From Astropecten irregularis (taxonomy: Eukaryota; Echinodermata; Asteroidea; Paxillosida; Astropectinidae), in contig OZ020247.1 in NCBI GenBank assembly GCA_963971285.1, forward strand, positions 14,590,614 through 14,654,613: 64,000 bases of DNA, in the 5' to 3' direction. The translations under genes and the position numbers were made by a program. How positions within the stretch are numbered: position 1 is the stretch's first letter; the number at the start of each line of letters is the position of its first letter. The notes beneath the pieces were generated by a model. The model had not been told where the DNA came from. It did not search any database and saw only the letters and a list, made by a program, of their open reading frames with translations. Shown here piece after piece: positions 1 to 64,000 of the stretch.

Positions 1-7
1 CTAAAGA

Positions 8-475
8 CCTTTTCACACGACGCTGAAAAAACTCTCAACCACTGAGAAATGTTCTCATGGTTGCAAAATCTTACAAAATGGTTTTATGCTGTCCTTTCAC
101 ACGACACAGTGTAACATTTCGCAAGCCTCCCTTAAGACAGAACATAGGTAATCGATAAACTATGCATTTTATGAATGTAAAACATTGTTAGTACCATCAC
201 GACGGAGGTTGCGCGTAAAGCACGCAGCTAAGTCTGCAAAAACCATGTAACACATAGAAAACAGACGCATGCGCATTGAAAAGCACTTCGCAGGGGTCCC
301 TTGACAAATTTTGTCATAGGTCTGGACCTTGGTCAAAATCTTTCAAGGATTCACTAGGGATGTCGGTCACTCTCAAGCATTGGTGTCCTTTCACACGATT
401 ACACTTTTGTAAGATTTTGCAACCATGGGAGAATTTCTCAATGGTTGAGAGTTTTTTAGCATTGTGTGAAAAGGA
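8..475. mobile_element. Long inverted-repeat element in a UBE3B intron
   Basis: The left arm starts CCTTTTCACACGACGCTG at 8 and the right arm ends as its near complement at 475. The arms pair for about 70 bases (CTCTCAACCA, TGGTTGCAAAATCTTAC) with a non-complementary centre. This is typical of a non-autonomous DNA transposon. It ends 33 bases from UBE3B exon 12. Confidence 0.7.
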
Positions 476-507
476 CTTAAAAAGGAAATGGATGCAAAGC
501 CTGTTAC

Positions 508-3500
508 CTTTTGACTTGCTCTTCACATCAGAAGAGGACGGGGACGTGGGCGACTTGGCTGACAATTCATGTTCCGGGGCGGCCTTCAACACGTCTAGGA
601 ACACTGCCTGCAGGATCTGCTGGCCCCATAACATGTTTAACTGCTTCACCACAAAGCTCATGGCCTCGTGTAACCTTCAGATTGTTCCCAGACAAAATTT
701 GGCAGAGGGCAGGGGGAGAAAAAATACATTGATAACTGAAAGAAGGCTTTGTGCTTTCTGACGTACCAAGTTGTGGGTTAAAATTAGTCTGGAAATGTTC
801 CAAGTTTGTTAAAATATGTCTCAGCCTTGGCACAGCAACATAAAGATAGTATCATACTTTGGTTTTTGTCAACGAAATACAGATTCATGGGCAAAAATAT
901 CACGGAAGATAAAATAACAGTCATCTGTAAAATTCCCAGTCTTATACGGTGCCCACTTTTGGAGAAAACAGTGAAAACGCCCAAGCTATTTAAAAATCTT
1001 TTCCGCACAGGATTTTTTTTCTTCCGAAGATCAAAATTGTTCATGGTCAATTGGTTTTACTCTTTTCTAGATAGATACAGATATTTCAGGCAGGACAATT
1101 TTAATGGTATGTTTCTCCCATCACTATCTTCATACCCTGTAAGTTATAGGTAAATCTGTGGAGATTTATTTTTTAATGTGCTACCAAAGTATGATGAGTA
1201 CAGATAGGCTCAAAGGCCTAACTTGGTCAAAGTTAAAAACCAAAAAAATTGTTCCATACAAGAACTGCATATTGTTATTCATATCACAAAATATCTTCAA
1301 CAGGCCTATTTTGAGAGAACAGGGCTCAATTCAGGTCAAACCCCAATGTTGTGGACAGTGTGAAACGGTCAAAAGAAGAGGGGCAACAAGGAAGGGGAAT
1401 AGGTAAAGCGGGGCATGGAAACCAAAGGTAGTGTGAAGAGATAGGGACATATAGGGAACAAGGCAAATTGAAGCTAGACCAAACAAGCCCGCCTTACCTG
1501 TGATCCGTGGGCTGTGAGAACCATCCAAGCACAGGGTGCCATTGAGTTGTGTGGGATTTCTTCTTCCCTACGTACCCTTGGCAATGAGTCAGTATCGACA
1601 CAGTCACTCGCTGGACAAGCAAGCAAAAAACAACAAAAAATCAAAATGCTGGATACCATTTCTCATACTTGCACTATAAGCAAGTTGAGTTCTTTAAAAA
1701 TGTTCACAGTCTGAAGATTGAAGAATTTTGAAGATTTCTGTACCCGGCTTGAATTAATTATTTTGACAAGAATAATAACCGAGGATGGGACCTTAGGGAG
1801 ACATTCCCATAGGGTTGTGCACAAACTTTACTTGTTACCTTTTTCTAAACATCCTCCAAACCAATTAATTTGAAATTTACATATGTTCATATTGAGAGCA
1901 TTCTCTGTCTTCTATTAAAATATGGACATCAATAATATGTCTTTAAAAGGTAGCTGGTACCTTAGGGAGACATCGAAAAGTCTCCCTAAGTCCCGTTGTC
2001 TCCCAAATGTTCCCTTTCAGAGGCTAACTTGTCTCCCTTATACCCTATTTGTAATTATATCTAGCCATTATTGCTCATAAGAATACAATACTTTCCATGT
2101 GAACTTACTAAAAAAGACAAAAGAATGCCATATTGCAATGGTTAAAATTGTGAATGCAAAAACAAAACATTGCGGTTTAAGTGCTTAGGATGCTCCAGTT
2201 TTTCACTGAATGGCTAAAATAAGATCTTGGCTTACTGTAAAAACTTGAACGTTGCTTGAGAGAACCTGATGACAGAAAAAAAGAAGAGATTTATTAACTT
2301 GTTATTAGATTACTGCAATTGTCCAAGTATTCACTAAAATTATATGCAATACGCCACTGTTAGTTTGAAAACATGAATCCCAATGGGCAATAACTATATC
2401 ACAACAGACCTTTCTTTTGTTTACGAACACTGACATGCTGGTTGGCAATTTTCTTTCCTCTATGGTATGGGTGTCCAAATGTTGTTAATCATTTCATTTT
2501 CTTGACAGACGGCGTGACCACATTCAACATTTTTACAACTTTTCCATAGCATACAAAATCCATACCATCATTGCTTGTGTTGTTTCCATTACATTCAGCA
2601 ATATCTTTCAATGTTTATGAAACGTTGTGTTTAAAGGCATTGCATACGTTTGGTAATGACTCTGAAAATTTATGGCAATAAAAACTTACTTGGTGAGAAG
2701 TACAGCTGCTTTGGATAGTATAATGCATATTGAGAAACGTTCAATTCGAAGTACCGCGGTTATGGAAAAATATGTCACTTTTTATCTCCAAAAATTATGA
2801 ATCTGAGAAGCGTTATGGCCGTAGGGCTTCTCAGCTATTGACTTACTGTTATCTGGCGTGAAATAACCGCTCTAGTTTGTCGCCAAAATCTCACAAACGC
2901 TACCACCTTTTCAATTGAAACTTTCACAGGTTAGTTTTATGGTATATATTATACAATTATATTGGTTTGAAACAAACAATAGGCTAAAATTACCAAACGT
3001 ATGCAATCCCTTTAAATTGTGGTTATTTTTTATGCCTGGCTTTGATGGCTCGCCATAGTTTTCTGCCATGCTGGTTGGCAAAAACTTGGCCTGTGATAAT
3101 GCAAAAGAAAGGTCTATTACACATGGTTTGTCGTGTGGCAAGTGTGGTATCCTGAATACAACAACTTTACACCACAGTGTGGTTTGTATGGTAATGCATG
3201 GTTTATGATCTTCTAGTCCCCCAGTGGAGACTGTGGTAAGGTGTGGTAAGCAGCACTTGTCTTGTGTGGCAAGTATAGAGGGTTAGTGACTATATGAATA
3301 CATTTAATAAGCTGGCAAAACATCAGATCAAGAGAACTGTAAAATGGTTCTTGCTATATAAAGTCCAAAATGGATACCAGCCAAAATATCATGTAATGCA
3401 TATCACATGTGACTGGTACTAAGAAGATATTCTGCTTAGCTTAAAATGTTGCTGCTTAAATAAAATTAGGTTGGATCCTTTGGAACCCAAATCTATGTAA

Positions 3501-6500
3501 GAGTTTCAAGGGTGATTTGTTGAAGATATAAGTTCAAGTTATTTAATCAGTAGGCTTATAAGAAACGAACGTGAAAACTTAATTGGTCTACTTCTAACTG
3601 GCGCAAATTAAAAAATAATCACAGAAATGAATTAATTTCAAGGTTTTCACTTTTTTTTACGAAACACCAAATTTACCTGCTGCTCAAGTTGGCCCATGTG
3701 TATGAGATTAGCTGAGGAAAAAAAATGCAACAAACAGAATCAATAAGCTTTAATTTACCGTAGTGTCTCGAGTAGCAAGGAGTTATCCAAAACAAGGGAG
3801 AATTAGTATTACAAGAACAATACAATACAAAACAGTGAAATGCCACTATAAAATACCGCTATACTGAACATTGGCTATATCATAGAACCGAAAGTACAGT
3901 ACCTAGTGACCTATTGGTAAGCCATCTGCACTAATAAGCAGGAGGTCTTGGGTTCGAATTTTTGTTTATTTTTTCATGTGCACTCAACACGCACTGAGTA
4001 TACAGTGCTCATCCACGTCGGTGAAGGGCAAGCCTAATTTATAGGCTCAATGGTTGCAATAATCTTACCCAAAAGACAGAGTGCATAATTGCCCTCCAGC
4101 ACGTTGAAGACAATCCTCATGTTCTGCTCCTGAGCAAGAAAGTCCAGACATTGCTTGAAAAGATTCTGTGTCTTCATAGACACTATGCACTAGAAAACAA
4201 GCACAAATCACAAAACAGGATTGTAGTCTAGAAGTACGCCAAGAATGAAGATTATAGAAAGGAAAGGGTTATTCATCACGGTGGATACAGATAAGGAAAG
4301 TGATAAAAGTCACGCGATGTCGTGTTGCTGGTAGCTACTTTTCGGCTGCTGGAACTGCTAGCCTTCATCAGGCAACTGAAGAACTGGACGCTGTGGTGCC
4401 CATAATATCCTGTAGGTCTGGGTTCACGTTCACAATGCCATGTTCAGCCGACTGTGGACAGGTCACTCCAGCGGACGTCATACGGCTCACCCTGCAGTTA
4501 GCTACCAGCAACACAACATTGTGTGACTTTGGTTTGTGGGATACGATCACATCACATCGTTCTGCTGCAATGCTTACCTCCGGGGCAATGGAAGTTAGAT
4601 GTAGCACCAGCGCTGGGACTGAGAGTACGTACAGGTGAAACAGGCTGGCAATGTTGGCTGAATATTTACTTGCAATCAGGGGCCTGCATTATAACAACAC
4701 CAGTGCTCTATGAATACAGTATAATTTTGTGTACAAAGCATACTTAATGCAAAAGCATTGGTCTTGGTGACTTAACATTATTATAATGACCGACCACTAT
4801 CACTATATTCGTTAAAGCAGTACACCATAGCTGCCAATCTATCTTACAGGAAATTGGGAATACTTCTTCTAAAAAAGAGGAATTACAGAGCAAACTACAT
4901 AGGAATACTACCTGTGTATAATTTCCAAGATCTTTTAAAAGATCAAAAATAAAAGAGAAAAGACTTAAGAAATACTGTGGCAGTTTTCCACTGTTTTCTC
5001 AACAAGTGGGCACCGTGTTGGGACAGAAATTTTCACAGATGACTGTTACTGTATCTGTCTTGATATTTTTGCCCATGAATCTGTATTTCTTTGATAAAAA
5101 CCAAAGTATGATATTACCTTTAAACAAACAGCCCCTTAGTGTTGTGTAAAATTGATTAGTGCTCTGTAAAAATGGGTCATATGTTGAGAATTTGACAAAC
5201 TACAAGTTATCTGTACAATCAGAAAGGGTACGTGATATGGGAGTTTCTGGTACTCACCGTAAGGCAATGGTGAAGAGTGCGGACAGTGTGGCGTGGGACA
5301 ATGAGGGCTTCTTCCTGGCCAGGCCCTGAACTAGAATCTGCTGTAACATGGGAAAGACGCCCTTAACATTCAGATGACCCATCACGTTGGCACACAGCTG
5401 ATTCAGACTGGGTCTCAATGCCTCCGCTGCAAAGGACACAACAAATTCATACTTGAGTAACGGACCAAATGGTATTAACCCCTTCAGCCCGGGTTTTTTT
5501 TTAACTCTGCTTGTTCCAACTTCATTATCAGACACCGGTCATATAGAGGTCATCTGGCCAGCACAAAAGACAGAATTGCGGGTACGTGGGGGCTCGGAGT
5601 TGGCCTAGAATACCTACTTCCCGGTACTTTCAGCATCTTCCATGTAGAGGTATCCGTGAAGGTGACTAGCATGTGGAGGTAGAGTGTTATGATCTTCGAA
5701 TCCACTGGAGATTCCGGCTAAAAAAACAGTTTGGAAAGAAAAGATGCACTTCTTTTACACTCTATATTACAATGGGTCTAAAATCACAGTTTGGTTAAAG
5801 GTACAGTGCAGAGACATGTTCACAGATTAACGTTTAACTTTCAAGAAGTTGAAGATGATATGGTATGGTATGATATGAAGATAGTACTGGTAGAAACATA
5901 CCATCAAAATATTTTTTTTGCTGAAATGCTGAATTTATCCAGAAATTAGTCAAACAACGACCGAAAAAAGTTTTTATCTCGGGATTTGCAAATACCGTGA
6001 GTGTTTTCCACTGTTTTCTACAGTTTCCAATGATCAATTGAGCTGAAAATTTCACAGGTTTGTTTTTATTCCATGACAAATCAAATTATGATCAGTCTAC
6101 ATACCTTGAGAAGTTTCATGTGTCCACAGCACAGATCCAGTATGGTCTTCAGTTGATTGATCCAGGGTAGGACGTGATCCTTAGACAGTGCAAGTGACAC
6201 ATACCACACCTGCCACCAATCACACACACACACAAAAACAAAAAACAATTCCAATAATAATGCAAACAACATATTCCCCTTTAACCACGTAGATAAGCAC
6301 TTCACTATGTGCCTTTTGAGCACACATGAAAAAATCATGCGCTGGCTCAGGTGGGATTCGAACCCACGACCTCCTGCTTACTAGTGCAGATGCCATACCT
6401 GCTAGGCCACCAAGCTAGCTGGGGTCAGCAGAGTGAATCGAATCCCTTATCGGCGGGCGCCGTAATTAATCAGTTATAATTGATTTATTCGTGGAGGAGA

Positions 6501-9500
6501 TATAACAATGCAAACAATTTATTGCCCTTCACCCACGTAGATAAGCACTTCACTGAGTGCCTTTTGAGCACACATGAAAAAAATCATGCGCTGGCTCAGG
6601 TGGGATTCCAATAATCTGCACCCAAATTACAGATTTCAATACGGACAATTCCAAATAGTGCGCCCTCAACATTTTGCAACACGTTGGCCGACCAATCACT
6701 ATCCGCGGAATCCGTTGACCCTTTCCAGATGCGCATCGGGCTGACAAATTCCATACATTTGTGATTGGTCAATGCGTTGCAAACTCCTGGGGACACACTA
6801 TTTGGAATCACCCGTATTACTTTCTGATGAAGCGATTGACTGAAACCAAGATAATATTGCAGCTGCTGTTCTGAACTTGATTGTTTTTACCTTCGGATCG
6901 CCTTCCACGTCCATTCCGGCGAGTATGTAGCGACATAGTTTCTCCAGCCTCTGCGGAGGACAGTAACATGGTAATCAAGTACTTCAGAAAGAGAATAAAA
7001 TCATTCACTGAGAAAAAGGCCCTTTTCCAAACCTCGGCTCCGGCTCAGGCTCCGGCTCCGGCGCTGTCATCCATATGCTGAAAATGTAGGTTGTGGCTTT
7101 TCATTGAAGCTGAATCCCTGTTTTCTTGTTCAAAATAGAGAATCTACTTCCAAACCGTACCCAAAAGCCTCTATTTTGATACCTGTTATTCAAAAATGGA
7201 GTCACGAAATGGAGCCGAAGCCGGAGCCTGAGCCGAAGCCGAGGTTTGGAAAAGGGCCAAAGTTTTGACAACAAAGGGAAGTGACACATTCCTCCTTTAA
7301 TACCATTTCTCAAGTACAAGCTCGTATAACCCTAACCTAACCCCTGGGCATATAATAGGGCTCCGTGCTCGAGCTATTTATAGAATACGGCCTTTATATC
7401 CACAGACAAACTTGTTGTTCAGACAGATGTTCAGACAAACTTTTACAACATTTACAACATCTGAATGTGACGTCACGAGCGCAGAGTCCTATTAGCTAGA
7501 AACCTTCTTCTGTTCTTGTCAAAATCTAACAACGTGGTTCTAAGTTTTGATGCATGTTCTTGTGACTTGGGCCAGGTTGGGTCTGCTAGTTACAGTGACC
7601 TGCATCCTATCCAGTCCTTTTGTGCCACTGAAAATAATGCAATACTTAGAAGGTGGACTTTGCAGATTTGAATTTTGACTGGTTTACGATTAATGCAAAG
7701 GAATCGATAGTTGTGGTAAAGAACTCAGTGAGGATAATACAATCATGCAGGGAAGAGTACAGTGGAATGCTGCTATAAAAAACACCATTATACTGAACAT
7801 TTGACTATACTGAACATTTGACTATACCAAACATCATCCTTGGATCCCAATTTAGGTGTACAATACATACTGAATATGGTTCTCTAAATCACTACAACGA
7901 ATGACCACTACATGTATAACAGGCAATATCAGTGCATCCCACCATGTTCGTTTTAGCGGACTTCCACTGTACTTGCAACAACCATTAACAAGGCACCAGG
8001 CATCACCCACCTGCCTATCCCTATGCTCCACGTAAACCACCAGGAACTTGTAAATAGCAGCAAAGACATCCTTGGCTGGGGGATAGAAAAAGTGTAAGCA
8101 GGGGTTGATTTCACCAAACTCATCGCAACTTATTATCAATCGTAGTCACTTATAATGTATCTAGCAGCCCTGTGTAGGATACAATGAGTTATCCTTCATA
8201 ACTCGAGTTACGATTAATCATAGGGCTTCGTGAAATCGACCAAAGGTGTGGTAACCAGGTTAGGACAGTAATTTGAACCAACAAAGGTTTTATAAGTGGT
8301 CATTCTGCACTTGTAGGCAGAAGATGGTGGGTTCATATCCCCCCTAATGCAAGCCCGTGATTTCTATTTGATCATGCTTCTTCTAATATAAAGTAAGACA
8401 TCAAATAACCACAAAGGAAACTTACTGAATTTTTAATCATTGAAAAGTGAACAAAGAAAAATTAACTAGAGTGAGATTCGAACCAGCAACCTCCGGAATG
8501 GCAGTTCAGTTTTCCGGAAAAACCTCTGGTTCGAATCCTGCTCCAGTCAATTTTTCTTTTTTCTCTTTTCAATAAAGTAAGACATGTGGGCAATGCAATG
8601 CTTCATTGTGAATCATTTATCACACAGTATGACACTGCATCTTCTAACTTGATTCACCCAGTAGAATTGGGTCACGACTTTTGGCCTCATAGGCGTGTCC
8701 TCAATAGACAATTTGAATCCACTGAGGTCAGCCCAGCCACGACGAGGTCACCTTCCTTTGTGGAATGATATTCATGACGCCGCGGCCAACAAAATGGCCA
8801 TGCTGCCAAATGCTGCAGCCGCAGCCACAACCACAGCCAGTCACTCAAGTGGGACACAGCCAGAGATGAGATTGACCAATGATAAAAATGTCTGAAAACA
8901 TCTGACAAGGAGCGTAAAAAGTCTGAAATCTGAAAATTTCCTATACTTTTGTACACAGGCTGTGAGGAAAAAAAAATCTGAAATCAAAAACAAAAAAATC
9001 TGAAATCAGATTTTAATCTGAGAAATCTCATCCCTGGACATAGCCTAAAAGGTGCAGAGGGTCAGGGTTAATGATGACCAATACCTGGTTTGATTTGCTG
9101 TTTGTTGATACCAGCTGACTGCGTTGGCTGAGGTGACAATGACAATGAAGATAATGATGAGGCGGCTGTGGTTGGAGTCACATCATTTACTCCAAGGAGG
9201 GAATCCAGGCTGTGAAGCATACATCGTCGGTATCGCCTCCTACTCAGAAATCCTCGCACTAGCGCCTATCAAAACATCCAGGTTAATTAATGCAATTATT
9301 AGTTTAAAGGTTTACTGTAATCAAAATTGGGAAAGGGGTGAAAATGCTTAAAAATGTTTGCTAAATACATAATTAATGACTATACAAATTTATATGTTTA
9401 TGTAAATGCTTACTTTTGACCAAAAAGTTACAAAATCAGTAGGCCTACATGTTTGCCCAGCCCCCCAAAAAAGTCCCCCTTGGAAGACGAAACGCTTAGC

Positions 9501-10027
9501 CATTCTGTTAGTGTTAAACATAGTTTGGTTTATGCGAATTTGATCTGTTGAGTCTGGTAACAGACTTACCAGACAATCAAGGACATCACGTGACATGACT
9601 GACACTGACAGGCATGACACGCTGTTTTTACATTCGTTGTTTTGTATGTTCGCTGTTTTTACGTTCGAAATTTCTTCAAAATAGTTCAATCTCACAATCT
9701 AGGGTTTTAGGGACTCATCAGGAACATTCGCTGAAAGTCACAAATTTCATTTTGGAACAGGCTATCGATATGTTTTTATGTCACCTCAACTTTACAATAG
9801 GGTTCCACACTAATGAACTTTGCAATGCAATTTGTGTACATTTCAATAGGATATCACCAAAGAGGTCACTTGACACTCGACTACAAATTAGGCTACACTA
9901 CCATTTTGCCTACCTGAATTCTAACGGCTGCCTGCTCTTTTTGTTTGCTTTGAGCTCTTTCATTTCTAGAGATTTTGGCTTTTTCAAGGAGTTCGGTCTT
10001 CTTTGAAATATCTGCTTTGCTGAACAT
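508..10027 (-). CDS. UBE3B: Ubiquitin-protein ligase E3B, N-terminal part (12 exons, 3' end off window)
   Basis: This is the N-terminal portion of a HECT-type E3 ubiquitin ligase, which in mammals is linked to mitochondria and calmodulin. Deduced coding exons, in transcript order, are 10027-9914, 9265-9085, 8075-8011, 6950-6891, 6209-6105, 5717-5618, 5426-5258, 4683-4578, 4189-4069, 3711-3677, 1610-1498 and 674-508. All have GT..AG sites and compatible phases, and together they give about 445 residues. The start is ATG at 10027 ([14 protein letters not shown]). An IQ motif ([20 protein letters not shown]) spans the exon 1/2 junction. Diagnostic blocks matching human UBE3B include [79 protein letters not shown] and [17 protein letters not shown]. 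About 7 residues between exons 10 and 11 are shorter than in human, so a mini-exon could be missing. The catalytic HECT domain and at least half of the usual ~1068 residues lie left of position 1. Identity is near certain; exon edges are by eye. Confidence 0.94.
841..1200 (+). mobile_element. TTAA-type family A element, decayed ends
   Basis: It carries the family A interior: a start like ATCATACTTTGGTTTTTGTC, a middle with TTCATGGGCAAAAATATCA, and an end CTACCAAAGTATGAT. The outer TTAA sites are mutated. It lies in a UBE3B intron. Confidence 0.75.
1785..1890. repeat. Interspersed repeat, also found at the right edge
   Basis: The stretch with TTGTGCACAAACTT and CTAAACATCCTCCAAACCA recurs at 63910-64000, where it runs off the window. 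GGGAGACAT stretches flank it (about 1796 and 1965). Type unknown. Confidence 0.55.
2631..3015. mobile_element. TTAA-type family D element
   Basis: TTAA plus AGGCATTGCATACGTTTGG at the left is matched by the inverted ATTACCAAACGTATGCAAT and CCCTTTAA at the right. The 385 bp element has about 25 bp terminal inverted repeats and no coding capacity. It lies in a UBE3B intron. Confidence 0.75.
3149..3286. repeat. GTGTGGT-rich interspersed repeat, copy 1
   Basis: The sequence running TATCCTGAATAC to GGTTAG, with GGTTTATGATC and GTGTGGTAAGCAGC inside, is repeated at 18789-18923 with about 80 percent similarity by eye. Confidence 0.55.
3832..3885. mobile_element. Fragment of the CAGTGGAATGCCACTATAA element
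   Basis: CAGTGAAATGCCACTATAAA followed by CTATACTGAACATT matches the left part of the TA-flanked elements at 7760, 18619 and 44281. Only the left end remains. Confidence 0.5.
3899..4040 (+). mobile_element. tRNA-derived SINE family 2 (plus copy)
   Basis: A tRNA-like head with box B (GGTTCGAAT) follows a degenerate box A. The tail (TTTCATGTGCACTCAA, GGTGAAGGGCAA) matches the reverse complement of copies at 6262-6421 and 6509-6608. It ends just before UBE3B exon 9. Confidence 0.65.
4303..4532. mobile_element. Short inverted-repeat element in UBE3B intron 8
   Basis: The left terminus, AAAGTCAC then TGTTGCTGGTAGCTA (4323-4337), is inverted at 4499-4513 and onward to GTGACTTT. The interior is GC-richer and happens to be open on the plus strand, giving a chance 112-residue frame. 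Confidence 0.6.
4578..4683 (-). CDS. UBE3B: UBE3B coding exon 8
   Basis: This exon is easy to miss because a longer chance plus-strand frame overlaps it. On the minus strand it follows an ATGCAG acceptor and reads [18 protein letters not shown] and then [17 protein letters not shown], up to a GAG|GTAAGC donor. The block aligns without gaps to the human segment containing SVPALV. Its 106 bp exactly fit the phase left by exon 7 and needed by exon 9. Confidence 0.9.
4929..5123 (-). mobile_element. TTAA-type family A, half copy
   Basis: It begins at the central GATCTTTTAAAAGATC palindrome and runs to CCAAAGTATGATATTACC and TTAA. The other half is absent, so it is a truncated or internally broken copy. 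Confidence 0.7.
5795..6094. mobile_element. TTAA-type family B element, right end decayed
   Basis: TTAAAGGTACAGT opens the element. The interior (CTGAATTTATCCAGAAATTAG, split here as CTGAATTTATCC and AGAAATTAGTCAAAC) and CTGAAAATTTCACAGG match other family B copies. It ends within a few bases of UBE3B exon 5 (6105). Confidence 0.65.
6262..6421 (-). mobile_element. tRNA-derived SINE family 2, copy with full tRNA-like head
   Basis: On the minus strand a box A-like TGGCCTAGCAGG and box B GGTTCGAATCC are spaced as in a tRNA, followed by a tail with GCGCATGATTTTTTCATGTG. The acceptor ends do not pair as in a functional tRNA, so it is a SINE head rather than a tRNA gene. Confidence 0.7.
6509..6608 (-). 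mobile_element. tRNA-derived SINE family 2, 3' part only
   Basis: This repeats the tail of the copy at 6262-6421 almost exactly (GTAGATAAGCACTTCACT, CATGCGCTGGCTCAGGTGG) but is cut off before box B. Confidence 0.65.
6648..6808. mobile_element. 161 bp inverted-repeat element
   Basis: Perfect 13 bp terminal inverted repeats (ATTCCAAATAGTG and CACTATTTGGAAT) enclose a second inverted pair (GACCAATCAC and GTGATTGGTC). It lies between UBE3B exons 4 and 5. Confidence 0.65.
7018..7258 (+). mobile_element. GGCTCC-terminated inverted-repeat element, copy 1
   Basis: Termini GGCCCTTTTCCAAACCTCGG and its inverse at 7258 are followed by arrays of a GGCTCC-like hexamer. The interior has CATCCATATGCTGAAAAT, a CTGTTTTCTTGTTCAAAATA block and GAATGGATTCATGAAATGG-like sequence shared by all copies. 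Confidence 0.75.
7760..7969. mobile_element. Tigger/pogo-like short element, copy 1
   Basis: It is flanked by TA on both sides, starts CAGTGGAATGC, ends TTCCACTG, and includes the block ATCATCCTTGGATCCCAAT shared (inverted) with other copies. CAGT termini and TA target duplications are typical of Tc1/mariner-group pogo elements. Confidence 0.65.
8146..8250. repeat. Small palindromic repeat ending TTCGTGAAATCGACC
   Basis: AGCCCTGTGTAGGATACAAT and CATAGGGCTTCGTGAAATCG match, in the other orientation, the block at 60242-60338. Confidence 0.5.
8385..8580. mobile_element. Two SINE family 1 fragments in inverted arrangement
   Basis: The left part reads on the minus strand (tail CATCAAATAACCACAAAGG, box B inverted as GATTCGAACC). 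The right part reads on the plus strand (GGTTCGAATCC, CTCCAGT, TTTTCT). Together they form a palindrome of SINE heads. Confidence 0.6.
8862..9040. repeat. TCTGAAA-rich inverted repeat
   Basis: CCAGAGATGAGATT at the left is inverted as AATCTCATCCCTGG at the right. The centre contains several TCTGAAAT units. Confidence 0.45.
9914..10027 (-). CDS. UBE3B: UBE3B coding exon 1 with start codon
   Basis: This exon holds 38 codons from ATG (complement of 10025-10027) to a CAG|GTAGGC donor at 9913. The peptide is rich in Lys, Glu and Arg, as at the human UBE3B N-terminus, and it ends in AAVRIQ, the first half of the IQ motif. The large plus-strand open frame across this exon is only its antisense shadow. 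Confidence 0.9.
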
Positions 10028-10204
10028 TTTTACAGAAAAATATCAGCAGGATTGCACTTCATCATTGAACTCGGAGTTTACATCTCAACAAAATAATCTA
10101 GAGGGCGCTTTATTTCTTATCTACGGTGGCCTCTTTTGCACGTCACAAATTGGTACGAAATCACACTCAGCAGGAGAAATTGACAATCATCTTTGAATTA
10201 AGTC

Positions 10205-10275
10205 CTTGAAAGTTGATCAAAGGAAAAACTCACTGAAGTGGGATTCGAACCTCGGACGACCTCTATAATAGCACA
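10205..10275 (-). mobile_element. SINE fragment with inverted box B
   Basis: GTGGGATTCGAACC is a box B read on the minus strand, preceded by a GGAAAAACTCACTG tail like other SINE family 1 copies. The box A end is not recognisable. Confidence 0.45.
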
Positions 10276-10620
10276 CTGATGCAGTCTAATCTGTTTCCCT
10301 TGTGTTTTATGAAATGATTTCAGTGATTATGTTGGCCGTGTGAGTGTGTATGGTTTTGTCACTTTTAAACTGGTTCTGATAGCAGCCAAACGTTGTCAAT
10401 GGTTGGCTGATTTTGGTTGAGCTGACAAGGTCCTCCATTAGGCCTTAAAAAAAAATTGTTGTGTTGGAGTAACGGAGGGTTGGAAAATAGGGTAGGGCGG
10501 GCGGATTTGTTTTGTTTTTTTATTTAATTTTTCCTGTATTAAATGCTTTTTTCCTGTATATCACAGTATTTGACAAGTCAAATAAAGACAAGAAATGACA
10601 TAACAACTTTAACCAGTCTG

Positions 10621-10862
10621 GGGCCTTTTCAAAACCTCGGCTCTGGCTCCGGCTCCGGCTCCGGCTCCATTTCGTGAATCCATTCTAAAATAACGGGTAT
10701 CAAAATAGAGGCTTTTGGCTACGGTTTGGAAGTAGATACTCTTTTTTGAACAAGAAAACAGAGATTGAGCTTCAATAAAAAGCAACAACCTATATTTTCA
10801 GCATATGGATGACAGAGACGAAGCCGGAGCCTAAGCCGGAGCCGAGGTTTGGAAAAGGGTCC
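10621..10862 (-). mobile_element. GGCTCC-terminated element, copy 2
   Basis: This is the same element as at 7018 in the opposite orientation: GGGCCTTTTCAAAACCTCGG, GGCTCC hexamers, CATTTCGTGAATCCATTC, CAGCATATGGATGACAG and GGTTTGGAAAAGGGTCC. Confidence 0.75.
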
Positions 10863-11656
10863 TGGTTTCCATCGTCTTCTTTTTTTTTTCTTTTTTTTCC
10901 CGATTTTTTTTTTTATGGTTTATTATTATTTTTTTTTTATTTAAAATGTTTACGGTCGGGGCATACTATTTTTGGGTCGGGCGGGTTACGCCAATACAAC
11001 AATTTTTTTGTTATGGCCTTACTCTGCTACTGCAGTGCTTTTCGTGGCTAATGTAGTAAGTATGGATGGCAACTGTGCCTATAATTCTTCTGAAAGGTCA
11101 TCCAGAGTATTGAAAAGAATGGTTCAGGAGGCTACTTTAGGTTTGATGGAGCTTCTGAAGGCCAGTCGGGGTTGAAGTTATCTTGACAGATGATTGGAAT
11201 AGCTATATTCCAAAATTGGGTGGTCTCAGGGAAGGATTCTAGCCTTGAATGTATGGAGTTGATGTGTTATATTAAATTCTGAACTAATTCCTCCATGCAT
11301 ATCTCACATTAATCATACATAATCCAGTAATCTCAGGTAATTACAAAAAAATACTATCGCTATATTCAATTCAATTGAATGTCCACACACTGGAAAAAAA
11401 TGATGAAGTGCACACAAGGATTTCCATTACAAGTATTTCAAGCACTAGGGTGTTTCAGTGAGGACACCGTACTGTTTTTCTATTGGCCTTCATTTCCCAT
11501 CATTCAACTCTACAGTAAATGTCGGTCCGGAGGTGTGTGGTTGTACGAAGGTTGTTTGTGTTTAGGTTCCAAAAACCACCAAACCGTGAAACTGGCAAGT
11601 TAAAAGATTTGAACCGATGTGGACCGGGGATTGCCATGTCAAGAACGATTTGAAGA

Positions 11657-14600
11657 ATGCCTCTTTTCAAGAAGAAATCTGGTGAGTGCTGTCGGATTTC
11701 CGTTCGTTGTAAATCGCTGGCCGAAACCGGTCTGTTCTTCCGATAAAAAAAATAAGAAAACATTTAAGGGGTAGATCTTGGAGAGGGGGCGGGGTTTTGA
11801 GGGTTCGTGGGGTGGCATTTAGGGAATTGGGAGAATGAATGTTATGCCTACCAATTACCATCAATGTGTGTCAATAATATTCATTACAATTGTGTTGTAA
11901 ATGTAAATAGGCCTAATGAATTGAGGACTAGGCCTATCAAACGGCGATTGTATTTGTAAACTAACGTTTAGTTGCGATGATCGTAACCCTAAGGTCCCTG
12001 TCCCCATGTCAGACCTAGGGTTACGATCATCGCAACTAACTAACGTTAGGCTTTTAGTTTTAGGCCTAAGTTAGTTTTAGTTTTAGAACATGAAAACTAC
12101 TTTGGGACGCCCTACATTTTTATTAAATGCACAGCATGCGCAACGGAATGTATTCACGGTTGGTCAAAACACAGAGGGGTCCCGAACTTTACAATCACCT
12201 AACAAACAATAGGCTAGTCTCAATTTTGAATTTAATGTTGACATTAGAGTTAAGACACATTGACAATGACATGCCTGAATATGTAACGTTATTTTTTTCT
12301 AGTAATCAGTTAATGTTATTATTCAATTGTATGAAATTTATATTTTGCCAGCACCGTCATTCTTCTGATTGGCCAATTTCACATTTTGTGAATCTTGATG
12401 CTAAACTTGATGTATATTATGGCGACATCATGATTTGAATTTCTAATAATTTGTAGTTAATTGCATTATTGTATACAATATTCGATATGTTTTTCCAAGA
12501 ATATGATACTTGGCGAAATTGGTACGTATATGTAATCTGAGCATTGCATTATGTTGGACATAATGATCTTGAACTTCCAATTGTGGAAAGGCCTTATTCA
12601 AAGTTTTTCTTTTTACAAACATAATTGTTACGATAAAAAAAAAAAAAATTATTTGCTACTTTATAATTCATGATTGTTTTTTTCCATGACAGAAAAAAGG
12701 CAGTCAACAGCCACAGCCCCACAGATCCAAAGGAAGACATCGCTCCCTCCGGCTAGTAACCCATCGGCAGCCTCCACGAAACCCCCGCCTTACCCAACCC
12801 AGAAAAAACCTTACCCAACCCAGAGAAAACCTGTGGAGACAGGCGCAAGTCTACCCAATGGGGGCGCTATAGCACAACTCAGAAATGAACCCGCGGACCA
12901 GCAGAGGAGTGGTAACTTGGGCAAGCAGAACAGTCTGAGACGAGAGTTTAGCGACGAGGATAGCCAGTATGGAGATCTGGGAACAGGTGAGAAAGGTCTT
13001 CTGCATACAAATTTATGCTTTCATTTCATGGCTCTGCTTATCCCAGAATTTGAGGAAACCGGTCTTCAAGTCAACAGCGCACGCGCATGCAATTGTCAGC
13101 ATGCGCGCGTTGTTTTGCGCGCGTGTGCGCTGTTGACTAGAAGACCGGTTCTCCAAAGTCTCCCATATGCTTGCCGTGTAAGCGAGAAATCCTTTAATAC
13201 TAGTTACCTGAACTAGACACATGCACAATTGAAAATTCCTTGCCCATCCATGAAATCTTGTAAGCATAGAATTTTCTGCTTCCATAAGCACTGATTCTAT
13301 GCTTACGGTAAGCATAAATTGGGCCCTCATGAGATACTGTTAAGCTGCCACAAGCGAGACTTGAATAAATGTTTGTTTAACTTCCTTACCACAAAATCTG
13401 CTTACTTCAAGTAAGTAACTATTAAATGCTGATTTCCAGCCTTGTAATTTTGCTGATGCCACAATGAACACCCTACACAATTTCCATTTGTACACATTTT
13501 CAATTTGGCAAATTTCAGCAATTTAGGGTACGATTGTGACAATCTGCTTATTCGTGATCTTTAATTTTGACAACAACTACACCGTGATTTGACATTGTTC
13601 ATCAGGTACCAAGCAACTCCTCAACACGGAGCTGGAGACCAAATCTCGGCTGTGCCGGACCCTGCCTGAGGTCCTGCACGACAACGGCGCCCTACCTTAC
13701 TTCATCCAGTTCATGCAGGCCCAGAATGCCGCCCACCTGGTCCAGTTCTGGCTGGCCACCGAGAGTTTCTCCACGGCCTCCTGGTCCCGGCTCCGCTCCG
13801 AGTCCCTGACCAAGGCCTGCCAGAGCATCTCCGAGCAGAAGCCCCGGGCCGACTCCAAATCCTCCGGCACCGACTCCATCATCCCGCCACCGGTGGAAGG
13901 TCACTTTGGTGGAAGCCCGTCCGATCTCACCATTTCCCAGTCCTCCGAACAATCTCAGAGCCAAGAGGATAAAAAGATGGACATTGGCCAAAATAACAAT
14001 GACCGAACTGACCTTAAGACGACAGACGCCCAAACCAACGGAGTGAACGTGAAAACGCACTCCCGAGTCAAATCCGACTCGGTCGTCGGGATTGAGCGAG
14101 CAAACTCACACTCAAGTCCAACTGAACTTGGACACAGGAGGACTAACTCGTGGAAAAGCGTGGATCCGAAAACAGGTAACCGAACCAAATACACATTCAG
14201 AACAAAAACAGTCATCACAAAAAGGCAATTTGATCATATTAACCTTTCCATATTGACATTATTATGTTAAAGAGGATGTTTACTCAATAAACCTCGCTTT
14301 TTTCGTTAGAACTATAATCCTTAAATTACTTGACTTGAGAAAAAAAAAATTATCTCACACTGAACACAGAAAGAGAGTCTTTGTTGATGATTTTTCTCTC
14401 AACATGCTCAATCCGCAAGCTACCCCAAAATTGAGAGTGTCTGAATTTTCTCAATGGGCGTAGCAGACAAATCTGTATGATTTTGTGACGTCAGCCTTTT
14501 CATTTAAAGAAAAGGCTTCCATATCCGACGTCGCGAAATCACACAGATTTGCCTGCCTTTCATTCAAAGAAAAGGCTCCCATACCTGACGTTACGAAATC

Positions 14601-17600
14601 ACACAGAACACCTTCCCCTATTGACGAAATTTAGAGAATCTGAATTTTGGGGAGCTTTGTTGAGTGTTGAACATCCTCTTTAAGATTTGTTTCAGCCCTG
14701 GTAAGCCATGTTGGAATTGATTGGCTATGGCTTGAAGGCCTATGACAGGCAAGCTGCATAGTCTTTATACATATGAGCATTAATACACAAGCCACTGCCA
14801 GTAAGTTCAGACACAGTCGTAGTCGACAAAATTGTTGACAAAATGCTGAGCTGGTCTCACTTTCCTGTTTCTGCTTACCATGTAGAACATTCTGCATGTA
14901 CCATTAAGCATTTATATTTCTTTGCTTAGCGAGGGATTTTGCCTAACTGCGCTTGAACATCCTGTATTAAGTAAAAGGAACTTTTGGTTTGATGTAGACT
15001 TGCATGCTGAACTCAGGCTGCTCTGAAAATGCATTTAATCTCTTCAGCAGCAAATGACTATGGGCCTTTATGAAATGAGGCTTGAGGCTAGGCTTGGGAT
15101 TGATTTTGCTCAGTTATTTTGTGTCCTAAAAGAAATGAAGGGCTTGAGATACATGGCGAAGCTGGAACCTTTCTTTAGCTTCAGCATGTGACCCAATCCC
15201 TTCATTTCATTTTGTGGGCCTCAAATGACTTTGCCAAACAAGTCCCAAGCCTAGCCTCAAGTTTCCAAGCCTGGTTCCATGAAGGCCCTTTGATGATCCA
15301 TCCTGTTTTTTTTCCTCTGGCTGCAGCCGTTGAGAGGGACGCGTCTAATATCTTCACCAGGTACCTGTGCAAGGATGCCCCTCTACCAGTTGGAATCACA
15401 GATGACATCAGACTGGATGTCATAGGTAAACTGGAACTTTCTTTGTAACATTCCTAATCATCCTAAATTCATCCCAGTGAAAGGGTTATGGAATCTCAGA
15501 ACAAACAGCCCGCCCGAAAGACAGACATAGTCATCTGTGAAAATTTCAGTCCCATACGGAGCCCACTTTTTGAGAAAACAGTGAAAAACAGCCACAGTAT
15601 TTCTTAAGTCTTTTATTTTTTTATTTTTGATCTTTTAAAAGATCAAAAAGATTTTCGGTCATTGTTTTACTTTTTTCTGGATAAATACACCATTTCTGGC
15701 AAAAACATTTTAACAGTATGTTTCTACCACCACCATTTTCATACACTGTACAAAAAATCTGTGAACATTTCTGTTTTGGGTGTCTTTTCAAAGTATGATA
15801 CTACCTTTAAAAGTTTTGTTATAAAATTGACGCACACCATTAAGTCATTAACCAACCAATTAATTGAAATTCTGATTTTTGGTTGCAGCCAAAATGTGCC
15901 CACAGGAAGGTTGGCTGAACCCGGACTGCTTCAAGACAACACAGAACTTTGTATTTGACTTAATGGAGACACAGTGAGTAATTACACTTGTTCAGTATAA
16001 ATGCATTTGGAAATGAATCCTCCATTTTTGGTAATTCGTAATTAGAAAGGTACAAGTTTTCATGCTAGCAGCCATACAAATTCTGCTCTAACCTGATTGA
16101 AATGGCTCATAATAATCCTCCGTTCTCGTCGATGTTGCTGTGATCAGCTTTTTCCAGGCGTTTCTGAGGAGCGAGTTTCACTGTAAATACCAGATTGACA
16201 TTCTGACAACGGGCAAGGCCTACCTCGCCGACATTCTGTACAACGACACTGCAACATTCTACTTCATGGAGGTGAGTTAGAATCTGGTGAAATGGTCGTT
16301 GGGTTTTACCCGTAACCTACTCCATCTACCTCACAAGACGAAATAAACCATGTGATATTTGTTTTACTATACCTCATAAATATTCACAATTTCGTTGAGA
16401 TCGGTATCAGTAAGTGCAGCAAAATTTTTTTGTTCGTGAGCCGCCATTAACTTCATGTAGGTCAAGGCTCATGCACGCGCGCTGCAAACTTTTCCTAGGA
16501 TGCAAAGTAAGATGTTCCATGCGCAGTGAGATGTTACATGTGTAACAGTTCCTTCGGAGATTCTCTGGCCTACTCGCTGGTTATAAGCAAATATATCCAC
16601 TGGCACACGTGATGGTGAATTGACTAATTGGGATTTGGCTATAGATCATGAATTTTTATGAGGTATAGTAATAATAACTAACCAGTTCCTTCATAACCCC
16701 CAAAGGAATCACATGTGGAATGACATCATGTTTATATCTAATGTTTCCTTGCCTGCATGTGCTTCCCTCCTAAGTATATGGAGCAGGAGGGCGCTGTTCA
16801 CCTCCTGCAGTTTTGGTTGGCTGCCGAAAACTTTCAGAAGCATCTGCTGTCCCAGCAGGGCCAGTACGACAGCGGGGAGGCCCAGAGCGACGCCATGGTG
16901 ATGTATGATCAGTAAGTCATGTTCATTTTGTCTTTGACTCCACAACAACAACTGCACCATGCTTTATTGGCCCAGCTTTGCCTCCCTTTCACAAGGGAGA
17001 GAAACTAAATTACTGGGGCCAATTTTATGAAGCTGTTAAGCAGAACAAAATTGCTCAGCGCAAAATGTTTTGCTCAATAAAACAAACCACCGTTAAAAAT
17101 CCCATGGTCAAAGAACAACAGCCAAAGAACAATCACAATGAAATTGATGAAACACAACACATAGAAATTTGGTTGTTAATCCTGTTTTTATTAAGACAAA
17201 AATCTCATGGTTAGCAAAGTTAACAGGACAGGATTGGTAACATACCCAAACAGAAATGTTCACAGATTTACGTATAACTTTCAAGGTATGAAGATGGTGC
17301 TGGTAAAAATGCACCATGTTAAAATATTTCCGCTTGAAATGGTGTATTTATCCAGAAATTAGTCAAACAAAGACCAAAAACAGTTTGGATCTCGGGGTAA
17401 GATCAAAACCATTCTTTATGTTTTATAAGAAAATCAAGTCTGGTTTTTGCTATTTTCTTGTGTCTCAGATGTCCAATTGAGCTCAGATTTTCACAGGTGT
17501 ATTATTTCATGCACATGTTTGATCAGACAAAGTGCCAGTGCTATTCTGTGACCTTTACCAATCATGTATTATACCTTTAATACTTGACTTTTGTCCTTGT

Positions 17601-20087
17601 TCCTGTTGTAGGTATTTCTCCCTGCAAGCTACCTGCCCCATCGGCTTTGAGGACAGCTTACGGCTGGAGATGGAGACCAACATCTGCAGGGAGGGTGGCC
17701 CCTTGCCAGATTGCTTTGCCACGCCCATGCGCAAAGCCTATACCACCCTGGAAACAGTGAGTCGGATGTTAAATGCCGTTGTTTGATTTACCTAGCTTTG
17801 AAGAAAAAGAAAAATACAAGTAGCTCTTTAAAGGGCATGTACAACATTGTTAAAGGTGACTGGACAGCTGCAAGCTGCGCATAATTTGATTTGTCATGGA
17901 ATAAAAACAAACCTGTGAAATTTTCAGCTCAATTGATCATTGGAAACAGTAGAAACATTGAAAAACTGTTGCAATTGTTATGCCAAATTGTGTGGGAATA
18001 GCTGTCTCATTTTTTTGTCTTTTCAAGATCAGAAATGTTTTGGTGTTTGGTTGATGTTGAGTCACTGATGTATTGAGACAAAAGGCCACCTTTTGTGTAG
18101 AGTACTCCAGAGTACTATGGCAACATTTCTCTCTTCTTTCAGGTGTACTTCCCAGGTTTCCTGCAAAGCGAACTGTACTACAAATTCCTCTCGGAGCTCA
18201 TCAACACAATCAAGAGCGAGCACGCCAACCTGTACCCGGGAGAGTCCTCGTCCTCAACGTCAGGAGGAATGGGTGTGGCAGGCACGGGCGGGGCGGGGTC
18301 GGATGACAAGCCCAAGTCCCGCAACACCCTACTGGCCGAAGGCAACGTCAAGAAGCTGTTTGAGGAGAGTGACTTGAACATTGAGGGTCTGGACTCCAAT
18401 CCGGATCTCTTGTGGCAGAGGCCAGATCCAGGGTGAGTTGAACCTGTCCGGAACCGTGCTACTTTAGTCTGGCGCTCATCTCTGTAGGTGACAGATCATT
18501 TTAGGAACCCGGCGTCTTCCTAGTTCACAGTGACAAGAAATAGGAATAGTGAGCTACAATTAACCACTGACAAGGAAAGATTGTCTGTCTTCCAAAGTGA
18601 TACTTGGTAAATGTAGTACAGTGGAATGCCACTATAACGAACACACCGGGATGCACAGAAATTGTTTGTTATAGTGGTGGTTTGTTATAGTGAACAATGT
18701 TCAGGCAGGTCTATACATTTTACATAGAAATTGGGAGCCAAGGATGATGTTAGGTATAGCAATGTTAGTTATAGCGGCATTCCAATGTATCCTGAATACC
18801 ACAATTCACTACATTGTGGTTTTCATGGTAATGCGTGGTTTATGATCCGGCCCCCCTTATTGAGACTGTGGTAATGTGTGGTAAACAGCTCTTGACTTGT
18901 GTGGTAGGTGTAACGGGTTAGGGTTAACGGATGGAATTTGTGGTTGATATTGTTGACAGGATGATGACGTTTGGGAAGGTCAACCACTTAGGGCAGTTTG
19001 TGGCTGAATATGAGCCGGACCCAGAGGCCATCAACAAGAAATCCTCAGGTGAGGTTTAGTTTCATTTCAGGGTTCATTTCCTCTTGAATACAACAATGTG
19101 GTTTGTATCCAGTGACTTTTAGTGAATGTGGCTCAACTGAAGTTTCATGTGCTATGGCTGCCTCCATCTGGACCATTAGAGGCCTGACTATTCCCTCAAC
19201 TTGGCGTATGAGGGTCCCCTACTATTGCTGCATTCATGTAGATCAAGTCTGATCAAACAGTACCATGTTTTCTCATTTTGTGTTTTGAATGGAGAAGGAA
19301 TTTCCACAGAAAAAGTTGTAGAGAATCGCTGTCACACAGTAATATTTAACGTCTTGTTTTTTTATATATTTTTTATATATTTTTTATATATTTTCGTCTC
19401 TTTTTTTGTGATTCTTTTATTTTTCTTCCAAACAGGCTCCAAATTTTCCCTGAAGAAACTTGTCAAAGGAGAGCAGGATGCGGTATGTATTGCAGCTAAG
19501 AAGGTTTTCATTTGGCTTTCCCTGTTTTATTTACAGAAGTATCACGATGTATTCCCTTGCGATCAAATTACAGAGAATGGCATGTGCAAAATCTAGAAAT
19601 CATTATTAGCTTTCGTTTTATCATTTGGGCAAATGAATTTTTTTTTTTGTGGCCACTCATCTCTGGGTATGAAAGTGGGTTAACCAGGGTCTGGAAAATA
19701 AAACAATGAGATGAAGTCTGGGTACTAGACATGATTCAAATCTTCATATGCTTTCATGCTTGAAGTGCAATGACATGAAGTCTGGGTACTAAACATGTTT
19801 CAAATCTTCATTTGCATTCATGCTTGTGTTTTGAGAATGCTTCTGACGAGGCTGGTGCCTTCCCTTTCCATGACTTGCAGAGCAAAGAGGAGATGGCCCT
19901 CAAGATTGCACAGATGATCATCAACGACGTCAACATGCAGACCGGCTCGTCCACGCCGCCCTCTTCCCCGGCCATCAGGCCCCACCCCACCCCGACCCAC
20001 GGGGGCCACTCGCCGGGCCGCAGTATTCCCCAGGCCGGCCAGCAGCGGGTCAAGTTCAACGAGGTCAGCCAGCCACCGTCATCATGA
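11657..20087 (+). CDS. AKAP10: A-kinase anchor protein 10 (D-AKAP2), complete, 12 coding exons
   Basis: This is a dual-specificity anchor that tethers PKA regulatory subunits and carries two RGS domains. Coding exons are 11657-11681, 12693-12986, 13606-14175, 15327-15425, 15889-15973, 16148-16271, 16775-16911, 17612-17756, 18143-18432, 18960-19048, 19436-19482 and 19881-20087. They total 2112 nt, or 703 residues plus stop, against 662 in human. Phases agree at every junction. Residues 1-106 are a basic Ser/Pro-rich leader. The first RGS domain starts near residue 110 (LPYFIQFMQAQNAAHLVQFW), is interrupted by a Ser-rich insert in exon 3, and resumes in exons 4-6 (FLRSEFHCKYQ). The second RGS runs from the end of exon 6 through exon 9 (EYMEQEGAVHLLQFWLAAEN, SNICREGG equivalent TNICREGGPLPDCF, VYFPGFLQSELYYKFL). 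The PKA-binding amphipathic helix is at residues 636-655. The C-terminus (QPPSS) lacks the human PDZ-ligand ending. The gene is divergent from UBE3B. Orthology is very secure. Confidence 0.94.
11961..12049. repeat. Strong hairpin in AKAP10 intron 1
   Basis: About 36-base arms (AGTTGCGATGATCGTAACCC with its inverse) are separated by roughly 15 bases. The pairing is almost perfect, including CTAACGTTTAG and CTAACGTTAG at the base. Confidence 0.7.
13052..13152. repeat. Palindromic element in AKAP10 intron 2
   Basis: The left arm (AACCGGTCTTCAAGTCAACA, GCGCACGCGC) pairs with the right arm (GCGCTGTTGACTAGAAGACC). A second inverted pair, GCATGC and GCATGCGCGC, lies inside. It begins 66 bases after exon 2. 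Confidence 0.65.
13606..14175 (+). CDS. AKAP10: AKAP10 coding exon 3: start of RGS domain 1 plus disordered insert
   Basis: This 570 bp exon is clearly more GC-rich than the surrounding introns. It encodes the first helices of RGS domain 1 (LCRTLPEVLHDNGALPYF, HLVQFWLATESF, TASWSRLRSESL), then a Ser, Gln, Asn and Lys-rich stretch of about 130 residues. RGS domain 1 of vertebrate AKAP10 is split by a disordered insert at the same place. It starts after ATCAG at 13605 and ends at ACAG|GTAACC. Long minus-strand frames here are antisense shadows of the GC-rich codons. Confidence 0.92.
14267..14683. mobile_element. TTAA-type family C element in AKAP10 intron 3
   Basis: TTAA plus AGAGGATGTT at the left is matched by AACATCCTCT plus TTAA at the right. 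Inside are inverted TCAA-rich segments and two direct copies of a block with GAAAAGGCTYCCATAYC and CGAAATCACACAGA. It is 417 bp with no coding capacity. Confidence 0.75.
15062..15291. repeat. Inverted-repeat element upstream of AKAP10 exon 4
   Basis: GGGCCTTTATGAAATGAGGC and AGGCTAGGCTTGGGA are inverted as TCCCAAGCCTAGCCT and CCATGAAGGCCC. It ends 35 bases before the exon and overlaps the usual branch-point area. Confidence 0.65.
15525..15810 (+). mobile_element. TTAA-type family A element, left end lost
   Basis: The shared interior (GTCATCTGTGAAAATTTCAG, GATCTTTTAAAAGATC) and the right end AAAGTATGATACTACC plus TTAA are intact. The left terminal repeat is missing. It lies in AKAP10 intron 4. 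Confidence 0.75.
17015..17219. mobile_element. GGGGCCAATTTCATG-type inverted element, copy 1
   Basis: GGGGCCAATTTTATGAAGC, AAAACAAACCACCGTTAA, GCCAAAGAACAATCACAA and CCTGTTTTTATTAAGACA match the copy at 20293-20535 closely. The right end has decayed where a family B element follows. Confidence 0.65.
17220..17580. mobile_element. TTAA-type family B element, full length
   Basis: TTAA is present at both ends, with left sequence ACAGGATTGGTAACATACCC and right sequence ACCAATCATGTATTATACC. The 361 bp element ends 31 bases before AKAP10 exon 8. Confidence 0.75.
17850..17978. mobile_element. TTAA-type family B fragment
   Basis: It starts TTAAAGGTGACTGGACAGC and carries AACCTGTGAAATTTTCAGCT, as in other B copies, then breaks off. 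Confidence 0.55.
18619..18787. mobile_element. Tigger/pogo-like short element, copy 2
   Basis: It is TA-flanked. CAGTGGAATGCCACTATAAC at the left is inverted as GTTATAGCGGCATTCCAATG. The interior has CACCGGGATGCACAGAAATT, shared with 44281-44467. It lies in AKAP10 intron 9. Confidence 0.7.
18789..18923. repeat. GTGTGGT-rich interspersed repeat, copy 2
   Basis: Same family as 3149-3286 (TATCCTGAATACCACAA, GGTTTATGATC, GTGTGGTAAACAGC). It directly abuts the pogo-like element at 18619-18787. Confidence 0.55.
19362..19395. repeat. Tandem 12-mer, T-rich
   Basis: Three units of TTTTTTATATAT in AKAP10 intron 10, upstream of exon 11, extending its polypyrimidine-like tract. Confidence 0.7.
19881..20087 (+). 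CDS. AKAP10: AKAP10 terminal coding exon with PKA-anchoring helix
   Basis: This exon follows a CTTGCAG acceptor. Its first 20 residues (SKEEMALKIAQMIINDVNMQ) match the A-kinase-binding helix of human AKAP10 in the spacing of hydrophobic residues (A/L/I..A..I/I..V). That helix docks on the RI and RII dimerisation domain. A Pro, Ser, His and Gly-rich tail of about 48 residues follows, ending in PPSS and TGA. The tail is longer than in human and has no class I PDZ ligand. Confidence 0.92.
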   Translation, partial: SKEEMALKIAQMIINDVNMQTGSSTPPSSPAIRPHPTPTHGGHSPGRSIPQAGQQRVKFNEVSQPPSS

Positions 20088-20292
20088 CAACGGTGCAACG
20101 GAATTGTAGACGGGACGCCCTTTCCTTCCACACCCTCTTCAATGGAAAAAAATTCAAAGTAGAGTTCAGATGGTCACACACTCACATTTGCAAATCCAGG
20201 AAACTTGACTTTGCAATATTTATGCTGCTTATTAAACAGGTAACAATTGGCAATACATCTCATGTAGCTTAACCCCTAACAAGTTTATGCCC

Positions 20293-20535
20293 AGGGGCCA
20301 ATTTCATGGCGCTGCTAAGCATATAATTTGCTTAGCACAAAAAATGTTTTGCCCAATAAAACAAACCACCGTTAACATTTTCATTTGATGTTCATAGTCA
20401 GTGAACAACCGCCAAAGAACAATCACAAGCAATACACAACACATTGAAATTTGGTTGTGAACCCTGTTTTTATTAAGACAGAAATGTCATGCTTAGCAAA
20501 TTTGTTTTGCTAAGCACCGCCGTGAAATTGGCACC
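20293..20535. mobile_element. GGGGCCAATTTCATG-type inverted element, copy 2
   Basis: GGGGCCAATTTCATGGC and CTTAGCACAAAAAATG at the left are inverted as GCTTAGCAAATTTGTTTTGC and CCGTGAAATTGGCACC. It lies in the probable AKAP10 3' untranslated region. Confidence 0.65.
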
Positions 20536-20584
20536 TGGTACATGCCTCTAAAGACTTTTACTTCAACAGCTGAAGTAAAGCTCA

Positions 20585-20802
20585 ATTGTTCTTATAAAAC
20601 ATAAAAAATGGTTTTGATCTTACCCCGGGATCAGAACTGTTTTCGGTCTTTGTTTGACTAATTTCTGGATAAATACACCATTTCAGGTGGAAATATTTGA
20701 ACAGTATGTTTCCACCAGCACCATCTTCATACCCTGAAAGTTATAGGTAAATCTGTGAACATTCTGTTTGGGTATGTTGCCAATCCTGTACTGTACCTTT
20801 AA
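20585..20802. mobile_element. TTAA-type family B, partial
   Basis: It carries GGTTTTGATCTTACCCCGG, CTGGATAAATACACCATTTC and ACCAGCACCATCTTCATACC, ending CTGTACC plus TTAA. The left third is missing. Confidence 0.65.
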
Positions 20803-21008
20803 TGAAGAACTTTCCAGACATCAGAGAGTTTGAAGGGGTTAAGTATAGTGCTGCAGAGAAAAACAGGTTTATGTACATGTAGGCCTACATTTAGGCTTGC
20901 ATGATTTGACTATGTGAAGCAACTTCATATGACTGTAGTGTAAACCTCTTGAAATGATTACCCAGAAACTAATGACTGACATAATTCTTTTTTTAATCAT
21001 TGTAAAAA

Positions 21009-21014
21009 AATAAA
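21009..21014 (+). terminator. Possible AKAP10 polyadenylation signal
   Basis: An AATAAA hexamer lies about 920 bases past the AKAP10 stop, before an AT- and T-rich stretch. Another AATAAA at 20355-20360 is closer but sits inside a repeat. No transcript evidence is available, so which one is used, if either, is open. Confidence 0.25.
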
Positions 21015-21738
21015 TCATTTTATTTTTCATTTCATATCATTATGGTCACACATCATAAATTTAATTTTTTATCTTTATCTTACCACATATCAATTTACAA
21101 ATGAAAAAACGGACCTCTTAAGCAATCAGTCCAAAGATTTAAAAGAAAAAAAGAGGTTTTTGGTTTGGTTATTCTCAGTGCTTTTTCTTTGAAATTTCAA
21201 ACGGTACAATCATTCTCATGAACATGACAACCGATGAAAACCGCATGTAGATGTGCAAGTTACGGACAAATTACGTACAAACCATCTGTCGTCGAGTTAC
21301 AATTTAGAATTGTTTTCCCGAGTATAACTTTTGTCAAGAAGCAGAGATCGTGAACGACTGCCACTGTAGAGGTATAGTTTGTCCTCAGACAAATAATCCT
21401 TCTTTGAAGTATCGTTTTCAAAGATTAAACAATCTTGGCAGCTTATTGTCTTCAAAACCATAAAACTTGCTGCTTTGTTTTCATCGCTCCAAGGTCGGCG
21501 AGTCGTTGCTAATTGGAATAATACCACTCCGCATTGACCTATAAGGTCCAAGGCACTTCTGTAAGGGCGCCCTCGTCGGTGTGTGCACGGATCAGATGCA
21601 TCACTCATAAGCCACTTCCCCAAATATAGAGAACAAGAAAACAAATTTTCAGCTAAGAAAAATACTCTCCGTTCATTATAAAGTCAAAACATGACTCGGA
21701 ATAGCCTGCTGTCAAAATAAACACAAATAGCGCTGCAC

Positions 21739-21755
21739 CCCTCCCCCCCCCCCCC
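21739..21755. repeat. Poly-C tract
   Basis: A run of C residues broken by one T, followed by A-rich sequence; assembly length here may be unreliable. Confidence 0.8.
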
Positions 21756-22221
21756 TCTCAAAAAAAAAGAAGGAAAAAAAATTATAAGCTTTCATCAATC
21801 ACTTGAGACAGCAGGAAATTGGTCCCGTGCCGCAGCTTGCCATAACCGGCTCAAGCTTGCATTTCCCTGGAAATATTTTCAGCTATATATCAAAATATTT
21901 GCACAGTTTTTTTTATTAGGAACAAACACAGGAGCCTATGGTTTTCCTTCTTTTTTCTCCCCCCTTAGGAAAACAGGTTAGGGGGGACGTTTAGACGTAA
22001 TATTTTTCTTTTCATAAGTAATCCTATCTCACATCCTGCAGAGAGTTTGTAATTCTGACTGCGGCTTTGCCGTCCTCTGGGATAAACTACTCCCCCTCAA
22101 CTCAGTTAAATGTAGGACCCATACGTCTTCGGAGCTGACAATCACCGAAATACCTCGACTACTCGCAAGGTTCCTTGAGCCTGTACTGGGTAATATTCCA
22201 AAAGGCAATCTTTTCTTGGTT

Positions 22222-22582
22222 TTAAAGATAATATCATACTGGTTTCGTCCAAGAAATGCAGATTCATGGGCAAAAATATCAAGAAAGATTCAGTAAAAGT
22301 CATCTGTGAAAATCCCAGCCCCATACAGACCCACTTTTTGAGAAAACTGTGAAAATATCCCCACGGTATTTTAAAATCTGTTCACCAGATTTTTTCTTCT
22401 TCCGAAGATAAAAATTGTTTGTGGCCATTGGTTTTACTCTTTTATGGATAAATACAGCATTTTAGGCAGAAACATTTTAACGGTATGTTTCTACCATCAC
22501 CATCTTCATACCCTTTAAGTTACAGGTAAATCTGTGAAGATAAATGTTTTGGTATGCTGTCAAAGTATGATAGTACCTTTAA
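22222..22582 (+). mobile_element. TTAA-type family A element
   Basis: TTAAAGATAATATCATACTGG opens it (first 20 bases conserved) and CAAAGTATGATAGTACC plus TTAA closes it. The 361 bp interior matches the family throughout. Confidence 0.8.
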
Positions 22583-23391
22583 AGAGTAACACTAAAAACG
22601 AAATGACAGTGTCAGACTTGCCACTATTTTCACAAACACAGAATTCAAACCAGCTTATATATGGAGGTCGCTGGAACACCTTTACTGTATTTGAAATGCA
22701 ACATTTGGCATTCTTTGAAATGTAGGCGAATATCCATGAATATTGGTGAAGAAAGCTGCAGCGTGTTAATGATCATTTTCTTCAGAGAATTTCTTTTTCT
22801 TTTATTTTATGAATATTATTCATTTATTCAGAGTTTTTTGTTGTATTATTATCACCATTCATTCCACTTAACTTAAATTGTAATTTAGAAACTGAATGAA
22901 TTTACATACTTGCCAAGATAATTCTAACATGTGGCAATATATGTGCCAACGTGTGTGGTTGTGTTGAAACACTGTTCATAATTAATTCATAATTAAATTA
23001 ACAGAACAGTGAATTAAATTATTGACCAGGTTAGTTTTTACGTTCCTGGGATGTAACTAACTATTTATATATTAAAATTGTTTATTCATGTACCAAAGTG
23101 TTGTGATTTTAGAAGATTTTTTTTTATTATCAGTGATGAATACATCTATCTGTTACAAACAAGTAACAAGAAATTGATTGTGAAACATATGTTGTTATGT
23201 TTTTTATGGCTTTTTTTTAGATGTAAATTTTTTTTGGGGGGACCACAAAAAGACATAATGATTATTCAGATGCTTTGCTTAAAGATGTTGGTTTCTAATG
23301 ATTATGAAGTTTACCATTATACAGGTTTTTAACAGGATGGGGTCAGTTAAAGGAGCTTTTGCATTAAAGAATCTGTGGGAACATCTAGTGA

Positions 23392-23409
23392 GGGGGGGGG
23401 GGGGGGGGG
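23392..23409. repeat. Poly-G tract
   Basis: An uninterrupted run of about 18 G between TTAA-type and inverted elements. Confidence 0.85.
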
Positions 23410-23418
23410 CAAAGACCA

Positions 23419-23653
23419 TGGGCCAATTTCATAGAGCTCCTTAAGCACCAAAATTTGCTTAGGCACCCAAAACTTTGGTAGATAAAATCAGGATGCCGGC
23501 CAAAACTATTGTGAATGTTATGCTCAGCAGACAATGGCCGAATACAAGTCAAAAGCAGTAAACATCACATGAAATTTGGTTGGTAATCCTGTCTGATCAC
23601 AGAAGACTTTTCATTCTTAATATTGTGCTTAAGCAGCTCTATGAAATTGGCCA
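23419..23653. mobile_element. GGGGCCAATTTCATG-type inverted element, copy 3
   Basis: GGGCCAATTTCATAGAGCTC is inverted as GCTCTATGAAATTGGCC. The interior ACATGAAATTTGGTTGG and AATCCTGT parallels the copies at 17015 and 20293. Confidence 0.6.
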
Positions 23654-23660
23654 CAGGGCA

Positions 23661-23948
23661 AGGGGCGTGTTCCACTCCAGCTAACTACGCACACGGCGCA
23701 CAATGCACACCACCGTTTTCAAACCGGAACGTGCTGTTTGCCAAACATGAACACAACGTTCGCCTAACATAGCTAACGGTGTAGAGTAGGTGTTTGCTGA
23801 AGCTGGCTAATTACATTGAATGAAAGATGGACGCAATACGCAACACATGTTTGCCACTTGTTGCGTGTGCGTTCCACTTCAAAATCCAAGCGTAACGCAA
23901 ACGTTGCGAACATGTTCACAGATGTTCGCACCAGCGGAACGCACCCCT
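23661..23948. repeat. Inverted element with AGGGGCGTGTTCC / GGAACGCACCCCT ends
   Basis: The outer arms pair imperfectly and the interior has repeated AACGT and GTTCGC motifs. The minus-strand frame across it is chance. Confidence 0.5.
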
Positions 23949-24282
23949 GGCTATGGTCGTGGCAGTTCCTGGTGAATTTCCCAGTCCTTGGTTTTTCACT
24001 TGAATCTGAAGTCCGCTTGCAAGATTCCCTGTATTTTGCCAAATAATATCTCAGGCACATTCTGATATGCGATTGAGATTTTATTGTGTACTGACCACAA
24101 TCATTAGAATTCGTTATTTAACAATTACAAGAGAGTGATGGATTCTAGATACCGCATAACAAAATTAACCCAAAAACAACTCCTTGCACATTAACATGGA
24201 TATTTCTGCATGTTATGGATTATGGAATGTGTCATCGTGGAATTTAAAACAGCCCCAAACCAATTGTAATTAAACATGATCT

Positions 24283-24413
24283 GGGGCTGATTTCACAAAG
24301 CGCTAAGACTAGTCCTATCTTGAGTTGAGGATGCGTAACTCGGCCTAACTTGAGGACTAGTCTTAAGTGCTAAGACTGGTCCTAAATTAGGACTACCTTT
24401 GTGAAATCGACCC
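24283..24413. repeat. Palindromic element GGGGCTGATTTCACAAAG
   Basis: The left end is inverted as CTTTGTGAAATCGACCC, with repeats of CTAAGACTAGTCCTA-like sequence between. About 130 bp. Confidence 0.6.
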
Positions 24414-24668
24414 AAGTACCAACGACCATGCATGGCTTATCTTTGATATAAAAAAAAATAACTTTGTGATTCATTTTGTGTACCAGAATTGTTTTAAATG
24501 AGGCTGGAGTCCAGTTAATAGTGGCTACAGCTATGACTGTTGGCTGGGGCCTTCTTTAATATGCGATTAATGCGAAGCTTCATTACAGGCAGATTTTTTA
24601 AGCAAGCCGTAGCAGTAGTCATCGTTAGATCTGGCTTAAGTCACTGTATGTACTTTGTAGTAGCACCA

Positions 24669-24817
24669 GGGGCCGATTTCATTAACGCTTTGTGATCATC
24701 GCTAAAGCCCAAATCCAGGAGATGGAAAATTGCTACACAAAATAGCGTTTGATTTTCCGTTTAGCGATGGATTTGGGCTTTAGCGATGATTGCAAAGCGT
24801 TTAGTGAAATTGGCCCC
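24669..24817. repeat. Palindromic element GGGCCGATTTCATTAACGC
   Basis: The arms GCTTTGTGATCATCGCTAAA and TTTAGCGATGATTGCAAAGC pair almost perfectly across about 60 bases each. Confidence 0.65.
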
Positions 24818-25254
24818 ATGTCCACGTTCGGACACCCAAATATTGGACATCCCTATCACCTCCCCCATCAGCTCACTTATTTCTCATCCCTGCCCCTTAT
24901 TTTCACCCTTCCCCTCTCCGGCCGAGCGAGATTGTGAACATGTCTTGATGTTAGGTACCAAAATAATTAAAAATTGTGGCATCATTGAAGTGTTTTTAAA
25001 GTATCGTGGTCATTATTAATATGCAAGTGTACTTCCACAGTGAAAAGTAATTTAAGATAACCCATCTGTAATTGAACTGTGAAGTACAGTGTAAGTACGT
25101 CCAATTATTATTAACCCATCCCAGTAGTTTTTTTTGTACGTGTACAGTATCACATCGAGCAAATGATTATACCGGGGGTATATGAACAAAGAGAGAAATA
25201 AATTGTATGTAAGCCCTGATGAAATAAAGTATTGGTGTTTTTTTCCTTCATTTT

Positions 25255-25260
25255 TTTATT
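25255..25260 (-). terminator. Possible TUBD1 polyadenylation signal
   Basis: On the minus strand AATAAA occurs about 480 bases past the TUBD1 stop. A SINE (25369-25508) would then lie inside the 3' untranslated region. This rests on the hexamer alone. Confidence 0.2.
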
Positions 25261-25368
25261 GTCTCTTCGATTGTGAAGGATGGAGAAAGATGTAGAGATT
25301 TTCAAAGTCAAAGGAGATGAACGATAACAGATATCTCTTGATTTAATTGAATCCAGTGACACCCATGG

Positions 25369-25508
25369 AGGGCTGGATAGCTCAGTTGGTAGAGCCCCTG
25401 TATGGTATTCAGGAGGTTGCTGGTTCGAATCCCGCTCCAGTAAATTTTTCTTTGTTCACCTTTCAATGACTTAAAAATTCAGTCAGTTTCCCTTGTGGTT
25501 ATTTGATG
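25369..25508 (+). mobile_element. tRNA-derived SINE family 1, best copy
   Basis: Box A is TAGCTCAGTTGG (25378-25389) and box B is GGTTCGAATCC (25422-25432). The tail CTTTGTTCACCTTTCAATGA to CCTTGTGGTTATTTGATGA recurs at 8385 and 50306. The acceptor stem does not close as in a real tRNA. It lies just past TUBD1. Confidence 0.75.
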
Positions 25509-25740
25509 AATCTAGTAACAATTAAAGAGTTGTTTATGAAGGTCTAAGGTAAAAAACTTTCGAAGAATGTGTTTTTGAATCTGGAGAGCAGTATGTCAAG
25601 GTGGAAGACCCATATCTATATGTGATGTCATAATAGGTCTGCCTTTGAAAAAGTTCAATCTTGCCAATGAGTATTAAACTGGCAAAATTGCACAATAAGT
25701 TTGGAGCAGTATTATGACCAGGGAGAGGATGTACCGGTAG

Positions 25741-27526
25741 TCAGAGTTGCTTGTAGTTCTGTGCCACTTGCTCCAGACAAGCGAACGAGTCGATAAACTC
25801 CTCCTCCGTCATGCCGTACCTGGTGTACCAGTGAACGTAGGCTCGCATGGCAAACATACCCCAGGCCTTGCCCAGCACCCTGTCCAAGGCCCACACCGGC
25901 ATCTGGCAGTTGCTGAGGATGCTGGCCGTTTTCTCCTGGCCAGCGAACGGGCGCTCGTGCCACTGCGCTGCAAAAGCAGCCGGTGTTGGCACCCAGTCCG
26001 CGTAGAGAGCGCTGTTGTGATACTCTGCAGTGTCTATTTGGTTAGACTCCTTTCCGCGCACGCACAGTAGGGCAGCCAGTGACTTGTTATGTTGGCTTGT
26101 GGAGGAGGCTGTTGATGGCAGTTTTACATGCCAATTTAACCCTGCAATAAAAAATAATAATAAATTCACCACGAAACTATAGGCCTAAAGCGACTGTGAG
26201 TCCTTCTTTTCACATTCACCCTCTTGGATATTATGGCAAGGAACTTCCCTCAATCTGCCAAAGTCAAACACCACGAACTATCCTCTAGTAGATTCTTCGG
26301 TCTTTGGTCAACCTGCACCAGAAGTTACTGTGCCAGGAGTCTAGATGGGACCCTACAGAAAAAAGTTGGTCCATTAAACTAAAGTCCAATAATCTGGATT
26401 TTGTGTTGAAGTGTGCTGCTATTAAAGTGAACAAAAAGGTGAAAACACCATTCATATCTTAAAGAGACATCATAAAAGAAAAATATCAGAGGATTAAAGC
26501 AAAAAAAACCCAATTAATGAAATAGTTTTTAATATCTCCTCTATGTTTGTCTTTACCTTCCTCTACAACAGTGCCAGTAATCATCATCTGTCTGAGCCGG
26601 CTCAGAATGCTGCGATAGTTGAACGTGCTGAAAGCCAGCGCAGCATCCGAGACTTGCGGGACGCTGCGCAGCGTCAAGAGCTTGTAGTCAGGATGGGGGA
26701 CAAGATGCTCCAGCATGAAACCAAACGACGAGGGCCTTCTCCGGTCCGAGCCGAGGATTGCAGCGGGCTGCAGGGCAATGCCCATCTGGTGTGCAATCAG
26801 TGTGTTCATGTCCTGAAAGGAGACATTCTGCTTGGCGGTGGCCGCGTACTGGCTGCAGATGATCCGAGCAGAGTCATTGTGGGTGATGAGAATTGCATCG
26901 GCAGCCTGGTACAGATGGGCCAAGGACAGGATGGCATTGTAGTTTTGCAGGATGACCTCGCCAGCACTGTGAGGCCAGATCAGGTGGTTGAAAAGGAAAG
27001 CATTGGGGTAGTTATCCTGCAGCATCTGGGTGATGCGGGTACCGACTCCTGATCCTGTACCCCCGGCGACGCTCATGAGGGTCAGGAATCCAGCGAATGC
27101 ATCGCACTTCTCCACCTCCCGCTGCACTCGGTCCAGGACAGCCTCTTCAACCCGGGGTCCCTGTCCGTGGAAACCGTCGGCCCAGTTGTTGCCCGCACCC
27201 TGCTTCCCGGAGACTTGCTGCTTCCTGTCGTACTCCCACAGTCCAGACTTCTTAGCCTGTGCAGCAACATTCTGCACAACTTTCCCTTCCGTATCAACCA
27301 AAACTGCTCTTGCTGACGGAACTTTCCTTGGTGATCTTCCCTCAGCAATTTGGTCAAAGTCATCTTCTGGGTTGTGGAAAAAACGTTGAAGGCTCTCGGT
27401 GTGGTATTGAATGTTGTGACTGGACTTCTTTTTATCCTGGCTGGTCAGATCGGACATGAGGGTCTGGAAAAAGTGCTGTCCCACTTGGTTACCACACTGC
27501 CCAAGCTGCACCGTGACGACTGACAT
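25741..27526 (-). CDS. TUBD1: Delta-tubulin, complete, two exons
   Basis: Delta-tubulin is a tubulin-superfamily GTPase needed for the triplet microtubules of centrioles and basal bodies. Exon 1 is 27526-26557 and exon 2 is 26141-25741, joined by one 415-base intron (GAAG|GTAAAG donor, TTGCAG acceptor), for 456 residues against 453 in human. The start chosen is ATG at 27526 (MSVVTVQLGQCGNQVG), which matches the invariant tubulin N-terminus; the open frame continues about 10 codons upstream but has no ATG there. The nucleotide-binding glycine loop is AGGTGSGVG at about residues 154-162. Other matching blocks are KQGAGNNWADGF, IWPHSAGEVILQNYN, LMEHLVPHP equivalent MLEHLVPHPDYK, KAWGMFAMRAYVHWYTRYGM and EEEFIDSFACLEQV. 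The delta-class features are clear, and alpha, beta or gamma tubulin is excluded. It converges with AKAP10 and is divergent from the next gene. Confidence 0.95.
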
Positions 27527-30500
27527 TTTGAAGAAAGATGGAGAATGTACTACCAAATGGTAAATTTATGTTTCATTATCTGTAAAAAAAAAAAAGACAC
27601 ACAGAAATAAAAAAATTTTAAACAGTGTGTTACAATCCAACACTCAGCCAGCACATACACAATAACATTTTTGCCACATACAACTTACAAGCACTAACTA
27701 TGTTATATCGCTGACTCACTGCAACAATCAACTTTAAATTTAACGTTAACACTTTTTTCTCAATTAAAACAGCATTCAGCCATGATTCAGCATTGCAAAA
27801 CAAACTGGGTCTTCATTTTGTCAATCAAGTTGCCACATACCACGGAAGAAGGAATAATTTGGGAAAGTTCAAACGTGGGGAAATAAAACAGCCTTCCAAA
27901 GACAACAACTTAGAATAGGCCCAACGTTAGACTTCAATTCAACTTTCAAGTGTATTCTATATTGTCCGGAAACTGGGCTTGCACCCTGCCATCTCTCTAA
28001 TTAACCCATGATTATTTCTTTTTCTCCAATAAATGCGATGCTAAACATACCCGCTAACATTCAAATGCGGTAGGAATGTCATCTTAATATCCACCATATT
28101 ATTTCTGTTAGCTATAGCTACAGTTGTAAAATCAAAGCTCCCGCCTAGCATTTCTGACACTATCTCCGTGGTCGAGCCGCACTCGTAGAAACTTTATGCC
28201 ACAATTTTCTAGAATAGCGCCCTCTATAAATTGTCATGGCACTTGATTGGCAATGTTGGCAATCTTTATGAATGATTCTACATTATTTTTTTACCATTGA
28301 AGTATTATGATTAACCCTTCAAATCGAAATAATAATCGTATAATATAACGTCGTTTACAAAATAAAATGCAGTAGCTCCTCCTTGATATGATAATGACAT
28401 GATTTCATTTTTTTTTTTTATTAATATTCCTTTAGTACAATATTTTTGGTAGAACAGACTCTGTTCGATTTTATTTCGCACCCCTCACATGAAGCAAAAG
28501 GCTTGTTAAATAAAATTCAGCCCTTTTATAAGATTTGTTTCGTCAATTTATTTGTATTCATCCACGCAAAGACCTAGGCCATATGAGTATCCTTTGCCGT
28601 TTTTGTATCCACCACTAATCAGTTGCGGGGCAACAATTTCCTGGCAACAAACCCAAAATAGTAAACAGGGATACGGTGTGTATATCACGGGCCGGGGGTA
28701 CGGTGCGTGACTGGCCACCATTGCGGTGCCAATCACCTCCGCTGCGTCACATGATAATGGGACAAAAAATCGTTTATCTCCCAGAGTTGTTTATAGCCCC
28801 TCTTTATATGATTGTCAAGCCAAATTTGGCCTAATCGCTTCCAATCCCTGTAATAGGGTAAAGACACGCCCAGTTTAAGAGCCCTGGTGTATAGACCGTG
28901 ATTGGCAAGGTATTGTCCCATACAATCACTGGGCGCTAATTGATGAGTTGAATGTGATAGACAGGCTGTCTGTCGAGTACGTGGCACTATAGCAATGCAA
29001 AGCTAACGACCAGCTATAAACCCTTCCTTTCGAGTATAGTGAGAAATACACCGAGCTTCGTGGTTACAACCACGGATTATAAATCTATTACAAACCATCA
29101 GCGAAAACTAGGAGAAAAGGAGACTTTAAGTCTATACCGGACAGACAGTGGAGCTAGATAGTTGAATTTGAAGCAGTTAAGTCTGAAAGTTTTTACAAAT
29201 CCTTAGATGCTAGTAATGGTCTTTGCTTCGCTTTTCGTTCTTGTTTCGTCTTCTTTTAATTCAAGCTTTGATTCCGAAAATATTTGGCAAAATAATGTTT
29301 AATACCTATAAAAAAAAAAGCATTTTTAAAATGCATTCACCACCGCAAATTAACAATCCGTTGATAAAATTGGTTGTTGGGAATCATTCAAATTTGTTGG
29401 GGTACTTTATTTGTTTGTTTGTTTGTTTGATTGTCAGAATTCACCCCAAAGATGTACAACGGAAAACGGCCAAATGGGGACAAGTCTGTTTGGTGAACGA
29501 TAATCATACACTTCCGTTTCAAGATAGCAAAACATTCTCGACGAATGTTTGTGTCTTGACGATATTATAAGAAGCAACATTAACGCGTGTACTAAAATCA
29601 TTACCCATAAAGACCTCCCTGTAGTTTTCAGTCTTCGGCAGTCCATGAAGTGAAACTGATCTTGGATAATGTCAATCAGTGATAAGCCATAAAGTTTATT
29701 ATTTATGATAATAATTATTTGTTTCATATTATTACTGAGATTTTACAATCAGCTCAGGTCAAGACTTATGCATACAGTAAAACCTCGATAACTCAAACTT
29801 GGATAACTCAAAAGTCCTCTTTACTCAAAGTGATGCTTTGTTCCCGCCAAAAGAATAGGCTTCTGTGTACATAAATACCTCCGTATGTCATATTACCTGT
29901 GGCCAAAACCCTGCTTAAGTCAAATTTTTGTCCCTCCGAACAATTAAACAAATCATAGCCGAGTCTGTCCTTATTAGGTGCTACAGGTATATAATTGAAA
30001 TGGAAGTACATGTACATGTAATTTGGCATATGTAACATGCCACTTACTATTGTGAGTCGATTCCCCTACTCTATGTGCACAAACCTGCATGAAGATGACT
30101 TGAAAATTCAAGTTGCGTTAGTCAAAGTCTTGATAATTCAAAGTTTACATTCATTCCCTTGAAGTTTGAGTTATCGAGGTTTTACTGTATTTGACACATA
30201 GGCCTACTGCCATTATAATCTACACGACTCGCCATTGATTACGTTTATTCTTTAAAGTTTATGTTATGACATTCAGACAATTCTGAAATAAACCGCCAGT
30301 AAAAAAAACCCCATAAATATAGGCCTAAATATTACCGATATAGTAAGTTATAAAGGTTTACTTTTTTTCACGAACCAAATTTATTAGGCCCTACGTTAAT
30401 TCTATTTTCAGATTGGAAAATGTTCTCGGTACTTTCAAGTAAATATCACTGACATTTTAACTCATGAAAACAAAAAATGTGGAGTTGTTGACAAAATTCC

Positions 30501-31542
30501 ATGGCTGGATAAATTTAGAAAAATGTTTATACGGCCAGGATGTAAAATAATTTTTGGAAAGGTTTAATTCTGCCAAGAAGCCATACTGAAACACGTGTGA
30601 AAAAAACACCGTGACCCCGCAGCGCCAACCAGATTTTTTTTTCACACGGGATGCTGGAGGTCCCTGACGCTTGAGGCACGAAAAAAATCCCGCCCACTTT
30701 AGACTGGGGTTCATTGATGTGTAATTAGGCATAATCGACCTGTCCAAATATTGCGTATCAAATTCTGGGGTTGAACTTTTATAATGACTGTCCCATTCCT
30801 TTAGTTTTTGGACTGTTCTATTGAATAATCGGGTCACGTTCAGTTGTTGACGTTCACCCCGTTTGACATTTCCCACAAACAGTCATATGTTCCCAATTTT
30901 TATTTGCAATCACGGCTGGGTGGAAATAAAAGCCAAGCACTAAACCATCACATTGGCAAAACAAACTGACGGCGAGGTGACATTCTTAGAAAATCGATGA
31001 CTTGAAACCTTCCCCCATTGCAGAATGGAAGAGCCCCATCTATAAAAAATTCATACATGCGTACGGCGTTTTGTACACACAATGGCCGGGCGATTTGCAG
31101 ACGACAACTTCGAAATATTCACACAGAGCATAAACTGCAAATCGAATGTGTAGTGTGTGTATGCAAGTTGTGGAACTTTTATATTTCGACTTTAGGATTT
31201 GGACTGGAGGAATGCGAGATTTTCCTGCGGAAGCCCTCGCTCGTATTTCGGTAAAACTTCTGAATACTAATCGGATGGACATTTCTGTGTAATCTTTCGC
31301 GACTGGATGCGGTGGAAAAAGAAACAGGAAGTCGGCCTTGTTGAAATGAAACTTGTTGATGCGTGTGCGCTCACAAACTGGTCCAGTGACTATCGACATT
31401 CCGTGACATTCATTGTGTGCAGGAGGAACTCATTCAACGATCGATCGTGGTGCGTTAAGTGAACGTAAATGACAGGTCGGGTTTTTGACGGTGTGGGATC
31501 TCGCTCACCACCGCGCTGTGTTCTCAAAAAAACTTGCTAAAG
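27527..31542. other. Divergent region between TUBD1 and the PRR12/QSER1-like gene
   Basis: No gene is seen here. The part next to the TUBD1 start (27527-28250) and the moderately GC-richer parts (28600-29000, 30560-31540) are plausible promoter and leader sequence. A complete TA-flanked element occupies 29775-30187. A TTTG tetramer run is at about 29411-29428. No TATA box or other site can be assigned with confidence. Confidence 0.4.
29775..30187. mobile_element. TA-flanked pogo-like element, full length
   Basis: CAGTAAAACCTCGATAACTC at the left is inverted as GAGTTATCGAGGTTTTACTG at the right, and both ends are flanked by TA. The 413 bp element carries no transposase. A sub-terminal inverted TTGATAATTCAAAG/AACTTGGATAACTC pair is also visible. 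Confidence 0.8.
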
Positions 31543-31623
31543 ATGATCATGTTCAACTTGAAAAGCCGCCGAGTCATCGAGAACACCGATGCTCAAGACT
31601 TTTGGAACGAGATCATCATGTGA
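31543..31623 (+). CDS. Possible upstream ORF in the 5' leader of the PRR12/QSER1-like gene
   Basis: A 26-codon frame begins at ATG 31543 and ends in TGA at 31621, about 350 bases before the main start. Its peptide (MIMFNLKSRRVIENTDAQDF then WNEIIM) is not low-complexity. If the leader is transcribed through here, this frame could limit translation of the main ORF. It could also be chance: no transcript start or splice evidence is available. Confidence 0.3.
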   Translation: MIMFNLKSRRVIENTDAQDFWNEIIM

Positions 31624-31970
31624 CAATCTTTCGTCTTTCGTAAATCCTCGGCTGGAAAACTCGCAACAAGGTACCTAACGTACCAGTACCACAACGTTGC
31701 TGCTTTACCCGTACTCGTTTCCGTGAACACTTGCAAAGATTCTTGAACAAAATCGGGGTAACCGTTTGTAATCGCCTGATTATTGTCAAGCACCAACGGC
31801 TCCAGTGTGGACTTAAGATTACCGTGATTGCTTTATAGACGTTCATTTGGACTAATGGAAGTTTTATTACGGCAGCAGATAAAAGCTGTCTGAATTTTTG
31901 ACAAGCATGACCCACGGACATTTCGTGCCGACGCACTGCAGCACTGCGTGACGACGGTACCGTGTGCGTG

Positions 31971-34900
31971 ATGTTCTCACCGGGTCACTTACATTCGGCT
32001 GCTTCGCATAACAACGGCACGGTGATGACCGGCAACCCAACGGGCGCTGGCGGGGTCGACTACGGCGTGCGGTCGGTGGCGGGCGCCGGAGGCTACCCGT
32101 CCCGTGCTGCACAGGCTTACCACGGGGGAGGAGGCGGCATGGATGCCGGATCAGGGTTCAACTCGTACGGTGCCAGTAACACCATGGGCACCGGGGACAA
32201 CTTGAAGGGTTTTGAATGTGGCGATCTGGACAATGCTCTTCTCGCTTCTGGTGGATTGCATTCCACTAGTGGAACTGATGGACAAATGTACCCTGTGCCC
32301 AACAGAACTATGAATGCAAACACTGCAAACATGGCTTATGGTGAATATGGACAAAGTGATACCAGTGCCGAAGGATTTGGGTACGGCCACATGAACAGAT
32401 CACATGCATACAACAGCCAGCACATTCCCAGTGGTGTGGCTTACGGCAGGCAGGCTCGAGGGTCCAATAACATGAACAGTTCGATGCAACAATCGGCAAA
32501 CTTAGATTACTCTGGTGATGGCATGGCGAGGAGGATGTCTGTTCCGGCTTCAGACAACAGTGCATCAACCCAAAGCTTTGGACGCTCAAACTCCTATCCC
32601 ACTGGAACACCATACGAGAACTCGCATAATCAGTTTCCACCTTCGAGTCAGTCGTATTCCATGAGTGGATACAGCCAAGCAGCCTTTCCAGATATGGACA
32701 CAAGTGCATCAAATATGCCGAGTGGACAAATGACTAGTAGGAGGACCCAAGCAAACAGTTACTTGCAATCGTATACATCGAGTGCAGTGAAGAAACCTAT
32801 GTATCCAGCTCCTGGTGGAGTTAATGAAAGCTGGGCAGAACCAGGTTATTCAGCACATTCGAAATTCCCATCCCAAACCCCCATGTCAAAAGGCTTGCAT
32901 TCGATGGATACCATGGAAAACAACAGCATGTATCCCCAGTTTCAGCATGGGACTCAGAATTCGGCTGCCATGCATGGAATGCAATATGCCAGCTCAAGAC
33001 AGCCAGGATGTACCTATCCATCATCCAACACCGAAATGGCAACAAATCACTACTCTTCGGTTAATAGCTTGGACATGTGTACCCCTACATCTACTACAGT
33101 GAATTACAGTAATAAAGTTGCCAAGGCTTTTCCTGGAGCAAACCCCTCTAGGCAGAGCTCAGTGTACAACCAGATGCCTGTCGGTCATTCACGAAGTCCA
33201 GGATATAAAAATGTCACAGATTCGCAGGCAAGTACCATGGGCCAGTCGAGTGCAAATGCTGGGTCACAAAGATTACGCCATTACGGACCAATGCCTAACC
33301 AGGGTCAAAACTCGCATCATATTCCGTATACCAGATATAATACTAATGATGCTTCTGCCACGGGTGGTGAATCTGCTGTTGCTACCCCTAACATGCATGG
33401 ACAGTACCAACAGTATGATCAGTATGCCGGGAGTGGAACCACTAGTACAACTACAAGACATGATAGATTGCGATCACTGGATGGGAGATTTATGAGCAGT
33501 ACGTCACCTGCACAGACAGCAATGACAGCCCCAACGACATTCCCCGTCCAAACACCAAACCAAAGGCCTTTCGATTCAGCTACTCACCAACCCCATGTAG
33601 CTGGCCATTCATTTGGAAATACCAATCCTTCATACTACAATAACAGAACTTCCTGTAAATCTGATGGGTTTAGCCCAACTTCAATGCAGGCAACAGCCGG
33701 TTGTCAGGAAATGTACAACCAAACCTATAATATGGAGGGACAGCAGAGGTACAATGCTGCAAATGTTATTCCTCCTACTAACTGTCCCCCAGCATACCAA
33801 GTACCCAGTGATGGAGCTCAGACTGAGGCTGACATACGGAGAAACATGATCTTTAGCGCTGAATTGGAGAAACTGGCTAGGCTGTCCAGGGACCCAATGG
33901 CTGATGATTTTCCTGCAGGAATGAGTGCTATGACCGGTTCTTCCCAAACCCAAGAAGCTGTGAATAGTGCGACAACACAGCCTGTGAAAAATCCACCATA
34001 TTCGAATCCAGCAAGTAGTGCCATGCCCCTTGGTTTGTTCAACAACCAGAACCAGGGTCAAAATGCTACTGAGAACAATGCAGTCGTGGGAAAAGGTTTT
34101 CAGTCCCCACCTGCTAGTGCTTCAAATATTAGCACAAATCAAACACTGAAAATCACCAGCGCCCCATCTTCAGTGACTGAATCGTGTGCAGCCGCTTCTT
34201 CTGCCCCGTCAACGCCTAGTTCCAGTGCAAGTACTGTGCAACAAACATCTCCCGATGCCAATGCCACGAGGCCGGTTCGAACATCGGTTTCAACCAATCC
34301 AAGCACCTCAACCCCAACCACAATCTCTTCTCAGGACAAAGGTAAAGACTCTAACAATGCAGTCCAGCAGCTTCAGCGCTTAACACAGTCGCTGAAGGAG
34401 AAGAAAGACGATGGAGCGAAAGGATCTCACATGGAATACCTGAGCCACAATAGTGACAGCGCCTCCTCCCTCGGTGGACAGAACTGTATCGCTGCCTTGT
34501 CTGCTGCTTGTCGTAATATGATAGCAGACATGGACAATTCAATACCAAAACTCGCTCCTTCATCGCACAGCCCCATGGGAATAAAATCGGTCATTGATAA
34601 TACAGGGAGTGGTTTGGGACAAAAATATACGCCAACCCCGCCAAGCCAAGCATCATACAGCTCTCAAATGCCCGAACAGATGTTCTCACCCCCAATTGCC
34701 AATGGGCAGAACATTTCCCCTCCTGTAGTCTCAATGAGTGATTCCTTCAGCTCTCCTCCCTATAATACAGCAAATGTACCTCCAGATTACCAAATGCAAT
34801 TTAATGATTTCCTCGAGCAGAGCGTGCCCATGCAGATGAACACCAGACGACCTGAAGAAAAACCAAGGAAAAAGGCCAAACGCAAGAAGTCAGATGAAGT

Positions 34901-35832
34901 CAACGACATGCTTGCTGCCAGTACTATCGGCCAGAAGAAAAGGCGTGGACGCAAGAAATCCTCCCAAAACCAACTTGGTGTTGAGTCCTTTGACCAGCCC
35001 CCATCACTGGAAAACTTGAGCGATGGGCAGATGCCGCTGGTTGAGGAAAATCCCAGCCGGTCGGCCACGCAGACCCCAAACATTCTGTCCAATTCGTGGA
35101 GGACAAATGATACAAAAATGAACACCGAGCCCATGCCCGGTGTTTTATCCAGCAACCAGCCAGCTTCAGTGGACAGCGATTGTGTCACCCAAGATTTTTT
35201 GGACAGTGTGTTTTCGCCAGACACCACAATGTCTGCCACAAACCATGAACCTGTTGACTCTTTCAGTCAGATAACGAGCGCAAATCAGTCGCACCATTCA
35301 CCAGCATCTTCACTTACCTCACAGCAGTCCATGAATGAAACGGCTTCTACAGGGTCCTACTCATCTCAAGGTGGACTTATTACGCGGGCCAATCAGACCT
35401 ATCAAGTCGACAGCATGGACCAAACGACGCTGGTCATAAACCAAACAATGAAAGCCAGCAAAACTTCCAACAGCATAGTGTCTTCCACGGGTGACCTCAT
35501 GTCTAACCCAGTGTCCACTTCCAGTGACACCACAGATGCGAACAGCGAGAAAAGCACTGCCGAAGAGGTACATCCGCTTGAAATCTTGCAGGCCCAAATC
35601 CAACTGCAGCGGCAGCAGTTCAATTTGAATGACTCGCGCCCGTTGCCTCTCAAAAACACTTCCCGGAAAACCGCCGGGGCTAACCTCGCAAAGAAAACTG
35701 GTCCATCCTCGGTGCAAGGGGAGGTGGATGTGAACGTCCTAATGGCAGAGGAGGATGCAACGTGGTATATGCCTAACGAACAGCCAAAGGAACCCGAAGT
35801 GCCTTGGGAGAACACCCGAAAGACTGCCAAAG
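31971..35832 (+). CDS. PRR12/QSER1-like large nuclear protein, first large coding exon (3' exons off window)
   Basis: One uninterrupted frame of about 1287 codons starts at ATG 31971, with an in-frame TGA upstream at 31908. The protein is mostly low-complexity, rich in Ser, Asn, Gln, Met, Thr, Tyr and Pro. Ordered islands are NCIAALSAACRNMIADMD near residue 837, a strongly basic AT-hook-like region near 959-1003 (KPRKKAKRKK, KKRRGRKKSS), and the stretch EILQAQIQLQRQQF (about 1203) to LMAEEDATWYMP and VPWENTRKTAK (about 1256-1287). The last stretch resembles vertebrate PRR12/QSER1, which likewise have a giant exon before short exons carrying a C-terminal DUF4211 domain. Here a strong donor (AAAG|GTAAGG, exon end 35832) truncates the frame in phase 1, so the further exons should be right of the window. 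Unspliced read-through would add only 15 residues. A CAG at 31939-31941 could be an acceptor, making this an internal exon. Family assignment comes from memory of conserved blocks and is good but not certain; I cannot choose between PRR12 and QSER1. Confidence 0.75.
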
Positions 35833-36199
35833 GTAAGGACAGTTCTACTGTCTTTCCCTGGGACTGGTTTGCATCATGATCTATGGTGCAATGAAAACAG
35901 CCCAAAATCAAGGAACCCAAAATGCAGTTTTGTATTGGAAACATTGAGCAAACTGAACAGTGACATTTCACCGGCCATACGAAAAGTACAGACATCAAAT
36001 TTGATCCATTGACTGCAAGTTGTCATGATGCAGGCCAGTAACTTCCTTCAATATTACCAGAAAGTTCCTCTGCATGATTGATCTTTTGTATTATTTTCAG
36101 TTTTATTTCAGGTTGCAAAAATATTTTGTGCATTCTGTGTACTGGTAAATTTGTAAATTTGATGTGATTGGTTACCATTGATTACATGTAATTACTCTG

Positions 36200-36557
36200 T
36201 TAAAGGTAATATCATACTTTGGTTTTTGTCAAAGAAATGCAGATTCTCGGGCAAAAATATCAAGAAAGATACGGTAACAGTCGTCTGTGAAATTCCCAGT
36301 CCCATACGGTGCTAACTTTTTGACAAAACAGTGAAAAATGCCCACAGTATTTTAAAAATCTTTTCACCATTATTTTTTATCTTTAAAAGATCAAAATTGT
36401 TTTTGGTTATTGGTTTTACTGTTTTCTGGATAAGTACAGCATTTCAGGCTGAAGAACTTTAACGGTATGTTTCTACCGTCACCATATTTATTCCCTGTAT
36501 TGGTAAATCTTTGAAGATTTCTGTTTTGGCAAACTACCAAAGTATGATAGTACCTTG
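36200..36557 (+). mobile_element. TTAA-type family A element
   Basis: TTAAAGGTAATATCATACTT opens it and CCAAAGTATGATAGTACC closes it; the right TTAA has become TTGA. Confidence 0.8.
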
Positions 36558-37683
36558 AAGTGCCTTTTTTTCTGTGCAGATTTTCTTTTTGATAAACTGT
36601 GTTTTAAACCAGCAGATATGTAATGTTGTCACTCTTCAATGTCCCTATTTTAGATTGTAAGGCAGTGAATGTAGACTTCTAGGTAGTACACAGGATTTGT
36701 TAGAATCATACCATTGTAATAAGTTTTGATCTGAAATTTAACTCTTTATGAATTTCATAGTTAGTACAAGTACTGATGTTTCTGTGAATCGTTTTGTTCA
36801 CAAAGCTGTCATATTTAAAAGAGAGCGCTCAATTCGAAAATAAAAAAAAGTAAATGCACACCAGCTGATTTTGGTTTTAAACATCAAAAGTGTGCAAAGT
36901 GTAGAAAGAACAGGCCACTTGTTTGTTCTAAAAACCTGATCTCCAATTTTGATGGGATTTTCAAAGTTCAGTTTGAAAATTCAGTTCCAAATGTTTCTAA
37001 ATGACCGAGTGAATGAATGCTCTCTTCCAAAAAAAAAAACCCAACCCAAAGAACCACAATATAACTAGTCCTATGTACTACCTTTGAAAAGTGAAGTTTA
37101 GTCAATATTGCAGATCAAACATTTACATGTACACTATTTGCAACCCAAGTAGGTACAGTACATGTAGTTGAGATGTGGCTAGTACCGGTACTACTACTAC
37201 TAGCATTAACAGCACATGATATACTGTTTGTACCGGTATATCAAAAGTTGCAAAGTAAGCACAGAAAGGCAATGCAAACAAACAGTTTATACGATCTCAG
37301 ACATTTGCGGAAGAAAACTTCATTTATTTCATGTACGTTTTTTCATGTGGGCGGTAGTTTATTTTTAGAAAAAAAAGGGGGATTGGTTCAAAGACAGCAT
37401 GGTGGATTGTACGCCCTTGTACCACCCTCCGCCACCGTCCGCTGGACCCAAAACACAAAAAAATCATGCCTATATCTGAAAAGTACAGTCTCAAAAGTTC
37501 TCAACATTTCAAAATAGTTCTAACAGTTTTTTTGTGCAGCGTGCGAATTGTTGTGTATCACTCCAGGGATTCATCGGGTAATTAACTGTTAAGCGGAAAG
37601 GGTAAGAATGTCCTCAAACGAGGAAATTCAATCAACCAAATCTTCAAATCTGAGATCATGAAAACTGCTCCCCTGGGTCAGTC

Positions 37684-37702
37684 GGGGGGGGGGGGGGGGG
37701 GG
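37684..37702. repeat. Poly-G tract
   Basis: A G run of about 19 bases in the PRR12/QSER1-like intron. Confidence 0.8.
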
Positions 37703-39302
37703 TCTGTTGGAGGAGGGCGGATTCCTCCATGGATAGTTTCTGAGTTCGCTGCATTTCAAGGGATTCAATGTTTCAAATTGGCAAAGGATAAAGGCCTCTT
37801 TTTGTGCACATCGTAGTGAGCCTGGGATCCAAACACTGATGTGCCAGCTTAACACACAGTACGTAGAACCATGGAGGAAAGAAAAGACTTTTCTCCATGG
37901 TAGAACAGTCAGAGTCTGAACATAAAACATGTACAGATATCCCTCTTCATACAAATCTCATGGTTAGAAAGCTCTATAGAAAGAACTTCTTCCTCTCATG
38001 GTTTTTGTTTGTTTTCCTTTTCGTACTATGCTGTAAACTTGTGAAGGAAAATCTCCCACATTGTGCTTTTATAGTACAGAGGAAACAATTGTGGTGCAGC
38101 ATGGCAGAAGTTCATGCTACTTCTGTTTAAACATACTACAGTACCAGTGCTTTTCAATGTTAGTGTGAAAACTAAATTGATCAAAAGTGCCTGTGGCACA
38201 GTTGTGTAAAGTATTGGTATATGATTTGGTAACTGGCTAGATTTCTAATGGATCAGAAATAAATGCATTATAAGCCATAATGCATTTATTTCTGATGTAT
38301 TTACGTCTCAAATTCTCAATGTTAACACGTAATGTTTGTTTTTTTAATTCTTCGTATTCTTGAACTATATGTATCATTTTTGTGGCAGTTTCACAGTTGA
38401 GAAATTTAAATCACTTGCTGAAAAATTGCAGGCAGTACATTTATTTCCTCATTTTGCCTTGATACGCATACACATGAATACGGGCACCTCCAAGGAAATG
38501 AAAACAATGGTTTAGACCTATGGATTCCTTTTTTTAAATGTTTAGGGTAAAAACCAAATACTTTGCTGGTCGTGACTGTTAAAAAGTTGAATGTGCACAC
38601 ACAATATATCGGTACACAGATCTATATGTGGTCAGATGCTGAATGAATTTCGTGGCAGTGAACGCGTATAGAAGAATCATAGATGGTGTCCTGTGCAGTT
38701 GTTCCAGCTTAATTGCAAAATGCATGTATGAGGAACCATATACTGTAGCACATGTGTGTGTATTTTGTCAAGATCAGAAAGCCTTTCCACTGTCTACTAA
38801 AGATGAGGAATGCGAAGTCTTGAAGAATGTGATGTGTTTCACTGATGGAGATGGTCGCTTGACTGGTCTTTTTTCCTCAAACTATTAAAAAGCAAGATTT
38901 TACTGCCCTGGTGTGTGTTGAATTTGAAAAAAAAGTATGATAATTTGTTGAGCTCTTCCAATTTCTTTTTAAGATATTGAGTGAAATATTGCAAAACAGT
39001 GATTAGAACAAAATCTGTATTCTGACAATTCATGTAAGGAATTTAGTGGTTAAGCATTTTGTTTATTTTTAATGTCTCTTTCACGAATGTATTTTATAAC
39101 TTAGGGAATTCTTGCAGTATTTGGAATCCTTGCAGATCGCCTGTTTTTTTTTGTCTTAAACTTGGTGATTATCATGGGTCTCTTACAAGTAAATTACTCT
39201 AGATCTTGTAAGTTCAGTTGAGAGAATCAGCCATTCTTGGTTCAATGTTATCGTTCCAGAGGAATACACTCTGTATTACAGTTACTGTAGTCCACGTACA
39301 TT

Positions 39303-39745
39303 GGAACTACATGGGCAATTCCAGCGTAACGGACATGACAATTACACAGTTTTTGCCTTATTCAGAGGATCACAACGTAGGATTGGCAGTTTGCAAACAA
39401 TTTTTATTAGGCTTATCAGACACATTTAACTATCAGTGACATATGTAGTAAATTTTATGTAATTTCATTGAACAGTTGTAGAGAAAATGCACTTCTTGTG
39501 ACCGTAACGGACATGACACTAAGTTGTCATGTCCGTTACGGTCACAAGAAGTGCATTTTCTCTACAACTGTTCAATGAAATTACATAAAATTTACTACAT
39601 ATGTCACTGATAGTTAAATGTGTCTGATAAGTCTAATTAAAATTGTTTGCAAACTGCCAATCCTACTTTATGACCCTCTGAATAAGGCAAAAACTGTGTA
39701 ATTGTCATGTCCGTTACGCTGGAATTGCCCACATGTAGCTTTCAT
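39303..39745. repeat. Near-perfect long inverted repeat (arms about 216 bp, loop 6 bp)
   Basis: The left arm runs from TGGAACTACATGGGCAATTCC to 39518, and the right arm from 39525 to GGAATTGCCCACATGTAGC. They pair over about 216 bases with few mismatches around a CTAAGT loop. CGTAACGGACATGACA occurs at both ends of each arm, so four times in all. A plus-strand intron transcript would fold into a long hairpin. Confidence 0.85.
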
Positions 39746-39763
39746 TCCAAAGAATGAATTACC

Positions 39764-40105
39764 TTTAAAGGTAGTATCATACTTTGGTGAGACACCAAAA
39801 CAGAAATGTTCACAGATTTACGTATCTTAGAGGGTATGAAGATGGTGGTGGTAGAAACATACCGTTAAAATTTTTCCGCAAAACGGCAAAACAACGACCA
39901 AAAATATTTTTGATCTTTTAAAAGGTCAAAAATAAAAGAAAAAAGACTTAAGAAATACTCTGGCTGTTTTTCACGATTTTCTCAAAAAGTGGGCACCGCA
40001 TGGGACTGAAATTTTCACAGATGACTGTGACTGTATCTTCCTTGATATTTTTGCTCATGAATCTGTACTTCTTTGACAAAAACCAAAGTATGATACTACC
40101 TTTAA
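39764..40105 (-). mobile_element. TTAA-type family A element, full length
   Basis: TTAA is intact at both ends with AGGTAGTATCATACTTTGG and its inverse. It starts about 19 bases after the long inverted repeat. Confidence 0.85.
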
Positions 40106-41399
40106 ACATCGCAGTTTTTCCCCTTTAACTTTCCACATCCTGTTGCTTTTCAGTTATATTTTCTTTGGTCCTTCAAGTGTATTTTCATTACCCAGGTATA
40201 ATTAAATATGGCTATATACCTTTCCAGACTTGCTAAAGCTAAACCAACTCCGGTGGGATTTAAACCAAATCAGAAGGACATAGGACATTTCGGTGTTATT
40301 TAATTACAATTTCACCAATGCGTTGCAAGCCATAATAATCTACACACGTATAATGTGTGATGTTTTTTTAGTTGAAAACTATCACAAATTTGCCATTGAG
40401 ATTTCACATGCTTGTACTAAAACTTAATGCATAAAAATGCCCATGAAGAAGGCAGTGAACAGAACCCAAAGTCCTTTGATTTACAAAGAAATGTACATAC
40501 AGTGTACGGCCTACAAAATTAACTGCTACATGGTAAATTTGGTAAGAGGCCTTGATGTGCTATACTGATGAATTTAGGGCGGATTTGTAAAATGTAGTAA
40601 ATTTTGTATCAGAATTCCGGAGTGGGTTTTTTTTAAACCAAGATAAATTATGTAGGTGATTTTGTAGCTGTAGGCGGGTCCTGCATAAAAAAAAATGCCA
40701 CTTGATGAAACTACATGTTACATGTAGATTCTATGAAAAGTTGTTTTTGGGGGCAGGGGCACAGCGTGGCGCCCCATTTTTAATCCAGCCGATTTCAGCG
40801 TTATGCCACATACAGTACAATGCAGTCATTTCTCCATAAACATAGCCCGAAGAGACATGTGTCCAGTAATAAGGCAGTAAGCCAACTTTTTATTCTCACT
40901 CCCCCTGCGTCGCGCCACTGCCGCCTTCTCTCGTGAAGGCTGCTGGGGGGTGTAAAGTCCAACAAAGGTGTCTGTATCACAATGGATTCACCGCTGTGCT
41001 GTCTTCCTGCCGGCCTACACCTTTTCCTTGTGTCAAATATTAACCGTGATCTTTGAATTGTTTACCTAAGGCAAGCAAGAAATACATGTAAATCCCAACT
41101 ATAAACAGGAAGGAGGGAGACAGTTTAGCCATGCACAAATGGGCGCTAAGAAATGTGGCTGACTCTGGAAATTTTTCCCTCCTTTTTTTTTTTTTTTATA
41201 AGACTTCTTTCGTAATTTTACTCCTTGTAATATATTTATTTTTTTATTTAAGCTTTGGTAATTGTAAATGTACATTTTACATTAAATTATTTTTAAATTT
41301 GTATATGATGTATTCTCTCCTTTTTTTAATGTATTGTGTTGGATCCAGTGGACAGGCCAAATAAAGGCATCTGTATTTGAATCATGTTGGTTACATCTT

Positions 41400-41737
41400 T
41401 TAAAGGTATAATACACAATTGGTAAAGATCACAGAACAGCACTCACAGTTTGTCTGATCCAGCATGTACATGAAATGATAAACCTGTGAAAATTTGAGCT
41501 GAATCTGACATTCGAGTCACAAGAAAATAGCGAAAACCTGATTTGTAAAAATAAAATATAAAGAATGGTTTTGATCTTACCCCAAAACTGTTTTCGGTCT
41601 TTGTTTTACTAATTTCTGGATAAAGACACCATTTCAGATGGAAATATTTTAACGATATGTTTCTACCAGCACAATCTTCATATCTTGAAAATTAATCTGT
41701 GAACATTTCTGTTACCAATCATGTATTGTTCCTTTAA
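41400..41737 (-). mobile_element. TTAA-type family B element, full length
   Basis: TTAAAGGTATAATACACAAT opens it and ACCAATCATGTATTGTTCC plus TTAA closes it. It carries TCTGATCCAGCATGTACATG and the half shared with family A. Confidence 0.75.
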
Positions 41738-43593
41738 CGTAATTTATTTAAGCTGGTTTCAGTGTTGAAATTATATTTGGGGAACTACTTCCTTTACCAA
41801 TGATTTACATGTTATTGATTTTCAACTAATTGTACTGCAACACTTTTCTTTTGACAAAAACAAATAATCAATTGAATTCTTTACATTTACATCAATGTAA
41901 AGCCATGAATTTTTTAATTTATTGAATTATACATGTAGACTCCAGTCCAAATGATGCAATTTCAGCAAAATTTGTAGGCCTACATAATTATATCCTGACA
42001 CAGAATTTATCCAATGTCGGGCCGCTCCGACATTTGATTTGTACAGTAAGTTAGTTGTACAGTCATGTTGGCCTTCATGTATTATATTGTTCAAAATCAA
42101 ATGACACTTTCAAATTTTTGTTTTCTATTTTTACTTTCTTCTGACTCGGCCAAATTTCAGGCTATGATCCAAATTAATATTAAGATGGAAATGTTTGCCT
42201 AGTAAATGTGGCTGGCAATTGTCAAACTTCAGAACACTTAGGCCTATACATTTATAAGAATTTCTGATTTTTTTACTCTTTATGTGTCGTTGTTCTGGTG
42301 AAAACTGTTGTTTAGCTGGTCTGAGCAATTTAATACAGTGTTATTTACAATGATAAAATAATGTTCTGATAGTGTGTACATGTATGTCTTTAAATGTTGA
42401 TGTTACATTATGTACATATACTTAAATGTACAGTTTCCTTTTTCTTGTGAGGCAAAATACCTTGTCAGAGAACTAAGAAGTTTGTATTAAAATATGCAAA
42501 TTGTTTCTTTTTTACAAAAAAAGTTTTGTGGTCTCAACAGAAATGTATACATATTTTTAATAGTAAATTGTATTGTGCTGCAAGATTGCTGCAGGCTGTC
42601 TTGTTGAAAAACTCAAAATGTCCCCTGTCCAAGTTCCATCACTCGACACTTCAATGCATTGAAATCCATTGACACATTATAACAACTTGTCTTCCAAACG
42701 CAAGTACGTCCTCTGCAGTGTGCTTAAAAATTAAGCACCTGTGCACAAAGAAATTTTTTTCAGATTTATTATTTTTTCTATAATACAGATTATAAAATGA
42801 TGGTTGTAATATACATGTAGTGTACATAATACTCTTGTTACACCCATCACAATCCCTGCAGACTAGTAAAAGTCAATTTGGAAATTGTCAAGAAACAAAA
42901 CATAAATCACCGGCAGTCGGCGGATTCCTCCCATAAATAACTGCCCGGAAAATTCACCTCTCGCTCCCCCCAAGTTCCCAGGCACTGGGTATGAACTCTT
43001 TTTAAGTACATAGTGTGCATTGTGATGATGTAGTGACTTTGTTGTCATATGTTTTTTTTTATTATTGGCCTTGGGGATTTGTTAGGGGGGGAAAATGATC
43101 GTTCATGTTGCATGTGTACTGTGTACATGTCACCACTTGCTTGCCAAACCGATGACATTTTTTGTCTCTTTTATTTACCGATCAGGGGTTGGGAATGATT
43201 GACTGAGACTTGTACTCTTGATTGGGAAGTTTATGTCAGGGATTTGAATGAACCTGAATCATGTACATGTACTGTTCATGTACGGTCATGCCATGTACAC
43301 GTATGTAGCCTACTTGGTGAGTTGCGCCATGAAACATTAAGCAGGGTTCATGTTACTCCGTTGGAGTGCCACACAATCACAACACTGAGCTCCACACTGC
43401 AACATCGTATTTAAACACAGAATCCCATATTACAAATTTACATACATACTTCAGAATAAACTGCTTAGAAAATGGACAACTGAAACTTCCTTTTCGTACT
43501 AGTTTTTGAATTGAGAGACGAAGAGACAATGCCGTACTGACACTTCAGTAATAGTACAAATTTTCATGATACTTAGCTGTTGATGGTGGTTAC

Positions 43594-43940
43594 TTAAAGA
43601 TAATATCATACTTTGGTTTTTTTTCAAAGAAATACAGATTCATGGGCAAAAATATCAAGGAAGATACTGTAACAGTCATCTGTGAAAATTTCAGTTCCAT
43701 ACGGTGCCCACTTTGTGAGAAAACGGCCGCAGTATTTTTAAAAATCTTTTCCCTTTTATTTTTGATCTTCAAAAGATCAAGAATGATTTTGGTCATTGGT
43801 TTTACTCTTTTCTGGATAAATACAGCATTTCAGGCAGAACAATTTTAATGGTATGTTTCTACCATCACCATCTTTATACCCCTTAAGTTATAGGTAAATC
43901 TGTGAAGATTTATTTTTCGGTATGCTACCAAAGTATGATA
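43594..43940 (+). mobile_element. TTAA-type family A element, right end decayed
   Basis: TTAAAGATAATATCATACTT opens it. The right end stops at CTACCAAAGTATGATA without TTAA. Confidence 0.75.
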
Positions 43941-44154
43941 CAAACTACAGTAGCCACTAAGCCAGACCCATTTCAACAACACTATCTCATCCGCTTTGCT
44001 AGCAATACTGTGGAAGCTGAAATAACAAAATGGTATTTTTAAGGAAGCTTTAAGTTCAGTATTGTTAATCTTTATTGTACTTGAGGCGTGGCATGTGTAA
44101 TGATAAGCCGTTTCGGAATTCCTGGGCTTCTGCTTAAAATTACACATGAGTCTA

Positions 44155-44250
44155 TGGACAACACAGCTGAATCAATTTGGAGTTTGCCATTGCACTAGCA
44201 AGAAATTGTGGGTTTGAATCCCATCCACTCAAGCGAGCAGTTTTCTCATG
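44155..44250 (+). mobile_element. Degenerate tRNA-derived SINE
   Basis: GGGTTTGAATCCCATCC is a weak box B, preceded by GCCATTGCACTAGCAAG like SINE family 2. No clear box A. Confidence 0.35.
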
Positions 44251-44280
44251 GTGGGTCTTCAAAAGGCACAGAATGCAGTA

Positions 44281-44467
44281 CAGTGGCATGCCACTATAAC
44301 GAACACACCGGGATGCACAGAAATTGTTTGTTGTAGTTGTCATTCGTTATAGTGAACAATGTTCAGCATGGCTACACATTGTACATGAAAATTGGAAGCC
44401 AAGGATGATGTTCGGTATAGCCAAATGTTTAAATTATAACTGTGTTCGTTATAACCTTGTTCCACTG
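44281..44467. mobile_element. Tigger/pogo-like short element, copy 3
   Basis: It is TA-flanked, with CAGTGGCATGCCACTATAAC inverted as GTTATAACCTTGTTCCACTG. The interior CACCGGGATGCACAGAAATT and GCCAAGGATGATGTTCGG matches 18619-18787. Confidence 0.75.
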
Positions 44468-45057
44468 TACTCAAATTTGTATTGGTGTAGAGAAAACATT
44501 AGCCGATTGTTGAATGTTGATATTTTTTGGTAATTAAGACATCTTTCAGTGTATCATGATATATGCTACATGTATATAATGGTCACCTGTACTGCCACAT
44601 ATCATATCACACAAACATGTTGTTGCTAATGCTACAGTATGTCCTAATGTTTTATAGTCAGTAATGCCTTAGTCATAGTGTAAATGATCGAATGTGGGAT
44701 CATTTTTGTGTGGTTCATCTTTCATCTTTTGCTATTATACTTTATGACTATACATCTTTTCCAGTCCTTGAATAGCCCAGGTCGTTCGACAAGTCTTTCA
44801 TCGGACATTATATAGTAACTAATACAACATTACAAGGACGATGGTGAAATGACATGGTTGCTAGCTGATGTCATGCAAGGCAGTACTGCATGATGTGCAT
44901 GTAGATAGTGTTACATAGGGGATGTAATTATAGGCCTAATGTACAAATCCCATGTGTGACCTCACAGCCTCTGAATGCTGTCATACATGTACATGCACCA
45001 GTGTGTTACACTAAAGAAAAGTCACAGCAATACAACCAAGTGAGCAATGCTTGGAGT

Positions 45058-45139
45058 TAGGAGGGCCTGACGTGTTTCGATCCTAGCAGAATCTTTAGGA
45101 TCCTGATCGTGCTAGGATCGAAACACGTCAGGCCTTCTT
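45058..45139. repeat. Hairpin directly abutting a family A element
   Basis: AGGCCTGACGTGTTTCGATCC and its inverse pair over about 27 bases (first 20 shown as GGCCTGACGTGTTTCGATCC). A decayed relative lies at 58046-58135. Confidence 0.7.
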
Positions 45140-45492
45140 AAAGGTAGTATCATACTTTGGTTTTTATCAAAGAAATACAGATTCATGGGCACAAATATCA
45201 AGACAGATACAGTAACAGTCTTCTGTGAAAATTTCAGTCCCATACGGTGCCCACTTTTTGAGAAAAAGTGAAAAACAGCCACAGTATTTCTTAAGTCTTT
45301 TCTCTTTTATTGTTGATCTTTTAAAACATTTTCGGTCGTTGTTTTACTAATTTCTGGATAAATACACCATTTCAGGCGGACACATTTTAATGGTAGGTTT
45401 CTACTAGCATCATCTTCATACCCTGAAAGTTATACGTAAATCTGTGAACATTTCTGTTTTGGTCTCTTACCAAAGTATGATACTACCTTTAA
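45138..45492 (+). mobile_element. TTAA-type family A element, full length
   Basis: TTAA is present at both ends, with perfect AGGTAGTATCATACTTTGG and CCAAAGTATGATACTACCT termini. Among the best-preserved copies. Confidence 0.85.
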
Positions 45493-47280
45493 CTCATTTG
45501 AAGCATTTTATAAATTTCAGGTCATTATTTTGGCTGATGAGCAGTTTGCAGCAGTTTATTACTTGTAAAAAAGAAGAAGTTTGAATGGAAGTGTATATAA
45601 ATTTACAGCTTCAAAAAGAGGTGCATAATTTGAAATTTTACCCAAAAGATATAATTTTGATACGAAAAACAAAAATGCAAATCTTCCAATTGGAAGTTGT
45701 TTTTAAAAATTGGTGCACAGATCTCCACCTGATGCATCAGAAACAGAAGCATAAACCTAGATACATGATATGTGTACATTTAAGATGTGGTTGCGCAGAT
45801 GGTTATATGTAACAGCTTCCTGAAGTTGTTGCATCAAGCATATATTCAGCATTGCATGAAGCCGGCCAAGAAAGGAAGGGGAAGAAAAAAAAGAAAAAGG
45901 AAGAAAGAAAGAAAAGAAAAAAGGGGGGTGCCTTCCAACAAACACAAATCAGACTGTGTAATCCTGCCCCAGGCTACGACTGACTCACTGAAAACCAGGG
46001 GAAATTTTTCCCCCTCATAGTACCCAACTGCCCGTGAACACACTGTGAACAGGATGCCTTATGAGTTGCATGTATAGTGCACGCAATGCTCGGTGTAATT
46101 CCAATGTCTGATGCCATTTTCTCATTTATAAATTCGTAAATTTCTGCAGATTCAAAAGCCGTTGCGGCTGATGTGGTGTTTTTTGACCGTGATCAATGCT
46201 TGCCCAATTCTGTCCCATTTTTTTGGGGGGCGGTTTGTTATCATTGCCCATTAGGGCACAACCAGGAACTTATTATATAAACCAATTTTCGCATCCACTG
46301 GCAACTGTCTGTCATACCGTGCTATTTTTCTTTCCCTTTTTTTTCTCCCTACATGCATGTACAAAGTCGATTACAAAGAAGAAATCAAATGGTTTTCTAT
46401 AGACTGCTTATAGTTTATGCACAGAAGCTTAATGAGGGTTTTTGCATTGAACGTGTAAGGTCAAAAGTTTACAAGCTTCAAGACTGTAAGGGGTGGCAAG
46501 TCTCTTTTGCCTAAACAACTTAACTCCCGGCCGAACAATAGACGTTAAGCCTTCAGGTATTTTCTCTTTTTTCTCCCTTTTTTTTTTTTACAATACCTGA
46601 AAGTTTGTTTGTTGTGAAAGGCAGAAAAGGGGGAATGGGAAGTTAGAAATGCGTGCACAATCAACATGTTGCTTTTTTCCTTCTTACATTGCACGCAATG
46701 GGCCAGCTCAGAAATATTAAATCTAGTTCATCTTGCCCTATAGCAGCAACTTCCTGGGGAGGAAAAATTGTTGGATTCGGTGGGGGATTCGTGCCCTCGA
46801 GGAACGACTACTAGTGGCGACTAGTGCGGAGGGGATGTTGGGGGGTTGGGGAAGAGACAAACACATGCTGAAACATGGTGCACAGTCTAATAGTCCTGGC
46901 AGTAAGGTCAAAAGTGCGGCACTTCCTTCAGGGCAATCCGGAATGGTCCCAGGTTGATTTTGTCTCCAGTTCTTTCTTCTCTCTCCCTCTTTCTATCACC
47001 GTAATCCGATCCAGAAACACAACAAATCAAAATCGGCTTCATCAATACAAAATAAATAAATGGAGAGAGAGGGAGGAAAAAAAAGGACAATTAAACCAGA
47101 TAAAATGTACACCAAGTTTTTGGATTTAAAGATAATACAGGCATGTAACTTTTTCTCGGATCAGCTGATTTCCTCTTTTTTCACTTCACTCTTATGCCAT
47201 TGAAAAGTGAAAAGCACTGTACAAAATATGGTAAAGATTGGAATTTCCTCTTTTTTTTTTAGAAAGTCCAAGTTGCATGC

Positions 47281-47650
47281 CTGGTAATATCATACTTTGG
47301 TTTTTGTCAAAGAAATGCAGATTCATGAGCAAAAATATCAAGGTATAGGCCTAGATACAGTAACAGTCATCTATGAAATTTCCAGTCCCATATAGTGCCG
47401 ACTTTTTGAGAAAACAGTGAAAATTGCCCACGGAATTTCTTTAGTCTTTTCACCGTTACTTTTTTATCTTTTACAGAACAAAAATAGTTTCAGTCGTTAA
47501 TTTGACTAATTTCTTGATAATTACAGCATTTCAGGCGGAAAAATTGTAACGGTATGTTTCTGTCAACACCATCTTAAACCCTGTAAGTTATACGTAAATC
47601 TGTGGACATTTCTGTTTTGGTTTCCTAGCAAAAAATGATACTACCTTTGA
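47281..47650 (+). mobile_element. TTAA-type family A element, ends decayed
   Basis: GGTAATATCATACTTTGG opens it and AATGATACTACCTTTGA closes it; TTAA is lost on both sides. Confidence 0.75.
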
Positions 47651-48024
47651 AATCATTTTGCTTTGTTTACTGCTTAGCGTGTGATATAAATGACATAAAT
47701 TGACCATTCAAACAACATAAAAATGTTCTATTAAAAAACTGTGTTTTCACAGGATCTTTTGCCCATGTGGCATCATAATTATAAGTACCTGCACATTTAA
47801 GGATAGGCCTTGCTAGTAGTGCATGTACCAGCACAAACCTTAGTTCATTAATTTTTATAGTATTTACTTTTTCAACCTAGAAATATATTCTCCTCCCAGA
47901 GTTTTTTTTGTGCAAATTTCAGGTGAACTTCAATATAAAAATCATGTAAGGTTCATTGTCCGGTGACTGACCTTTGCAGAATTTCATAAAAACAGTAAAG
48001 AAAATCACTCCTGTTGATCTGTTG

Positions 48025-48398
48025 TTAAAGGTAGTAGTATCATACTTTGGTATCATACTGAAACAAAAATCGTCACAGATTTACATAACTTACAGGGTAA
48101 TGAGGGTATAAAGATGGTGATGGTGGAAACATACCATTAAAATTGTTTTGCCTGAAATGCTGTATTTATCCAGAAAAGAGTAAAACCAGTGACCAAAATT
48201 ATTTTTGTCTTTTAAAAATCAAAAATAAAAGAGAAAATACTTAAGAAATGATGTGGCCTTTTTTAATTGTTTTCTCAAAAAGTGGGCACCGTATGGGACT
48301 GAAACTTTCCCAAATGACTGTTACTGTATCTTCCTTGATAATTTTGCCCATGAATCTGTATTTCTTTGACAAAAACCAAAGTATGATATTACATTTAA
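48025..48398 (-). mobile_element. TTAA-type family A element, full length
   Basis: TTAA is present at both ends, with a short duplication of AGTATCATACTTTGG near the left end and CCAAAGTATGATATTACA at the right. Confidence 0.8.
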
Positions 48399-49074
48399 AT
48401 GGTAATACCGTAATTAGAATTGACAAGATAGCACTGAGGAATAGAAACACACTTTTGTGTAATATCAGACTTTCCATCTTAAAATTTCATTGGTTTTTAA
48501 CGTTCACATAATTATGATAATTATAATTTGTAGAACTGATATTTCCTTCTAAATGCTGGACACATTTGAGAAATGTTCATTTGAAAACTGAAGCAAATTA
48601 CACTCGTTGAATATTAGTTGGAACAACCATATTAAACACAGTAGGAACGACAACATGCATCCATTGACTTGTAAACACACCAAAGCACTGTTTACTGTTT
48701 TTTGAAAGGTGAATTTGAATGGAATTTCCACCGATCAGTTAGTCATGAAATGTACTTTGAGTACATGTACTTGACGGTCAGAATATAAATACTCTCCTTC
48801 AAAAACCCACCTTTACCAATCCTACTTAACCTTATACTATTATACCCTCATATTTTAGGGTGATCTTCTCACGTTTATAGAGTAACTAAATCTGTACTTT
48901 TTTTATCTCCTAAGCAATTCACAGAAAGTGTACATGAATTCTTGTTGATATAAGAACGCCTGTGTTACTGGTGTCGATCTAGCCCTTGTTTTGTTAGGCG
49001 TTTATGGTCCTTGACAAAATTGAGCGTACTGAGCCGCTTTTGTATAAACCCACCCCATCCACTTACCTTTAACT

Positions 49075-49449
49075 TTAAAGGTATAATACATGATAGGTCA
49101 AGGTCACGGGACAGCACTCATACTTTGTCTGATCAAACATGTACATGTACATGAAATAATAAACCTGTGAAAATTTGAGCTCAATCAGACATCTGAGTCG
49201 CAAGAAAATAACGCATACCGGACTAAATTTAGCTTATTTTACCATAAAGAATGGTTTGGATCTCAAAACAAAATCAAAACGTTTCAAAATGGTCTTTGTT
49301 TAACTTATTTCTACATAAATACACCATTTCGGGTAGAGATATTTGAACAGCATGTTTGTACCAGCACCATCTTCATACCCTGAAAGTTATAGTTAAATCT
49401 GTGAACATTTTTGTTTGGGTATGCTACCAATCCCGTACTGTACCTTTAA
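49075..49449 (-). mobile_element. TTAA-type family B element, full length
   Basis: TTAAAGGTATAATACATGAT opens it and ACCAATCCCGTACTGTACC plus TTAA closes it. Length 375 bp. Confidence 0.75.
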
Positions 49450-50305
49450 GCCAAGGCAGCCTGCAATTGCCCCAAACTCATCATCTTTTCATTCACTGAA
49501 CTATACACTTGTAGGCTATGTATATTCTTGAAAAAAAGTGTGAGCAAACACAAGGGGCAGCGTCTCAATAAATAGCCAGAGCAAAGAAGGAGTAGGTCTA
49601 TATGGAGGAGTGGAGGTAGGGCTTCCACTACGGTTCCACCACACACAACCTCATGATATGCCCCTGTATACCCCACAGGCATGCTGCGCTCTAACATGTC
49701 CAAAAGCTGACTGCTGAGACTCTCGGTTTCTATCTCCGGAAGGGACACTCACTCCAGAATAAAAGAGAGAGAAAAAAAAATCCCCGATGCAATGATCTTT
49801 AGCTGATCCCCTGCAGTTTGAAATCAAATCAGCCCCAAATTGCTGGAGGTCCCAAGAGATGAACTGAAGAACATTTGCAAGGTATCATGTTACTTCATAA
49901 GTTTTTTCTTTCGGTTTTTTTTTTTTCCTTCTTCTTTTCTTTTCTCTTCTTCTTCTTGCTTTTATAATCGCTGGTAAGGAATGCTTGGAGATTTGATAGC
50001 CAAGCCTGATGGCAAATTGCTATAGTTTAGCATACCTGTGCTCCAGCAAAAAAAAAATTTGGAATTCCAAAGGCTGGTTGTGTTAGGATTGATTATATTT
50101 GATAAAAGCGCATATCTTAGTTCCTTAAATATATCTTTGATCGCCAGGCGATCACTGCATGGATCTAGTGTTAGTAGCTGATGTGGTAATCGGTTAAGTT
50201 TAAGCTTGGAAAGTTTGTGACTAGGCCTAAACCGTGGAGATGTAAATGATCAGTTGTCTTATTTGTTGAAGTAGCTTTGTCCATTTGTGGTAAATTCAAT
50301 AATCA

Positions 50306-50385
50306 TCAAATAACCACAAGGGAAACTGACTGAATTTTAAAGTCATTGAAAAGTGAACAAAGAAAAATTGACTGCAGCAATTTCA
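50306..50385 (-). mobile_element. SINE family 1 tail fragment
   Basis: ATCATCAAATAACCACAAGG and AAAGTGAACAAAGAAAAATT match the inverted tail of the SINE at 25369-25508; the tRNA-like head is missing. Confidence 0.55.
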
Positions 50386-50889
50386 AACGGTTTTCGTTGA
50401 TGTTTCTCTTGAGTTTTTGCTGCTTACCTTTCTTGCCTTTTGTTTATTATAAGGAAAGCGGAATTCCAATTAACCACACAGGGGTTTGTGTAACCATGTA
50501 CATGGACCGAGAAAATTGGAACCATTCTCCGCCTGAGGGTTGCTTGAAGCAAGCGCCCGAAATCCACCAACAACACTGGGCTATTCTGAGATGTACCGGT
50601 AGTTATTATTGGCCAAACCACATCACATAGTTTACAGACATGATGGAATACTTTACTCCTTAGAGGAAAGTGTAGGAAATTCTGGCATGTTTCAATGGGA
50701 GGGCTGGGCCTGCAGGCTAAGCACTAGCCTGAAACTTTTAAGGGGTAACTGGTGTAAGTTTCATTTTTTTTGGTTGGGATTGCCATTTATCATTCACATG
50801 TTGCTGTCAGTGATATGAATAAATGTCTGAGAGATCAGATAAATGTCTACTCAAGGGCATGGGAAACCCTTACTTAAAATGCATAAGAC

Positions 50890-51241
50890 ATTTATGAAAC
50901 GGAGGCTTAGGGCCTGTTTGTTTCACGCAAAGGATCCGATATTTTGGGATCCTTCTCCTATGCAGGGTACGCTAAAATGGGATCCGGATCCACAGGATTC
51001 GTCCGAAACAAACAGGCCCTGTGGCTCAGGCTCAGGCTCCGGCTCCGCCTAAGGCTCCATTTCATGAATCCATTCTAAAATAACAGGTATCAAAATAGAG
51101 ACTTTTACCTGCGGTTTGGAAGTAGATTATCTGGTTTGAAAAGGAAAACAGAGCTTCAGCTTCAATGTAAAATCACAACCTATATATTTCAGCATATGGA
51201 TGACAGAACCTGAGCCTGAGCCTGAGCCTCCGTTTCGTAAA
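50890..51241. mobile_element. GGCTCC-terminated element, copy 3, interrupted by an insertion
   Basis: TTTATGAAACGGAGGCT at the left is inverted as AGCCTCCGTTTCGTAAA at the right end. The interior (ATTTCATGAATCCATTC, CAGCATATGGATGACAG) is the usual one. The left hexamer array is split by the palindrome at 50909-51020. Confidence 0.65.
50909..51020. mobile_element. Palindromic AGGGCCTGTTTGTTTC element, nested
   Basis: AGGGCCTGTTTGTTTC and GAAACAAACAGGCCCT form the ends; GGATCC motifs and CCTATGCAGGGTACGCTAAA lie inside. A relative is at 55979-56103. Flanking GGCT on each side may be a target duplication. Confidence 0.65.
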
Positions 51242-52459
51242 CTCCCACAGAACCTTGAACTTTGCTATGATTACATATATGTCTTATGATATTTACACGT
51301 ACAGTGATAGCAGTAGGCATCACAATATTGATTTCATATTCAGTTTTTCTGCAACTGTCAAAAAGATGTGCTTTTAAAACAATTTTATCTCAAATCTGCC
51401 ATTTCATCATGCTTTTTGGGAAGGCATTTCTCCGATACTTACAGTATGAGAGCCAGAGTTTTTGGATTTTATGTCATTCACTCGGCAAACTTTGCCAAGA
51501 CTGAGTGGTCTCCAAGTCTGTGCACCTGCTGTATAAATTGCCCATGAAGCCTTGTGGGTTGACCTCCTTATGCCAATCCAGGGCGCACAGGTAAAAAACT
51601 GTCAAGTCAAGCAAAAAAGGTCACTAATCACCTGTTATAACATTTATCCCTGCCTCGCCCCTGTCGCACTCCCCATCCAGCAGGGGATTTTTTTCTTTTT
51701 CTTCTTTTCTACCCCTTTTTCCCCTCAGTACCTTTTGCCAGAGCGAAAGAAACAGGCCACGCCAGGACATCCATACCACCGCTGTGCATTCTTTGACTTG
51801 TAAATGGGCATCACACCAAACCCTCTCTAAGTGGGGCTCAGATCAATGGTTCCGGGAGACACTTGGGGTTTAGTTGGCCTAAATGCTCTGACGTCCCATA
51901 GTCATGAATTTTCAGCAGCGGTGGGGCCCTGCAAGTAAAGGTAAAAAGAGAGAGAGAGCTAGCTAGAGAGTGGCGAGGGGTATCACTTTACGGCAATCCA
52001 AAGCGAGCTTTTGGCCCCGGTGTAATGGCTCCAGATGCTTCAGTTTGTCTTGAAGAGGGCTGATCGCGTTACCTGCGAGGCACACACCTGGATAGGCTGG
52101 GGGGTGACAAGGACATGCACGCAGGCCCCAGATATAGGCCAATTAACCCCCCTAGTCTCCCCATCTCACCCTCCCCTAGTTTGCTTGATGGCGGCAGGGT
52201 TGTGGAGTGACAGTGAAATGGCCCCCAGTCTGTACTGACTGACACTATTAATCCAGTTTTTGCCCCTCCTCTGTCCCTTACCCCCTTTCTGGATCCCCCC
52301 TCCACTCCACAATGAAATTCTTTGTCAAGGCCTATTAAACAAATCAAAGAGAAACTGCCGAGAAACAACAAAAAATCATCTTGGTTCTCTTTCAGTGCTG
52401 GATTTAATGAACATTTTAATAATTAACACAAAGTTAGATCCTTAAATTTGTAATACTGC

Positions 52460-52827
52460 TTAAAGGTAGTATCATACTTTGCTAGCATACCGAAACAGAA
52501 ATCGTCACTGATTTACCTGTAACTTACAGGGTATAAAGATGGTGATGGTAGAAACATACCGTTAAAATTGTTTCTGCCTAAAATGCTGTATTTATCCAGA
52601 AAAGAGTAAAACCAGTGACCAAAAACAATTTTAATCTTTTAAAGATCAAACATAACAGTAAAAGCTTTTAAAATACTGTGGGCGTTTTTCACTGTTTTCT
52701 CAAAAAGTTGGCACTGTATGGGACTGAAAATTTTCACAGATGACTGTTATTGTATCTTTCTGTATAATATTTTTGCCCATGAATCTGCATTTCTGTGACA
52801 AAAACCAAAGTATGATATTACCTTTAA
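52460..52827 (-). mobile_element. TTAA-type family A element, full length
   Basis: TTAA is present at both ends, with AGGTAGTATCATACTTTG and CCAAAGTATGATATTACC. Confidence 0.85.
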
Positions 52828-53261
52828 TATAGCAAAATATTCAGTTCCTGTTCAAATCTGAAACACAGTACACATCATGCATAATTTAAACATGTCCACT
52901 GTTTCAACAGTGCATTGTTTTTTTATTGTATTTTATTCAAAAGATCTTTTTTTCTCGTGTGTGTGTGAAATATTGTCTGAAATATTTCACCTACCTTTCC
53001 TCCCCCATCCAACCCAACCCCCTCGGCGGTTTGAGTTGCTGCATTTTGAATTGCAAATAAAGGCTAGGGTTTCACCTGTGAATTTATTTGCCAAATCCCT
53101 GCGGGGCCCGAAATTTTTTTTTTACTGTGAATATCTTTTTACACGGACAGAGTATTTCCGAGTTTAACAAAAAAATTGGGGTCCTTATTCAGAAGATGTC
53201 GGGGCTTATTGAAGAGGCTTTGTCAGTATCTGTTTATATTCAGCAATACAATTAATCGTGT

Positions 53262-53775
53262 TTAATGGTAATATCATACTTTGGTTTTTGTCAAAGAAAT
53301 GCAGATTCATGGGCAAACATATCAAGAAAGATACAGTCACAGTCATCTGTGAAAATTTCAGTCCTATACGGTGCCGGCTTTTTGAGAAAACTGTGAAAAT
53401 CGGCCACAGTGTTTTTAAAATCTTTTCACCGTTATTTTTCATCTTTTGAAGACAAAAATTGTTTTTAGTGATTGGTTTGACTCTTTTCTTGATAATTAGT
53501 ATCATACTTTGGTAACATGCTGAAACAGGAATCTTCACAGATTTACCTATAACTTACAGGGTATAAAGATGGTGATGGTAGAAACATACCGTTAAAATAT
53601 TTCTGCTTGAAATGCTGTTTTTATCCAGAAAAGTGTAAAACCAGTGACCAAAATTATTCATGATCTTTTAAAGATCAAAAATAAAAGAGAAAAGACTTAA
53701 GAAATACTTTGGCCGTTTGCACTGTTTTTTTTTCTTCAAAAAGTGGGTATGGGCACTGTATGGGACTGAAATTTT
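53262..53775. mobile_element. Two joined partial family A elements
   Basis: A left half (53262-53496) starts TTAATGGTAATATCATAC and stops at CTTGATAATT. It is followed at once by AGTATCATACTTTGGTAACA, the start of a second, opposite-orientation copy that fades at about 53775. Confidence 0.7.
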
Positions 53776-54008
53776 CATAATCTGATGGCAGGGGACTAAT
53801 TACCAGTACACTCCTAAAAGTGGCATTCATGTTTGTAATGTTCCCAGGGTCTAGAAAGAAATTGGTGTGAAGAATTTAACATTTTTGACTGTGCGGTGAG
53901 TTTGCTATTTTATGGTTGTTGATTGCTGTACAGTATAAGTATAATAAAGGCATTGTATGCAATATGTATTGCTGTTCGAATGAGGCCACTGAGTGGACAA
54001 ATAACACC

Positions 54009-54143
54009 CAAGGGCGAGTTTAATCAGTGACCATTTGTCAACCTTTGCTGGCTCTCTCCCCATGGTAACCTATGCACAGTGCGGTTTCACCATGCACAGT
54101 TGACCAGAGGTTGACAAATAGTCCCTGATTGAACTTGGCCCAA
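54009..54143. repeat. Palindromic element, about 135 bp
   Basis: GGGCGAGTTTAATCAGTGAC and ATTTGTCAACCTTTG are inverted as CAGAGGTTGACAAAT and GTCCCTGATTGAACTTGGCC. Confidence 0.6.
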
Positions 54144-55978
54144 GGTGAAACCGCGAGGCTGCTATATGTCTGAATCCCACCGCTGCCACCATTTTAGGTT
54201 ACTGTTTTTTAATATGGCAGAATAAATCAAGTATTTACAACGAACTCACCATTGAGGGTTCACCATGTGCGGGCCACCATGTTTGTCTCTTTATTATGCA
54301 TTAAGATAATAACGAACGTGTAGTTCGTGAGGCCTTATAAAACACATGTCTGGCTCCCATTCATGGAGTTTTTGTCTTTTGCGGTTTAGTACGCCATGTT
54401 CATTGGCAGTTACATGTACATGAAACATGCCAAGGTATTGCAAATTCGATTTATAAAGACAATTTGTTCTGCAGTGCAAACTAATTGCACACATCCGCTT
54501 CTCAAAACCTTCCTTAAAATAAAGTTTACCCAAAGGTTCTTGCCTGATTTAAAAAAAACTCATGACAGTCGGAAAGCAAACAGTTGAAAACAAATTCCCA
54601 CCCAATGACAAAATGTAAACAATGGCAACCAACTACGCAACCACACCACTAACACTTCTTCATGCACCTTACCGAGAAGATTCAAAATTGCTAGTGTTTG
54701 GAATGTGGTCCTCTATGTACTTTGGAAATTTGAAAAGCTAAAGAAGGAAAACATCAACTTTTAGGGCTGAAACATGTACATTATTGTCAATGGCACATGT
54801 ACAGTTATATACAAATTTTCATTGTTGAATAATGGCAGAAGTATGTCATATGCGGGCCTATATTTAGATTTATTTGTGATTTTTTTTGTGAATTAGAATT
54901 GGGTAGGCCTACAGAATCATTGGTAATTATCAAGAAATATATCATTTATTTTCTGTTTGAAATCTTTTCTGTTCATAAAGTATACAAATATTCCTGTGAA
55001 AAAATTCCCTTACCAATTGAAACAACTAAACCCGAATATACACCTAAAAAAGGGCAACTGATTTTGATGTTAGCATTGAAATAAAACACAATGGGAAAGT
55101 GTACATGCAGATTCACGTAACAAATCACACCATTATTTCCTGTTCCATACATTTGCAGTGTTTCTATGCAGTTTGAAAACTAGATGATTAGAAGGAATAA
55201 TTTCTTCCAGAAACACAGCATGAAGGATGATGACTTATTAAATACCTTTATAATGTGCTGATGGAATAATGGCATTGTACAATCATCCTAGCTCCATGGT
55301 ACAACACCGGATAGTAGTCTGGTTCCGGCACATTATTGTGTTAATTCACACTTTAAAGCCTAAAAACCTAACCCCTCCACGTAACATAATTTACACAGGA
55401 ACTATCCGACGTATAAAGTACACATCTTACAGCACTTGAGTAGCAGAAATCAGGATACAAATTAATGCGTGAATATTTCCTGTGTGGATCTGTCGGTCCA
55501 GATCGGTACTATTACACAGCTGTGTTGTACCGTGTCGCTGTAGCAGAGTGACACAGGGCTGGATGCGCGTATAGGACATTCACCCTTTTGACACGGCGCG
55601 TCCTTGTCACACGAAACTCTTTTTCAGAGTGGTGGTGACTAATTGCATTTGGCAAAATGAACCCAAAGACAAGATACTCTTGCCCGGTGTCAGACTCACG
55701 TTTGTGAATTACCATCAAATATTCATGGACTTGCTGTATGTGCAGTGTGCATGGCCCGAGTTTATACTCAAATGATCCCACATTGAATGCAGAATGATTT
55801 TCAAAATTTTCTTTTTTTTTTGCACTTTTGCCTCTCTTTTTGACTTTACCTGACTTTCATTCCTGCCTCTGAAGAAACAACCAAACAAACACCCCAAAAA
55901 TCTTGCAAAAAACATAATATTGGAATGTGTGGAAATGAACAATTTCTAGAAATAACATGTAATGTAATTTTGGGGACT

Positions 55979-56103
55979 TGGGGCCGGCTGTTTGTTTAAC
56001 GCAAAGGATCCCAGATTTAGGGATCCACCTCCTATGCAGAGTACGCTAAAATGGGATCCAGATCCGCAAGATTCATGATCCTGTGCATTAAACAAACAGG
56101 CAC
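55979..56103. mobile_element. Palindromic GGGCCGGCTGTTTGTTTAAC element
   Basis: The interior CCTATGCAGAGTACGCTAAA and ATGGGATCCAGATCCGCA match the nested element at 50909-51020. Confidence 0.6.
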
Positions 56104-56223
56104 CAAATCACCAATGATGGTACACATGTATGTGTTTAAAATTTTCAAAAACTAACAGCTCTTGTGGCTTTCAATAAAAAATTGCTCTAGTTTTTCAAAA
56201 TCCTTGAGAACGACCCTAGAAGT

Positions 56224-56260
56224 CCATACCAGTTAGTTCTAGTAGAACTAACTGGTATGG
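56224..56260. repeat. Perfect 37-base palindrome
   Basis: CCATACCAGTTAGTTCTA and its exact inverse are separated by one G. Eighteen-base arms without mismatch. Confidence 0.85.
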
Positions 56261-56297
56261 AGTTTTTTCTCCAAAGTGTAGGCCTGTAACGTATTAA

Positions 56298-56608
56298 GGT
56301 CTTTTCACACTATCTCCTTTTCGATCCTTCAGCTGGTTCAGCCCAGCAATTTTTTTAACCAGATCGAAGAGATGCAACATTCACATTATATTTATGGTGA
56401 ACCGGTTCATACAACACAGATCACGGCACAAAATGCAGTTTGGAACCGGGTTGAGATTTTCAACCATGCTCCCTACCAGGGTTGATTTCGATCCAGTTCT
56501 GCCGTCCTACCCGGTTGGCTTGGGGTTGAAAATGTTCAAGTGTGAAAAGGGTTTCGGGGTTCGATCCGGTTCCAACCCCAAGATTTTGGATAATGTGAAA
56601 AGCCCCTA
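56298..56608. repeat. Inverted element with GTCTTTTCACAC ends
   Basis: GTCTTTTCACACTATC at the left pairs loosely with AATGTGAAAAGCCCC at the right. AACCGGTT and GGGTTGAAA motifs are repeated inside. It recalls the ends of the element at 8-475. Confidence 0.45.
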
Positions 56609-56940
56609 TAAGGATTAAAAACAGGCCTACATGTGTACATGTATTCATATTGTATTTGTATTTGTGCAAAGAGTGCACAGTATTATACTGTGCTTTATAG
56701 CCTTCATAATTCACATAAATAGTCCAAAGTAATGTGCAGGTCACCGTCAGCCTAAGTTGTACCAGTTGCTTCCCTCAAGATTTGACCATTTGACCTCTGG
56801 GTATTCTGACCTAGATTTTTGTTACCTGTACTAAAAGAAATATACTTTTGTGATGATCATGAACAGTTGTGTCAAAGTTACCAAAGATGTAAAATGTTAA
56901 TTATCAATGTGAATGCACCCAGGCCATGGCAGGTTTCAGC

Positions 56941-57071
56941 CAATAGTGTTCCGCACTTATGACGTCACACCATGAATGCACATACCCCCACTCACCACAC
57001 ATTTGCATGGCCACGTTACAATGTTTGTCTGAGGTTCGGTGCTATTTTTAGCACAAGTGCGCAGTGCTATT
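56941..57071. mobile_element. 140 bp element with CRE-like site, copy 1
   Basis: CAATAGTGTTCCGCACT, TGACGTCA, TTGCATGGCCACGTTACAAT and TGTCTGAGGTTCGGTGCTAT are shared with 61434-61573. Confidence 0.65.
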
Positions 57072-57353
57072 CTCTGCCTCTGCTACATTTTCTTCAATTT
57101 TTTGTGATACTTACATAGTGGTACTTCAAGTTTGTCTTTATTGATAAAAATATTAAATTTGCGTTATAAAAAGTCCTTGGAGATGCTGTTCCCTCTTTCA
57201 TTGAGCAAGCTCTTCTGCCCCTCCCCTGCCCTTCCCCTGCACCTCCCACCCTTCTTAAACTACTTAACGCTGCCTATTGTTAAGGGCCAGGGGTGCGGGC
57301 CCTCAACTTTACTTCAAATACCAGGAACTCGTGGATGTGTGTCACTTAGGACT

Positions 57354-57376
57354 GGGCTCTTATCCAAACCTCGGTT

Positions 57377-57414
<38 letters not shown>

Positions 57415-57617
57415 TGCGCTGTCATCCATATGCTGAAAATATAGGTTGAGGCTTTTTATTGAAGCTGAATCTCTGTTTTCTTGTTCAAAATAGAATATCT
57501 GCTTCCAAATCGAACGCAAAAGCCTCTATTTTTATACCCTTTATTTTAGAATGGATTCATGAAATGGAGCCGGAGCTGGAGCCGGAGCCGGAGCCGGAGC
57601 CGGTTTGGAAAAGGCCC
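57354..57617 (+). mobile_element. GGCTCC-terminated element, copy 4, longest hexamer array
   Basis: At least six GGCTCC units stand at the left and about five GGAGCC units at the right, around the usual interior (CATCCATATGCTGAAAAT, CTGTTTTCTTGTTCAAAATA). Confidence 0.8.
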
Positions 57618-58045
57618 CTGGTTCATTTGACGTGTTCATTGGCATTAATACACTGTAGTTTTATACCCTCTCATCTGTTGTGCAGTCTAGTCCCAAGAAA
57701 CAGTCTATGGTTGACACTGTCTATTGTGCCTGCTTATTGTGATATTTAGCCTGAGGATGCTTAAGAGGATTTTCAGCAAGTGGGGACAAAAAATCTTGAC
57801 GAGCGCTGTATTTTTTTTTTCTGTTCAATGATGATAGTTTTAATAATAAACGTACTAGACATATGCCTTGGAGCTATTTGTATAATTTGCGTTGCCAGCA
57901 ATAATAAAGATGTTTTTTGAGAAGCCATGCAGGCCTAATAGCTGCTAATTATATTGCATTGCTATTTGAGCATTTCATCCCCGTGGATCATCCAAATCTT
58001 TGCAAGCTCATCAGCCAAAATGACCCGAAATATATAAAATGTTTC

Positions 58046-58135
58046 AATCCTAGCAAGATCTTTCTGTTTCCCAGGAGGATCTTTTTCTTTGAGAAAGATC
58101 CTGCTAAGGATCGAAACATGTCAGGCTCTCCTAAC
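58046..58135. repeat. Decayed relative of the 45058 hairpin
   Basis: TTTCAATCCTAGCAAGATC and GGATCGAAACATGTCAGGC pair imperfectly. Confidence 0.5.
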
Positions 58136-58352
58136 TCCTAGCATTTTCAATATAGTTAATAAAACAATAATCAATTTCAATACTCAGTAATCAAATAATC
58201 AATTTTCGAAAATTTATCATTCATGTCTTTGTCTGTGATTTCTCACATAAATTTTTTTGTCAAGAAAGTATGTACATGTATTTTAATGTGGAGGAGTAAA
58301 CATTCAAAATAATGAGGAAAATATAAAGTGTATAATTGCAGGGCCTATCCTT

Positions 58353-58599
58353 GGGCCTTTCTGAAACCTCGGCTCTGGCTCAAGCTCCGACTTCATCTCT
58401 GTAATCCCTATGCTAAAAATAATAGGTTGTGGTTTTTCATTGAAGCTGAAGCTCTAATTTCTTCTTCAAACCAGAGAATCTGCTTCCGAACCGCAGGCAA
58501 AAGGCTCTATTTTGATACCCTTTATTCTAGAATGGATTTACGAAATAGAGACTGAGCCGGAGCAGGAGCCGGAGCCCGAGCCGAGGTTTGTAAAAGGCA
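58353..58599 (+). mobile_element. GGCTCC-terminated element, copy 5
   Basis: GGGCCTTTCTGAAACCTCGG is inverted as CCGAGGTTTGTAAAAGGC. The hexamer arrays are short and mutated. Confidence 0.7.
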
Positions 58600-58824
58600 C
58601 TTTCATAATAATGTCATCATTAAAATGTTACTGGCTAACATGTAGGTCCCCTATGTAGTGATTTCATCTGTACACGTGTATAGGGCATGTGTCTGAATGT
58701 GGTCTAGGGGTAAAAAGCACGCAGACATTGTTTTCATCCTGTCAAACAGGATCGGTGTCCTTGTTGAGTAACACCATCCCAGCAGTTGTCTGCCACCATG
58801 GTTCATTAACACCCCCAAGCACCC

Positions 58825-58842
58825 CCCCCCCCCCCTCCCCCC
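58825..58842. repeat. Poly-C tract
   Basis: A C run broken by a single T. Confidence 0.75.
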
Positions 58843-59399
58843 TGCCTCCCTTCAACACACCCTCACCTAGGAGCTGACAAGTACATTCCATCCGCTCCCT
58901 CATCCTTTCTCACTTATTCTGATCTGGATCAGTCCCTTTAGCTTACACAAGGTTTTTTCCACCAAAAAAAAAAACCGTAAAGAAAGAGAAAAAGAAATAT
59001 GCCAACTTTGCCAAGCCGGCAAGCGCTATGAAAAACATTTACAAACCTATATACCTGGGCACAGCTGCGGCTTGTTGTAGTGTATTTAAAGCAAGCAAAT
59101 TGCAGCGATCATTGTGAGCGTGACTATATGTGTGTGTATTATATTGGCTTTTCTGTTTTGTTGTAAAGGCAGTGTGGCCGGTGGGGCTTGCTTGTATAAG
59201 CCACCGAATACCTGCAGAGACAATCTTGCCTTGTATGTGTGTTTGCACAGGGTCGGTTCAAATCAGCCTAATAGCGAAGTGATGCTCTTTCATTTCATAC
59301 AGCGATATATGTCTGCACTTTCTTCTTCAACAACAAAAATACCACTTGGCACAATTTTGTTTTTAGGATTTTGTTTCACTAATTTTTTTTTTTTAAGAG

Positions 59400-59418
59400 G
59401 AGGAGGGGGGGGGGGGGG
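59400..59418. repeat. Poly-G tract
   Basis: A G-rich run after a T run, in the large intron. Confidence 0.75.
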
Positions 59419-60241
59419 AACTAGAATGTTATGACCAAAAGGAAAATGTCCATAAAATTGACAGTAATTACGGGGACGTTTGAAATGCTAGGCAGCAGGA
59501 TACATGTAGATGTGGGAAATTGGATTAGGTTTGGAGGAGAAAAAAAAGTGGGGTGGGGGAAAAAAAACTGTGGTGTTCTCCGTTAATAATCTCCGCTTTA
59601 CAATTTACGAAAGGATTGGCTCACCTCCAATTGAGTTGTTTCCAGACTTGAATGAAATTGTGCTTTGTAAACTTGGCCAGTTATAATTGTAAGCTGTATC
59701 CCACAGTATTTAAGCTTGCACTGTGTAAAAATAGAAATATTGCGTGAATTAGGCCCTATTTATTGCTTCAAATCAAACCGGCTATTATTAAGCTGTAGCC
59801 TTTTTAGCCAATGTTAGATAGAGATTTTACAGTTGATTTTCACTGCTGTTCCAAAGTTAATTCCTTGGAATTTGTATTGTTAATTAGAATTTCTATTTGT
59901 GAACAAAAACATATAATTCTATCTACATAAAAACAGCACTGATTGGTAATCTAGTTTAGCATTTCACTTGTGGAATGCAGTAGGCCCTATCTATCATGCT
60001 ACAATTTGTACTAGTAAGCCTTATAACTTGCTTTACCCCTTGCACTTTCCAGCGACATAATAATAGGGTGGGGCCTTGATTTTTGTCAAAGATCCTTGCT
60101 GGGGATGGCAGCTAGAACTTAGAAGCCATACAAACTTATTTTGTGGTGGCCTGGATTCTCAGTCAGTGAGCTAGATACACACACAGTCTCAGTCCATTGG
60201 ATGCTAGTCTAGGCAGCTTGAGGCATCACAGTTTAAAATCC

Positions 60242-60338
60242 TGGGGCTGATTTCACGAAGCCCTATGATCAATCCTAATTGGAGTTACGAAGGATAACGC
60301 ATTGTATCCTATGTAGGGCTGCAATGCATCATAACTCC
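60242..60338. repeat. GGGGCTGATTTCACGAAGCCC repeat half
   Basis: GGGGCTGATTTCACGAAGCC and GCATTGTATCCTATGTAGGG match the inverse of 8146-8250. It is joined directly to a hexamer-element half. Confidence 0.5.
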
Positions 60339-60342
60339 TACA

Positions 60343-60437
60343 GCCAAAAGTCTCTACTTTGAAACCGGTAGTTTTAAAATAGATTCATGAAATGGAGACG
60401 GAGCCTGAGCCAGAGCCGAACTTTGAGAAAGGCCCCA
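60343..60437 (+). mobile_element. GGCTCC-terminated element, right half only
   Basis: AAAAGTCTCTACTTTGAAAC, ATAGATTCATGAAATGGAG and GAGCC hexamers end at TTTGAGAAAGGCCCC. Confidence 0.6.
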
Positions 60438-60924
60438 TGTATACTTAGGCCTATATCTGCGCTGCAGAATCTGTGCTGAAAACTGCACATGTCATAGTCA
60501 TACCATAGCTCTGTTTATATTGGTTTGCACAAGCAACAAGCAATACCAGTCTGACATACTGGCAACAAAATTGTGCATTCATGCAGTCTATGTTAATCCT
60601 ATACTCTGGTCATGCTGTTGGCATGTTGGGCTCCTGCTCTAACTGTACAATGCCTGTTCAGTCCTGAGTCTACCATGCCTTGTGGTCTAGGCTGTAGGCG
60701 CTGCTGGGGAGGGCTCAGGACTCAAATAAAAGCTAGGCTTTAATACATTTTACCTTGTACATGTTGACTGACATATAGCTTGATAGGTACGGTATGTCTT
60801 CAAAGAATGCACATTGCACAAGTTGTGACAACTATTGGGCTTTTCACATTACAGCACCTCTTTAATATTTTACACATGTCGAAATGTACACAGGTCCACT
60901 CTGTGTAAACCAAATTTCAACACA

Positions 60925-61105
60925 TGTATCATACTTTGGTAAGAAACCAAAACAGAAATGTTCACAGATTTACGTATAACTTACAGGGTATGAAGATGGT
61001 GGTGGTAGAAACATACTGTTAAAATTTTTCCACCTGAAATGGTGTATTTATCCAGAAATTAGTAAATTAACGACCAAAAATCTTTTTGATCTTTTAAAAG
61101 ATTAG
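60925..61105 (-). mobile_element. TTAA-type family A, half copy
   Basis: It runs from ATCATACTTTGGTAAGAAAC to the central GATCTTTTAAAAGAT and then stops. Confidence 0.7.
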
Positions 61106-61433
61106 TATCAGTATCAGAAAATGTTCAGTTGCAACTTCAGGATTTTTGCTTTGTGATGTATATAGACTGCTTTGATTCATTCCAAGTGCACACTAATTGC
61201 AGCGCTCTCATTAACTCATTAATCTTTATAACCAATGCAAGACCATCAAATTTTATCCTCAGGTATTGCTGAAGTTTGAAATGGAAGACATATTTTGATT
61301 CAGTAAAGGCTTGTTGTAGAGCCTAGGCACTACTGTACAGCATGGAGGAGGTCTGTTTTCATTCTCCATGAGTACAGAGATTCATAGCCCAAGTTGGTCT
61401 TAATAATGGTCCACAACTGCATCCAATAGCGTT

Positions 61434-61573
61434 CCGCACTAATGACGTCACACCACGCGCGACGCGCACACATACATGCACTTCCACTCAGCTCACCACA
61501 CGTTTGCATGGCCACGTTGCAATGTTTGTCTGAGGTTCGGTGCTATTTTTAGCGCAAGTGCGCAGTGCTATTG
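61434..61573. mobile_element. 140 bp element with CRE-like site, copy 2
   Basis: CAATAGCGTTCCGCACT and AGTGCGCAGTGCTATTG act as imperfect terminal inverted repeats around ATGACGTCACACCACG. Confidence 0.65.
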
Positions 61574-62098
61574 TAATGCTATACATGGTTCCTTTCCTGT
61601 TGCAGTGAATTCTGACAGATTCAGGAAGGTTCAGAGCCAATATGATTTATTTGGAGGGTAGGCCATAATAGGGTTGTAATAGTACAACATACAATGTACA
61701 TTAGCAAGTTTGCTGATGTGTATGGTTGAACTATTGCACACCTACTGGTTAGAACGATCACACATATACCAGTAGACCAATATGACAGTGTTTACCAGAA
61801 TGTACATATGTAGGAGATTGGGACATAACTTGGTACGCAGAGAAAAAGATACAAGAGTGTTGGTTTAACCATAACCACAAGTGGTGTCCAAGGATTTGCA
61901 TTTTTTTTTAGTATTCCTGGAAAAAAAAACAAGAAAAGAACCAGCCTGTGTACTGTATGACTCGTGGCCATTGGTTTGAAAACTAGGCCACTGCATGCAG
62001 TGCAGTAGCATTCCATCACAAGTTGTCCTCCAGAAAATAAATTGCCTTAGCAAACAGGAGTGAATTAACCTGACAGAGGGTGTTTGGACAGTAATTTT

Positions 62099-62373
62099 TC
62101 ATTGGGGGGTAGATAATTGCTCCCTTGAATTACCCATATTGGTGTACAAGGGAGGAGCACAAATACCTCCAACAATGCTGGAAATCAGCTTGGCATGATA
62201 TGCGGGTTGACTGACAGCCCTCCAGACTCTACCATTTGCCGGAGCCCGAGGGGTGTCTCCCGCCACGAAGGGGTCGGGGTTAAAGTACACTTTCAGACCG
62301 TCGTCGGAGAGCCGTGCCACAAAGTCATCGGTTGTGATGTCAGGAATATAATTGGTGCGTGTGTATCATTGAT
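62099..62373 (-). pseudogene. Isolated coding-like stretch of unknown identity
   Basis: The minus strand is open from about 62373 to 62099 and is GC-richer than its surroundings. It reads TNYIPDITTDDFVARLSDDG, then LKVYFNPDPFVAGDTPRAPA and RVWRAVSQPAYHAKLISSIV, a mixed composition more like protein than like translated repeat. I see no splice acceptor upstream, no start Met, and no continuation. It could be a transposon or retrocopy remnant, an exon of an antisense gene, or chance. I do not recognise a family. Confidence 0.3.
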
Positions 62374-63383
62374 TCGGGAAAGGTGGCTTTAATTTGTGGA
62401 AAATTTTTAACCCCCCCAAAGTTGAAATGGACTTGGCAGGCTGAGGGAGAAAGATTGGCAGCTGTCACTGGGCTATTGACCCTCTAGAAATCCTTGCACC
62501 TGGAGATTATAGCCAGATTCTTACAAGATAAAAATTATGTTGGCCATTTGATCTCCCCCCATGTAGCCAATGTGGGTTTTTTGGGGTGGTGTGCTGTTTG
62601 TCTCAGACGGAAAAAAAAGAACGAAAGAAACTTTGAGCAGAAAAGTTTTCATTGTAGAAACACTGGGTACCATTGATCCAGGAATGAGTAGGGGGAAAGG
62701 TATTAAAAAGGGGAATGTTTGGTAAAGTGGGATAAAAGTTGAACTTCTAAAAACCCAAGTGTTGTACATGTACTTGTAAAGAGAACTTGGCCAACAGGTT
62801 CCTAATTTGGTTGGTGGTTTGGTTTTTTGTTTCGATACAGGTAGACACATATGTCTGTATCGTGCTTTCTAGAATTTTTGTTAAATGGCAGCAGCCAGGA
62901 TAAAGCGTCAGTTTGCCTTCGTCCTGCCTGACTACCCACCGACAATAGCAGCTCAATCGAAACGGGAAATTAGAGTACACTAGTACACAGAGGTTTTTTT
63001 TTGCAATGGAGTCTGTGGGGACAGAATACGGCATTGTGGCACGGCAAATCCAGCCCTGAAATCCTTACGGGATTTACATAATAGAGTACAATCAACACTG
63101 GGGCAACTAAAGTTCCTGGCTCTGAACGCTTTATGATTCTATTTCTTTCATTCTTTTGAGTTTGACACTGCATGGTACTGGTATTATAGTGCTGTACTGT
63201 AGGTTATAAATGCAAATATAAATCACAGAATATTTCATGAGAAACGTGAACCTGAACTATAACTACCGTTACATAGAAGTACAGCACATTTTATGCAGTT
63301 TACTGTAAATGAGAGGGTTTTGAACATGCAAATGCAATCATAAATGGTTCGATTTTCAGTGCACCAAAGAAATAAACATCTGT

Positions 63384-63702
63384 TTAAAGGTAGTATCATA
63401 CTTTGGTAGCACCGAGACAGAAATATTCACAGATTTAGGCCTACCTATAACTTACAGAATAGATGGTGATGGTAGAAACATTTCGTTACAATTTTTCTCG
63501 GAGTGACATGCTTTTAAAGGTAAAAAATAATGGTGAAAACATGTTTAAAATACTGTGGGGTTTTTCACTATTTTCTCAAAAAGTGGGCACCGTATGGGAC
63601 TGAAATTTTCACAGATGACTGTGACTTTATCTTCCTTGATATTGTTGCCCATGAATCTGCATTTCTTTGACAAATACCAATTAAGTATGATATTACCTTT
63701 AA
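63384..63702 (-). mobile_element. TTAA-type family A element, internally deleted
   Basis: TTAA is present at both ends, with AGGTAGTATCATACTTTGG and AAGTATGATATTACC. About 40 bases around the usual central palindrome are missing. Confidence 0.8.
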
Positions 63703-63909
63703 GGAAAATTGGTGCTTCTGAAAGGATGAGAAAACATGACATCTTTAGCTCAGTTTCTGTTATTGTATAGTTTGGCTGTCTCGTTTCTTTTGAAATTGAC
63801 AAGGGCGTACCAACCGTACATATTATTACCGGTACTTATTTCATCAGCCAGGATGACAACTTAACAGACTGTCAACAAATAGAAGTATTATATAACTACT
63901 AACTGCATT

Positions 63910-64000
63910 TTAGGGTGACATTTCCATCTAGGATTGTGCACAAACTTAACTTACTTATTTCTAAACATCCTCCAAACCATGAACTTGAAATTGACATATG
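63910..64000. repeat. Interspersed repeat, cut by window end
   Basis: It matches 1785-1890 (GGATTGTGCACAAACTTA, TTTCTAAACATCCTCCAAAC, GAAATTGACATATG). Confidence 0.55.

Follow-up and report, generated by a model that had tools for sequence, protein, structure and literature searches.

A probable palindromic MITE family in Astropecten irregularis whose two arms carry paired changes

In this work we have investigated a near-perfect hairpin in a 64,000-nucleotide stretch of the Astropecten irregularis genome (the window; C10:14590614-14654613), together with the sequences related to it elsewhere in the same assembly (475.7 Mb, 168 contigs). We conclude, with a probability of about 85%, that the hairpin is one copy of a family of non-autonomous palindromic (foldback) MITEs which are moved by a transposase with 4-bp target duplications, and whose arms are not independent of each other. 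This estimate covers the whole of the best explanation, including copying between the arms within one element.

The initial annotation had described a near-perfect hairpin with a 6-base loop at 39303..39745. The hairpin is real, and comparison of its copies sets its ends slightly inside that interval, at 39313 and 39730 (Table 1). Gapless pairing of 39312-39518 with 39525-39731 extends over 207 nt with 98% complementarity around the 6-nt loop, and the five mismatches between the arms of the window copy, at 39369, 39373, 39376, 39405 and 39411, correspond to element positions 57, 61, 64, 93 and 99. The 16-base motif that had been noticed at both ends of each arm, CGTAACGGACATGACA, is present in the window in four exact copies; with up to three mismatches allowed there is no fifth match, the chance expectation being 0.28. 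The outer motif begins 12 nt inside the element end. A sensitive comparison found no second copy of the element in the window (best other match among those listed, E 0.27), in agreement with the earlier statement that the hairpin matches no other family there. None of the open reading frames of at least 110 aa, counted from stop to stop, overlaps the 418-bp element.

Table 1. Parts of the palindromic element in the window (positions in window coordinates)
Feature	Position	Strand	Basis
Palindromic MITE copy, 418 bp (GGGCAATTCCAG...CTGGAATTGCCC)	39313..39730	.	ends set by 40 copies
Left target-site duplication ACAT	39309..39312	+	copy comparison
Right target-site duplication ACAT	39731..39734	+	copy comparison
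Left arm, 206 nt	39313..39518	+	arm pairing
Loop CTAAGT, 6 nt	39519..39524	.	loop with flanks at 67 genome places
Right arm, 206 nt	39525..39730	-	arm pairing
Outer motif CGTAACGGACATGACA, left arm	39325..39340	+	motif scan
Inner motif CGTAACGGACATGACA, left arm; repeats the outer motif directly at a spacing of 178 bp	39503..39518	+	motif scan
Inner motif CGTAACGGACATGACA, right arm	39525..39540	-	motif scan
Outer motif CGTAACGGACATGACA, right arm	39703..39718	-	motif scan
Left-arm stretch with all five arm mismatches	39369..39411	.	sequence comparison; alleles compared across 40 copies

Several other features of the window may be mentioned here. A second, older high-copy MITE-like family with TTTAAAGGTAGTATCATACTTTGGT ends (about 340-370 bp, pairs of copies mostly 77-94% alike) fills it, with copies at 39764-40106, 36200-36560, 43594-43941, 45138-45492 and 52459-52827, among others; one of its copies lies about 30 bp from the hairpin. 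Another repeat family is found at 7017-7258, 10620-10863, 51023-51228, 57390-57618 and 58364-58598, some copies having runs of the hexamers CGGCTC / GGAGCC. A tubulin-family gene is located at 27565-26486 on the minus strand (Pfam Tubulin, 3.7e-44), and an open reading frame at 13593-14270 on the plus strand matches RGS weakly (0.00015, barely within the cut-off). The PRR12/QSER1 gene name and the large intron in which the hairpin was said to lie are putative assignments of the initial annotation. The 1322-aa open reading frame at 31911-35879 gave no Pfam match; by eye, a good-looking donor, CCAAAG/GTAAGG, opens a candidate intron from 35833. In the three plus-strand frames of 36001-64000 we found no Pfam domain and identified no downstream exon.

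A search of the genome for other copies, as the initial annotation had proposed, returned many. With 39280-39760 as the query we obtained 369 first-look candidates, and the best 40 of these 369, which were scored, matched over nearly the full length at 98-100% identity; the window copy itself was recovered at G000:C10:14629893-14630373. When up to two mismatches are allowed, the 28-bp terminus has 548 matches in the genome (271 forward and 277 reverse; none for the reversed control), which at about two termini each suggests some 270 elements. The loop with its flanks, with at most one mismatch, occurs at 67 places, 66 of them exact, and again the control gave none. Three pairs of termini spaced 418 bp apart (C1:3038122, C1:38756080 and C8:21270021) have no match to the loop, and 19 termini continue with a base other than A. 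We read 40 copies, the window copy included, all of which lie within the 67 loop-positive places. Once oriented by the loop, every one of the 40 has CTAAGT at its centre; the length is 418 bp in 38 of them, 417 in one and 419 in one. The 4-bp target duplication is exact in 38/40 copies and has one mismatch in the other two, and among the 38 exact duplications the first base is A in 28 and the fourth is T in 31. Mean pairwise divergence is 1.18% (780 pairs), a lower bound for the family, since the copies read are the best-scored ones and the divergence of the family is therefore underestimated.

The family thus combines 206-nt terminal inverted repeats and a constant 4-bp target duplication with a length of 418 bp devoid of coding capacity and with many near-uniform copies. 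Uniform copies flanked by target duplications are typical of a MITE that a cut-and-paste transposase has moved. This transposase would probably recognise the GGGCAATTCCAG terminus and the motif CGTAACGGACATGACA. Among the terminus matches listed on C1 to C10, out of the 548, we found no autonomous partner with the same ends, no transposase and no coding relative. Outside the host, exact CGTAACGGACATGACA gave one match in viral contigs and one match at each of 36 loci in prokaryote genomes; these look like chance occurrences, because the listed matches with E below 0.8 consist of the motif and a few flanking bases.

Do the two arms of a copy change independently? We polarised the alleles of the 40 copies with a diverged sister element (L094, described below), which gives sites 61, 64 and 93 a polarity opposite to that obtained by rooting with another relative, L092. 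Of the 37 derived alleles, 28 occur in one arm only, and the other nine stand at paired positions of both arms in at least one copy. Over all sites there are 19 paired cells where 0.275 would be expected for independent arms, although these cells are partly non-independent because the copies share ancestry. When the five commonest sites are excluded, five paired changes remain against 0.029 expected, a count that does not depend on polarity. These five rarer pairs belong to four copies (L078, L079 twice, L080 and L088), and each pair is found in 1/40 copies. The commoner sites are seen in both states: C61, C64 and T93 are present in the left arm only in 25/40, 23/40 and 16/40 copies and in both arms in four, five and three, while G57 is confined to the right arm in 15/40 copies and occupies both arms in two. 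Likewise, G118 is found in the right arm only in L085 and in both arms in L088. Transfer between the arms goes both ways. In L080 and L083 some sites are matched and others, from 3 to about 30 bp away, are not; the tracts look partial, although some of the unmatched sites may be later mutations. Perfectly symmetrical arms occur in 9/40 copies, in three allelic versions. This pattern fits short-tract copying, from either arm, of a new base to its partner site in the opposite arm. The earlier suggestion that the arms are recent or are kept similar by gene conversion is borne out by the near uniformity of the copies read and by the paired changes, which are direct evidence of copying from arm to arm. 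It fails as an account of a one-off local duplication, since the hairpin came by transposition as a MITE copy, with a 4-bp target duplication on its flanks, and the diverged sister element has the palindrome as well.

Could the paired changes instead have come from other copies? Recombination or gene conversion between different copies in opposite orientation has ample material, with dozens of copies in the genome and 40 scored at 98-100% identity. We searched the whole genome for three alleles, those of L079, L080 and L088, as exact 28-mers, a test that overlooks any allele with a further difference close by. Of the four matches to the L080 allele, two lie in L080 itself and the others singly at two further places; of the six to the L088 allele, two lie in L088 and four stand singly elsewhere, one of these places being L085. 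Both of these alleles may have been transferred between copies or inherited. The double change of L079 (positions 138 and 142), however, has only two matches in the assembly, the two arms of L079 itself (C17:19629822-19630254), and its transfer therefore most likely took place inside the element or its direct ancestor. Moreover, some matched sites stand beside untouched asymmetric ones in L078, L079, L080, L083 and L088, as short tracts predict. We thus consider exchange between copies an unlikely general source of the pairs. A still more doubtful proposal is that the arms are routinely rewritten from each other, perhaps during transposition by way of a single-stranded intermediate that folds, which would make the palindrome one 206-nt sequence stored twice. 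Such whole-arm copying would convert all sites at once; it could account for the symmetrical copies but leaves the partial tracts unexplained, and its odds are therefore low. The RNA itself might also keep the arms alike. The segment 39290-39755 has a predicted fold of -361 kcal/mol, whereas 100 shuffles average -97 (z = -45), and from this fold follows the idea of the initial annotation that a transcript running through the hairpin would form a long double-stranded RNA, a potential substrate for Dicer or ADAR. Selection on the RNA hairpin for some function, in small RNAs or editing, with compensatory mutation keeping the arms paired, could draw on this very stable predicted structure. Yet the copies are dispersed, those read differ by about 1%, and the two double changes of L079, 4 bp apart, are better explained by one copying event, which makes such selection most improbable. 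Near-perfect palindromes are also a known form of assembly artefact, and the initial annotation had raised a fold-back as a concern; with 40 copies in different flanks and with matching 4-bp duplications, and the loop at 67 genome places, this is ruled out in practice, and we give it hardly any credence.

More can be said about the age of the palindrome from its relatives. The sister element L094 (C8:14477678-14478124) is a palindrome of 427 bp with the target duplication TTAA and the same motifs, its inner motifs being separated by the 15-nt stretch TCAAGTGGCATTTGA. Its arms differ from one another at 10/206 sites. Compared with the arm of the 418-bp copy L067, the left arm of L094 has 13 differing sites and the right arm 11, and seven of these differences are identical in both arms, where 0.23 would be expected; none of 100,000 random placements reached seven. 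These seven shared differences could also have arisen if two palindromes had been made independently, each from diverged halves, but such an origin could not produce the arm pairs seen at the level of single copies. Since the diverged L094 is palindromic too, the palindrome is older than the 418-bp subfamily.

Shorter relatives also exist. Among the matches listed, pairs of termini occur at 240 and 249 bp, that is, 418 and 427 minus the 178-bp motif spacing, as deletion between direct copies of the motif would give; one of the 240-bp forms (C10:3949169-3949408) contains the loop. Two further elements on C9, L093 (274 bp) and L092 (3558 bp), have a common duplication and share ten flanking bases on each side. 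L093 is identical, at 274/274 positions, to the element insertion of L092 without its middle, and L092 is L093 with a nested insertion of 3284 bp, one copy of the 8-bp duplication ACATATGT included. We considered L092 as the coding parent of the family and rejected it, as an exact 8-bp repeat, ACATATGT, lies on either side of its middle, which is a nested unrelated transposon. This nested transposon (L092 155-3438, about 3.3 kb, 8-bp duplication ACATATGT, inverted ends alike at 22 of their first 23 nt) has an acidic open frame of 161 aa with no Pfam match. Of the eight genome matches to its protein, one is the protein itself, another (C21:5663898) is a relative at 99% and the remaining six stand at 37-45%; the frame and its matches belong to the nested transposon and not to the palindrome family. 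The 274-bp junction is found at three genome places, all on C9 (9779510, 9855750 and 9934534, spaced 76-79 kb), which represent a segmental tandem duplication or uncollapsed haplotypes; two of the three were read and have ten flanking bases per side in common.

The 274-bp form invites the question of whether the hairpin was born recently from it, by snap-back copying of L093 with TGT paired to ACA across CTAAGT. Over its first 215 nt it is identical to the palindrome, and a palindrome built from its arm reproduces L067, L073 and L082 at 418/418. Nevertheless, L067 minus the 144 bp between two GTTGT repeats is L093, letter for letter, so a deletion from an L067-type copy yields the same element. 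The junction is confined to its three places on C9, and the diverged 427-bp L094 is already palindromic with the same central motifs. We therefore rejected such a birth as very unlikely, on the grounds of the palindromic sister and of the deletion route, and we read the 274-bp form as a probable deletion product, not an ancestor.

In our best explanation, each copy inherits the whole palindrome from a master element, the palindrome predates the 418-bp subfamily, and once a copy has been born its arms do not evolve independently: a base newly arisen in one arm is copied over a short tract to the paired position, whichever arm it began in. The likely route within one element would be template switching in replication, or the repair of mismatches in a hairpin or cruciform that has been extruded; either would explain both the short tracts and the two directions. 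What we observe are the copies with their ends and target duplications, and the paired changes; transposase binding, the exact enzymology of the copying and any RNA consequence we infer. A long palindrome with a short loop should be unstable. How the likeness of two arms is kept up is hard to see at a single locus, whereas dozens of dispersed copies each repeat one natural experiment. Intermediates, finished corrections, both directions and partial tracts are all visible among the 40 copies, and with such stages in view the rate, tract length and direction of copying within a palindrome could become measurable in an animal genome.

Among literature titles and the openings of abstracts on MITE architecture, palindromes, dsRNA and template switching, none described a palindromic MITE like this one, and sequence strings of the element and of the neighbouring MITE were not found in the literature. 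The parts of the Galileo paper available to us (PMC3573991) contain no passage that mentions gene conversion, homogenisation, TIR identity or concerted change. Known elements resemble the family in single respects. Sleeping Beauty has terminal repeats of about 220 bp, each with an outer and an inner direct repeat (PMC7827188, in the portion consulted), and is thus alike in having inverted repeats of about 210-220 bp with two such repeats in each; it differs in its TA duplication and in the transposase gene between its ends, where the element described here has a 4-bp duplication and no coding middle. According to the same excerpt, Sleeping Beauty transposes poorly when its ends are too close and about 300 bp are wanted, whereas the arms here are 6 nt apart, although this requirement may refer to DNA beyond the element itself, and Sleeping Beauty belongs to another superfamily. 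Could the family nevertheless be of the Tc1/mariner IR/DR type, with two transposase-binding direct repeats per terminal repeat of about 210 bp and the transposase gene deleted? The layout is alike, each 206-nt arm having its two 16-bp motifs at a spacing of 178 bp, and by coincidence there is a TA on either side of the palindrome, at 39308-39309 and 39736-39737. The duplication, however, is of 4 bp (38/40 exact, 2/40 with one mismatch) and not TA, and the element ends inside the TA pair. The resemblance is one of layout alone; membership in Tc1/mariner is ruled out by the 4-bp duplications across the 40 copies, and we regard this origin as exceedingly improbable. Similarly, Bari_Dyak_MITE, as far as the consulted part of its description goes (PMC4877112), has 467 bp, long repeats with three direct repeats, and one copy. 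Like the present element, it is short, non-coding and essentially made of two long inverted repeats with subterminal direct repeats; Bari is a Tc1/mariner element with TA duplications, whereas here we find a 4-bp duplication, a palindrome with a 6-nt loop and dozens of copies. Sola2 elements, in the excerpt seen, make 4-bp AT-rich AWWT duplications (PMC3627910), similar to the present ones in length and in having mostly A first and T last, but AWWT accounts for only 14/38 of our exact duplications (counted by eye). The closest parallels to the copying itself come from other systems, each known to us from part of the respective paper: template switching in DNA replication creates and repairs hairpin stems and leaves paired changes (PMC8794818), and the arms of inverted repeats are homogenised in yeast (PMC8604942). 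As in our family, paired changes in both arms arise there from one copying event; those systems are RNA genes and short repeats, whereas here the arms are 206 nt long and belong to a multi-copy transposon.
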